From IMG/VR virus record IMGVR_UViG_3300045110_000117, positions 1-37,363 of that record: 37,363 nucleotides of DNA; one strand, 5' to 3'. The position numbers and the translations under genes were made by a program. Shown in pieces: positions 1 to 37,363 of the stretch (within the stretch, counting starts at the first letter, position 1; each line of letters begins with the position of its first letter). The notes beneath the pieces are model-generated. The model was not told the DNA's origin and did no database searches. It saw nothing but the letters and a program-made list of their open reading frames with translations. The DNA is from a virus.

Positions 1-113
1 TCGGCGCCACAATCACACCGACACCGCCACAGAATGCGGTTGCCAATATGCCCAGCTTGCTCGATCACCACGAGCCGATTGAACCGCTGCCCCGTCAAGT
101 CAATGCGCCTCAT
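1..113 (-). CDS. HNH-type endonuclease-like protein, N-terminal fragment
   Basis: Leftward gene cut by the left edge of the window. The 37 visible codons begin MRRIDLTGQRFNRLVVIE and continue into a cysteine-rich stretch, WRCRCDCGA. This matches the N-terminal zinc-ribbon-like part of the phage HNH/AP2-type protein that runs off the right edge (GTVFGRLSVIE, then RCVCGG). The ATG at 113 has AGGGGG five bases upstream. The frame also opens earlier, at an ATG at 194 that overlaps the stop of the upstream gene (ATGA), so a 27-residue extension is possible. The catalytic part is outside the window. Family members are usually selfish, homing-like genes scattered among phage structural genes; that role is inferred here. 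Confidence 0.6.
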   Translation of the reverse strand, partial: MRRIDLTGQRFNRLVVIEQAGHIGNRILWRCRCDCGA

Positions 114-190
114 GTCATCCCCCTGCCAAATGCCGGGAATGATAGCATCTGCGTAGCGGACTCGGATAGTTGCAAGTGCCATACTGGCCT

Positions 191-835
191 TCATGCCAGC
201 ACCATCGCTCTCGCCTGCACCGTCGCCCCGCCGCCGCTGCCGTCGATGCCGGTAAATCCTGCTGGCGGCGTGCGTGCGAATGTGGTGGCGCCGGTATTGA
301 GCGTCCCGGTGTCGGTGCCGGTGCCGCTGTTGTATGCGCTGAACCCGTAATACAGCGTTGCGCCAAGGCTGGTGATATCGAAACCGCCCGTGCCGGTGGC
401 GGGGTTCTGTGCGCCGATGGCGCCATTGTTCCACAGGCTGTTTTGCGGCGAGTAGAACCAGATTTTTTTAGCTGCGACATCGACGGCAACGCCTGCCGTG
501 GTCCCGACCAGGTAGCCGTTCAAATCGGTGCCGACGACCAGGTTACTGCCGGTTTTCCAGATGCCGCCATCGGTTTGAAACCCAACCCCATTAGCGTCGC
601 TGCCGGCGAAACTGGCGAGCGAGGCCGTGGCGTTCATCAGGCCAAACATGAAGCCCTTGGCGCTGTCTCGCGCGCCACAAGTAACCTCTGCGTAAATCTT
701 GCCGGCCGTGAATGACGGCGTGGAGCGCACCGAGCGCCATGCCGCCGTTGCACCGGAGCCGGCGGCGGTCAGGTTGCCCGTCCCGGAAAGTGTGATGCCG
801 ACGTTCTTATCGGCCGGGTTCCAGCTAACCGCCAT
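191..835 (-). CDS. SPRY-like surface or tail-associated protein
   Basis: A 214-residue protein in the late block, one base overlapping the stop of the collagen-like fibre gene upstream (TGATG). It is glycine-, threonine- and alanine-rich with no signal peptide. The order of motifs resembles a phage SPRY/B30.2-type beta-sandwich: an opening VSWNPADKN, KIYAEVTCGA, GFMFGLMNATA, GVGFQTDGGIW, a central DVAAKKIWFYSPQN and a C-terminal LYYGFSAYN. SPRY domains bind proteins or glycans. At the end of the head/tail gene run it is most plausibly a virion surface or fibre-tip protein. The family call rests on pattern recall and the function is inferred. The C-terminus (about residues 185-214) is a low-complexity tail. 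Confidence 0.55.
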   Translation of the reverse strand: MAVSWNPADKNVGITLSGTGNLTAAGSGATAAWRSVRSTPSFTAGKIYAEVTCGARDSAKGFMFGLMNATASLASFAGSDANGVGFQTDGGIWKTGSNLVVGTDLNGYLVGTTAGVAVDVAAKKIWFYSPQNSLWNNGAIGAQNPATGTGGFDITSLGATLYYGFSAYNSGTGTDTGTLNTGATTFARTPPAGFTGIDGSGGGATVQARAMVLA

Positions 836-1869
836 CAGACGCGCGCCGCCAGGATGGTGATGGAAATGTCACTTAAAGTGGCATCCTGGGTTGGAGCAAT
901 GATCTGGAGCACGTCGCCGACCGCGAGGCTGCCGCCCGCCCCGGCGAGCGTGGCGCTGATTTTGCTGGCGCTGGTGACCGTGACGGTGCCGAGGGCTGTG
1001 GTCGTGGTGCCGCCTGCAATCTTGTTCACAGTGAAGACCGCCGACGCTGTGGTCTGTGTGCTGTCGAACACCGTGGTGCCTGCCAAGCCGGCCGGAATCG
1101 TGAGGGCCATGGCCATGGGCACGTTCACGATGGCGCCTGTGCTGGGTTTGCCAGAGAACGGGAAGGATATCGGCACTTGCTGCACCTCGACGGGTAGCTG
1201 GGCATAGCTGGCGGTGCCGGTGATGGTCCCGAAGGTGGCGGGCGCGGGGGTCAGCGTTACCACCCCCATGGTCGTCACCCGGCCTTTAAGATCGACCGTC
1301 ACCACAGGGACATGCGTGCCGTCGCCATAGACGCCCGCAGAGACGCCCGAGGCTGCCAGGGTGGGGTTGGGGTAGCTCCCGGCCAAATCGCCGCCAGCGG
1401 AGCCGCTAGGGGCGCCACCGCCGGTAGCGGTGCTGGTGATGGTGCCGCCCGCGATGCTGATCCCGGTGCCGATCGCCGATACGGTGCCGGCGTTCCACTG
1501 GACGGCGAGGCTGCCGCTGGTGGTAATCGGGCCGCCGCTGATGCCTGGCCCTGTCGTGGCAATGCTGGTGACGCTACCGCTGGATGGTCCGGGCGGTCCC
1601 GCTGGACCTGTTCCGCCGGCCGCTCCCGCGCTGCCGGCGGGGCCTCTGAGGTTGGCGATGATCGTGTAGTGCCCAGCCGTGCGCTGATACAGATCCCCGG
1701 TCGTCGTATTCAGCCACATGTCGCCGTCTTTGCCGGTGGCGTCGGATGGCGCACCCGCCCCGCTGCGGATCTGGTTGGATTGCCCGAGGGCGATGGCAGC
1801 ATTGAGCGCCGCTGCCGACAGCGTATCGCCTGTTTCGAACGGATACGCGAGGTCGCTGGTTCCGCTCAT
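835..1869 (-). CDS. Collagen-like tail fibre protein
   Basis: Protein of 344 residues. The ATG at 1869 overlaps the stop of the gp4-like gene (ATGA), so the longer open frame to 2088 is not needed. Residues 1-70 contain [16 protein letters not shown], a common phage fibre motif. Residues 75-94 are a short collagen-like Gly-X-Y segment rich in GPAG and GPPGP. Around residues 160-205 lies [14 protein letters not shown] followed by [10 protein letters not shown], also a recurrent fibre signature. The C-terminal half is beta-rich, low-complexity Thr/Ala/Val sequence. The protein probably forms a trimeric fibre or appendage. The next gene downstream is the SPRY-like protein, so the two may form one adhesion structure. 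Confidence 0.7.
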
Positions 1870-2633
1870 AGCAACACCGAATTTCCACCTACGGTCCAGG
1901 CTCGATCGAGCCCGCGCCCGGCCCAGGAGCTGACATCCCCGCTGCGGCTGCCGATGCCGGGCATGCCGAGGGTGCCTATTTGCGTGTTTGCCATCATGAC
2001 GACGTTGGTTGCCTGGCGCATGGCGGCGGCGTGATCGGGTCGTGCGGGCAGCCCGTAGGCCATCTGCATTCGCAGGCACAGCGACCACATCAGCGCCTCC
2101 AGATACTCGGGCGGCAGCCCCAGCGGGTCCACCAGGGTCGTGTAAATCGGCAGCGCGGCCTTGAGCACCAGCGTCAGTTCCATTTGCTGCGCGGCCGGCG
2201 GGACCGGCCAGAAGTAAACGCGCCCCTGTGGCCAGGAGGTGTTGAGGAATACGGCGGACGGCAGGCTCTTGAGGTTTTTGATGCTGATGGTGGCCCAGTC
2301 CTCTTTAGCCACGATGACGGCCAGCGGGATGTCCACCGGCGTCGTGCCCGCCAGCGGCAGCAGCCTGCACCAGGCCGCGTGGATCTTGGTCGGGCGGACT
2401 GCCACGTCGAAATCGGCACCCGGCCCAATCGAGTAGTAGTCGGCCCCGGTTGCCGTCAGCGATATCTCGGCCTCGTTCCAGACGAGCCACCGTTTTTGTT
2501 GCCACTGGGCCATGAGCATGCGGAGCAGATCGAGGCCGGTATTGCTGTCCTCGGCGAGCGGGGTTTGCCCGACGCCGTTCAAATTACTGGCACGGAGGCA
2601 GAACGATATCAAATCTCCGGTCGTCTCGATCAT
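1866..2633 (-). CDS. P22 gp4-like tail accessory factor / head completion protein
   Basis: Protein of 255 residues. In P22, gp4 plugs onto the portal after packaging and bridges it to the tail hub. Features matching this family are the N-terminal helical part ([19 protein letters not shown], then [17 protein letters not shown]), a central [10 protein letters not shown] segment, the beta strand RVYFWPVPP, and the helical C-terminus with [16 protein letters not shown]. The gene lies downstream of the coat gene as in P22-like phages. A 134-base spacer with a strong hairpin separates it from the gene transcribed before it, unlike the overlaps elsewhere. The P22 gp10 hub, normally next, is not seen in the window. 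Confidence 0.7.
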
Positions 2634-2681
2634 GGTATGGATTCCGAGAATGCAGCCGGTTTGGGAAATGGGTCAGTAGTT

Positions 2682-2718
2682 GCCCCCCGATTCTGCTCGG
2701 GACCGACGCTCGGGGGGC
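2682..2718 (-). terminator. Intergenic GC hairpin, possible attenuator or terminator
   Basis: A perfect 9-bp inverted repeat, GCCCCCCGA (2682-2690) and TCGGGGGGC (2710-2718), with a 19-base loop lies between the small head-protein gene (2768-3142) and the gp4-like gene. There is no U-tract on either strand, so classical intrinsic termination is doubtful. It could instead slow polymerase, act in RNA processing or set the level of the tail genes. Confidence 0.45.
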
Positions 2719-2767
2719 GGCACGCCTTGGCTTCAGGTGGGGAGGCACCCGGTCCCGGCAGGCTGGG

Positions 2768-3142
2768 CTATGCCGACAGGATGCTGAACCAGAGGCCTGG
2801 CCCAGGAGACACGAACTGGGCCTTGCCAGCCGCCGCCACGCTGATGCCGGTTGCGGCGGCAACGGTATTGATCGTGTCCGACGTGCCGGGTGCTGCGAAC
2901 ACCTGGCAGGCCGCCACGCCGCTGTTGACCAGCGAGATCTCCTGCCCACCCACAGCGGGCGGCAGGGACACGCTGTCGGCGGCGGTGGCGCAGACGCTGA
3001 GGCGGTTGTAGCAGGCGGGCAGCGGCAGTGCGGCGGCGCGTGTGCCGCCAGCCGTAGCTGTCAGGGCGGGGGCGAAGCTTTTGCCTCCGCCGCCGACCAA
3101 CTGCCCCGGATCGAATAGCTGTGGTCCGCGATCGTATGCCAT
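2768..3142 (-). CDS. Small head-associated protein, possible decoration protein
   Basis: A 124-residue protein starting nine bases after the coat stop, with an in-range AGGAGG upstream of its ATG. It opens with MAYDRGPQLFDPGQLVGGGG and continues as Ala/Gly/Val-rich beta-prone sequence. Three cysteines are visible (in LPACYNRLSVCAT and AACQVF). No family is recognised with certainty. Immediately after the coat gene, small proteins of this size in related phages are often head decoration or stabilisation proteins, so that is the best guess. The product is likely abundant because it is translated next to coat. A purely hypothetical structural protein is the alternative. Confidence 0.5.
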   Translation of the reverse strand: MAYDRGPQLFDPGQLVGGGGKSFAPALTATAGGTRAAALPLPACYNRLSVCATAADSVSLPPAVGGQEISLVNSGVAACQVFAAPGTSDTINTVAAATGISVAAAGKAQFVSPGPGLWFSILSA

Positions 3143-3151
3143 GGCTGCCTC

Positions 3152-4345
3152 CTAGTTCGCGACCAGGCGAACGGCGAGTTGCGGCCGAAGAGGCACGGCG
3201 CCCCAGAGCACGTCGATGCGGATCGGGAAGGTGTCGTCGCTGATGCTGTATTGCCGCACGGCGCGCATCGAGATGCCGTCCTTGACCACCCGCGAGGCCA
3301 TGTCCACGCCTCCGGGCATTACGAGGTCGGCGGTGGCGAAGGTGAACGCGTCGGGATGGAAGGCGAGCGACAGCCCAGTTGCTACGCTTGCAGTGTTCAT
3401 AAACGTGAGCGTGGAGGTGGTGCCGTTCGGGGAGTTGCTGACGTTCTGGTTTGGCCCGCTGGTGACGATTGCGGGTGCGATGGCCATATTGCCCGCGCCG
3501 CCGGTGTATGCCGCCGTGAGCACGAACTGCTGCAACACGCCGGTATTGGCCTTGGTCTCGGGGTGAACCCTGAACACGCCCGCAATCGTAAACACGTCGC
3601 CGGCATTTCCCGCCCCGGTTCCGGTCGTCACCGCCAGCGTGCTGCCGGTCTGTGCGGCCGGTGCTGCGAGGTAGGTGGCACTTTCGGCGCCGCGCGTCTG
3701 GGTCGAGAGGTGGGTGTTCTCGGCCCATTCAAAGCCGCCGGACAGGCCCATTACGCCATCGGTGTATTGCTTGGCGATCTGCGTCGACTGTTGGAATAAT
3801 CCCTTAAGCGAATCGACAAGGTCCACATTCGTTTGCGTGTTGATACGAAGTAGCCACTGCTTGGACTGCGGCGTGAGGTTGTCGAGGAGCAGCTTGCGGG
3901 CTACCAACACGTCCTTGAAGGTCTGCGGCGAGCCTGCGGTGCCGACCTGGTTCCATACCGCGGGCCAGCACATATTGATGGTGGCGGCCTCGATGCTCGC
4001 CGCGAGCTGGGCGATGGCCGGCTCGATGTAGCGGGCCGAGAACTCGTCGATGCTCAGCGTGAGTTCGGCGCTGCTGAAGCTGAAATCGACGTGGTATTGG
4101 TTGGTGATCGGCAGGCTGACCGAAGTCTCGATGGTGTTCTGGAGCGACAGGGCGGGCGTGGTGCTGGTGGTGTATTGCACCGGGAGGCGAATGCGGAGCG
4201 TGCTGCCGATCTTGGCGCCTGAGTTGGCGAAGGAATCATCATACTGCCGGTTTATTGCGCCAACGAAATTACAGCGCTGATGCAAAATTGCTAACGCTTT
4301 TGCAGTGATCATGGAAATGGTGAGGAGGGTATTTGTTGCGGGCAT
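3152..4345 (-). CDS. Major coat protein, P22 gp5-like
   Basis: A 397-residue protein that forms the icosahedral head with the scaffold encoded just upstream; P22 coat is 430 residues. The start MPATNTLLTISMITAKALA is typical of the P22-coat family, whose N-terminal arm packs along the subunit. Further family-like landmarks are RQYDDSFA near residue 35, SIDEFSARYIEPAIAQLA near 100-117 and the C-terminal DVLWGAVPLRPQLAVRL. A beta-rich, Ala/Thr-rich insertion at about residues 235-320 corresponds to the telokin-like I-domain region. The ribosome binding site (AAAGGGG, six bases from the ATG) lies inside the arm of a long stem described separately, suggesting translational control. Confidence 0.85.
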   Translation of the reverse strand: MPATNTLLTISMITAKALAILHQRCNFVGAINRQYDDSFANSGAKIGSTLRIRLPVQYTTSTTPALSLQNTIETSVSLPITNQYHVDFSFSSAELTLSIDEFSARYIEPAIAQLAASIEAATINMCWPAVWNQVGTAGSPQTFKDVLVARKLLLDNLTPQSKQWLLRINTQTNVDLVDSLKGLFQQSTQIAKQYTDGVMGLSGGFEWAENTHLSTQTRGAESATYLAAPAAQTGSTLAVTTGTGAGNAGDVFTIAGVFRVHPETKANTGVLQQFVLTAAYTGGAGNMAIAPAIVTSGPNQNVSNSPNGTTSTLTFMNTASVATGLSLAFHPDAFTFATADLVMPGGVDMASRVVKDGISMRAVRQYSISDDTFPIRIDVLWGAVPLRPQLAVRLVAN

Positions 4346-4350
4346 TGTTT

Positions 4351-4438
4351 GCCCCTTTCGTCACTAGTTGCGAGGAAAGGGCTCCGCACCGACATGGCGG
4401 GTCTTGGAGCCTCGAATACTCGCTGTGACGAAAGGGGG
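4351..4438 (-). promoter_or_regulatory. RNA hairpin sequestering the coat-gene ribosome binding site
   Basis: CCCCTTTCGTCAC (4352-4364) and GTGACGAAAGGGG (4425-4437) form a perfect 13-bp inverted repeat separated by 60 bases. Inside are nested pairs: GCGAG/CTCGC (4370-4374/4419-4423) and GGCTCC/GGAGCC (4380-4385/4406-4411). In the leftward transcript the 3' arm contains AAAGGGG, the only Shine-Dalgarno-like sequence of the coat gene. The remaining 4439-4552 holds no recognisable gene or signal. Confidence 0.65.
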
Positions 4439-4552
4439 TAGCCGCAATCACAGACGGATTGGCACGGCGCAGCGCGGTTTAGGGTCGGGCGCGACGACCT
4501 TGGGCACGATGCAGCGGCATGACCCGGCCGCGACGGGGTGGATGAGCGGGCG

Positions 4553-5314
4553 TTAGCCCCGGCGTTGCTGGCGTTCGAGATTCTGTTTCATATAAAGATC
4601 GACCAGCGATTGGCCGTCGGCGTTGTATTCGTTGAACTGCGGCGATGCGCGTCCCGTCACCGGGCGGATTGGCGCGGGTGCGTTGGTAACCGGCCGCGGG
4701 GCATGCACGGCCCGCCCGGCTCCGTCCTCGATCTGGGCGGCGTATTTGCCCAACGCGACGGCGCGTCCCTCCAGCGTTTGGATGCTAGCGATGCGCTGGA
4801 CGGCGGCGGGATCGTCGGCCAATGCCGCAGTGACGCGCACGCCGCCCGGCATATTGACGAGGAGCTGCGCGATGCCGGGGTCGGCGCCCAGGTCGATCAG
4901 ATCCTTCGTCTTCTGGCCCCAGTCCGGATACTGCGCGTTGCCTTCCTCATGGAAGCGCCGCTGGAGCAGCTTGGCCTCGGCCTTGGCTTCGGCTGCCGCC
5001 TCGATCTGGGCGCGCTCCTGCTGGTATTGCAGCTCGGGGCTGGCCTGTTGCTGCGGCACCTGGGCTGCGATGCGGCGCAGGCGTTCGTTTTCGTCGTTGA
5101 TGCGGGCGAACTCACGTTCTCTGGCCGAGAGCTTGGCGGTGAGTTCGGCAAAGCGTCGGTCGCCCCGGCTCTTGGCCTCGGCCGCCTGTTCCGGCGTTTG
5201 CTCGGAGGTTTCCGGGGAAGGTGCCGGTTGTCCGGAATCTGGCGTTACTGTCGGCTCGGTTGCGGGCGCAGGTTCGCCTTCGGCCGAGGCCGGTGCGTTG
5301 GGCTGGTCGCTCAT
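4553..5314 (-). CDS. Scaffolding protein
   Basis: A 253-residue hydrophilic protein directly upstream of coat, the position of gp8 in P22. Scaffolds direct coat assembly and leave the procapsid. The ATG at 5314 (MSDQPNAPASAEGE) has AGAGG seven bases upstream; the longer open frame reads through a portion resembling neither family nor neighbours. Residues 1-50 are acidic and proline-rich. About 50-130 is a charged helical, coiled-coil-like region (AKLSAREREFARINDENERL, then glutamine-rich QQQASPELQYQQERA and a run of Ala/Glu/Lys). The rest is helical, ending in basic LERQQRRG, as expected for a coat-binding C-terminus. Confidence 0.75.
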   Translation of the reverse strand: MSDQPNAPASAEGEPAPATEPTVTPDSGQPAPSPETSEQTPEQAAEAKSRGDRRFAELTAKLSAREREFARINDENERLRRIAAQVPQQQASPELQYQQERAQIEAAAEAKAEAKLLQRRFHEEGNAQYPDWGQKTKDLIDLGADPGIAQLLVNMPGGVRVTAALADDPAAVQRIASIQTLEGRAVALGKYAAQIEDGAGRAVHAPRPVTNAPAPIRPVTGRASPQFNEYNADGQSLVDLYMKQNLERQQRRG

Positions 5315-5336
5315 GGGGTGCCTCTGGTAGTGGCGG

Positions 5337-6425
5337 TTATTCGTCGCGGCGATTTGCCACGGCAGCACCGCCAGCCAATCCGGCGGCGCCATACAGCATG
5401 TTTCGGGATGCGGCTTTGCTGGGGTCGAAGTCTGCCGATGTCGCGCGAATCTTCGACGGGTCAGCCATGGCAATCGAATGGCCGCCTTCGTCTTTCACGA
5501 CCCATCCGGAATAGCCCAGGCGTTGCAGCAGTGCGCGCTGTTCGGCTGGCGCCATGCTGCCCGAGGCTGCGTATGGGCTGGGATAATCGCCGCCCTCGAT
5601 GCTTTCATAGCCCCAGAACGGTTCGGCGACTGGCTGTGATTCCAGCTTCATCGGCAGCGCATGTTCATTCTCGCCCGCATAGTTGTGCCATTCGCTTTCC
5701 GGCACGGCCTCGGTGTAATGCCGTTGCGCCGCCCGCTGCCGGGTCAGGTTGACATAGGCATTTTCGGCTTTTGACAGGCCGGGAAGTTCAATCTTGTCCT
5801 GTCCGCTGGCTATCGCCTTGTATTGCCCATAGGTCAGTTCCTGCGGCAACCAGCCTTCCGGCAGCGGATCGCGTCCCCAGATTTTGCCGCCGAGATATGC
5901 CGGGATGATCTGCATTCCGCCGCGTTCGGCGGGGGCTGTCGGGCCTGCCAGCGCGGGGTGTTCCATGCCCCCCGATGAAGCGCCGCGCATGGCGCCTTCG
6001 GGGGTTGGGGCAAAGTATGATCCGCCGCGCCAGTTGCTCGGCTTGAACTCGGCGAAATCGTAGGGCGTTGCGTGATACATCGGGTTCGCCGTGTCGAAGC
6101 CCATGGCGCGGGCGCGTTCCATTCGGCTAGCCACGTCCATTGGCAGGTTCTTTAGCCCCGCCATGAAGCCGCCGCCCATGGCGCCGATATCGCTGGGTCC
6201 GAAGCCCATCAGGACAGCCTGCGCCTGGGCGCGCATGCCGGCTGGCGTCAGTTGCCCAGTGTTGGGGTCCACCAGCCCGTTGGCGATGTCCTGTGCCCTC
6301 TGGCGTGCCACTGTGTCGGCGCCGGTTAGCCATGCCGCCCCGCCTGCGGGTGCGTTCAGATATAGCGCGTTGTCCTCTTGCCCCAGCGGGCCGGGAATTT
6401 GCAGGGCGTTTGGCGGCTGTGCCAT
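5337..6425 (-). CDS. ADP-ribosyltransferase-like phage protein 1
   Basis: A 362-residue protein between scaffold and portal. Residues 1-90 share a leader with the second ART-like protein (DPNTGQLTPAGMRAQAQA, then FGPSDIGAMGG). Residues 116-140 carry the ART-type signature MYHATPYDFAEF followed by GGSYFAPTPEGA, equivalent to the H-T and Y-F/A strands of PARP-like ART folds. ADPSKIRATSADFDPSKA near residue 330 matches the usual closing strand of polyvalent-type ART domains. The C-terminus is hydrophobic and glycine-rich (YGAAGLAGGAAVA). The role is inferred: a virion-packaged effector that modifies host proteins on injection, as T4 Alt does. The third catalytic residue cannot be assigned by eye. 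Confidence 0.6.
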   Translation of the reverse strand: MAQPPNALQIPGPLGQEDNALYLNAPAGGAAWLTGADTVARQRAQDIANGLVDPNTGQLTPAGMRAQAQAVLMGFGPSDIGAMGGGFMAGLKNLPMDVASRMERARAMGFDTANPMYHATPYDFAEFKPSNWRGGSYFAPTPEGAMRGASSGGMEHPALAGPTAPAERGGMQIIPAYLGGKIWGRDPLPEGWLPQELTYGQYKAIASGQDKIELPGLSKAENAYVNLTRQRAAQRHYTEAVPESEWHNYAGENEHALPMKLESQPVAEPFWGYESIEGGDYPSPYAASGSMAPAEQRALLQRLGYSGWVVKDEGGHSIAMADPSKIRATSADFDPSKAASRNMLYGAAGLAGGAAVANRRDE

Positions 6426-6428
6426 GGT

Positions 6429-6776
6429 TTAGCGGGGCGCTGACGGCGCCACGTCGTGGGTGTAGTTGCCCGGCTCATCGTCGGCCGGGTGGGGTGCCAG
6501 GCTGCCGCGCATGGTGGCGATCTCGGCCTCCAGTTCCAGAACGCGGGCTTTATGTGTGGCGCCATACTTCATCAACGCCAATGCCAGCTTGCTATCGGCG
6601 TTCGGTTCGGCGTCCAGCCCGGTCATCTGGTCGTCAAGCGTGGCGCGCAGGTGCCTGATTTCCTCGCGCAGCCGCTCGATAGTAGCGGTATCCACGGTGA
6701 CGCGGTCGCGCCAGGCGTTGATTTCCTCACGCTGGTGCTCGATCTCGGCGAGGAGTTCGGTGACGTTCTCGCTCAT
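6429..6776 (-). CDS. Coiled-coil protein between the two ART-like genes
   Basis: A 115-residue protein overlapping the stop of ART-like protein 2 (ATGA) and ending three bases before ART-like protein 1. Residues 1-55 are a continuous charged helix with heptad character (VTELLAEIEHQREEINAWRD, TIERLREEIRHLRATLDD). A second short helix, KARVLELEAEIATMRG, lies near residue 77-92. The tail is proline-rich and disordered. No enzymatic motif is visible. The tight coupling to both ART-like genes suggests a partner, chaperone or packaging adaptor for them, but this is inference. Confidence 0.55.
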   Translation of the reverse strand: MSENVTELLAEIEHQREEINAWRDRVTVDTATIERLREEIRHLRATLDDQMTGLDAEPNADSKLALALMKYGATHKARVLELEAEIATMRGSLAPHPADDEPGNYTHDVAPSAPR

Positions 6777-7849
6777 TGGCTGCCCTGGTCCTGTCCGCCT
6801 GCGGCTGTGGCAGCGGCGCCGCCGCCGATCAGCCCGGCGATGCCGTAGCGGCGGACTATTTCCATGGTGGCGGGATCGAAGACGACGTGGTTGTGGGTGG
6901 CGTCAGGGTGGTCCGGTTCCAAGTGCCGGCTGCCCCGGTCGAGGTAGCGAATGCCTGGGATGCCAGCCTCGCGCAGACCCGTGGTGGCGGCCATGTCGAA
7001 GCTGGGATCCTTGCTGGAAGGTCCGAAATAATCGCCGGCCTTGCGGTAGAGTGCGGCGCCTTTGACGATGTCGAAATCGCGCGGATCGATGCCTACCCGA
7101 CGCGCCATATCCTGCACCTGCGGGTTTTGCTCGCCGATCGGTTTGTTCCAGTGCAGAAAATCTTCCGGCTCTGCGTGGATGTTGACCTCATACATATGGC
7201 CGCCACGATTGGCATTCCGCGCGACTTCGTGGGCGTCGAATGCCGTCTTCAATGCTGCGGGGTCGGCTATATCCCACCGCTTCGCCCAATCCGGATGTGC
7301 CCTCATGGCTGCGATGGCCTGCGATGCTGTCTCGAAGCCGAGATAATCATCGGCTTTCAGCGCAGCCTTGAACTCAGGCGAGATCGGTGTCGGCTGTGAG
7401 GGGGGGGGCAGATATCCCTGCGAGGTGCCCTCGCGCTCGGCGGTATACATGCCCTGCCCGAACACCTGTGAGCCTTCCCCGGTGCCGATCTTGCTCATGT
7501 TGAACTCGCCCAGCGGGTTCTTCGGGGTCGGCGGGAACAAGTGTGGAGAGCCGTGATAGTTCTTTATCAGCCCGGCCATGCCGCCGACCATGCCAACGTC
7601 CGCCGGTCCAAAGCCACCGGCTATGTTCTGCGCCTGTGCCTGCCAGCCCTGTGGGGTAAATTGCCCTGTTGCCGGGTCAATATTCCCCAGTTCGATCTGC
7701 CGCTGCCGATCCCGCGCGAGGAAGTCATTATACAGCCGGATGTTCTCGTCCGTGGCACCAGCCCAGTCGGGTTGCGGCGGCCCGGCGAGCATGTTGGTGC
7801 GCGCCTCGGGCGGCGGCTGGATGCGGAGCGGGTTGAAGCGGTCGGGCAT
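6773..7849 (-). CDS. ADP-ribosyltransferase-like phage protein 2
   Basis: A 358-residue paralogue of the other ART-like protein. The leader DPATGQFTPQGWQAQAQN with FGPADVGMVGG (about residues 58-91) aligns with it. The ART-type core is clearer here: KNYHGSPH at 96-103, FGQGMYTAE at 130-138, MYEVNIHAEPEDFLHW near 220, GIPGIRYLDRGSR near 290 and NHVVFDPATMEIVRRYG near 320. The H, Y-T and closing VVFDP strands follow the order of phage polyvalent-type ART domains. A glycine-rich hydrophobic tail follows (GIAGLIGGGAAA). It starts three bases after the portal stop. Residues PPP near 146 are encoded by a nine-base homopolymer that could slip. Target and activity are unknown. Confidence 0.65.
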   Translation of the reverse strand: MPDRFNPLRIQPPPEARTNMLAGPPQPDWAGATDENIRLYNDFLARDRQRQIELGNIDPATGQFTPQGWQAQAQNIAGGFGPADVGMVGGMAGLIKNYHGSPHLFPPTPKNPLGEFNMSKIGTGEGSQVFGQGMYTAEREGTSQGYLPPPSQPTPISPEFKAALKADDYLGFETASQAIAAMRAHPDWAKRWDIADPAALKTAFDAHEVARNANRGGHMYEVNIHAEPEDFLHWNKPIGEQNPQVQDMARRVGIDPRDFDIVKGAALYRKAGDYFGPSSKDPSFDMAATTGLREAGIPGIRYLDRGSRHLEPDHPDATHNHVVFDPATMEIVRRYGIAGLIGGGAAATAAGGQDQGSQ

Positions 7850-7852
7850 TGG

Positions 7853-10096
7853 CTACTGCATCGGGCCCGGAGGCGGTGCGGGCATGCCCATGGGCGCCCC
7901 TGGCGGTGCAGCCTGCCCGTTCGGTGCGCCCTCGCCCTCTGCGGCCTCTGGAGGCGCTGGCGGGGTCATGCGCTGGGCCAGTTGCCGCTGAACGTCAGCA
8001 TGCCCATACAGCTTCTCCTCCAACTGCGTATCGAGCATGTCGGAGACGAGCTGCCGAACCACCAACTGCAACGCCACCGGATCAATGCTGCCGACCGCCG
8101 CAAGCCGCTTGGTCTCGGCCTCGTAGTCCTTGATGATGAGTTCTCCGCTCTTGTCCTTGGCCTGGGCCTGCATCAGCACAAGCTGCTGCTTGAGGTCTTG
8201 GATTTCGGCGTCGGCCTTGCCCAGAAGCTCCTGCGCGTGCTGCTGCATCTGCTGGGACTGCTGTTGCATCGCCATGACCTGCGGATCGGGGGCGTCGGCC
8301 TTGTATTGCGGCGGCAGGCCACGCTTGAGCCGGTCGGCGAGTTCGTCCGCGCCGGGGAAATCGGAATTAGTGGCCCAGAAGTCGCCGACGATCTGAAACG
8401 CCTCCGGGTTCTGCGCCATGATCTGCGAGAAGGCGTTGGCGGCCTCCTGGCGCTGGGTGCCGTAGCTCGGCCCGACATCGGCCTCGACGTCGTATTGGCC
8501 GACCGTGGGGTTGAATATGATCGTAGGGTCGGGCTGATCCGGGTCTTGCATCTGCTTCTGGGCATCGCCCTGCGTCAGCTGCTGCGGATTGCCATCAGGC
8601 CCCTGGCCGATCGCCTGGTGGGCCTCGGGGGCATCGGGTGCGACCACGACCTTGGCCTCGCTGCCATCCTCGCCCAAGGTCATCACCACCCGCTGCACAT
8701 CGTAAATCTTGGGGATGAGATCGAGCAATATCCTGCCAACTTGCCGTATGCCCTTGGCCTGATTATCCACGTAATGATAAGTTGCCTGCTCGGACTGCCG
8801 CTGGCGTTGCTGGATCGCAATACCTGACCGCTCGTTGGATGGCATGCCCTGCGCGGCCTGATATTGCCCGGTGACGGCGCGCAGATCCTCGCGGGCGATC
8901 TGCATCCCGGTGACGTAAGCCTGGGCCATTTGCGGCGGTGGTTCGCGGGCCGGCGGGGCGATCGGGGCGCCGTCCTCGCCGACGCCGTTGTAGAGCATCA
9001 CGCTCCAGTTCTTGATGTTGGCCGTCATCCACTGCTCTTCGTGGCCTTGGATGGCCGCGGCGGTGGCGACGTAGGGCGTCTTGGTCTGGAGCGCGACCTG
9101 CTCAACGGCTGCGCTCGCCCAGTAGTTGTAAATGCGCTGTGCGTCGATCTGGGAGCGTGTATGGCCCTTGCGGTCCATTTCGCCGTCCATCACCAGCTCT
9201 TCGCCGATGAACGGGACGATGGGAATATACTTTCCGGGCCATTCCTCGCGATCGATGATGCGATTTCCCGCCAGCTTGAACCACTCAATCTCGGGTTCGG
9301 CGACCTTGCGGCTTTTGACGATGAAGGGCTTCAGTTGCTCGCGCACCTCCGCCGGTATCTCGCTGTCCCTGACGGTCGTCCCGTCCTGCATCAGGTGGAT
9401 GGTTTCGTCGTTGATGTTGCGGCGCCAATATTCGGCGATCCTCACGTGGTCCTTGTCGTTCCATGTGTCGGTGTTGTCGAAAGTGGCCGGGGCGGGGCTG
9501 TCTTCCTTGCCGAACTCCTCCTCATACCGATCCCGCGGCACGTCTTCGAACACGAAACAGAAATTCATGTCGGCCTTGTCGTATTCTTTCGCATCTGGGT
9601 CGCAGTAGATCGTGAACGGATCGGAGATCCGGCGGATGAACAGGTCCAGATCGAACGAATTTTGGTCCACGTAGTCGGTTTCGACGCGGACGTAGCCGAT
9701 GCCGCTCTCGACCTGGTGGTAAATGGCGGTGGAATAGGCGTCCACGGCTTTGCTCTGGTATTCGATGCGGCGGATGATGCCCGCGAAGATCTGGGCGGAC
9801 TCGTAGGAGGCTCTGCCGCCGGTTGGCGTGACCTTTATCTGCGCTTTGTTCTGTCTCGCATCGTTGATCACCTGCAAATTGTGTTGCCGGGTCTGGTTAT
9901 ACGTCAGGCATGGCCGCGCGCCGCGCTCCTGGCGCACGTTTGAGTCCCACTGCCCATGATTCAGCGCGTCTCCGTTGGCGAATTTGATGTCGAATTTGGC
10001 CCGATCGCGCCAAGCGGATTCCCACGCCTGGCAGCGGTCAAAGCGCGCCTTCGCCTCGGCGATGATCTTGGTGTCTTCAGCTTTGGGACGCGGCAT
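7853..10096 (-). CDS. Portal protein, P22 gp1-like
   Basis: A 747-residue protein, close to the P22 portal's 725. The dodecameric portal is the channel for packaging and ejection. Family-like landmarks include the N-terminal WRDRAKFDIKFANGDALNHG and CLTYNQTRQHNLQVINDARQ, and FTIYCDPDAKEYDKADMNF near residues 160-180. Next come EWPGKYIPIVPFIGEELVMD near 265-285 and RKGHTRSQIDAQRIYNYWAS near 290. YHYVDNQAKGIRQVGRILLD lies near 440. The C-terminal third has a long glutamine-rich helix (VMAMQQQSQQMQQHAQELLG) matching the barrel helix of P22-type portals, then a Pro/Gly/Met-rich tail. The next gene upstream ends exactly where this one starts. Confidence 0.88.
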   Translation of the reverse strand: MPRPKAEDTKIIAEAKARFDRCQAWESAWRDRAKFDIKFANGDALNHGQWDSNVRQERGARPCLTYNQTRQHNLQVINDARQNKAQIKVTPTGGRASYESAQIFAGIIRRIEYQSKAVDAYSTAIYHQVESGIGYVRVETDYVDQNSFDLDLFIRRISDPFTIYCDPDAKEYDKADMNFCFVFEDVPRDRYEEEFGKEDSPAPATFDNTDTWNDKDHVRIAEYWRRNINDETIHLMQDGTTVRDSEIPAEVREQLKPFIVKSRKVAEPEIEWFKLAGNRIIDREEWPGKYIPIVPFIGEELVMDGEMDRKGHTRSQIDAQRIYNYWASAAVEQVALQTKTPYVATAAAIQGHEEQWMTANIKNWSVMLYNGVGEDGAPIAPPAREPPPQMAQAYVTGMQIAREDLRAVTGQYQAAQGMPSNERSGIAIQQRQRQSEQATYHYVDNQAKGIRQVGRILLDLIPKIYDVQRVVMTLGEDGSEAKVVVAPDAPEAHQAIGQGPDGNPQQLTQGDAQKQMQDPDQPDPTIIFNPTVGQYDVEADVGPSYGTQRQEAANAFSQIMAQNPEAFQIVGDFWATNSDFPGADELADRLKRGLPPQYKADAPDPQVMAMQQQSQQMQQHAQELLGKADAEIQDLKQQLVLMQAQAKDKSGELIIKDYEAETKRLAAVGSIDPVALQLVVRQLVSDMLDTQLEEKLYGHADVQRQLAQRMTPPAPPEAAEGEGAPNGQAAPPGAPMGMPAPPPGPMQ

Positions 10097-10456
10097 TTAG
10101 GGGTTCCCTGGCGTCCGTGGCGCCATGTCTCGTTGCATGCGCTCCAGCACCACGCTCTGGCTCTGCTGGGTGGCCTGGAGGTCGGCAATTCTCTGCTGCA
10201 TGGCGAGAAGTTCGGTCAGTATCCTGTCCGCCCGCGATGTCAGTCCGTTGACCTTCTCGGCGGTCGCCTGCACGGGACCGCTGCCGCGGGTTTCGAGCGC
10301 GTCGATGCGAATGTCATGGGTGTCGATCTTGTGGCGCATGGCGCCGATTTCGGAGCCGATGGTGAAGACGTAGACGGCAACGCCCGCGGCGGTGCCGAGC
10401 ACGCCGAGCGTCAGCCAGTTGCGCGGTTTAGGCTCCTGCGGGGTGTCATCGGCCAT
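10097..10456 (-). CDS. Single-pass membrane protein with coiled coil
   Basis: A 119-residue protein whose stop abuts the portal ATG. Residues 1-12 are polar. About 13-36 form one transmembrane segment (NWLTLGVLGTAAGVAVYVFT). Residues 38-110 are helical with heptads (IDTHDIRIDALETRG, ADRILTELLAMQQRIADLQA). The topology, a cytoplasmic stub, one membrane helix and a long coiled coil, resembles spanin-like or holin-like accessory proteins and some internal virion proteins. No lysis gene neighbours it, so no function is assigned. Confidence 0.6.
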   Translation of the reverse strand: MADDTPQEPKPRNWLTLGVLGTAAGVAVYVFTIGSEIGAMRHKIDTHDIRIDALETRGSGPVQATAEKVNGLTSRADRILTELLAMQQRIADLQATQQSQSVVLERMQRDMAPRTPGNP

Positions 10457-10465
10457 CGCATCGGA

Positions 10466-11311
10466 TCAGCCTTGTCCCTTAGCTAACTGCCGGTGGTGCT
10501 GTCGTGGCGGTATCACGCTGTAGCGGGTCTGTTTGATGCCCAGCGATGGATCGCCCCGCCAATGCGCGCTGACCCTTTCGAGACGACCCATCCTGATACG
10601 CAGATGCGCCCGGCAGAAATGCAGCGCCTTGCCTCCGGTGAGCCTGGTTTCGTGGGGGGTGCCGTCGATGACCGGCGGCGTTACCTCCAGCTTGATCTCG
10701 GTCCACGCCTTGAGCGGGAATTTGCCCACCATTTTCTTGCCAGCCGCGATCTTCTTCTGCATCCCGGCATGGGGCATATGCTGGCGGCGTCCGATGATGC
10801 GCGGGGTATTGATGAGGGCCAGGGAAGCTATGATCTCCCGACTGCGCCCCATCAACTCGATGTCGTCGAACTTGCCGCTATCCTCCAATCCGTGCTGCCC
10901 GGTGTAGAAGCGGCCGTTCGCCATCGACATTCCGAAGAACAGCAAATTCTGGCACCACAGCAAGGTTTCGTCGTCGGAATTATAGGCCAGCAGTCGGGCG
11001 ACAATCGGTTGCGCAATCCATTCGTGGCCGACGCCAAGATTGATTTTGATGCGGCCGTATGGGTTCTGATAGAGCAACGCCCCGTTGCGCCCGTTGCGCG
11101 TCCGGTGCTCGATCCATGTAATCGGCGACGGCAGGAACAGGTGCGGATCTTCGCGCGCCCGCCAATGCACGTTGCCGATCAGGTCGCCAATCAGCTCCAA
11201 TACCTCCGAAACCTCGAAACAATGGCAATCGCTCGTCTGAAGCTCGGGCACGGTCGGCTTGCCACCCAGGTCCATATCCCTGTTCACGATCATCTGGGCG
11301 AGCGGTGTCAT
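10466..11311 (-). CDS. Conserved-looking phage protein of unknown function
   Basis: A 281-residue protein. The ATG at 11311 overlaps the upstream stop (ATGA); the longer open frame to 12022 runs across the sigma-like gene and is rejected. It is a well-mixed, globular-looking protein with aromatic-rich segments (ITWIEHRTRNGRNGALLYQN, NLLFFGMSMANGRFYTGQHG). The C-terminal stretch KALHFCRAHLRIRMGRLERV with HWRGDPSLGIKQTRYSV recalls a motif I associate with unassigned phage proteins encoded near terminases. No catalytic pattern is evident. It follows the sigma-like gene and precedes the membrane/coiled-coil and portal genes. Confidence 0.55.
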   Translation of the reverse strand: MTPLAQMIVNRDMDLGGKPTVPELQTSDCHCFEVSEVLELIGDLIGNVHWRAREDPHLFLPSPITWIEHRTRNGRNGALLYQNPYGRIKINLGVGHEWIAQPIVARLLAYNSDDETLLWCQNLLFFGMSMANGRFYTGQHGLEDSGKFDDIELMGRSREIIASLALINTPRIIGRRQHMPHAGMQKKIAAGKKMVGKFPLKAWTEIKLEVTPPVIDGTPHETRLTGGKALHFCRAHLRIRMGRLERVSAHWRGDPSLGIKQTRYSVIPPRQHHRQLAKGQG

Positions 11312-12240
11312 GGTCCCTCGTCCCAGGTGGTATCGACGACCAGCATGAGATCGTCGGCGCTGGCGAGCACGCGCACGGCGGCCCAGGAGTTGCGCGCCAC
11401 CGCGCCCTTGACGCCTTCGGGGATCGCGAGCGGAAACGCGGAGAGCCGCGCATGCTGCGGGATATCGCGTGCCAGTTGCGCCACGGCCTCGCCGATCTGG
11501 CCGCCGTCGCGCGGGTATTGCACCCGTGTCGCCCATTTGCCGAGCCACGGGACGCCGGCAGTGGCTGGGCGCCGGGATAGCAGGAACAGCCGCAGCGCCC
11601 AGTCGGCTTTGACGACCATTTCCGCTTCGGTCAGCGGCGGCGGGTGGCCGTAGTAGGTGCCAGGAAACGCCGTGGCGCCGTCGTGGTAGTGAAAGGAGGT
11701 AGCCGGCGGGGCGGTGTATGCTTGGTCGCCGATCGTATATTCGACCGGGTGCTTGAACTGGATCTTGCCTACGGGGTGCGCCGCTTTGGCCTTGGCCGTC
11801 AGCTTCTCGGCGTAGTCCCGGCTGCGGCGCTCCTCCTCGAGCATCTCGGCGAGCCTGCCGCGTTCCTCCTCGAACTCGCGGAGCTTGCGGGTGGCCTCCC
11901 AGTCCCGCAGCCCGCGCATGTGGGCGAGGAACGCGGCCTTGTCGAAGCCTGGCGGGGGCGTGCGGGCCGTCGTCTGTAGCTGGTGCCCCGCCTTGATCTT
12001 CGGGCTGGCCACCGCCGCGCACATCTTGCGCTCGGCCTTCTGCAATAGCTGCCGGATGCGTTCCTTGTGGCAGCCTTCGCGGTTGCCGATCTCCTCCAGC
12101 GTCTCGCCGCGATGGTAGTAGCCCACCATGACGCGGCGCAGCCTGGGCGTCAGTGTCGCCGCCGCCTCGCGGATGGCTATGCGGTCAATCAGGCGTTGCT
12201 CGTATTCCCACGGGGCGGGCGACTGTTCAGCGGGAGGCAT
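11308..12240 (-). CDS. Sigma-70 region 4-like HTH protein with unknown C-terminal domain
   Basis: Protein of 310 residues from ATG 12240, which has AAAGG four bases upstream; a GTG at 12258 would add six residues. Residues 25-75 read like sigma region 4.2: LTPRLRRVMVGYYHRGETLE, EIGNREGCHKERIRQLLQKA. That is the GETLEEIG...RERIRQ helix-turn-helix that contacts the -35 element. A charged helix (about 115-155) and a globular C-terminal domain follow. The C-terminal part contains GTYYGHPPPLTEAEMVVKAD, then LARDIPQHARLSAFPLAIPE and a closing LASADDLMLVVDTTWDEGP. No region 2 is seen, so it is not a full sigma factor. It may redirect host RNA polymerase, or the HTH may simply bind DNA in another process. 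Confidence 0.55.
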   Translation of the reverse strand: MPPAEQSPAPWEYEQRLIDRIAIREAAATLTPRLRRVMVGYYHRGETLEEIGNREGCHKERIRQLLQKAERKMCAAVASPKIKAGHQLQTTARTPPPGFDKAAFLAHMRGLRDWEATRKLREFEEERGRLAEMLEEERRSRDYAEKLTAKAKAAHPVGKIQFKHPVEYTIGDQAYTAPPATSFHYHDGATAFPGTYYGHPPPLTEAEMVVKADWALRLFLLSRRPATAGVPWLGKWATRVQYPRDGGQIGEAVAQLARDIPQHARLSAFPLAIPEGVKGAVARNSWAAVRVLASADDLMLVVDTTWDEGP

Positions 12241-12586
12241 TGGCCTTTGCGTCGGCACGCTCCGCTAGCCGGATGGCGTTGTTGAACAGCTCCAACACCC
12301 GCTTACGGTCGCCGTTGTCGTTGTATTTGTAGATCGCCTCGATCTTGCCCTGGTATTTGGCCTGCACCGTGGGCGGCAGCGCCGGCCAGACGTAGTCCAG
12401 CGCGAGCTGGGTGGCTGCCTCCTCATCCCAGTCCGTCGCCACCAGCAGCCACCCGATGGCACAGTGCTTCTGGTCCTCCTCCAGACCGAGGTTGCCGGTA
12501 TTCCATCCGGCGCCTACTCCGTCGCGGGCCACCCGCAGGCGGACGATGTCCTCGGCCTCGCGTTCCGGCATTGCATCGAATGGCAT
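12227..12586 (-). CDS. Small acidic helical protein, unknown function
   Basis: A 119-residue protein with ATG at 12586 and a strong GGAGGGGG upstream. It overlaps the sigma-like gene start by 14 bases. It is helical and rich in Asp, Glu and Ala (DWDEEAATQLALDYVWPALP, GKIEAIYKYNDNGDRKRVLE). No recognised motif. It sits between a two-helix membrane protein and the sigma-like gene. The coupling suggests coordinated synthesis with the sigma-like protein, possibly as a partner, but nothing in the sequence proves it. Confidence 0.5.
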   Translation of the reverse strand: MPFDAMPEREAEDIVRLRVARDGVGAGWNTGNLGLEEDQKHCAIGWLLVATDWDEEAATQLALDYVWPALPPTVQAKYQGKIEAIYKYNDNGDRKRVLELFNNAIRLAERADAKANASR

Positions 12587-12605
12587 ATCCCCCTCCCCAG
12601 GGTTG

Positions 12606-12797
12606 TTAGCGTATTCCGAGCGGTCGCAACGGTATCTCGCCGAGCAGGGCCGAGACGATAATGAGAATGAATACCAGCGCGATGATGGCCAGGGCGATTG
12701 CGCCGAACGGTGGCGGCAGCGGGATCTGCTGGATGACCCAGACGATGACCCCCATGACGAGGATCAGTATCAGCAGCCAGATCAGGAGCGAAATCAT
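12606..12797 (-). CDS. Small two-helix membrane protein, holin-like
   Basis: A 63-residue protein, almost all hydrophobic. Two predicted transmembrane helices (about residues 1-24 and 32-54) are separated by a short proline-rich turn, IQQIPLPPPFG. The C-terminus is basic (PLRPLGIR). Class II holins have this size and topology, and small membrane proteins of the Thivi_2564 type look similar. AGGTGG lies about seven bases from the ATG. No endolysin is adjacent, so the holin reading is tentative. It sits inside the late transcript between head-assembly accessory genes. Confidence 0.55.
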   Translation of the reverse strand: MISLLIWLLILILVMGVIVWVIQQIPLPPPFGAIALAIIALVFILIIVSALLGEIPLRPLGIR

Positions 12798-12817
12798 GAT
12801 GCCGCCACCTTCGGTTG

Positions 12818-13102
12818 CTATGCAGCTTTCGCAGTCGGCGCCGCCACCGGCCGATCGGCGCTGCTTAGCCCCTCGATGCGGGCCTTCGCCTCTTTGCCGT
12901 CCTCGCCCAGGTTCTCGAGCAGCCGCAGCGCCGCCGCGCGGATCAGCGCGTAGTGATGCTTGTCGCCGATGATGTAGTCGGTGGCCAGCATCGCCAGCAG
13001 ATAGTCAGGACGGGGCGCCATGATGCCCGGCCCAGGTTTGGGCACGCCTTTGTCGGCATGCGTGTCCGCAGCCTTCTCCTCATGCGTTGGTAACGTCGCC
13101 AT
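12818..13102 (-). CDS. Small unknown protein with optional proline-rich N-terminal extension
   Basis: A 94-residue protein from the ATG at 13102, chosen because it has AAAGGAGG seven bases upstream, one of the best Shine-Dalgarno matches in the window. The same frame continues open to an ATG at 13243 that overlaps the Ig-like gene's stop (ATGA). That start adds 47 Pro/Lys/Ala-rich residues (e.g. KPPPPAPLRNRKAPPP). Both starts may be used. The core contains YLLAMLATDYIIGDKHHYAL and IRAAALRLLENLGEDGKEAK, two amphipathic helices. No family is recognised. The stretch 13103-13239 has no other feature besides this extension. Confidence 0.5.
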   Translation of the reverse strand: MATLPTHEEKAADTHADKGVPKPGPGIMAPRPDYLLAMLATDYIIGDKHHYALIRAAALRLLENLGEDGKEAKARIEGLSSADRPVAAPTAKAA

Positions 13103-13239
13103 AGCCGTTCCTCCTTTGTGGGATTGCGCGGACGCCGATGCCTTGGTCGGCCCGCGAGACGGTAACGGCGGCGGCGCCTTGCGGTTCCGCAACGGAGCCG
13201 GGGGCGGCGGCTTGGCGGACGCCTTCGCGGGCGCTCGCC

Positions 13240-13677
13240 TCATAACACCGCGGCCGGTATCGCCACGCCGTTGCTCATGGGCGCAGCCGTGCTGCCGAGG
13301 GCGTTGGTCGCCGTCACCACGCAGGCCAGCGTATGCCCGGCGTCCTCGACCGCAACTGGCCGCTCGGCGCCGGTCGTGCCATCGGCCACGCCGTCGCTGT
13401 GCCACGCGTAGGCGTATGAGGTGGGTTCCCCGTCCCAGTTGCCCATGGTGCATGTGAGTTGCTCCAGCCCCGGCTGGCTCGCCACATACGGAACGTCGCG
13501 GTTTGTCGGCGGGCCGAGCTGGGCGAGGATGTCGGCGTAGATGGCGGCGATCTCTGCGGCATGCGTGCGGTCGTTGTTCAGCCAGTCCTCGGTGAGCATC
13601 ATCACCATGCGGCGCACGTCGTTGGTCGATGCCTGCGGCTCTGGCGTTTCGGCTGCGGCTTTCGGTGCGGTGGCCAT
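13240..13677 (-). CDS. Ig-like domain protein, possible capsid surface protein
   Basis: A 145-residue protein starting two bases after the TerL stop (ATG at 13677). Residues 1-60 are helical (NDVRRMVMMLTEDWLNNDRT). Residues 65-145 are beta-rich and resemble a phage Ig-like domain, with PGLEQLTCTMGNWDGEPTSY, YAWHSDG, and the typical last strands AGHTLACVVTATNALGSTAA. Phage Ig-like domains usually sit on capsid or fibre surfaces and bind cell-surface glycans weakly. Its location between terminase and portal is not the P22 order, so it may be a recent insertion. Confidence 0.6.
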   Translation of the reverse strand: MATAPKAAAETPEPQASTNDVRRMVMMLTEDWLNNDRTHAAEIAAIYADILAQLGPPTNRDVPYVASQPGLEQLTCTMGNWDGEPTSYAYAWHSDGVADGTTGAERPVAVEDAGHTLACVVTATNALGSTAAPMSNGVAIPAAVL

Positions 13678-13679
13678 GT

Positions 13680-15014
13680 TCAGATCCCCATCCACGATGA
13701 TTCCAGCCCGCGCGGCTCGAGGTATTTCCGGGTCGGCAACTGCCCGCTGATGATGTCCACGGTCGGTGTCTCGGTATCGCGCACGCCAAGCGCCAGATAG
13801 CGCGCTGCATCGGCACCGTGGCTGGCGTGGTCATGGACTGGTGCGCTGCGCCAGGTCTGCGCCGCCTCGTTCCATTCCCGCCGGTAATGCCGCAGCGCGC
13901 TGATGCCCTTGGCGCAACGCTCGGCATCGAACCATGCCCGCGGCAGGATCATGCGAACCGCATTGATGCCGTCAGCGACGCTGTGCGAACGGCATTGGCG
14001 GGTGGGGCGAACGCCGAGGGAATGCAGGGTTTCAATGCGGGACTTCCCACTCCCCAGCTCCCGCACCGCTGCATCGTGGGGCAGGATATGGCGCTCGTAG
14101 ACGTATGGGCGTGTCTGGAGGATGCGGACGTAGTGATCCAAGCCAGCGCCGCTGTCCTCGATGTAGTCGATCAGCCGCCACTCGCCGCCCTTGGTGACCT
14201 GGCAGCACCAAATGGCTGTGGAATCATGCACGCCGAGATCCCAAGCGGTCCAGACCTTTAGCGCCGGATCATGCGGCACGCCGCCAATCCGCCCGGCCCG
14301 CTCCACCTCATCCATGAGCTTGCCGTAATAGCTGCCGCTGTTGGGCGCATTGAACGAGCAGCACAGTTCCTGCTCGAACTCCTCGTCGCTCATCTCAGTC
14401 CGCAGCCGCTCTATGGCTTCTGCCGACAAGGCGTTGGTGCGGGTGTGATCGAGGAGGTATGCGCTGTAGCCGGGCGTGGTGCGTGCTCTGTCGTATGCGG
14501 CTTGGAGTAGCCCGCGGCCCTTGGGCGTGCCAGATCGAACCAGGGTGCCGTCTCTATCTGCGAGCATCGGTTCAATAACCAGCGGCACCATTGATTGCGG
14601 CGTATCGTCGAACTCGTCGATGATGCACTCATCGGCGTATCCCCCGCGCCAGCTATCCGGGTTGTCCGCACCGCCTGCCTGCCAGGTGCCGCCATTTGGC
14701 AGCTTGATGGCCATCTCGGAGCGGCGGACGACCGCGCCGGGGATGGCATCCGCCGCCCGCACCGCTTGATCCCACAGGCCGGTGCGGCTCCACATGACGC
14801 CATACGGCAGGATATGGACGACCCGCGGCAATGGTTTTGGATCGGTCAGAGCACGCTTGAAGCCGCGCCACATGAGGGCGGTAGACTTGCCGGCCCGACG
14901 ATGCACGACGGCAACGATACGCTTGGCCGGGTCGTCGATGAGAGGCTTTTGCCAGGGCCGGGGCGCGAACGGCAGCGTAACCTTTGCGCGGGTCTGCTCA
15001 GTTGCCATCGACAT
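13680..15014 (-). CDS. terL: Terminase large subunit
   Basis: A 444-residue packaging motor and nuclease. Walker A is HRRAGKST (residues 38-45). Walker B with its catalytic carboxylate is ECIIDEFDD (129-137). The C-terminal RNase H-like nuclease has WDLGVHDSTAIW (D259, D264) and HDHASHGADAARY (D401). Two ATGs (15014, 15008) are possible and both overlap the end of the small subunit. The protein follows TerS directly, as in P22-like phages. The gene after it is the Ig-like protein rather than the portal. All motor and nuclease motifs look intact. Confidence 0.9.
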   Translation of the reverse strand: MSMATEQTRAKVTLPFAPRPWQKPLIDDPAKRIVAVVHRRAGKSTALMWRGFKRALTDPKPLPRVVHILPYGVMWSRTGLWDQAVRAADAIPGAVVRRSEMAIKLPNGGTWQAGGADNPDSWRGGYADECIIDEFDDTPQSMVPLVIEPMLADRDGTLVRSGTPKGRGLLQAAYDRARTTPGYSAYLLDHTRTNALSAEAIERLRTEMSDEEFEQELCCSFNAPNSGSYYGKLMDEVERAGRIGGVPHDPALKVWTAWDLGVHDSTAIWCCQVTKGGEWRLIDYIEDSGAGLDHYVRILQTRPYVYERHILPHDAAVRELGSGKSRIETLHSLGVRPTRQCRSHSVADGINAVRMILPRAWFDAERCAKGISALRHYRREWNEAAQTWRSAPVHDHASHGADAARYLALGVRDTETPTVDIISGQLPTRKYLEPRGLESSWMGI

Positions 15015-15327
15015 CGGCTGTCTCTGCGAACATCACCGAGATCATTGTGTCCGATTCCGCATCGATCGTCTGCGGCACTGATGGTTCGGTTGCATCTGCC
15101 CAGCGGAAATCAACTGCAATGGGTGCGCCATTCTCGCCGGTCATCTGGAAAGGCAGCACGCGGCCGATGAGTCCCATGAACGCGACGGGATTTTGCTCGG
15201 CCTGGCGCATGAGATATTCCTGGCCGCCCACTCCCGCTAAGGCACCGACGATCATGCCTCTGAGGTCGCCGTTGACCTTGTTGGGCGTTCCTTTTGAGCG
15301 TCCGCCGGTTTTTCGTCCGAGTGCCAT
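14998..15327 (-). CDS. terS: Terminase small subunit, probable
   Basis: A 109-residue protein overlapping TerL by 17 bases. The N-terminus MALGRKTGGRSKGTPNKVNG is the basic GRPKGTPNK-type patch that opens many phage small terminases and binds DNA. The middle (LRGMIVGALAGVGGQEYLMR, AFMGLIGRVLPFQM) is helical, matching the oligomerisation region. The C-terminus is acidic. Its position and N-terminal patch support the call more than global similarity, and it is shorter than P22 gp3 (162 residues). Start ATG at 15327. Confidence 0.65.
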   Translation of the reverse strand: MALGRKTGGRSKGTPNKVNGDLRGMIVGALAGVGGQEYLMRQAEQNPVAFMGLIGRVLPFQMTGENGAPIAVDFRWADATEPSVPQTIDAESDTMISVMFAETADVDGN

Positions 15328-15350
15328 CTAGAGCATTCTACTGTAGAGAT

Positions 15351-15941
15351 TCATTCTCGTGCTGTGAGACATGCGATGGGGACGGTTAGCTCTCGCAATG
15401 CCCCCAGCATCGGCAACGCAATCCTCGCTGTATTCGTCGCCGCTGCGATGACGACGGCCTCTCGTCCCTGGAATGGCCCGTAGAGGCACGTGACGGGGGC
15501 GCCAGGGCGCAGGAGCGGTGCGTCCGGTAGTGGGAGGCGGCGGAAGGCGTCACCGGCCTGTAGGGCGTGCATAATGGCTGGATCGAGATGGTGGGGTGTC
15601 GAGCCGCTCATGAGCACCTGGCGAATGCCGCGATAGGACAGGATCGGTGACCAGCGGTCCTCGGTTCCAACGGCCACGAAGACGTAGCCGGTGAACAGCG
15701 GGCGCTCGACGCGGTGCAGCATTGTCGGCGTATGCCGGTCGCGGCGCTGGACGACGATCAGCGGGAGGTATGTGTGATAGCCGGCGCCGGTGAGCTGGGT
15801 TGCGGCCCATCGTTCGGCCTGTGGGTGGGTTTGTGCGACGAGCCAATAGCTACCGCACCCGGCGTGGTTGGCGTCAGGTTGCGGCGCTTTTATGCGCGTC
15901 AATGGCTTAGGGTCAAGAGTTTGGTGGGCGAGTGCGGTCAT
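15351..15941 (-). CDS. NusG/RfaH-like transcription elongation factor
   Basis: A 196-residue protein. NusG-family proteins bind elongating RNA polymerase through the NGN domain and suppress pausing or termination. Residues 32-135 read as an NGN domain: SYWLVAQTHPQAERWAATQL, GAGYHTYLPLIVV, ERPLFTGYVFVAV and GIRQVLM are the usual strands. Residues 144-192 form a KOW-type barrel (LRPGAPVTCLYGPFQGREAV). Residues 1-30 are an extra disordered N-terminus. The RfaH-like PLFPGYLF element appears as PLFTGYVFV. Its gene overlaps the preceding gene (ATGA) and is the last before TerS. The likely role is antitermination across the long late operon; role inferred, family confident. Confidence 0.8.
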   Translation of the reverse strand: MTALAHQTLDPKPLTRIKAPQPDANHAGCGSYWLVAQTHPQAERWAATQLTGAGYHTYLPLIVVQRRDRHTPTMLHRVERPLFTGYVFVAVGTEDRWSPILSYRGIRQVLMSGSTPHHLDPAIMHALQAGDAFRRLPLPDAPLLRPGAPVTCLYGPFQGREAVVIAAATNTARIALPMLGALRELTVPIACLTARE

Positions 15942-16435
15942 TCGCGCAACTTCGGTCCCGAAATGCCGGCGCGCTTGTAGTGCTCGGCAAGTTGTTCGCG
16001 GGTAAGCGGCGGCGCGGGCTTGTAGGGGGCGCCCTGTGGCTTTTCGGCGCGGTTGTAGACCTCGGCGTGGTTTGCGTGGAGCTCGGCGGTGAGGTTGGCG
16101 ACGAGGCTGCGGACGTAGGCGCGTTCTGCGTCGGTGGGTTCGGTGCGCGGTTCGGGGATGCTGGTGTCTCGCCCGAGGATGGCGGTGGGTCGTGGGCGGT
16201 TATCGCGCCACCAGGCGGCAAGATGCTCGCGAAGATCAGCGTAGGTTGGCACGCCATGGCGGCAGTTGGCGGCGACGTGCTCGAGGCTGGCGATGGTGAA
16301 TGCGTCGTCCGGGAAGCTGGCCAGCATCGGCGCGTAGGCGGCGAAGGCTTGGGCAGCGGCGGAGCTTTCCATCGGGCTGGTGAGCTTGGCCAGCATGGCG
16401 AACCATTGGCCGCGCTTGGTTCCTACGCGGCTCAT
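15938..16435 (-). CDS. Probable helicase-loader-type replication protein
   Basis: A 165-residue protein that overlaps the initiator gene by four bases (ATGA), the position of lambda P or helicase loaders next to O-like initiators. Residues 25-70 (AAAQAFAAYAPMLASFPDDA, EHVAANCRHGVPTYADLREH) resemble the helical part of loader/inhibitor proteins such as G39P, with the FP...A pattern followed by a P...DLR helix. Residues 100-160 are helical and charged, ending in LTREQLAEHYKRAGISGPKL. No Walker motif is visible, so it is not a DnaC-like ATPase. The function is inferred mainly from context. Confidence 0.45.
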   Translation of the reverse strand: MSRVGTKRGQWFAMLAKLTSPMESSAAAQAFAAYAPMLASFPDDAFTIASLEHVAANCRHGVPTYADLREHLAAWWRDNRPRPTAILGRDTSIPEPRTEPTDAERAYVRSLVANLTAELHANHAEVYNRAEKPQGAPYKPAPPLTREQLAEHYKRAGISGPKLRE

Positions 16436-17277
16436 TGGAGGCGCAGTCCGGCAAACAGCCCGGTGGCCATGTCATCGGGGACGAGGCCGAGGGCGCGCAG
16501 GACGGGATCGACGGTATCGGGTTCGTCGTGCCAGCGGTCCTGATTGAGCCAAGTCTTGGGGTGTGGGCGGTAGCGTTCGTCGAGGAGTTCCATCTTGGGC
16601 CGGGCGCGATCGAGGCCGTCGAGGATGTCGTCGGGGTGAGTGCCGCGCTTGACGGCGGCGGCGAATGCGGTGGCAGCGGCGCGCTTGCCGACCTTGCGTG
16701 GATAACCTGCCCAGAAGTCAGCGAAGCCGGCCGGCTGGCTCACACACGGCGGCGGCTTGCCGTCGCCAACTGGTGCCGCGTGAGGGGTAGGGGTGTTCTT
16801 TCCTTTCTGGTGGATTCTTACTGGTGGAGTCTTGGTCCCCCCATTTTGGGGGGTCAACTCGGTGGTTGAGGGGTCAATCTGGGGGGTCAAGTATTTGCGA
16901 GGAGGGGTAGTTGACCCCCCATTTTGGGTGTTCAAGTCCTGCGTTGAGGGGCCATTTTGGGGGGTCAAGTCCCCGTGAGAATGGGGGCCTTTCCCGTTCG
17001 GTTTGGCATAGCTCTTGAGCATGCGAAACACGCTCGGGCGGCGCTTGAACCGATCGACCTCGACGATGCCGTCCGCAATCAATCCATGGATCGCGCGCGA
17101 GACGGTGTTGATACCGATTTGCAATTCCGCAGCGATGTCCCGCTCGGTCATGCGCCAGACCCGGTGCCCGTTGGCGTGGTTCTCCAGGCACATCCACACC
17201 AGGCGATAGCTCGTCGGGCGACGCTTATCCGTCGGGCCGCACGCACGCATAGCATCCAGAAGACCGGCCACGCTCAT
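16432..17277 (-). CDS. Replication initiator, lambda O-like winged-helix protein
   Basis: A 281-residue protein with AAGAGGT upstream of its ATG. Residues 1-95 are a winged-helix DNA-binding domain (SYRLVWMCLENHANGHRVW, RDIAAELQIGINTVSRAIHG, LIADGIVEVDRFKRRPSVFR). Residues 100-175 are a Thr/Pro/Gln-rich linker with repeated LTPQNG/LTPQID units encoded by strong DNA repeats. Residues 190-265 form the C-terminal domain common to phage O-like proteins (FADFWAGYPRKVGKRAAATA, then RYRPHPKTWLNQDRW). It would bind repeats at the origin and recruit the helicase via the next gene. The linker repeats may themselves be the origin, as in lambda O. Confidence 0.75.
   Translation of the reverse strand: MSVAGLLDAMRACGPTDKRRPTSYRLVWMCLENHANGHRVWRMTERDIAAELQIGINTVSRAIHGLIADGIVEVDRFKRRPSVFRMLKSYAKPNGKGPHSHGDLTPQNGPSTQDLNTQNGGSTTPPRKYLTPQIDPSTTELTPQNGGTKTPPVRIHQKGKNTPTPHAAPVGDGKPPPCVSQPAGFADFWAGYPRKVGKRAAATAFAAAVKRGTHPDDILDGLDRARPKMELLDERYRPHPKTWLNQDRWHDEPDTVDPVLRALGLVPDDMATGLFAGLRLQ
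16841..16972. repeat. Iteron-like direct repeats, candidate replication origin
   Basis: Within the linker-coding part of the initiator gene, a core of CCATTTTGGGGGGTCAA or close variants recurs at 16841-16857, 16876-16890, 16919-16935 and 16952-16968. Two 28-bp units, 16865-16892 and 16943-16970, are 25/28 identical. Runs of C6 facing G6 also create small dyads, for example at 16837-16853. Lambda has its origin iterons in the equivalent place in gene O. Confidence 0.55.
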
Positions 17278-17441
17278 GACACACCTCTTGCGTTTCGGCC
17301 CGAGGGGTGCAAAATGGGGGCAGTCACTCCGCCCATCCTACGGTTCCGCGAGAGCCGATTAGGTTTCCAGTTCAGTTCGCCCCGGTTCCCGCCGGGGCGT
17401 TCTGCATATTGGCCGGTTCTCTGCGTTCCAGCAACGCTCAT
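17274..17441 (-). CDS. Small basic protein joined to its neighbours by ATGA overlaps
   Basis: A 55-residue frame whose ATG (17441) overlaps the stop of the preceding gene and whose stop overlaps the initiator's ATG. It has GGGGGGAGG five bases upstream. The sequence is basic and polar (TQRTGQYAERPGGNRGELNW, ILHPSGRNARGVS) with no domain. Both junctions being ATGA, plus the strong ribosome binding site, argue that it is translated. It may act mainly by coupling translation of the initiator to the upstream genes. Its first five residues, MSVAG, equal those of the initiator. Confidence 0.5.
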   Translation of the reverse strand: MSVAGTQRTGQYAERPGGNRGELNWKPNRLSRNRRMGGVTAPILHPSGRNARGVS

Positions 17442-17695
17442 TGCAGCCTCCCCCCGCCGATCTCCCCAGTGCGCGCCACCGCCATGACCATCTGGCAAAT
17501 CTTCCCCGCCACCGCCGTGCGGTAATCCACGTCGTCGTTCCCCTCCATCACGCAGGCGAGCAGGAATCCCACCGCGCAGGCCCCCTGGAGCCAGCAGCAA
17601 TCCGCCTCGGCCAGCGCGTCGGACAGCAGCTCGTAGAGCCGGTGGTCGTGCTTCCAGTCGGCCGGCATTTCCACGTCGATGGCGAACTGGGTCAT
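17438..17695 (-). CDS. Small cysteine-containing protein, unknown function
   Basis: An 85-residue protein; the ATG at 17695 overlaps the methyltransferase stop (ATGA). It begins MTQFAIDVEMPADWKHDHRL and continues with helices rich in Ala, Leu and Cys (LSDALAEADCCWLQGACAVG, FLLACVMEGNDDVDYRTAVA). Four cysteines cluster at about residues 33-53. Weakly hydrophobic overall, without a clear membrane helix. No family recognised. It lies between the methyltransferase and replication genes and is part of the same overlapping gene run. Confidence 0.55.
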   Translation of the reverse strand: MTQFAIDVEMPADWKHDHRLYELLSDALAEADCCWLQGACAVGFLLACVMEGNDDVDYRTAVAGKICQMVMAVARTGEIGGGRLQ

Positions 17696-18654
17696 GCCGC
17701 CGCGTCCTGTGCCGCCGCCTCGTTGCCCCACACCGTCCAGCCCAGCCGCGGGCCGCGCGCGAACATCTCCAGCAGCCGCAGGCCGGGATACAGCTCCTCG
17801 ATCATCTCGGCGAAACCCACCGGCTTGGCGCTGTGCTCGCCCACCGCCAGTTCGATCACCGAGGCGTATTGCGTGCCAGGCGCCGGGGCCGGAATGTCGC
17901 CCCGCGTGCCCACCAGCAGCAGCTCATGCAGGCTGCGGAACCAGTAGCCGGTACCGAGAACGTCCTTGGCCCAGATGCAGTGCGATTTGTATTCGAACCC
18001 CCACGCCGCCATGACCTCCAGCGCCTCGGGCAGCATCGGCGCGGTGGCCCACAGGAACAGCACCGCATCGTCGGCAGCGGGCACCTCAAGAGCCTTGATG
18101 CCATCCACGTCCATCGTCGGGTAGTGGTTGTCCGCCGCCCGGTCCATGCCGCTGTCGCGCGAGAACGGCTCGAACCGCCACGGCGGGTCGGCGTAGATAA
18201 CGTGGTAGATGCCCTCGACCGGCTCGGCGGACGCTAGCGTGTCGATCCGCTCGGCCCGGCGCCCTCGCTTGATCTCGGCGGCCAGTTCTCGGGTTGAACG
18301 CGGCTCGCCCGTCTCGGCGATCGGCTCCTCGCACCAGTCAAGCAACTGATCCGCTACCACCGGCAGTAGCGGCGCGGCAATGCGGTGGTGATCATAGCTC
18401 AATCTGTCATGGCGCCGTGACACATCCCATGCCTTGGCCACCGTTCCTGCATTGCGGCATGTCCCATATTGCGGCCCGGTCCATTGCTGGCGATGCACCA
18501 CCGCTACCCGGTCGCCATACCGCTCGCCGCGGTTCCACCAGTCGCCGATGTCCCACATCAGGCTTTCCGCCGAGCGTTCACGTTCGCCCAGTGCCAACCC
18601 CTCAGTTTCCCATTCGGATAGGGATTCATTATTGGCCCATGTCGCCGCGCTCAT
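17692..18654 (-). CDS. MT-A70 family adenine methyltransferase
   Basis: A 320-residue protein. MT-A70 enzymes transfer a methyl group from AdoMet to adenine N6. The catalytic DPPW is at residues 156-159 within GIYHVIYADPPWRFEPF. It is followed by NHYPTMDVDGIKAL, FLWATAPMLPEALEVMAAWG, FEYKSHCIWAKD and the closing AdoMet-site-like ELYPGLRLLEMFARGP with GWTVWGNE. Residues 1-150 are an extra helical domain (LSEWETEGLALGERERSAES, RHDRLSYDHHRIAAPLLPVV) that may recognise DNA. It likely protects phage DNA from restriction or alters methylation-sensitive promoters, notable because a GcrA-like gene is in the same operon. The target sequence is unknown. Confidence 0.8.
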   Translation of the reverse strand: MSAATWANNESLSEWETEGLALGERERSAESLMWDIGDWWNRGERYGDRVAVVHRQQWTGPQYGTCRNAGTVAKAWDVSRRHDRLSYDHHRIAAPLLPVVADQLLDWCEEPIAETGEPRSTRELAAEIKRGRRAERIDTLASAEPVEGIYHVIYADPPWRFEPFSRDSGMDRAADNHYPTMDVDGIKALEVPAADDAVLFLWATAPMLPEALEVMAAWGFEYKSHCIWAKDVLGTGYWFRSLHELLLVGTRGDIPAPAPGTQYASVIELAVGEHSAKPVGFAEMIEELYPGLRLLEMFARGPRLGWTVWGNEAAAQDAAA

Positions 18655-18953
18655 GACGGCTTGCCCCTGTGCGGCTCGATGTGTTCGGCAATGCGGGCAA
18701 TCGCCGACTGCACCGCAACCTCGATGATCCGCAGGGCCTGCACCGCGACGAACGACGAATACCCGCCCGCCGTCACCGTGGCCGGGCTGGGCAGATCCCG
18801 CTTCGGCGCGGGCTGCACATCGGGAAACCGCGCTCCGGTCTTGACCTCGGCGATGCGCCCGCCATTGACCCCGAAGAACGCCGCAATGTCGTGCTGCTTT
18901 TCGCCCCGCGCCAACAGCCCTTTGATGATCGCTGCTTGCTCTTCATTCAGCAT
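18651..18953 (-). CDS. Small HTH DNA-binding protein
   Basis: A 100-residue protein; ATG 18953 has AAAGGAG seven bases upstream, which decides the start over longer frames. Residues 1-40 form a resolvase/Sak-like HTH: EEQAAIIKGLLARGEKQHDI followed by AAFFGVNGGRIAEVKTG. This pattern, an LxxGxxQxDIAxxFGVNxGRIxEI type, is frequent in alphaproteobacterial phages and genomes. The C-terminal half (SSFVAVQALRIIEVAVQSAI) is an amphipathic helix that may dimerise. It overlaps the methyltransferase by four bases. A transcriptional regulator or DNA-binding accessory is likely; targets unknown. Confidence 0.6.
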   Translation of the reverse strand: MLNEEQAAIIKGLLARGEKQHDIAAFFGVNGGRIAEVKTGARFPDVQPAPKRDLPSPATVTAGGYSSFVAVQALRIIEVAVQSAIARIAEHIEPHRGKPS

Positions 18954-18969
18954 CCCCCGGCTCCTTTCA

Positions 18970-19359
18970 TTACGCCGCGATCCTCCCGCGTAACGGCAGC
19001 GCCCAGCCCCGCAGAGCCGCCACCACCTCGTCCAGCGAGCGGCACACCGCGACCTCAACCCCCGCCTGGCGCATCAGCGCATGACATTCCCGCTGGTTCT
19101 CGGAGAGGTAGCCGCCGCGCCGCTTGAGTTCGAGGCAATACAACCGCCCGCCAACCACCACCCACAGATCCGGCAGGCCACTGACAGCGCCCCTGCCCTT
19201 GAGGATCGCCCCGGTGAGCGCGTCCTTCTTGTGCGCGTGGTCGATCGCGGTCACGAAGGCATCGCGCGGCAGCAGGATACGCAGCGCCCGGCACGCCTCG
19301 GCCTGGAAGACGTGCTCCGTCTTGACCTCCTCGGTGAGCCGGAATGGACGCCCGCTCAT
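18970..19359 (-). CDS. VRR-NUC domain nuclease
   Basis: A 129-residue single-domain protein of the PD-(D/E)XK superfamily. VRR-NUC enzymes cut branched or Holliday-type DNA. The expected active site is visible: an early E (residue 15 or 21), D64 in SGLPDLWVV, the E77-x-K79 pair in LYCLELKRRGGYLSENQ, and the following Q. The gene overlaps GcrA-like (ATGA). In phages this size of VRR-NUC usually resolves replication or recombination intermediates before packaging. Here it lies far from the RecT gene and in the opposite operon, and no RecE- or lambda-type exonuclease is seen. Confidence 0.8.
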   Translation of the reverse strand: MSGRPFRLTEEVKTEHVFQAEACRALRILLPRDAFVTAIDHAHKKDALTGAILKGRGAVSGLPDLWVVVGGRLYCLELKRRGGYLSENQRECHALMRQAGVEVAVCRSLDEVVAALRGWALPLRGRIAA

Positions 19360-19856
19360 GACGCCACCGCATGTGCGTAGGAATGCGGGCGCCAGTTCAG
19401 GAACGCCCGGCGGCAGTGCCGCTCACAGTATGGCCGGCATGGGAACGCCGGATCGCCGCACAGGTAGAAACTCGCCTGCCCCGGCGTCCCGTGTGGCCAT
19501 TGGCATTCCCGCACCACGCCAGTCGGCACCAGCCACAGCGACAGCCGCTGCCGGGGGCGGCCAGGCGGCGCACGCTCCGGTTCCGGCGCCGCAGCCTTGG
19601 CCTCAACCCGCGCAACCGCCTTCACCACCCCAGCCGCTCCGCTCATCCGCGACCCAGTCGGGATCGGCGAGGCCCGCGCCTCCAACTCCAGCCGATGCGC
19701 CCGCCCCAGGCACGCAGACTTCGTGCGCCCCATGGCCTTGCCGATCGCCACGCCGGACAGCCCCTCGGTCCAGAGCGCCGCCAGCCGCTCGTCGTCCTCG
19801 TCGGACCACGCCATGGCCCCCGGCCGTTGCCCCGCCGCCTGGCGATGGGCGCTCAC
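19356..19856 (-). CDS. GcrA-family transcription regulator
   Basis: A 166-residue protein. GcrA is an alphaproteobacterial cell-cycle regulator that works with sigma-70 at methylated GANTC promoters. Residues 15-55 match its HTH (AWSDEDDERLAALWTEGLSG, VAIGKAMGRTKSACLGRAHR). A Pro/Ala/Arg linker follows. Residues 120-160 match its C-terminal polymerase-binding part (RECQWPHGTPGQASFYLCG, FPCRPYCERHCRRAF). A GTG at 19856 overlaps the previous stop (GTGA) and gives a 14-residue extension; ATG 19814 would give the classic short N-terminus. It probably hijacks host cell-cycle transcription. Its DNA preference cannot be read from sequence. Confidence 0.8.
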   Translation of the reverse strand: MSAHRQAAGQRPGAMAWSDEDDERLAALWTEGLSGVAIGKAMGRTKSACLGRAHRLELEARASPIPTGSRMSGAAGVVKAVARVEAKAAAPEPERAPPGRPRQRLSLWLVPTGVVRECQWPHGTPGQASFYLCGDPAFPCRPYCERHCRRAFLNWRPHSYAHAVAS

Positions 19857-20011
19857 GGCGTGACGCCCGCGTTAACGCCGCAATAGTGCTCACGGCGTTT
19901 GTCACTTGCACGGCGCGGAACTATTGGCTTATTGCCAACTTTAGCTGTTGCGGCGAACGGGGAACGACTGGCACGATATGAGACTTCCGGCTGCTTTGAC
20001 CGCTTATCCAT
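19853..20011 (-). CDS. Very small basic protein between XRE and GcrA-like genes
   Basis: A 52-residue frame starting at ATG 20011, inside the last codons of the XRE gene, and ending at a TGA that overlaps the GTG of the GcrA-like gene. It is rich in Arg, Lys and Ser (MDKRSKQPEVSYRASRSPF, KPIVPRRASDKRREHYCGV). No domain. The two tight overlaps suggest it is translated, perhaps mainly to couple expression of the regulator to the XRE repressor. A nucleic-acid-binding role is conceivable from charge only. Confidence 0.45.
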   Translation of the reverse strand: MDKRSKQPEVSYRASRSPFAATAKVGNKPIVPRRASDKRREHYCGVNAGVTP

Positions 20012-20270
20012 GTGCGCGCCCTCGGTCCTGCTCCTCCGTTGCCTTCGTCCTGGCACCGCGCAGCCGCCGCTTGGTCTTGGCACGCCGCTTGAAGCTGGAC
20101 GCACGAACCTGGTCGCCGGTCACCTGTTCGATCCGCGCCACCGCGATCGCGTCGGGCACGTTTATGCCCATCTCCCACTTCTGGACGGTCGTGAAATGCA
20201 CCCCCCCGAGCAGCATTCCCATCTGCTCCAGGGTCAAACCCGCGCGCGTGCGATATTCTCGGAGGGTCAT
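20004..20270 (-). CDS. XRE-family regulator, leftward arm of a divergent switch
   Basis: An 88-residue Cro/CI-type protein. Residues 1-55 are an HTH_XRE domain (LREYRTRAGLTLEQMGMLLG, HFTTVQKWEMGINVPD), and the tail is basic (SFKRRAKTKRRLRGARTK). The recognition helix HFTTVQKWE is almost identical to that of the divergently encoded XRE protein at 20385, so the two are paralogues and may share operators. ATG 20270 or GTG 20276 are possible starts. The -10 of a candidate promoter ends seven bases before the ATG, so the message may be leaderless, as lambda cI is from PRM. It heads the leftward operon. Confidence 0.75.
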   Translation of the reverse strand: MTLREYRTRAGLTLEQMGMLLGGVHFTTVQKWEMGINVPDAIAVARIEQVTGDQVRASSFKRRAKTKRRLRGARTKATEEQDRGRAHG

Positions 20271-20276
20271 CCCCAC

Positions 20277-20306
20277 ATGCTAGACGTTCAATCAAAAAGG
20301 GGTCAA
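20277..20306 (-). promoter_or_regulatory. Candidate sigma-70 promoter for the leftward operon
   Basis: On the minus strand, TTGACC (20306-20301), an 18-base spacer and TAGCAT (20282-20277). Transcription would start at or within a few bases of the XRE start codon. CTAGACG is repeated at 20280-20286 and 20334-20340, and GATGGC/GCCATC (20313-20318/20329-20334) forms a dyad; both are possible operators. Confidence 0.5.
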
Positions 20307-20384
20307 GCGCACGATGGCCGCCAGCGCCGCCATCTAGACGAGACAGCATTAGACCGGCCGCCCTTTCGGGGACAGGTTCGCCCT

Positions 20385-20654
20385 ATGTCGGCCTACCTGA
20401 AGAAATGGCGCACGACTCTCGGCTTTACCCTGGAGCAGGTTGCGGGCAAGATTGGCCGGCATTTCACCACAGTCCAGAAATGGGAGACGGGGGTGAATGC
20501 TGTGGGGATGCGCGAATTGGAACTCCTAGGCAAAGCCTATGGCGTGCCGGCCATTGCCCTGACCCTTGACCCGGTTGATCGCAAGACCGCCGAGCGGCTG
20601 ATCCGCGCCCATCGCATCCTTACACAGTCCACCGAGGCCACCATCGATGAATAG
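20385..20654 (+). CDS. XRE-family regulator, rightward arm of the switch
   Basis: An 89-residue protein. Residues 1-60 are an HTH_XRE domain (SAYLKKWRTTLGFTLEQVAG, HFTTVQKWETGVNAVGMREL) paralogous to the leftward repressor. The C-terminus (RKTAERLIRAHRILTQSTEA) is helical and may dimerise. It is the first rightward gene; an anti-repressor or Cro-like role is likely. No recognisable promoter stands out immediately upstream. It lacks a peptidase domain, so it is not a LexA/CI-type self-cleaving repressor. Without an integrase in view, temperate life cannot be concluded; it may only govern the early-late decision. Confidence 0.75.
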   Translation: MSAYLKKWRTTLGFTLEQVAGKIGRHFTTVQKWETGVNAVGMRELELLGKAYGVPAIALTLDPVDRKTAERLIRAHRILTQSTEATIDE

Positions 20655-20752
20655 CTGCGCTTCGGCGAGACCATGCTGGCACGCAAGCTCCAGACGCCCC
20701 GAGACACTTAGCCGCTACGGCAAAATAATTCTCGGGAACAGCTAAAACAGGC

Positions 20753-20781
20753 TTGCACCCTATAGCTTTTGCGTCTAAATC
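20753..20781 (+). promoter_or_regulatory. Candidate promoter of the early rightward operon
   Basis: TTGCAC (20753-20758), a 17-base spacer and TAAATC (20776-20781) resemble a sigma-70 promoter upstream of the first gene of the early series. The segment 20655-20831 contains no supported gene. The -10 adjoins a hairpin arm (see next feature), so the promoter and the hairpin model cannot both be fully right. Confidence 0.35.
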
Positions 20782-20824
20782 TCCTGGCACACCAACCGGG
20801 CGCCACGCCGCGCCATGCCAGGAG
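20781..20824 (+). promoter_or_regulatory. Leader hairpin covering the early-operon ribosome binding site
   Basis: CTCCTGGCA (20781-20789) and TGCCAGGAG (20816-20824) form a perfect 9-bp inverted repeat with a 26-base loop. The 3' arm contains AGGAG, the Shine-Dalgarno sequence seven bases before the ATG at 20832. It resembles the coat-gene arrangement. Confidence 0.45.
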
Positions 20825-20831
20825 CCAGACG

Positions 20832-21053
20832 ATGACAACCCCGACCCTGCTCACCAAAGAGACCATCAACGGCGAAATCTTCACCAGCCACCGCGCCCTC
20901 TATCACACCCCGGCCATGCGCTGCGGCGTCCGCATCACCTACCGCATCGATGGCGTCACCATTCCCCGCGCCAAATGGCTCCTCCGGCGGGAGGAGGGGC
21001 TGGCGGCGGCCGAGGTGATCGCCCACAGCCTCGCCGACAACGGGGAGGGCTGA
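20832..21053 (+). CDS. First early protein, unknown function
   Basis: A 73-residue protein; ATG 20832 has AGGAG seven bases upstream. It contains mixed beta/alpha sequence (LTKETINGEIFTSHRALYHT, GVRITYRIDGVTIPRAKWLL) and a helical acidic end. No motif recognised. It is the first gene of the early series, where phages often encode small host-takeover proteins. The next gene follows after three bases. Confidence 0.55.
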   Translation: MTTPTLLTKETINGEIFTSHRALYHTPAMRCGVRITYRIDGVTIPRAKWLLRREEGLAAAEVIAHSLADNGEG

Positions 21054-21056
21054 GCC

Positions 21057-21284
21057 ATGAACCCCCACGACATCTTCGCCACCGACACCACCCGCGCCGC
21101 CATCAAGGCCGCGCTCGCGGGCCTCGATACCGCCTACAAGGCATCCACGGATGCGCGGATCGAGGACATCATCGCCGCCCTCACCGACACCCTGAACGAG
21201 CGCCTCTCCGACCTCGACAACATCGTCGAGCAGATCGAGAGCGACCGCCGCCCCTGGTTCAGCGCATACGCAGCGGGGGTCTGA
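21057..21284 (+). CDS. Small acidic helical early protein
   Basis: A 75-residue protein starting three bases after the previous stop. It is acidic and helical throughout (DTTRAAIKAALAGLDTAYKA, ERLSDLDNIVEQIESDRRP), probably a coiled coil. No family recognised. Acidic small early proteins are sometimes DNA mimics, but the pattern here is not diagnostic. The following gene starts three bases further on. Confidence 0.5.
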   Translation: MNPHDIFATDTTRAAIKAALAGLDTAYKASTDARIEDIIAALTDTLNERLSDLDNIVEQIESDRRPWFSAYAAGV

Positions 21285-21287
21285 GCC

Positions 21288-21641
21288 ATGGCCCACATCA
21301 TCACGCACCAAGACACGACCGGCTTCGCGCCAGCCCTCGAATGCTGGTGCGCGTATCTCGACAACTACGACGGCAGCCCCGGCCAGATGATCGGCAAGGG
21401 CGCCACCGAGGACGCCGCCATCAGCGACCTTGAGCAGCAACAGGACGACGCCGACGAGGCCGCCGAACTGGCCGCCGATATGCTCTGCGACTATTGCAAC
21501 GGCACCGGCATGGTCACCGTCCGCACCACCTTTCCATGCTCTTACGTCTGCGCCGGAGAGCCGCCCGAGGATGCCCGCGGCATGACCGGCGCCCCATGCG
21601 GCGAGTGCCACAGCTTCTATCGCCGGGAGCGCGCGGCATGA
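21288..21641 (+). CDS. Early protein with zinc-ribbon-like cysteines
   Basis: A 117-residue protein. The first 65 residues are mixed and acidic (ECWCAYLDNYDGSPGQMIGK, AAISDLEQQQDDADEAAELA). The C-terminal 50 residues hold CDYCNGTGMVTVRTTFPC and APCGECHSFYRR, a DnaJ-type CxxCxGTG motif paired with a CxxC, likely one zinc site. Such domains bind protein partners or nucleic acid. The stop overlaps the Gp157-like gene (ATGA). Confidence 0.6.
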   Translation: MAHIITHQDTTGFAPALECWCAYLDNYDGSPGQMIGKGATEDAAISDLEQQQDDADEAAELAADMLCDYCNGTGMVTVRTTFPCSYVCAGEPPEDARGMTGAPCGECHSFYRRERAA

Positions 21642-22138
21642 ACGCGCCGATGGATCTCGACTGGCTGGCGAGGCTGCGCGAGCAGTTGCTGGCGCTGCAT
21701 CCGGATATGGAAACCGACGAGCAGCTCTTCACGGATCAGATAGACGGCTCCACAGACATCCTCGACCAGCTCCGCGCCATCATCCGCCACGGCGTCGAGG
21801 CCGAGCTATTCGCCGACGCGCTCGACCGCCACATGAAGGTGCTGGAACAGCGGCGCTCGCGCTTTGAAGCTCGCGGCGACGCATGCCGATCGGCGGTGCG
21901 CGATGCGATGGAGACGCTGGGGCTGAAGTCGCTGCTGGCCCCCGATTTCACCGTCAGCATAGTCCCCGGCCGGCCGCGCGTGGTCGTGCGCGATGTGGCG
22001 CTGCTGCCCGAGCGGTTCGTCCGCACCAAGAGCGAACCCAACCTCATGGCAATCGCCGCCGCCCTTAAGGAAGGCGCCGAAGTGCCGGGCGCCTCATTCA
22101 GCAACACAGCCCCAATCATTACGATTCGGAGGATCTGA
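21638..22138 (+). CDS. Sipho_Gp157-like protein
   Basis: A 166-residue protein. Gp157-like proteins accompany phage annealing proteins and are thought to support recombination-dependent replication. The family pattern is an N-terminal helical half with a central long helix (LFADALDRHMKVLEQRRSRF, DACRSAVRDAMETLGLKSL) followed by a beta-rich end (APDFTVSIVPGRPRVVVRD, ALLPERFVRTKSEPN, LKEGAEVPGASF). All are present here. It is immediately upstream of the RecT gene with an ATGA overlap behind it, exactly the usual neighbour. The length is typical. Confidence 0.7.
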   Translation: MNAPMDLDWLARLREQLLALHPDMETDEQLFTDQIDGSTDILDQLRAIIRHGVEAELFADALDRHMKVLEQRRSRFEARGDACRSAVRDAMETLGLKSLLAPDFTVSIVPGRPRVVVRDVALLPERFVRTKSEPNLMAIAAALKEGAEVPGASFSNTAPIITIRRI

Positions 22139-22139
22139 C

Positions 22140-23066
22140 ATGAATGCCATCACCAAGCATGCCGCCGTGGTCCCCGCCGGCCTGCGTCCGCAATCCTTCG
22201 CCGAGCTGGAACGCTTCGCCGCCATGGCAGCCAAGTCATCCATGGTGCCGAAGGACTACATCAACCGCCCCGAGAACGTCATGGTGGCCATCCAGATGGG
22301 CAGCGAGCTCGGCCTCGCCCCGCTGCAATCGCTGCAAAACATCAGCGTCATCAACGGCCGTCCCGCGATCTGGGGCGACGCGATGATCGGGCTGTGCCGC
22401 GCCAGCCCGGCTTGTGAGGATGTCATCGAAACCATCGACGGCGACGGCGACGCCCTTACCGCCACCTGCATTGCCAAGCGCCGCGGTTCCACCCCGACCA
22501 CCTCCCGCTTCAGCGTCGCCGACGCCAAACGCGCCGGGCTATGGAACAAAGGCGGACCTTGGCAGCAATACCCCAACCGCATGCTGCAACTGCGCGCCCG
22601 CGGCTTTGCGCTGCGCGACGCCTTTCCCGATCTGCTGCGCGGCCTGATCAGCGCCGAGGAAGCCCGTGACATTCCGCCCGACAACTTCTCTGGGCAGACG
22701 ATCGAGGCCAAGGCCGAGCCGACACGCGTCAAGCCTATGCTGCATGCTACCACCGAGCCGCAGGATGAGCGCATGGCCAAGCTGGCGCCGACCTACGACA
22801 CGCCGCAGCCGGATGACGACGCCCCGCAATATCCCTTCGCGACCAAGAAGGGCGGCAGGATCCTGGGCACCGGCTCCGAGTGGCTCGATATCTGGCGCCG
22901 GACGGTTGAGGCGTGCGTCCGCACTGAGGCACTGGACAAGCTCGCCGAAGCCGCTGCCATGAATGCCGCTCCGATCGCCGCCATCGCCGAGTTCGACCCG
23001 CAGGCGGCAGAGGAAGTCCGTGCCATGCTGGCCGCCGCCCTGCCCCCCGAGGAGGCCCAGCCGTGA
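22140..23066 (+). CDS. recT: RecT-like single-strand annealing protein
   Basis: A 308-residue protein that anneals complementary DNA strands in phage recombination. The core, residues 30-185, has the family signature: SSMVPKDYINRPENVMVAIQ, MGSELGLAPLQSLQNISVIN, GRPAIWGDAMIGLCR, then SVADAKRAGLWNKGGPWQQY and MLQLRARGFALRDAFPDLLR. The C-terminal third is a disordered acidic tail with an extra helical end. GGAGG lies seven bases upstream of the ATG. The partner 5'-3' exonuclease normally next to RecT is absent; the VRR-NUC gene in the opposite operon is the only nuclease seen besides terminase and HNH. Confidence 0.85.
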   Translation: MNAITKHAAVVPAGLRPQSFAELERFAAMAAKSSMVPKDYINRPENVMVAIQMGSELGLAPLQSLQNISVINGRPAIWGDAMIGLCRASPACEDVIETIDGDGDALTATCIAKRRGSTPTTSRFSVADAKRAGLWNKGGPWQQYPNRMLQLRARGFALRDAFPDLLRGLISAEEARDIPPDNFSGQTIEAKAEPTRVKPMLHATTEPQDERMAKLAPTYDTPQPDDDAPQYPFATKKGGRILGTGSEWLDIWRRTVEACVRTEALDKLAEAAAMNAAPIAAIAEFDPQAAEEVRAMLAAALPPEEAQP

Positions 23067-23266
23067 GCCTCGCTCTGGAGGCCCGCCAGATGGCGAATGA
23101 CCTGGGAGACGACCGGCCCGATATCGCGGCCCGCCTGCTGCACTACGCCAGCCGCGTGCAGCGCATGGAGCTGACCATGGACGACATAGTGGCGGACATG
23201 GCCCAGGCCGAGCGGCTGGCCAACCCGCCCCGGCGCGCCGTCTTCAAGCTGCGCGTGGTGCCATGA
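23063..23266 (+). CDS. Small helical early protein, unknown
   Basis: A 67-residue protein starting with GTG at 23063, which overlaps the RecT stop (GTGA). It is helical (SLALEARQMANDLGDDRPDI, LELTMDDIVADMA-like region) with a basic end (PPRRAVFKLRVVP). No motif is recognised. Its coupling to RecT suggests a role in recombination or replication. The stop overlaps the next tiny gene (ATGA). Confidence 0.5.
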   Translation: MSLALEARQMANDLGDDRPDIAARLLHYASRVQRMELTMDDIVADMAQAERLANPPRRAVFKLRVVP

Positions 23267-23328
23267 GCGTCGTGTTCCTGCTGCTGATGCTAGCCGCCCT
23301 CGCCCCGTTCGAGAAGTCGAAGCCATGA
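23263..23328 (+). CDS. Tiny hydrophobic peptide, probable membrane
   Basis: A 21-residue frame (MSVVFLLLMLAALAPFEKSKP) whose start and end both sit in ATGA overlaps. The N-terminal half closely resembles that of the 31-residue membrane peptide at 23554, at both DNA and protein level, and appears to be a shortened copy. A still smaller overlapping frame at 23325-23360 (11 residues) links it to the next gene by further ATGA overlaps. Confidence 0.4.
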   Translation: MSVVFLLLMLAALAPFEKSKP

Positions 23329-23356
23329 GCAACGCTTGGAGGCAGAGCCGCACGCC

Positions 23357-23557
23357 ATGAACATCACCACGACGATCCTCGAAACGCCTGACGAGGTCGT
23401 GGAAGTGCTGCATCTCCGCGATGGCACATTCCGCCTGACCATCCACAATCGCCGCCCCGGTAGCGACGTATGGGATGATCTCTCCGCCACGCTGCGACCG
23501 CAGCATTTCGCCGCACTCGGAAGCATCGCCCGCGCCGCGCTGGAGCCGAAGCCATGA
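23357..23557 (+). CDS. Small beta-rich early protein
   Basis: A 66-residue protein from ATG 23357, coupled on both sides by ATGA overlaps. It reads as four beta strands and a helix (TTTILETPDEVVEVLHLRDG, TFRLTIHNRRPGSDVWDDL, AALGSIARAALEPKP). No known family. The compact composition looks like a real folded domain. It lies between two similar tiny membrane peptides, so the three may function as a unit. Confidence 0.5.
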   Translation: MNITTTILETPDEVVEVLHLRDGTFRLTIHNRRPGSDVWDDLSATLRPQHFAALGSIARAALEPKP

Positions 23558-23649
23558 GCGCCGTCGTCTTCCTGCTATTCGCCCTCGCCGTGCTGCTGGT
23601 CGGGCTTGTGGCCGGCTGGCGGGCCTGGCACGGCGACCATGACGGGTGA
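23554..23649 (+). CDS. Tiny single-pass membrane peptide
   Basis: A 31-residue frame (MSAVVFLLFALAVLLVGLVA, then GWRAWHGDHDG) with one transmembrane helix and a short polar tail. It follows the beta-rich gene with an ATGA overlap. Its start resembles the tiny peptide at 23263. Its last 75 bases overlap the 3' end of the leftward RHH gene. Phage membrane micropeptides of this kind may tune host membrane proteins; no specific function is visible. Confidence 0.45.
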   Translation: MSAVVFLLFALAVLLVGLVAGWRAWHGDHDG

Positions 23650-24027
23650 TGCGACAGGTGCGACAATCTGTCGCACGGCCCCCCAGCGGGGCGGCGGCGC
23701 TACCCCCAGCCGCTCGCGGACCTGCGCCCACATGGCCCGCTGTATGTCCCGCGGCATGGGCTTGCCACCGCCCTGCGCCACCGCCGCACAGAACCGCCAT
23801 GCCGCCTCCAGGTCGCTCAGTGCGACATGTGCGACATTCGGTCGCACTACCTCCTCCCGCTCGGCCGGGGCCAGCTCGCCGGCCTCTAGCTGCAACTGCG
23901 TCCGGATTGCAGCGGCGAGCCATTCGCCGTTGCTGCGGTCCTGCCGACTGGCCGCATCGATCGCCGCCTGGCGCTCGGCCACGGGCATGCTTCGGACGTG
24001 CCAAGACGGATCTCGGTGTGCAGGCAT
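23575..24027 (-). CDS. Ribbon-helix-helix DNA-binding protein with repeat peptides
   Basis: A 150-residue protein on the strand opposite to the early genes. ATG 24027 has GGAGGGGG about eight bases upstream. Residues 17-48 (MPVAERQAAIDAASRQDRSN, GEWLAAAIRTQL) look like an RHH/MobC-type DNA-binding motif. The peptide VRPNVAHVA and the variant VRQIVAPVA come from two in-frame copies of a palindromic DNA element; a third copy lies just upstream of the start. A second helical part (SDLEAAWRFCAAVAQGGG, IQRAMWAQVRERLG) follows. It is probably an autoregulated repressor or partition-like protein. Confidence 0.55.
   Translation of the reverse strand: MPAHRDPSWHVRSMPVAERQAAIDAASRQDRSNGEWLAAAIRTQLQLEAGELAPAEREEVVRPNVAHVALSDLEAAWRFCAAVAQGGGKPMPRDIQRAMWAQVRERLGVAPPPRWGAVRQIVAPVASPVMVAVPGPPAGHKPDQQHGEGE
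23650..23676. repeat. Palindromic 27-bp element, copy 1
   Basis: TGCGACA followed by GTGCGAC-N5-GTCGCAC, a perfect 7-bp stem with a five-base loop. It overlaps the 3' part of the RHH gene, 171 bases (a multiple of three) from copy 2, start to start. Confidence 0.75.
23821..23847. repeat. Palindromic 27-bp element, copy 2
   Basis: Same structure: TGCGACA then GTGCGAC-N5-GTCGCAC. Located in the middle of the RHH gene and read as VRPNVAHVA. The G preceding it extends the match to 28 bases with copy 3. Confidence 0.75.
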
Positions 24028-24048
24028 TGTCGGTCCCCCTCCCAGGTG

Positions 24049-24075
24049 TGCGACATGTGCGACATTTAGTCGCAC
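24049..24075. repeat. Palindromic 27-bp element, copy 3
   Basis: Same structure, differing from copy 2 at only two loop positions. Located 22 bases upstream of the RHH start codon, where an autoregulatory operator would be. It is 228 bases (a multiple of three) from copy 2. Confidence 0.75.
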
Positions 24076-24096
24076 AGCTCCCCCGGTGGGTTGCAA

Positions 24097-24536
24097 GCGT
24101 CAATCTCCGTCATGACGGTTATTGAGGGAAAATGACGGACATTGATGGACATTGAGGGATTGACCATGTCGCTGATATCGCGCCGCCGATCTGCCGAGAT
24201 TGAAGCAACGCGCCCCGTTCGCGGCGGCCAACGGGGGATCGGCAGAATCTCGCTAGCCCGGCTATCGAGACGGGCGGACAGAACCCGACATAACCCGACA
24301 GAACTGGGTAGCGATTCTCTTGCTATCTCCGCGATATCGCCGCACTTGACAAAAACCCGGCGGAATTGCCCGGCTAACCCGTTGATATGACGGGGCATTA
24401 AATCATGTCACAACTTTCTATCCGCGACATAGGTTTTGCCACCTTGACTTTTCCCGAGCCGATTTCCCGCCCCTGTCGGTCCTCAGAAACGGGATCAAAC
24501 GACCGTTTGCTCATGACTAGCTACACTGGACACCCC
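24097..24536. other. Intergenic region with short repeats, no supported gene
   Basis: About 440 bases with no convincing gene; an 82-codon rightward frame (24142-24390) has no motif or ribosome binding site. The region holds tandem GACATTGATG/GACATTGAGG near 24138-24160, ATGACGG repeated near 24112 and 24132, ACCCGACA twice near 24294-24301 and 24300-24310, and ATCTGCCGA facing TCGGCAGAAT (about 24188 and 24238). It may contain the promoter of the methyltransferase and of the leftward RHH gene. Confidence 0.5.
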
Positions 24537-25556
24537 ATGATGCACTCCGTCCTCTCGCTGTTCTCGGGAATTGGAGCCTTCGATTTAGGGCTGGAGCGCA
24601 CCAACGGCTTCCGCACCGCCGCGTTCGTGGAGATCGACCCGTTCTGCCGCCGCGTCCTCGCGAAACACTGGCCCGAGGTGCCCTGCTATGACGATGTTCG
24701 CACGCTCACCGCCGAGCGCCTGGCAGCAGATGGAATTGTTCCCGATGTCATCGCGGGAGGGTTTCCATGCCAGGACATCAGCGTTGCCGGACAGGGCGCG
24801 GGCATCGAGGGCGAGCGCAGCGGATTATGGTCCGAGTTCGCCCGGCTCATTGGCGAGATACGACCCCGATACGTGCTCGTGGAGAACGTCGCAGCTCTGC
24901 TTGGACGGGGAATGGGACGTGTTCTCGGAGATCTTTCCGCGCTCGGGTATGACGCGGAGTGGGACATTATTTCAGCGGCCGACATGGGGGCGCCCCACCG
25001 CCGCGAACGGGTCTGGATCGTGGCCTACCCCGATAGCGGACGACGCGTTGGGCAGCATGTATTGCTATGGCCCGAAGCGGGACGACGGCAGCAGGCCGAT
25101 CTTTCTGAAGCTGCCTGGAGCGGTGCAGATGTGGCCTACCCCGCAGGCACACGACACGGCACCGGACAACCCTGCGCGGGTGGGACGCTTTGGGACGAAG
25201 CACGGCGGGCGGAACCTGAACGACGAAGTGGCGATGTGGCCGACGCCGACAGTGGTGACGGATACGGGCGGGGCGGCGCTGTGCAAATGGGGCGGGGCTG
25301 GGGCGAGAGCGAAGCTGCGGACGATGGTGACGCCGGAGGAATTCAATGGGGCGTTATCGCCGACGTGGGTCGAAAAACTCATGGGCCTCCCCCCAGGATG
25401 GACGGACCTTGGGGCGCCGACTGGGAAGACGGCATCCCGCGGGTAGCCCATGGCGTGCCTGACCGGGTGAGCCGGCTCAAGGCGCTCGGGAATAGCTTGG
25501 TGCCGCAGATACCGGAAATGTTGGGGCGCATGATCCTGGCAGCGGAGAGAGAATAA
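24537..25556 (+). CDS. dcm: DNA C5-cytosine methyltransferase
   Basis: A 339-residue enzyme. The start at ATG 24537 places the family opening MHSVLSLFSGIGAFDLGLE (motif I) at the N-terminus; open frame continues up to ATG 24405. Other motifs are GGFPCQDISVAGQGAG (IV, catalytic C78), VLVENVA (VI), GAPHRRERVWIVAY (VIII) and LKALGNSLVPQIPE (X). The region between VIII and X (about 165-300), the target-recognition part, is rich in Gly, Arg and Ala and carries VADADSGDG and GVIADVGRKTHG. A second frame spanning 24688-25446 overlaps most of the gene. It likely protects the phage from restriction. The recognition site is unknown. Confidence 0.85.
   Translation: MMHSVLSLFSGIGAFDLGLERTNGFRTAAFVEIDPFCRRVLAKHWPEVPCYDDVRTLTAERLAADGIVPDVIAGGFPCQDISVAGQGAGIEGERSGLWSEFARLIGEIRPRYVLVENVAALLGRGMGRVLGDLSALGYDAEWDIISAADMGAPHRRERVWIVAYPDSGRRVGQHVLLWPEAGRRQQADLSEAAWSGADVAYPAGTRHGTGQPCAGGTLWDEARRAEPERRSGDVADADSGDGYGRGGAVQMGRGWGESEAADDGDAGGIQWGVIADVGRKTHGPPPRMDGPWGADWEDGIPRVAHGVPDRVSRLKALGNSLVPQIPEMLGRMILAAERE
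24688..25446 (+). CDS. Overlapping frame with WPTP repeats, possible second protein
   Basis: A 252-codon open frame lying entirely inside the cytosine methyltransferase gene, in another rightward frame. It is not random-looking. It has the sequence order SLARYDPDTCSWRTSQLCL, EWDVFSEIFPRSGMTRSGTL, three WPTP units (SWPTPIADDA, MWPTPQAHD, MWPTPTVVTD) and LSPTWVEKLMGLPPGWTDL. From memory, such sequences are annotated as separate proteins next to phage C5 methyltransferases. Either this is a genuine dual-coding gene or a recurring artefact of conserved methyltransferase sequence. No strong ribosome binding site is visible before ATG 24688. Confidence 0.4.
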   Translation: MTMFARSPPSAWQQMELFPMSSREGFHARTSALPDRARASRASAADYGPSSPGSLARYDPDTCSWRTSQLCLDGEWDVFSEIFPRSGMTRSGTLFQRPTWGRPTAANGSGSWPTPIADDALGSMYCYGPKRDDGSRPIFLKLPGAVQMWPTPQAHDTAPDNPARVGRFGTKHGGRNLNDEVAMWPTPTVVTDTGGAALCKWGGAGARAKLRTMVTPEEFNGALSPTWVEKLMGLPPGWTDLGAPTGKTASRG

Positions 25557-25639
25557 TGCACATAGCCCCAAAATCGTGCTTGCCATGGCACCATTATAGG
25601 GATACATAGGGGTCAGACGCAGACACAAGGAACACCCCG

Positions 25640-25885
25640 ATGAACACCACCGACCTCTTCCTCGCCCGCACCGCCACCATCCTGGCAGCCCGCCTCGCCC
25701 TACAAGCCCGCGCCGCCGCCGCCCTTGCTGCCATTCACGCCGACGATCGCGACGACGCCGACTACGACGCCACCATCAACTGCCCCGCCATCGCCGAGCG
25801 CACCTTCGCCTTCCGCAAAGCCTACGTCGAAACCCTCGAAATGATGGCCAACGCCGCCCCCGAATACGGCCTGCGGCGGGCCTGA
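25640..25885 (+). CDS. Small Ala-rich helical protein, unknown
   Basis: An 81-residue protein with AAGGAA upstream of its ATG, 83 bases after the methyltransferase. It is Ala- and Asp-rich and helical (TDLFLARTATILAARLALQA, AERTFAFRKAYVETLEMMAN). No domain recognised. It opens a run of four small overlapping or adjacent genes that ends at the WGR protein and a membrane protein. Confidence 0.55.
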   Translation: MNTTDLFLARTATILAARLALQARAAAALAAIHADDRDDADYDATINCPAIAERTFAFRKAYVETLEMMANAAPEYGLRRA

Positions 25886-25888
25886 GCC

Positions 25889-26038
25889 ATGGCCCCCTGG
25901 ACCCCCGCGATGGTGGCCACGCTGCGCCGGATGCGCGCGGCTGGCTGCACCGATACCGAGATCGGGCTGGCGCTCGCCATTCCCGCCAGCGCGGTGCGTG
26001 AGAAGCGCAAGCAGCTCGCCGCCGAGGCCGCGCCATGA
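25889..26038 (+). CDS. Very small HTH protein
   Basis: A 49-residue protein starting three bases after the previous stop. Almost all of it is a helix-turn-helix resembling the GcrA/SANT-type start (PWTPAMVATLRRMRAAGCTD, TEIGLALAIPASAVREKRKQ). It lacks any effector domain, so it may be a minimal regulator or a fragment. Its stop overlaps the next gene by four bases (ATGA). Confidence 0.55.
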   Translation: MAPWTPAMVATLRRMRAAGCTDTEIGLALAIPASAVREKRKQLAAEAAP

Positions 26039-26238
26039 GCCCCGCCCGTTTCCGCCAATGCCTCGACGCCCTCGGCTGGTCCGCCCGCTACGTCGCGCAG
26101 ATCACGCTGCGGGACGAGCGCCAGATCCGCCGCTGGCTCAAGGGCACGCCGATCCCATGGCAGATCGACGAATGGCTGGAGAGCCGCGTTCGCGCCGCCG
26201 AGCGCACCCCGCCGCCGAAGCGGGAGGACGCCGCATGA
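26035..26238 (+). CDS. Small HTH-like protein
   Basis: A 67-residue protein of a type common in alphaproteobacterial genomes (SPARFRQCLDALGWSARYVA, ITLRDERQIRRWLKGTPIP, EWLESRVRAAERTPPP). The HTH at residues 4-45 is XRE-like with RQIRRW as recognition helix, followed by a proline-rich tail. It is joined to neighbours by ATGA overlaps on both sides. Probably a DNA-binding regulator; target unknown. Confidence 0.6.
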   Translation: MSPARFRQCLDALGWSARYVAQITLRDERQIRRWLKGTPIPWQIDEWLESRVRAAERTPPPKREDAA

Positions 26239-26303
26239 GCGCCGCTTGCAGCGCATTCGCCGCAATGCCTAGAATCGTGGTGGGGGAGGGGAGGCCCCTG
26301 GCC

Positions 26304-26537
26304 ATGACGCTGCTTCAGCGCCGCGAGCCTGCGCGCCGGATGGCACGCTTCTACCGCCTCGAGGCCGGGGCTGACCTGTTCGGGCGGGTGATCGTCATGC
26401 GGGAATGGGGGCGGATCGGCTGGGCCGGCCGCGTCCGCGTGGATTACGTGGACCGCCCCGAGGATGCCGCCGCATGGCTCGCCCGCATCGAGCTGGCCAA
26501 GCGACGCCGCGGCTATGCCAGCGCAGGCGACTCATGA
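26304..26537 (+). CDS. WGR-domain protein
   Basis: A 77-residue single-domain protein. WGR domains bind nucleic acid and occur in PARPs and small bacterial proteins. Landmarks are MTLLQRREPARRMARFYRLE, LFGRVIVMREWGRIGWAGRV with the WGR core near residue 39-41, and AAWLARIELAKRRRGYA. ATG 26304 fits the family start and has GGAGG nine bases upstream; an ATG at 26235, coupled to the upstream gene by ATGA, would add 23 residues of no obvious homology. The role in the phage is unknown; DNA-end or strand-annealing assistance is conceivable. Confidence 0.75.
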   Translation: MTLLQRREPARRMARFYRLEAGADLFGRVIVMREWGRIGWAGRVRVDYVDRPEDAAAWLARIELAKRRRGYASAGDS

Positions 26538-26770
26538 ACGATTTTGTGGAGTTCGTCCGCTGCCTAGCTTGGTTCGTCGTGATCGTCGTCTGCATGGACA
26601 TCGCCTTCTGGGGCGTCATCGCGGCCAAGGAGACGTATCAATACAATACAGCTCATGCCCGCGACGATGCCCGCCTGCGTGCCGAGTGCATCGCCCACCC
26701 GCCCAAAGACAACAGCCCGTTGTCCGACGTGGATAACTTCCTCTGCGCGCCCTATCTGGCCAAGCGTTAA
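26534..26770 (+). CDS. Single-pass membrane protein with LSDVDxFL motif
   Basis: A 78-residue protein at the end of the early region. Residues 6-30 form a membrane helix (FVRCLAWFVVIVVCMDIAFW). The soluble C-terminus is charged and ends in SPLSDVDNFLCAPYLAKR. The LSDVDxFL octamer also occurs twice in the ejection protein encoded on the opposite strand immediately next to it, with which it overlaps by four bases at the stops. The shared motif may bind a common partner. No lysis motif is evident. Confidence 0.55.
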   Translation: MNDFVEFVRCLAWFVVIVVCMDIAFWGVIAAKETYQYNTAHARDDARLRAECIAHPPKDNSPLSDVDNFLCAPYLAKR

Positions 26771-29613
26771 GGCTGCGCCAGCGCATTGTCCGATGGCGGC
26801 GGCCGGTAAAGCGGCCCGGCCACGCGCGGCGCGAGCGGGTTCACCAGCCCCGCCACCCCCGCCGGAAGCTGCACGCCCATGCTAGGCCCGAAGCGGGAGA
26901 GTCGACCAGCCGAGAGCAGCGCGGCGGCATGGGGACCGTAGCGCAGCATCAGGTCTTCCATCTGGTCCGGGTCGTAATACCAAGCGCCCGCGCCAGCGCC
27001 GCCCAGCCCGAGCGCGCCGTAGGTGGCCAGCCGCTCCGCCGTGCCGGAACTCGGCAGCGGCTTGATGCCCTCTATCAGTCGCGCCAGATCCTGCATGTTG
27101 TTGCCGGGTCCGGTGTTTTTCATGTTGAACTCGCGCCGGATCAGCTGTGCGAGCTTGGCCTGGCTCACGTCCTCAGAGCCAGTCGCCGTCTTGTCGATGG
27201 CGTCGCGGACGGTCTGCACCACCTTCCATTGATAGCGCGCGGTTTGCAGATCCTTGACCCCAGTGCTGCCGCTCTGCTCGGCGGCATCGAGCAACGCGTT
27301 CTTAATGGCTGTCGCAACCTTGCCGACCTCGCCACCAGTGTTGATTGCAGCTTGCAACTCTTCGGTGTTCGAGATGAATTTCTGAAAGTCTGCTCCCGGC
27401 ATGCTGCCGCCACGATTGCTCATCGTCGTGATAATTCGGTCGATCAGCTTTTTGGCTGCCTTCGCCTGCGGTGCGTCCGTTCCCGAGACTGCGGAATTGG
27501 TTTCAATCTGTCCGAGCTTATTGAGCAGCGCGTTGCCGGCAGGCCCGCCGCCCGGCACGTCGATGCGGCCAGCAGCGTTATCGATTGCGGCGCCGATGCG
27601 CCCCTCGGCGGTGTTGAGCGTGGCCGTGGTGAGCTGCTGAACCGGGCCTGGGATGCCGGCCTCCTTGGCGATCACCTGGGCAATCTGGCCGTTCTGCTTG
27701 CTGGCCGCTTTGGCCGACCCACTGAACGGCAAGATGCGGCTGGCGTCCTCGACCCGCCCGACCGCTCCGCCGACCTCCTGGCCGGTCGTCAACTCGATGC
27801 CGAGCCGGTCGGCGATGGCCCGCAGCGCCCGCCCGGAGCTGCCGCTTAGAGCGGAGATGCCGCCGCGAACCAAGGGCATCGCGCCACCCAGAGCGCCGCC
27901 CATCAGCGCGCCTTCCCCCGCGGCAGCCAAAGGGTTTTCGCCCGATGGTCCGGAGGTGAGTGCAGACGTGCCGCCGCCCGCCACCGCCCCTTCGGTAACC
28001 CCCCGGAGGAGATTTGCGGCCCTTGGCACGACTGCCTCCGCAACCGTCGCCGCACCCCGCCCGGCGATCCCAACGGGCAGCATCGCCGTGGTCAGACCGA
28101 CATTGCCGGCGATCCGTCCGATCGAGGCCGCAGTGCTGTCGCCCTGCGTCTTCTCAAACTCCTTGGTCTGTCCCGCTAGCAGGTTCTCGGCGCGGCCCGG
28201 ATCGGTGCCGGTAAAGCGATCGATCGCGCCCAGCGCGGGCACCGCCTCGTTAGCCTGTCGCTCCCAGCCCGCGATTGTCTGGCCGACATCGCGGGCGCCT
28301 TGCACCACACCGGAACCGAAATTGCGCACGGCCGGCGGTATCCAGTCACTGGCAGCGGGCGTTGTGGTCGAGGCAGGTTGCGCCGCCGCCACGACAGGAG
28401 CAGGCGTTGCGGCCGGGGGAGGCGGCGCGGACGGCGTTGCCGCCGGGGCTAGAGGGGAAGGTGGCGCTGCTGTCTGCGCGGATGGAACCCCAAACGGCTG
28501 AAGCATGTTCGCCGCCACATCCGGCAGCGGGACAGGCTGGCGCCCGGCGGTCGGAGACGGGTTCGGATTCTGACCCGGCGCCGTGAAAGGCGCAGGCTGC
28601 TGCACCAGTTTTTCGTCCAACACCTGCTTAATGATAGTAGGGCTAAGTTGCCCAGGATTGCTGTCCAAATACAGTAATTGGGGCACCGACATAGCTCGAA
28701 GCTGCGGCACGAGGGGCGTGTTCGGATCGAGCGGCGGCGCGCTGGTCACCGCCGGTGGCGGCTGCTGTGCAGTGAAGCTCGGACCTGACGGGGGTTCTGG
28801 ACGAGCGGGCTTATCCGGCATCCTCTTAATGAGATCCGCAACCGGCGTATTCCACCACGACTGACCGGGCGCTACGGGTCCAGCCGGAGCCGGAGCACTC
28901 TGTGCGACGGGTGGCGCGGCCAGCATCCCGCTGTCGTCATCGGGGCGCCTGGCGCTCATCCTGTCTGACGCCCATTCCCGGGGACCTTCCTCGGGAAGTG
29001 CTGTGGCCCCTGTAGCTTTGCTAGCGGCGGGCGGGGACGATGGCGCAAGAAAACGATCCACATCAGACAGCGCGTCGGTGGTCGGCGGCTCTGTGGCAGT
29101 CGGTGCGGACGGGGCCGCCGCTGCCGGCTTGGTCGGCGTCGGGCTGGTCAGGAACTTATCCACGTCGGACAGCGCGTCGGAGGGCGGCGCGGCCTTGGTC
29201 TCTGCGGCCGGGGCTGATGCGCCATTGGGCTTCTTCTTCGCCTCTACCTGGAGGGCGACATACCGCGCTGCGACCAGTTTGGCGTAAGCCCGCGAGGTGT
29301 CCCCGGTCGCGCCGTTATATTGTTGCAACGCGGCGAGAACGTCGCCTTTATTCTGATCGAGCAAGTCGCTCAGATAGGCGGCGGCACCAAATACCGCCTG
29401 CGTCGGCTCATGCGGATCTGCCACGTTGTAGCGTTTCGCCGTTTGATCGATGAGCTGCATATTGCCGCGCGCGTTGCCGTAGCGGGTCGGCGGCCCCACG
29501 GCGGACGTGTCCTCGTTGCTCTCGACGCCTGACACCGCGCGCAGCAGTAGCGGATCGATGTTGAACGTGCTGCCGGCCTGCTCATAAAGCCGCGGATCGA
29601 CGGCGGCCATCAC
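26767..29613 (-). CDS. Large ejection protein with lytic transglycosylase domain
   Basis: A 948-residue protein, gp16-like in position (last of the ejection genes). Residues 1-130 are an SLT/lysozyme-fold domain (PLLLRAVSGVESNEDTS with E31, RGNMQLIDQTAKRYN, AALQQYNGATGDTSRAYAKL), which opens peptidoglycan during DNA entry. Residues 140-440 are disordered, Pro/Ala-rich, and contain DALSDVDKFL and DALSDVDRFL. About 450-600 is glycine-rich and hydrophobic, probably membrane-inserting (VAGGGTSAL, GALMGGALGGAMPLV). The rest is helical with a final hydrophobic patch, TYGALGLGGAGAGAWYY. The GTG start overlaps the preceding stop (GTGA). Confidence 0.75.
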   Translation of the reverse strand: MMAAVDPRLYEQAGSTFNIDPLLLRAVSGVESNEDTSAVGPPTRYGNARGNMQLIDQTAKRYNVADPHEPTQAVFGAAAYLSDLLDQNKGDVLAALQQYNGATGDTSRAYAKLVAARYVALQVEAKKKPNGASAPAAETKAAPPSDALSDVDKFLTSPTPTKPAAAAPSAPTATEPPTTDALSDVDRFLAPSSPPAASKATGATALPEEGPREWASDRMSARRPDDDSGMLAAPPVAQSAPAPAGPVAPGQSWWNTPVADLIKRMPDKPARPEPPSGPSFTAQQPPPAVTSAPPLDPNTPLVPQLRAMSVPQLLYLDSNPGQLSPTIIKQVLDEKLVQQPAPFTAPGQNPNPSPTAGRQPVPLPDVAANMLQPFGVPSAQTAAPPSPLAPAATPSAPPPPAATPAPVVAAAQPASTTTPAASDWIPPAVRNFGSGVVQGARDVGQTIAGWERQANEAVPALGAIDRFTGTDPGRAENLLAGQTKEFEKTQGDSTAASIGRIAGNVGLTTAMLPVGIAGRGAATVAEAVVPRAANLLRGVTEGAVAGGGTSALTSGPSGENPLAAAGEGALMGGALGGAMPLVRGGISALSGSSGRALRAIADRLGIELTTGQEVGGAVGRVEDASRILPFSGSAKAASKQNGQIAQVIAKEAGIPGPVQQLTTATLNTAEGRIGAAIDNAAGRIDVPGGGPAGNALLNKLGQIETNSAVSGTDAPQAKAAKKLIDRIITTMSNRGGSMPGADFQKFISNTEELQAAINTGGEVGKVATAIKNALLDAAEQSGSTGVKDLQTARYQWKVVQTVRDAIDKTATGSEDVSQAKLAQLIRREFNMKNTGPGNNMQDLARLIEGIKPLPSSGTAERLATYGALGLGGAGAGAWYYDPDQMEDLMLRYGPHAAALLSAGRLSRFGPSMGVQLPAGVAGLVNPLAPRVAGPLYRPPPSDNALAQP

Positions 29614-31343
29614 TGCCGCCCCGTCGTGGTTTCACCGAACAGCGGCTTGACCCAGCCTTCATGTAAGCCCAGCGCCCAGTTCCTCTTGAATTGGTTGAAA
29701 TCGTTGGGCGACGCTTTCTGGAGGTCTTGCAGGTATTTCTTTTGTTCCGGCGGGGGCATGCGGTTGACCGCGAACACGGTGGGGTCGAACCGCGCGCCCT
29801 TGAGTTCTCCATCCGCCACCGGCTTGGTGAACGCCTCGCGCCACTGGTCGAAGCCGCCGGGATTGTTGCGCCGCGTTTGCGACCCCATCCAGGCGGTATA
29901 CATCGTATCGAGGGCATCGTTATTGCCCATCAGGCTGTGAACGATCTTGCGATTGCCTTCGCGGGAGTAGCCCATGCTGGGACTCATGCCTTCCGCGAGG
30001 CTCTGCCGGGAGTCGCTGGGCGAGGTGCCCAACGCGCTAAGTTGCGCGCCCTGATAGCGCGTCATCGCCTTACCCAATGCTTCCGACGAGGCTTGTTGGT
30101 TGGCCGGGTTGAACCTTTCCGGGGCCATGTTAGAGCGGATCGCCAACTGCTGGAGGAATGAAAGCGTCTTTTGCCCCGCCCCAGTGTTCCCCGTCGCCTC
30201 AAGTTCGGGAAGCATGCTCTGGAGGAGGGGCTGTAACTGGGTGCGTGCCACTTGGGCCTCGCCCTCCATCCGGCTTGCGTTCGCCCCCCCGGTTTTCTGC
30301 TGGTCTACGTAAGCAGGCGGCGGCGTGGTGCCTGCCTGCGGCGGTGGACGGACGGCGGCGGCGTCGGCGCGGGCGGCGGAGGTCTGGAACTGTGGCGGCG
30401 GGACGGGTGGCGGTTGGGTCGGTGCTGGTGACACTGGTGCGGTCACGCCCGGCGGCGGAGCCGGCTGCGTCGTGTCGCCTCCGCCGCCCTGCCCCTGCCC
30501 ACCCTGCCCACCCTGCGGCGGGGGACGACCGCCAGGCGGCCACGGCCCGCCGCTGGGGCTGGGGGCAACGTCGGGATTGAGCGCCCGCAGCGCCGGGTTC
30601 CGGTTCAAGATGTCGTTTCGCTGGGCGAGTGGAACCTGAATAACCGTCCCGTCCGATAGTTTGAGATCGACGGCGCTGGCCGCTTCGGCCGGGGATAGGC
30701 TGTGCGTGATAACCGGCGTGCCGCCTTTCGAGGCCGGTGGCAATACGGGAGCATATGTCCCCTGCGGCGTGTTTATCACCTGCCGCGTGCCATAGATGGC
30801 CCCTTGCGCCTCGCCGGTCGGCATGTTCCCGATGCGGATGGTCTCAAGCTGCCGCCTCAGTTGCGCCGGGTCCGACGATAGATGCAGCAGCGTTCCATCG
30901 AGGCGGTCGTTTGGGATCTGGCCACGCAGCCGATTTACCTGCTCCAGAACCGACTGCTTGAGGTTGGCATCATCCGATTCCAGTGCTGCCGTCACGGCGC
31001 TATGGACTGCCTTGCGTTCTGCCGCGCCCAGATCGAACTGCTGACCTTGCAGGGTTTGCGAGCTTTCGATGCCCTTGCCGGCGGCTAGGGATGTGCTGGG
31101 ATTTCCGGCCGTGATCTGGTTGAACTTCAGTGGATCGAAGCGCCCGGTGGCCGGGTCCACTGCTTGCCGGTAGGCATCACCCAGCGATTCGTTCGCCTGC
31201 TTCGCCCGCAGGTCATACATGCTCGATGCCGCCTGATTGCCGGCGGTGATCGCCGCGAGCGGATTGGCCACCTGCGGGGCGCCGCTGCTAGCAATCGTCG
31301 GCACGCTGTCCACGTCCAATAATGCGTTTTTGCTGCCCGACAT
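29610..31343 (-). CDS. Internal virion (ejection) protein, gp20-like position
   Basis: A 577-residue protein between the gp7-like and transglycosylase-containing proteins. Residues 1-240 are helical and polar (NPLAAITAGNQAASSMYDLR, AERKAVHSAVTAALESDDAN). Residues 260-345 are a long Gly/Pro/Gln-rich linker (GGQGGQGQGGGGDTTQPAPP). Residues 355-577 are helical (RMEGEAQVARTQLQPLLQSM, LDTMYTAWMGSQTRRNN, EAFTKPVADGELKGARFDP). Homology is not obvious, but gene order matches the P22 trio gp7-gp20-gp16. It would be injected with the DNA and form part of the trans-envelope channel. Start ATG 31343, two bases after the upstream stop. Confidence 0.6.
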   Translation of the reverse strand: MSGSKNALLDVDSVPTIASSGAPQVANPLAAITAGNQAASSMYDLRAKQANESLGDAYRQAVDPATGRFDPLKFNQITAGNPSTSLAAGKGIESSQTLQGQQFDLGAAERKAVHSAVTAALESDDANLKQSVLEQVNRLRGQIPNDRLDGTLLHLSSDPAQLRRQLETIRIGNMPTGEAQGAIYGTRQVINTPQGTYAPVLPPASKGGTPVITHSLSPAEAASAVDLKLSDGTVIQVPLAQRNDILNRNPALRALNPDVAPSPSGGPWPPGGRPPPQGGQGGQGQGGGGDTTQPAPPPGVTAPVSPAPTQPPPVPPPQFQTSAARADAAAVRPPPQAGTTPPPAYVDQQKTGGANASRMEGEAQVARTQLQPLLQSMLPELEATGNTGAGQKTLSFLQQLAIRSNMAPERFNPANQQASSEALGKAMTRYQGAQLSALGTSPSDSRQSLAEGMSPSMGYSREGNRKIVHSLMGNNDALDTMYTAWMGSQTRRNNPGGFDQWREAFTKPVADGELKGARFDPTVFAVNRMPPPEQKKYLQDLQKASPNDFNQFKRNWALGLHEGWVKPLFGETTTGRQ

Positions 31344-31345
31344 GG

Positions 31346-32176
31346 CTAATATGATCCTGTGACGCCATTAGACAGGTTAATCGGGTTGGTGCCACTCATG
31401 GTGTAGCCAAGCGTAGTCGCGGGTGCGGCAGCAGGATTGTTGCGGTTGATCCCCTTCAGATACGCATCATAGCCAAGGTAGTTGTTCACCCCACTGGACA
31501 GCGCGTTGGTTGCGTTTGTGAGGCCCGTTGATGTGTCTATCCCCGCCGCGTTGATGTATTTGCCCTCTTGGTTGGCGAGCGTAGCGCCCTGCGTGCCCAG
31601 CCCCGCCGCCGCATTGGCGCCCAGCGTGGCAATCTTGTTGTAGCGGTCGAACTGGTTGGTGAGGTTCGTCTGCTGCCCGGTGTTTAGGTTGAGGAGGTTC
31701 TCGAACCCCTTCTGCCGGATATTGAATTGATCCAAATACGTTTTGTTCGCCAGCCCAGTTGCGAAGTTGGCCGCGCCTTTGAGCGATGCGCCGCTCAGGC
31801 CTAATCCTCGCGAGGCCGCCGCCGATTGCACCGCCTTTAGTCCCTGCGAGCGGTCGAACTGGTAGCCGGGCGTGGCCTCCAATTCTTCCTGCGTCATCTT
31901 CCCCGGAATGTTGGAATACGCCGCGCCGAGGAAATCAGGCCCGCCGCCGGTCGGCCCAAGCTGCGACAGGGCAGAGGCGCCCGACAGCGCGTTATATCCC
32001 GGCTGGAAATACGGGGCCAAATCCCCGCGCGTGGTCTGGTATTGACCCTGTTGCAGCCCAGCCGCGTCCTTGGCCGCGCCCGCCGCCTGGCTCGCGCCAT
32101 ACATCGAGGCGCCGGCACTCAGAGCGCCGGAAGCGCCGATCGCCAGAGCCGTTGCTCCTGCTGCCGTGATGCCCAT
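31346..32176 (-). CDS. DNA transfer/ejection protein, gp7-like
   Basis: A 276-residue, Ala/Gly-rich protein typical of the first ejection protein in P22-like phages. Residues 1-45 are a hydrophobic alanine-rich helix (GATALAIGASGALSAGASMY, QAAGAAKDAAGLQQGQYQT). The family segment GYQFDRSQGLKAVQSAAASR, then GLSGASLKGAANFATGLANK (about 105-145), and the helical IRQKGFENLLNLNTGQQTNL follow. The ATG overlaps the stop of the sulfotransferase-GNAT gene (TGATG). It is predicted to be ejected ahead of the DNA and to start the channel. The call rests on motif and order. Confidence 0.75.
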   Translation of the reverse strand: MGITAAGATALAIGASGALSAGASMYGASQAAGAAKDAAGLQQGQYQTTRGDLAPYFQPGYNALSGASALSQLGPTGGGPDFLGAAYSNIPGKMTQEELEATPGYQFDRSQGLKAVQSAAASRGLGLSGASLKGAANFATGLANKTYLDQFNIRQKGFENLLNLNTGQQTNLTNQFDRYNKIATLGANAAAGLGTQGATLANQEGKYINAAGIDTSTGLTNATNALSSGVNNYLGYDAYLKGINRNNPAAAPATTLGYTMSGTNPINLSNGVTGSY

Positions 32177-33228
32177 CAGTTCAACTCCAACCGATACAGT
32201 TTGCCGATATCCTCGGCCCCGAGCCGTCGATAGAAGGCACCGAGGCGTGGCCCCGAAGCCCGGTGTCCCGCCCGCATGATGATTTGCTTGGCGCCCCGTT
32301 CCCGCAGCGCAGCCGCCGCCGCGCGTTGCAGGCCCATGCCGATCCCCGGCATGTCAGGCGAGACGTAGAAGATGGAATGCCAACCCTGGAGCATGCTGCG
32401 GTCCTCCAGCGTCGGCTCGACCACCGTCATCAGGTAGCCGAACATGCGCCCGTTTTGCCGCGCCGTGATCGTCTGCAACATGCCGCCATCGTCCAGCATC
32501 TCCATCAGCGGCACGTTGAGGCTCGCGGGATAGTCGGGCGCCTCGCCCGCCTCCACCGCATGCTCCGCGAGCAATCGGGCCGCATCGCTCCAGAATTGCC
32601 GGAACGGCTCGCGCTGGAAGGTCACGCCGTCGATCTCTCTGGGCGCGCGCGTCATCGCGGCCAGGCACCGATGCTTCGCGGTCTTCGCCAGCTTCTCAAG
32701 CTGCGGCTTATGCGCCACGAAAAACCGCACCAGATGCTCGAAGTTGACTTGGATGTTGACCGGGGCACACGCCGCCCACCAGGTAGGATCGTGCGGCAGG
32801 CCGAGGCAATGCTCGAACACCCGCGCGCAGCCCGCCTCGGTCGCGAGATCGTCGTATGTCACCGCCAGCACGTCCGGCACCCGCGCCTCGATCTGGTCCA
32901 GCTTGCGCTCCACCGTCCGCAGTATCGCGGTCATCGGCGCGTCGTCGAACGCGACACCCGTGCGTCGCAGCGAGGCCACCACGTCAGGTATCGAACGCCG
33001 CAGCGTGACCACCCGCATATCGGGCTTCAGCAGCCGCCAGAAGGGCGCCGCAGCGGTCTCCACGCTGCCGGTGCAGGGCTGGGCCAGCCAGGAGGTCACA
33101 TCCTCTAGCGAGCGGCAGTGGCGCAGCTCGTCGTGGCCGCACTGCCAGGCGCCATAGCTCAGGAACGTGGCCAGCCACTTTGTGCGCGAACGCGGCAACG
33201 CAAACACCACGAAAGGCGGTGGGTTCAC
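32176..33228 (-). CDS. Sulfotransferase-like / GNAT acetyltransferase fusion
   Basis: A 350-residue two-domain protein. Residues 5-200 look like a sulfotransferase: PFVVFALPRSRTKWLATFLS is a P-loop-like phosphate-binding start, MRVVTLRRSIPDVVASLRRT and VLAVTYDDLATEAGCARVF match the PAPS-binding and following elements. Residues 240-350 look like a GNAT domain: GMLQTITARQNGRMFGYLMT, GWHSIFYVSPDMPGIGMGLQ (acetyl-CoA loop-type MGxGLQ) and AGHRASGPRLGAFYRRLG. GTG 33228 overlaps the preceding stop (GTGA); GTG 33249 is an alternative. Both transfer chemistries could modify host or virion molecules; the substrate is unknown. Confidence 0.65.
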   Translation of the reverse strand: MNPPPFVVFALPRSRTKWLATFLSYGAWQCGHDELRHCRSLEDVTSWLAQPCTGSVETAAAPFWRLLKPDMRVVTLRRSIPDVVASLRRTGVAFDDAPMTAILRTVERKLDQIEARVPDVLAVTYDDLATEAGCARVFEHCLGLPHDPTWWAACAPVNIQVNFEHLVRFFVAHKPQLEKLAKTAKHRCLAAMTRAPREIDGVTFQREPFRQFWSDAARLLAEHAVEAGEAPDYPASLNVPLMEMLDDGGMLQTITARQNGRMFGYLMTVVEPTLEDRSMLQGWHSIFYVSPDMPGIGMGLQRAAAAALRERGAKQIIMRAGHRASGPRLGAFYRRLGAEDIGKLYRLELN

Positions 33229-33305
33229 AGCCGCAGCCCGGCGGTCCACACGGCGGCGATGGCGAGCGCCACGATCACGTAATACAGCGCGCGGGTGCTG
33301 ATCAT
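33225..33305 (-). CDS. Tiny membrane protein between fibre and fusion genes
   Basis: A 26-residue frame (MISTRALYYVIVALAIAAVW, then TAGLRL), one membrane helix with a basic N-terminus. The ATG at 33305 lies two bases after the fibre gene's stop, and the TGA overlaps the GTG of the fusion gene (GTGA). Such spacing supports translation. It could be a lysis-related micropeptide or simply a coupling peptide. Confidence 0.4.
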   Translation of the reverse strand: MISTRALYYVIVALAIAAVWTAGLRL

Positions 33306-33307
33306 GA

Positions 33308-34459
33308 TCAGAGATCCGAGGAAAACGTCAGCGTCTGCGCCGCCGCCGTTGTCTGGCTGATCGTCACCGCAGCGGCGGACAGGTTCGACGTGGCGAAGCC
33401 GGCGCCGCCGCCCGCAACGATGGGATTGCCGCGCATGGTGACGGGAAACACCAGGTTGGATGCATTGGCGACAGCCGGGACATTGACTGCAAATGTGCAA
33501 TAAAAGCGTTGCGCCTTGGCAAGGTCTTGCTGCGGGTCCAGCTTTTCGAGCGGCGTGGCCGTGGGGCCGAGTTCAAGCTGAGTTCCCCATATCCAAACCT
33601 GCCCAGACTGGACGCCGATATTACCCGCAAGCGCGTTGTTGGTGGCACCACTGGAGAACCAGAAATTCAACATCGTATAGTGGTCGTTATTGGTGCCCAG
33701 CGTCAGACCGCTCACACTGGGCAGCGTGAAGGTCAGGCTATAGCGCGTGAACACGGTATTGATGGTGACCGATTGCCCGTTGATGTTGACTTGCCCTGTT
33801 GGTGAACCGCCGGTGCCGAACACCTGATAGAAGTTCGCTCCCAGCTTCAGCGTTCCCGCACTGCACAGCGCCCAGAAGGATACCGTGACGGTCTTCCCGG
33901 CTAACCGCCGCATGTTCTCGATCTTCTGGGCGATGTAATTACACGCCCCGGCGGCGGCACTTCCGGTAAAGGTATTACGCAGCGCGAACGCCGCCTCCTC
34001 GTCACCAAGCTGCGCGCGAAAACCGTCAGCAAGCGACTGCTGGGCGAAAGCTACCGTGTCGGTTGCACCCCCGGTCATCCACCGATCAAGCGTGTAAGTG
34101 CCAAATGTTGACCACGGCCCCGCCCCCCTTTGGGCTACTGCCATCATGCTGTTGTGGATGTAGTTGCGGCCCACGTCATGCAGGTTGGCGATCGACACAT
34201 ACGGCCCGCCGACAGGCGCCGAACCGTCCACGTATTGCTTGGTCGCGGCTTGGAGCGGCGCGGCGGGATCGGCTGCGAGCACCAGCGCGCCGGTCATCGT
34301 CCCGCCGCTACGGCTCAGCAGCCCGGTGGCCGCGAACGCAGCCACCTCGGTCATGGTCGCGGCGTATGCGGTCGTGGACGCACTGCGCGCGACCGGCACT
34401 TTGTCGGTGCCAACCAGCGTGACCGGGTCAGCGCCCGCGGATATCTTAACGTCTGGCAA
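33308..34459 (-). CDS. Tail fibre / receptor-binding protein
   Basis: A 383-residue protein with a TTG start (34459), three bases after the stop of the preceding fibre gene and preceded by GGGGG. Residues 1-75 are a fibre base (MTEVAAFAATGLLSRSGGTM, TGALVLAADPAAPLQAATKQ, YVDGS, the common TGALxLxxDPxxPLxAATKxYVD motif). Residues 85-290 form a beta-rich carbohydrate-binding-like domain (NYIHNSMMAVAQRG, YTLDRWMTGG, GKTVTVSFWALC, TLTFTLP-like strands, LNFWFSSG). QVWIWGTQLELGPTATPLEK follows. It is the best candidate for the host-range determinant of this set. Confidence 0.7.
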   Translation of the reverse strand: MPDVKISAGADPVTLVGTDKVPVARSASTTAYAATMTEVAAFAATGLLSRSGGTMTGALVLAADPAAPLQAATKQYVDGSAPVGGPYVSIANLHDVGRNYIHNSMMAVAQRGAGPWSTFGTYTLDRWMTGGATDTVAFAQQSLADGFRAQLGDEEAAFALRNTFTGSAAAGACNYIAQKIENMRRLAGKTVTVSFWALCSAGTLKLGANFYQVFGTGGSPTGQVNINGQSVTINTVFTRYSLTFTLPSVSGLTLGTNNDHYTMLNFWFSSGATNNALAGNIGVQSGQVWIWGTQLELGPTATPLEKLDPQQDLAKAQRFYCTFAVNVPAVANASNLVFPVTMRGNPIVAGGGAGFATSNLSAAAVTISQTTAAAQTLTFSSDL

Positions 34460-34462
34460 AAT

Positions 34463-35011
34463 TCACCCCCACAGCCATGCGCCGGTTCCGTCCTCTCGCA
34501 GCCAGCGCCCGGTGCCGTCCTCGAGCCCAACGCCGACCAGCGCGCCCGATCCAGTGCCCACCGCCACATGATTTCCATCGAGCCACGGCATGCCGCCCCC
34601 CGGATCGGTCGTCGGCAGGAAGCTCAGATCGCAGCCGGCCCACCTGACGCAAAGCTGGCTGATCGGCACCAGCAGCGCGTCGGCGGCAATGCGCGCCATC
34701 GTCTCGGCCAGATCGGCGGACTGCCTGGCGTTGCGCTCGGCGACGATCGCGTTGCCCAGCGCGGTATCGGCATTCTCGCGTGCGGTGCGCTCGGCGGTGA
34801 TCGCGTTGGTGAGTGACGTGTCGCCCGCAATCCGCGCGGTGCGTTCCAGAGCCAGGGCGGCGAGCACCGCCTCGACGGACGATCCCTGCGGCCCCCCGGT
34901 GCGCTCATAGAGCTGCGCGAAATAGGCCCGCCAGACGGGTGTTATCTCGCCGCTTTCGTCCAGCAGCGGGCCGGATGGGAACTGGGCGCGAAGGTTCGGC
35001 GGACGTGCCAC
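34463..35011 (-). CDS. Fibre-associated coiled-coil protein
   Basis: A 182-residue protein starting with GTG 35011, three bases after the stop of the fibre gene upstream. Residues 1-40 (PSGPLLDESGEITPVWRAYF) are an attachment-like segment. Residues 45-105 carry repeated heptads ERTARIAGDTSLTNAITAER, TARENADTALGNAIVAERNA, which match the A-xx-R-xx-A-D spacing in the two following fibre paralogues. The C-terminus (about 150-182) is Gly/Asp-rich: GNHVAVGTGSGALVGVGLED. It probably trimerises with or links fibres. Confidence 0.6.
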   Translation of the reverse strand: MARPPNLRAQFPSGPLLDESGEITPVWRAYFAQLYERTGGPQGSSVEAVLAALALERTARIAGDTSLTNAITAERTARENADTALGNAIVAERNARQSADLAETMARIAADALLVPISQLCVRWAGCDLSFLPTTDPGGGMPWLDGNHVAVGTGSGALVGVGLEDGTGRWLREDGTGAWLWG

Positions 35012-35014
35012 CGC

Positions 35015-35803
35015 TCAGTGCCCGAGGGCGACCCAAAAGAACGCGCTGGGCTTGCCCCCGGTGTTGGTCGTGTCTTCCACGAAGACGGTAAACGAGGCGG
35101 CCGAGACCGATGCTACCCGGATGGTGAGGTTCAGCGCGTTGGCACTAAGCGTGGCCTGGACGGACTGGCATGCTGCCGGGAAGGCTACGGGGAAGGTAAC
35201 CCCGCCGGTGCCGCCGGCCGCAGCCGTGCCAGCGCCCCACTGGATGATGTTGCCGCCCGCGATGTGCGCGTAGCCCGCCCCGCCGCTGAGTGCGCCGCCC
35301 GTGATCGCCGCCTCGGCCGCCATGGCGCGGGTTTTCTCGGCGTCGATATTCGTCTGAAGCGTCGTGTCCGCATTGGTGCGGGCAGTGACCTCGGCGGCGT
35401 CCGCGGCAATGCGGGCGTTGCTCTCGGTAGTGATGGCGGCTGACAGATCCGCGCCGGACACCACGTCATCCAGGCCCAGCAGATGCACCGCGTCGGGAAT
35501 GGTGGGGGCCGCGATGACCGGCGCCATGGCAGCGGACACCAAGGAAGTCGCTTCTATGTCCCACACCAGGTTGCCGGCGGCGTCTCTCAGCACGAGCCGG
35601 TAATCGCCACTGCCCCAGAGCAGGCAGCGCCCGGCCGCGTCGAGGATTGCGGGCTGAGTGTTCGCAGCCGTGCCGTCCGGGTCCAGCCATGTGGTCTTAG
35701 GCGTCGAGGTGCCGGGGACATATGCTGTGAGTGAGCCGCCGGCATACGGATGCCCGTCCGCATCGAGGAACTGGACCTCGGGAATGATGATCGGTGCGGC
35801 CAT
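35015..35803 (-). CDS. Tail fibre paralogue A
   Basis: A 262-residue protein. Residues 1-75 form an N-terminal virion-binding-type domain (PEVQFLDADGHPYAGGSLTA, YVPGTSTPKTTWLDPDGTAA, LLWGSGDYRLVL) shared with the next paralogue. A linker with identical AAMAPV and TIPDAVHLLGLDD follows. Heptads (LSAAITTESNARIAADAAEV, TARTNADTTLQTNIDAEKTR) come next. The C-terminal domain (about 185-262) is a beta-rich lectin-like tip (GGVTFPVAFPAACQSVQATL, GKPSAFFWVALGH). The N-terminal halves of A and B are duplicates while the tips diverge, as expected for fibres with changed specificity. Confidence 0.7.
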   Translation of the reverse strand: MAAPIIIPEVQFLDADGHPYAGGSLTAYVPGTSTPKTTWLDPDGTAANTQPAILDAAGRCLLWGSGDYRLVLRDAAGNLVWDIEATSLVSAAMAPVIAAPTIPDAVHLLGLDDVVSGADLSAAITTESNARIAADAAEVTARTNADTTLQTNIDAEKTRAMAAEAAITGGALSGGAGYAHIAGGNIIQWGAGTAAAGGTGGVTFPVAFPAACQSVQATLSANALNLTIRVASVSAASFTVFVEDTTNTGGKPSAFFWVALGH

Positions 35804-35805
35804 GC

Positions 35806-36627
35806 TTATGTTCCCGTCGCGATCCAGTAGAACGTCACGGGCAGTTCCAGCCCGGTCCCGGCATCGAATGGCGCGGCGTAGACGTTGGCGCCAACGGCGG
35901 ACAGGTTCAGCACGATAAATGTTGGGTAGGCCGGGCGGTTGCCGAACCAGTTCACGTCGCAGCAGGTGCAGACCATGGCCGTGGCTGCGGTGGGGAACGC
36001 CGCGGGAAATGTCACATAGATCGTGCCCGAGGTGGCGCCGAGCGGGATGGTCGCCGTGCCGCTCTTGAAGCTGGCGACAGGACCGCCGCCACCGCCGCCG
36101 GACAGCGCGTCGATCTCGGATTGCAGGTTGGCGTCAGCGGCTATGCGCGCGGCTGTCTCGGCGTCGATGTGGGCCTGTAGCGTGGTATCCGCTGCCGTCC
36201 GCGCGTTGGTTTCCGCCGTGTCGGCCGCCATCCGGGCGTTCTGCTCGGCGGTGATGGCAGCGGACAGTTCGGCGCCGGATATCGTGTCATCGAGGCCGAG
36301 AAGATGGACAGCGTCCGGGATTGTCGGCGCCACGACCACGGGGGCCATGGCGGCCGAGACCAGGGTTGTCGCTTCAATATCAGCGACCTCGTTCCCGGCG
36401 GCGTCACGGATGACTAATCTATAAAGCCCATCGCCCCACATCAGCGTGCGGCCCGCCGCATCCATGATCACCGGATTCGTCGCAGCCGCCGTCTGGTCGG
36501 GGTCTATCCAGCAGGTTTTCGGCGTAGAAGTTCCAGGAACGTAACATGCGATGGTGCCCCCAGCCATAGGCTTTCCATCGGCATCGCACCACTGCAATAG
36601 AGGCGTGATGATGGGTGCAGCGGTCAT
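35806..36627 (-). CDS. Tail fibre paralogue B
   Basis: A 273-residue protein, first gene of the leftward fibre block. N-terminal domain PLLQWCDADGKPMAGGTIAC, YVPGTSTPKTCWIDPDQTAA, TLMWGDGLYRLVIRDAAGNE matches paralogue A almost residue by residue. The linker TIPDAVHLLGLDDTISGAEL and heptads ARMAADTAETNARTAADTTL also match. A G6 segment (about residue 185) precedes a distinct C-terminal tip (ATSGTIYVTFPAAFPTAATA, VTFYWIATGT) with extra cysteines (MVCTCCDVNW). Its stop is two bases before paralogue A's ATG. The duplication is probably recent in its N-terminal half. Confidence 0.7.
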   Translation of the reverse strand: MTAAPIITPLLQWCDADGKPMAGGTIACYVPGTSTPKTCWIDPDQTAAATNPVIMDAAGRTLMWGDGLYRLVIRDAAGNEVADIEATTLVSAAMAPVVVAPTIPDAVHLLGLDDTISGAELSAAITAEQNARMAADTAETNARTAADTTLQAHIDAETAARIAADANLQSEIDALSGGGGGGPVASFKSGTATIPLGATSGTIYVTFPAAFPTAATAMVCTCCDVNWFGNRPAYPTFIVLNLSAVGANVYAAPFDAGTGLELPVTFYWIATGT

Positions 36628-36726
36628 CGCTTTTTCTATCCCAACCGATGTAAGATAATGACGGCCTGACGCGGTGTTATCAGCACCGCGCCAGACCTAA
36701 CCAGACCGTTTGGCAAGGAGACGATC
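36628..36726. promoter_or_regulatory. Divergent intergenic region with hairpin and direct repeats
   Basis: Contains CGCGGTG (36670-36676) facing CACCGCG (36684-36690) with a 7-base loop, and CCAGACC twice (36691-36697 and 36701-36707). GATAAT at 36654-36659 is a candidate -10 for the rightward HNH gene, without a good -35. The promoter for the leftward fibre genes is not clear. Confidence 0.4.
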
Positions 36727-37363
36727 ATGGCTAAAACCACCTTCTCATGTGGTCATATCCCCCACAACCGGGCCATTGTTCCCATCGGGACTGTGTTCGG
36801 TCGGCTTTCTGTGATTGAGGAAGTAGAGAAGCGCGCGAAGCGTCGCCATTTCAGGCTTCGCTGCGTCTGCGGTGGAACGGCCGTGGCTAGCTATTCTAAT
36901 CTTAAACGCGGAACCACGAAGTCCTGTGGCTGTCAGAAAGGTTCGCGCCGTCATGGCATGGCTGGGACGCCGACCCACGATGTTTGGATCGGAATGCGAA
37001 CCCGCTGTCTCAATCCGAAAGACACGTCGTTTCGCAATTATGGTGGACGCGGGATTTCCGTTGATCCTCGATGGGATCGATTTGAGGCGTTTCTCGCCGA
37101 CATGGGCGAGCGTCCGGCAGGTATGGACCTCGACAGGATTGACAACGGCGGGAACTACGAGCCGGGCAACTGCCGATGGGTAACCCGTTCGACCAATCTT
37201 CGGAACACTCGACGGACATGCTTTGTGCAGGTGGATGGCGCGCGCATGTCGGTGACTGAGGCGGCCGAGAGGATTGGCGTTCCTCGGGCAAAAATTAACA
37301 GCTATGTTCACGGCAAGCGGGTTTCCCATCAGCAGGCTGTGGATTATTTCATAGCCCTTAACT
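36727..37363 (+). CDS. HNH-type endonuclease-like protein, incomplete at the right edge
   Basis: A 212-codon open frame with AGGAG upstream of ATG 36727 that runs off the window with no stop. Residues 1-75 have a zinc-ribbon-like module (TVFGRLSVIEEVEKRAKR, RCVCGGTAVASYSNLKRG, SCGCQ). Residues 85-155 show the HNH/GGRGI signature: HDVWIGMRTRCLNPKD, NYGGRGISVDPRW, FLADMGERPAGMDLDRIDNG and YEPGNCRWVT. The C-terminal part (SVTEAAERIGVPRAKINSYV) is an HTH-like DNA-binding tail. Members of this group are thought to be selfish, site-specific or nicking nucleases. It points away from the fibre genes and resembles the partial gene at the left edge. Confidence 0.75.
   Translation, partial: MAKTTFSCGHIPHNRAIVPIGTVFGRLSVIEEVEKRAKRRHFRLRCVCGGTAVASYSNLKRGTTKSCGCQKGSRRHGMAGTPTHDVWIGMRTRCLNPKDTSFRNYGGRGISVDPRWDRFEAFLADMGERPAGMDLDRIDNGGNYEPGNCRWVTRSTNLRNTRRTCFVQVDGARMSVTEAAERIGVPRAKINSYVHGKRVSHQQAVDYFIALN

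Follow-up and report, generated by a model that had tools for sequence, protein, structure and literature searches.

A NusG paralog between replication and packaging genes as a candidate late-gene switch of phages, with a putative loading site inside its own gene

Introduction

Specialised paralogs of NusG have been described in bacterial operons for capsules, LPS, toxins and antibiotics, as well as on plasmids. RfaH of E. coli, which acts on long operons, reads the ops sequence GGCGGTAGCGTG through a hairpin of the non-template DNA whose loop, G4-G5-T6-A7, is closed by the pair C3:G8, the bases read being G5 and T6 (PMC5995543). In the LoaP-dfn arrangement of Bacillus, a hairpin, which in dfn carries a UNCG loop, is followed by a terminator (PMC12691694). 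UpxY, from the capsule operons of Bacteroides, is encoded within the operon that it controls, as its first gene. In phage lambda, the gene for Q lies after the replication genes and before the terminase, and Q binds DNA within the promoter. With regard to phages, rfaH-like genes on prophages are mentioned in passing only in a 2020 mBio survey (PMC7593976). In a search confined largely to the open literature, no work on late regulation by a phage-encoded NusG was found; in several phage records, the gene is annotated as NusG.

Here, such a gene is analysed in the window, i.e., the whole stretch of 37,363 nucleotides of viral DNA (IMG/VR record IMGVR_UViG_3300045110_000117), together with its relatives in viral contigs and isolated phages. 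The phage NusG probably travels with the host RNA polymerase and thereby turns on a long late operon, and it appears rather likely that this paralog is a late-gene switch working by antitermination, loaded at a site encoded in its own gene.

The nusG-like gene and its protein

An earlier note on this DNA, made from the letters alone, had proposed a NusG/RfaH-like processivity or antitermination factor at this locus, an interpretation which, taken as a whole, was partly supported. The gene is real, its coordinates were given exactly, and its strand is the minus one:

15351..15941, minus: nusG-like gene, with ATG at 15941 and stop at 15351, 196 aa
Residues 1-31: disordered N-terminus
Residues 32-127: NGN
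Residues 121-135: linker helix
Residues about 149-194: KOW-like barrel

Residues 32-127 match the Pfam family NusG (PF02357, E=1.4e-11; 45.2 bits, cut-off 22.2), and residues 32-192 match PHROG 6386, 'transcription antiterminator' (1.2e-13). In an AlphaFold2 model obtained from an alignment of 43 relatives (mean pLDDT 79.9), the first ~30 residues are predicted to be disordered (pLDDT 44-49), and the C-terminal strands (149-194) form a small barrel of five strands. NusG and RfaH chains were matched by this model in Foldseek, and its NGN superposes on that of RfaH (8pen_P; TM 0.88 by target length, rmsd 1.4 A, 100 columns). Both hallmarks of the NusG/Spt5 superfamily had been called recognisable: the NGN is borne out by PF02357 and by the predicted structure, and the KOW is seen as a barrel in the structure model alone, with no separate match from any family model. 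The C-terminal domain is modelled in the beta state only, and models of this kind can miss a fold switch.

Among the curated models, RfaH gives the best score (TIGR01955 of NCBIfam, 59.8 bits, cut-off 144.5), ahead of UpxY (NF033644, 45.3 bits, cut-off 100), LoaP (NF033641, 22.6 bits, cut-off 125) and housekeeping NusG (TIGR00922, 15.6 bits, cut-off 135.7). Taking into account that the NGN is closer to RfaH than to NusG and that every one of these scores falls below its cut-off, the protein is a NusG paralog on the RfaH side, and not RfaH itself. The RNA-polymerase-binding motif PLF..Y.FV is present in the NGN. No homology to lambda Q was found, the protein being matched only by NGN, RfaH-like and antiterminator families.

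Position between replication and packaging genes

The neighbourhood of nusG and the regulatory genes of the window are as follows:

13680..15014, minus: large terminase subunit (PHROG 2)
14998..15327, minus: short gene, putative small terminase (PHROG 11043, a family without named function)
15938..16435, minus: short conserved gene, sharing ATGA with the nusG start
16432..17277, minus: DnaD/O-like replication initiation protein
17692-18654, minus: MT-A70-type DNA methyltransferase
19356-19856, minus: GcrA (PF07750, 2.7e-21)
20010-20269, minus: Cro-like gene (small HTH), start about 20269
20277..20306, minus: candidate early promoter, sigma70-like, in front of the Cro-like gene
20385-20654, plus: divergent small HTH partner (CI/Cro-like) of the Cro-like gene
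24405-25556, plus: C5-cytosine DNA methyltransferase

The candidate early promoter is the sole sigma70-like promoter called on the minus strand by the promoter scan. The genes of this strand follow in the order Cro-like, GcrA, VRR-NUC nuclease, MT-A70 methyltransferase, DnaD/O-like initiator, short gene and nusG, and 3' of the latter lie the putative small terminase, the large terminase, the portal, the major head protein and onward. The proposed junction between replication and packaging genes is thereby confirmed, with the DnaD/O-like side upstream and the terminase downstream. The placement 'directly upstream of the terminase genes' holds as to the terminase side, with the qualification that one short gene, the putative small terminase, precedes the large terminase. 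The ends of nusG overlap or nearly touch its neighbours, and its stop is separated from the next gene start by 23 bp. The genes for the tail and for ejection (26.8-37.3 kb) are likewise on the minus strand, so that, if a circularly permuted genome is assumed, the late unit would comprise about 26 kb. The layout is the same as in lambda, with nusG where lambda Q would be, and the Q-like role suggested in the earlier note fits it.

A scan of viral contigs using THPQAERW as the pattern returned 46 loci. A large terminase could be detected in 41 relatives, and in all 41 it follows nusG on the same strand at a distance of 0.3-5.3 kb (in three, the count runs across contig ends), an order also seen in isolated phages where the terminase is annotated; this neighbourhood is far beyond chance. 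The invariance of THPQAERW itself was dropped as evidence because the motif had been the search pattern. In 19 larger related contigs tested (31-45 kb), GcrA was matched in 17, with 11 matches above the cut-off, and a tyrosine integrase in none, which points to alphaproteobacterial hosts and to probably lytic phages. Two scans of genome collections returned no relative of the window NusG and one relative of the Bradyrhizobium protein. In one related contig (L002, 9998-10587), the stretch that is 92% identical to the window in its DNA is nusG itself, between immediate flanks that have diverged; the gene is thus exchanged as one module.

As for other regulators, a small HTH pair (CI/Cro-like) diverges where the two transcription units begin, yet the 19 contigs tested contain no tyrosine integrase. 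With GcrA as an early initiation factor and a NusG-type factor for elongation ahead of the late genes, one phage would carry two regulators of the host polymerase. The window phage also carries both MT-A70-type and C5-cytosine methyltransferases, and several of the sister-clade isolates described below likewise have methyltransferase genes before nusG.

Among the late genes of the window, no intrinsic terminator in the sense direction exceeds chance. The obstacle in the window clade would for this reason probably be Rho, and what is antiterminated there is thus a guess. A nut-like block of 49 bp on the minus strand (19897-19945) was rejected as a candidate site: it lies inside a small ORF and recurs in only two other contigs of the collection (L003 and L004), where it is ~90% identical between differing flanks. 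The AT-rich codons of this block are unusual for the window genome.

A candidate promoter and an ops-like element within nusG

The first 35 codons of nusG contain a conserved nucleotide module, described here for the first time and composed of a putative promoter and an ops-like core, the latter in the codons C-G-S-Y-W:

15911..15916, minus: -35-like hexamer TTGACC (TTGACG in most relatives)
15889..15894, minus: -10-like hexamer CATAAA, spacer 16
15849..15856, minus: ops-like core GC-GGTA-GC, i.e., GCGGTAGC, within TGCGGTAGCTATTGG (15857-15843)

It was through weak matches of the sister-clade covariance model at the nusG start of two loci (L031, L008) that this embedded element came to light. 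In the relatives, the promoter reads TTGACG-N17 followed by TTAGAT, CTAGAT or GTAGAT, and the -10 of the window, with its spacer of 16, is weaker than theirs. The clade form CTTGACG..CTAGAT is close to the alphaproteobacterial promoter consensus CTTGAC-N17-CTATAT (PMC2573895). Transcription is predicted to start near 15882, ~25 nt before the ops-like core. Behind the promoter, the relatives have GC-N4-GC, its core being TGCGGTAGC or TGCGGACGC; no element was found in three of 45 loci (L020, L047 and the truncated L039). In 36 of 42 loci, at least 8/12 matches to the sigma70 consensus are reached in the 80 nt before the element, against 7% of random positions in the same loci. One further locus, L044, was dropped as a case of an element upstream of the start codon, its frame being open further upstream. 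The sequence GANTC, which would suggest control by GcrA, is rare near the embedded promoter (3/42 loci).

When viral contigs were searched with expressions picked after the data had been seen, TTGACG-N18-TAGAT-N(12-42)-GGTGCGGTAGC was found in seven contigs, all seven with an NGN gene at the spot, including one (L192) without THPQAERW, the motif by which the family had been found; the same promoter pattern with TGCGGACGC was found in six contigs, four of them with NGN. The window contains the combined pattern of promoter and element a single time, and the 8-mer GCGGTAGC alone, not significant by itself, three times.

With respect to E. coli, the loop G4-A7 and the closing pair C3:G8 of the window element are identical to the ops hairpin core. 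The earlier note had proposed a search for an ops-like site in the leader or early operon; the 8-nt core is indeed present and conserved, inside the 5' end of nusG, and the full 12-mer is absent near the gene. The E. coli 12-mer itself, tried as a lead, was not enriched on the sense strand, and just the 8-nt core was found later. Other loops of the clade are GGAC (11/42), GGCA, CACA, CGCA, TACT and TACG. In an alignment based on W33 and the phmmer match, R73 of RfaH corresponds to R104 of the window protein, and the ops-contacting R23/Q24 correspond to G52/A53, R-Q being the family consensus, so that the readout of the element may differ. Around the core, the leader RNA of the window folds no better than its shuffles (z 0.04), a result more in keeping with a hairpin of DNA than of RNA.

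The locus resembles RfaH/ops in its NGN fold, its best NCBIfam score, the GGTA loop closed by C:G and the proposed action on a long operon. It differs in that the phage gene lies inside the operon that it would control, in that the element is placed within its own coding sequence behind its own promoter, and in a score far below the cut-off, with no evidence of an alpha-helical C-terminal domain or a fold switch in the window protein. UpxY is likewise a NusG paralog encoded in its operon, but as first gene and not mid-operon. With lambda Q and the late promoter pR' the locus shares a promoter and a promoter-proximal element for the proposed loading; however, the two proteins are unrelated, and the DNA bound by Q lies within the promoter, whereas the element of the window would be transcribed.

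Constraint at the nucleotide level

It could be argued that the conserved N-terminal residues (MLDA, LD, CGS.W) have been selected as a protein motif, the DNA pattern being a by-product, and these residues are in fact in frame in most relatives. Nevertheless, rare codons are fixed: CGS is encoded by TGC GGT AGC in 22 of 24 loci and CGR by TGC GGA CGC in 7/7. By comparison, Gly54, itself an invariant residue, uses GGC in 22/25, and THPQAERW shows variation at all of its synonymous positions. Between the N-terminal part and the rest, the shares differ for TTA among Leu codons (16.7% vs 0.8%, Fisher 2e-10), CTT among Leu codons (38% vs 4%, 2e-17) and GGT among Gly codons (44% vs 11%, 4e-9), the samples not being independent since the loci share ancestry. 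Moreover, the 11-mer GGTGCGGACGC is kept in another reading frame, giving V-R-T instead of R-C-G-R, in two relatives (L024 and L034) that share 38% identity. The predicted disorder of the N-terminal region (pLDDT as above) also speaks against a protein motif, which is strongly disfavoured and most improbable. Taking the fixed rare codons and the displaced 11-mer together, the constraint on the module is, as read from these sequences, nucleic and not one of protein.

A sister clade with a leader downstream of nusG

A second arrangement is found in Agrobacterium phage Rivra, Sinorhizobium phages phi2LM21 and phi3LM21, Mesorhizobium phage P1, Rhizobium phage PPF1 and Nostoc phage Nsp-JY10. In these six isolates the order is replication initiator, nusG and leader, followed by the terminase where the record continues; the position of the gene is the same as in the window, while the element comes after the gene and has a covarying stem. 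NusG is known in this clade by annotation name: its proteins share ~25-32% identity with the Nostoc protein by tblastn and do not match the window protein. The paper on phi2LM21/phi3LM21 makes no mention of NusG or antitermination.

The sister leader consists of an outer stem CCCTGA/TCAGGG, a variable inner stem and then GTGC-N4-GCTATG, so that a GC-N4-GC motif is common to both clades; an intrinsic terminator follows in five of the six isolates. In viral contigs, CAGTGCNANAGCTATG was matched 119 times. In 29 cases nusG ends 101-160 nt upstream, and 27 of these have the stem and 23 the terminator; among the 90 other matches there are three terminators, all of them contig-edge cases with nusG cut off. 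Taking the 29 cases and these three together, 24 of 32 have the terminase 0.8-1.9 kb further downstream. Across 38 sequences, 94% of the cells pair, against 19-45% in slid controls, both partners have changed in 7 of 14 pairs, and the covariation score, 0.234, is higher than that of any of 500 shuffles (mean 0.121). Promoters upstream of this element are just slightly above chance. Neither the window nor the phage leaders gave a match in Rfam, and the sister covariance model gave nothing convincing in the window clade. The leader after nusG in L049, L065-L069 and L073-L191 is a candidate new RNA family (model R1).

In the sister clade, the obstacle is an intrinsic terminator. The closest parallel is LoaP/dfn, also a NusG paralog with a hairpin leader and then an intrinsic terminator; the window differs from it in its low LoaP score and in having no such RNA hairpin in its clade.

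Proposed mechanism and alternatives

It is proposed that the phage NusG would first be made from the early minus-strand operon, and that the host RNA polymerase would also initiate at the promoter embedded in the first nusG codons. About 25 nt on, GC-GGTA-GC would be transcribed, and the non-template strand could form an ops-type hairpin at which the polymerase may pause. At this site, the phage NusG would load via its NGN, displacing host NusG and Rho, and would stay on the polymerase through the terminase, head and tail genes, making transcription processive and Rho-resistant. As transcripts from the embedded promoter would have no nusG start codon, the supply of the factor would limit itself.

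Two other readings have to be weighed. Since promoter and ops-like site are both inside nusG, they might govern this gene or its message and not the late operon. However, the embedded promoter would yield transcripts that cannot start nusG and enter the terminase genes 23 bp after its stop, and the sister-clade element is found after nusG, before terminator and terminase; autoregulation of this sort is accordingly held to be quite improbable. Alternatively, the phage NusG could compete with host NusG on all elongation complexes and lower Rho termination of every phage transcript with no loading site, as would be compatible with an NGN bearing the polymerase-binding motif and with a window that offers no intrinsic terminator to overcome. 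Such a takeover seems unlikely, given that a conserved promoter and ops-like element tied to nusG would then be purposeless and that the second clade has a leader and terminator tied to its nusG. Loading at a self-encoded site is thus the preferred reading.

If it is true, late antitermination in phages would be linked to RfaH by an ops-like site with a hairpin core identical to that of E. coli, and a compact in vitro system would be at hand, with factor, promoter and site within about 600 bp. It could also explain late-gene expression without a recognisable Q in many alphaproteobacterial and cyanobacterial phages, and the sister leader would be a new covarying RNA, absent from Rfam. In a broader sense, we lean slightly towards a widespread, unrecognised class of phage late switches, in which NusG paralogs in the position of Q have dedicated loading sites, embedded in one clade and in the form of a downstream leader and terminator in another; RfaH/ops-type control may then have phage relatives or origins.

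Other phages with nusG-like genes

Genes of this kind at or near the junction are also present in Synechococcus, Microcystis, Labrenzia and Bradyrhizobium phages, where the leader model is unmatched. In two Synechococcus phages (L070, 4459-5061, and L072, 3459-4061), the nusG-like gene opens a rightward unit, opposite leftward genes, and in L072 the gene that comes after it is the small terminase.
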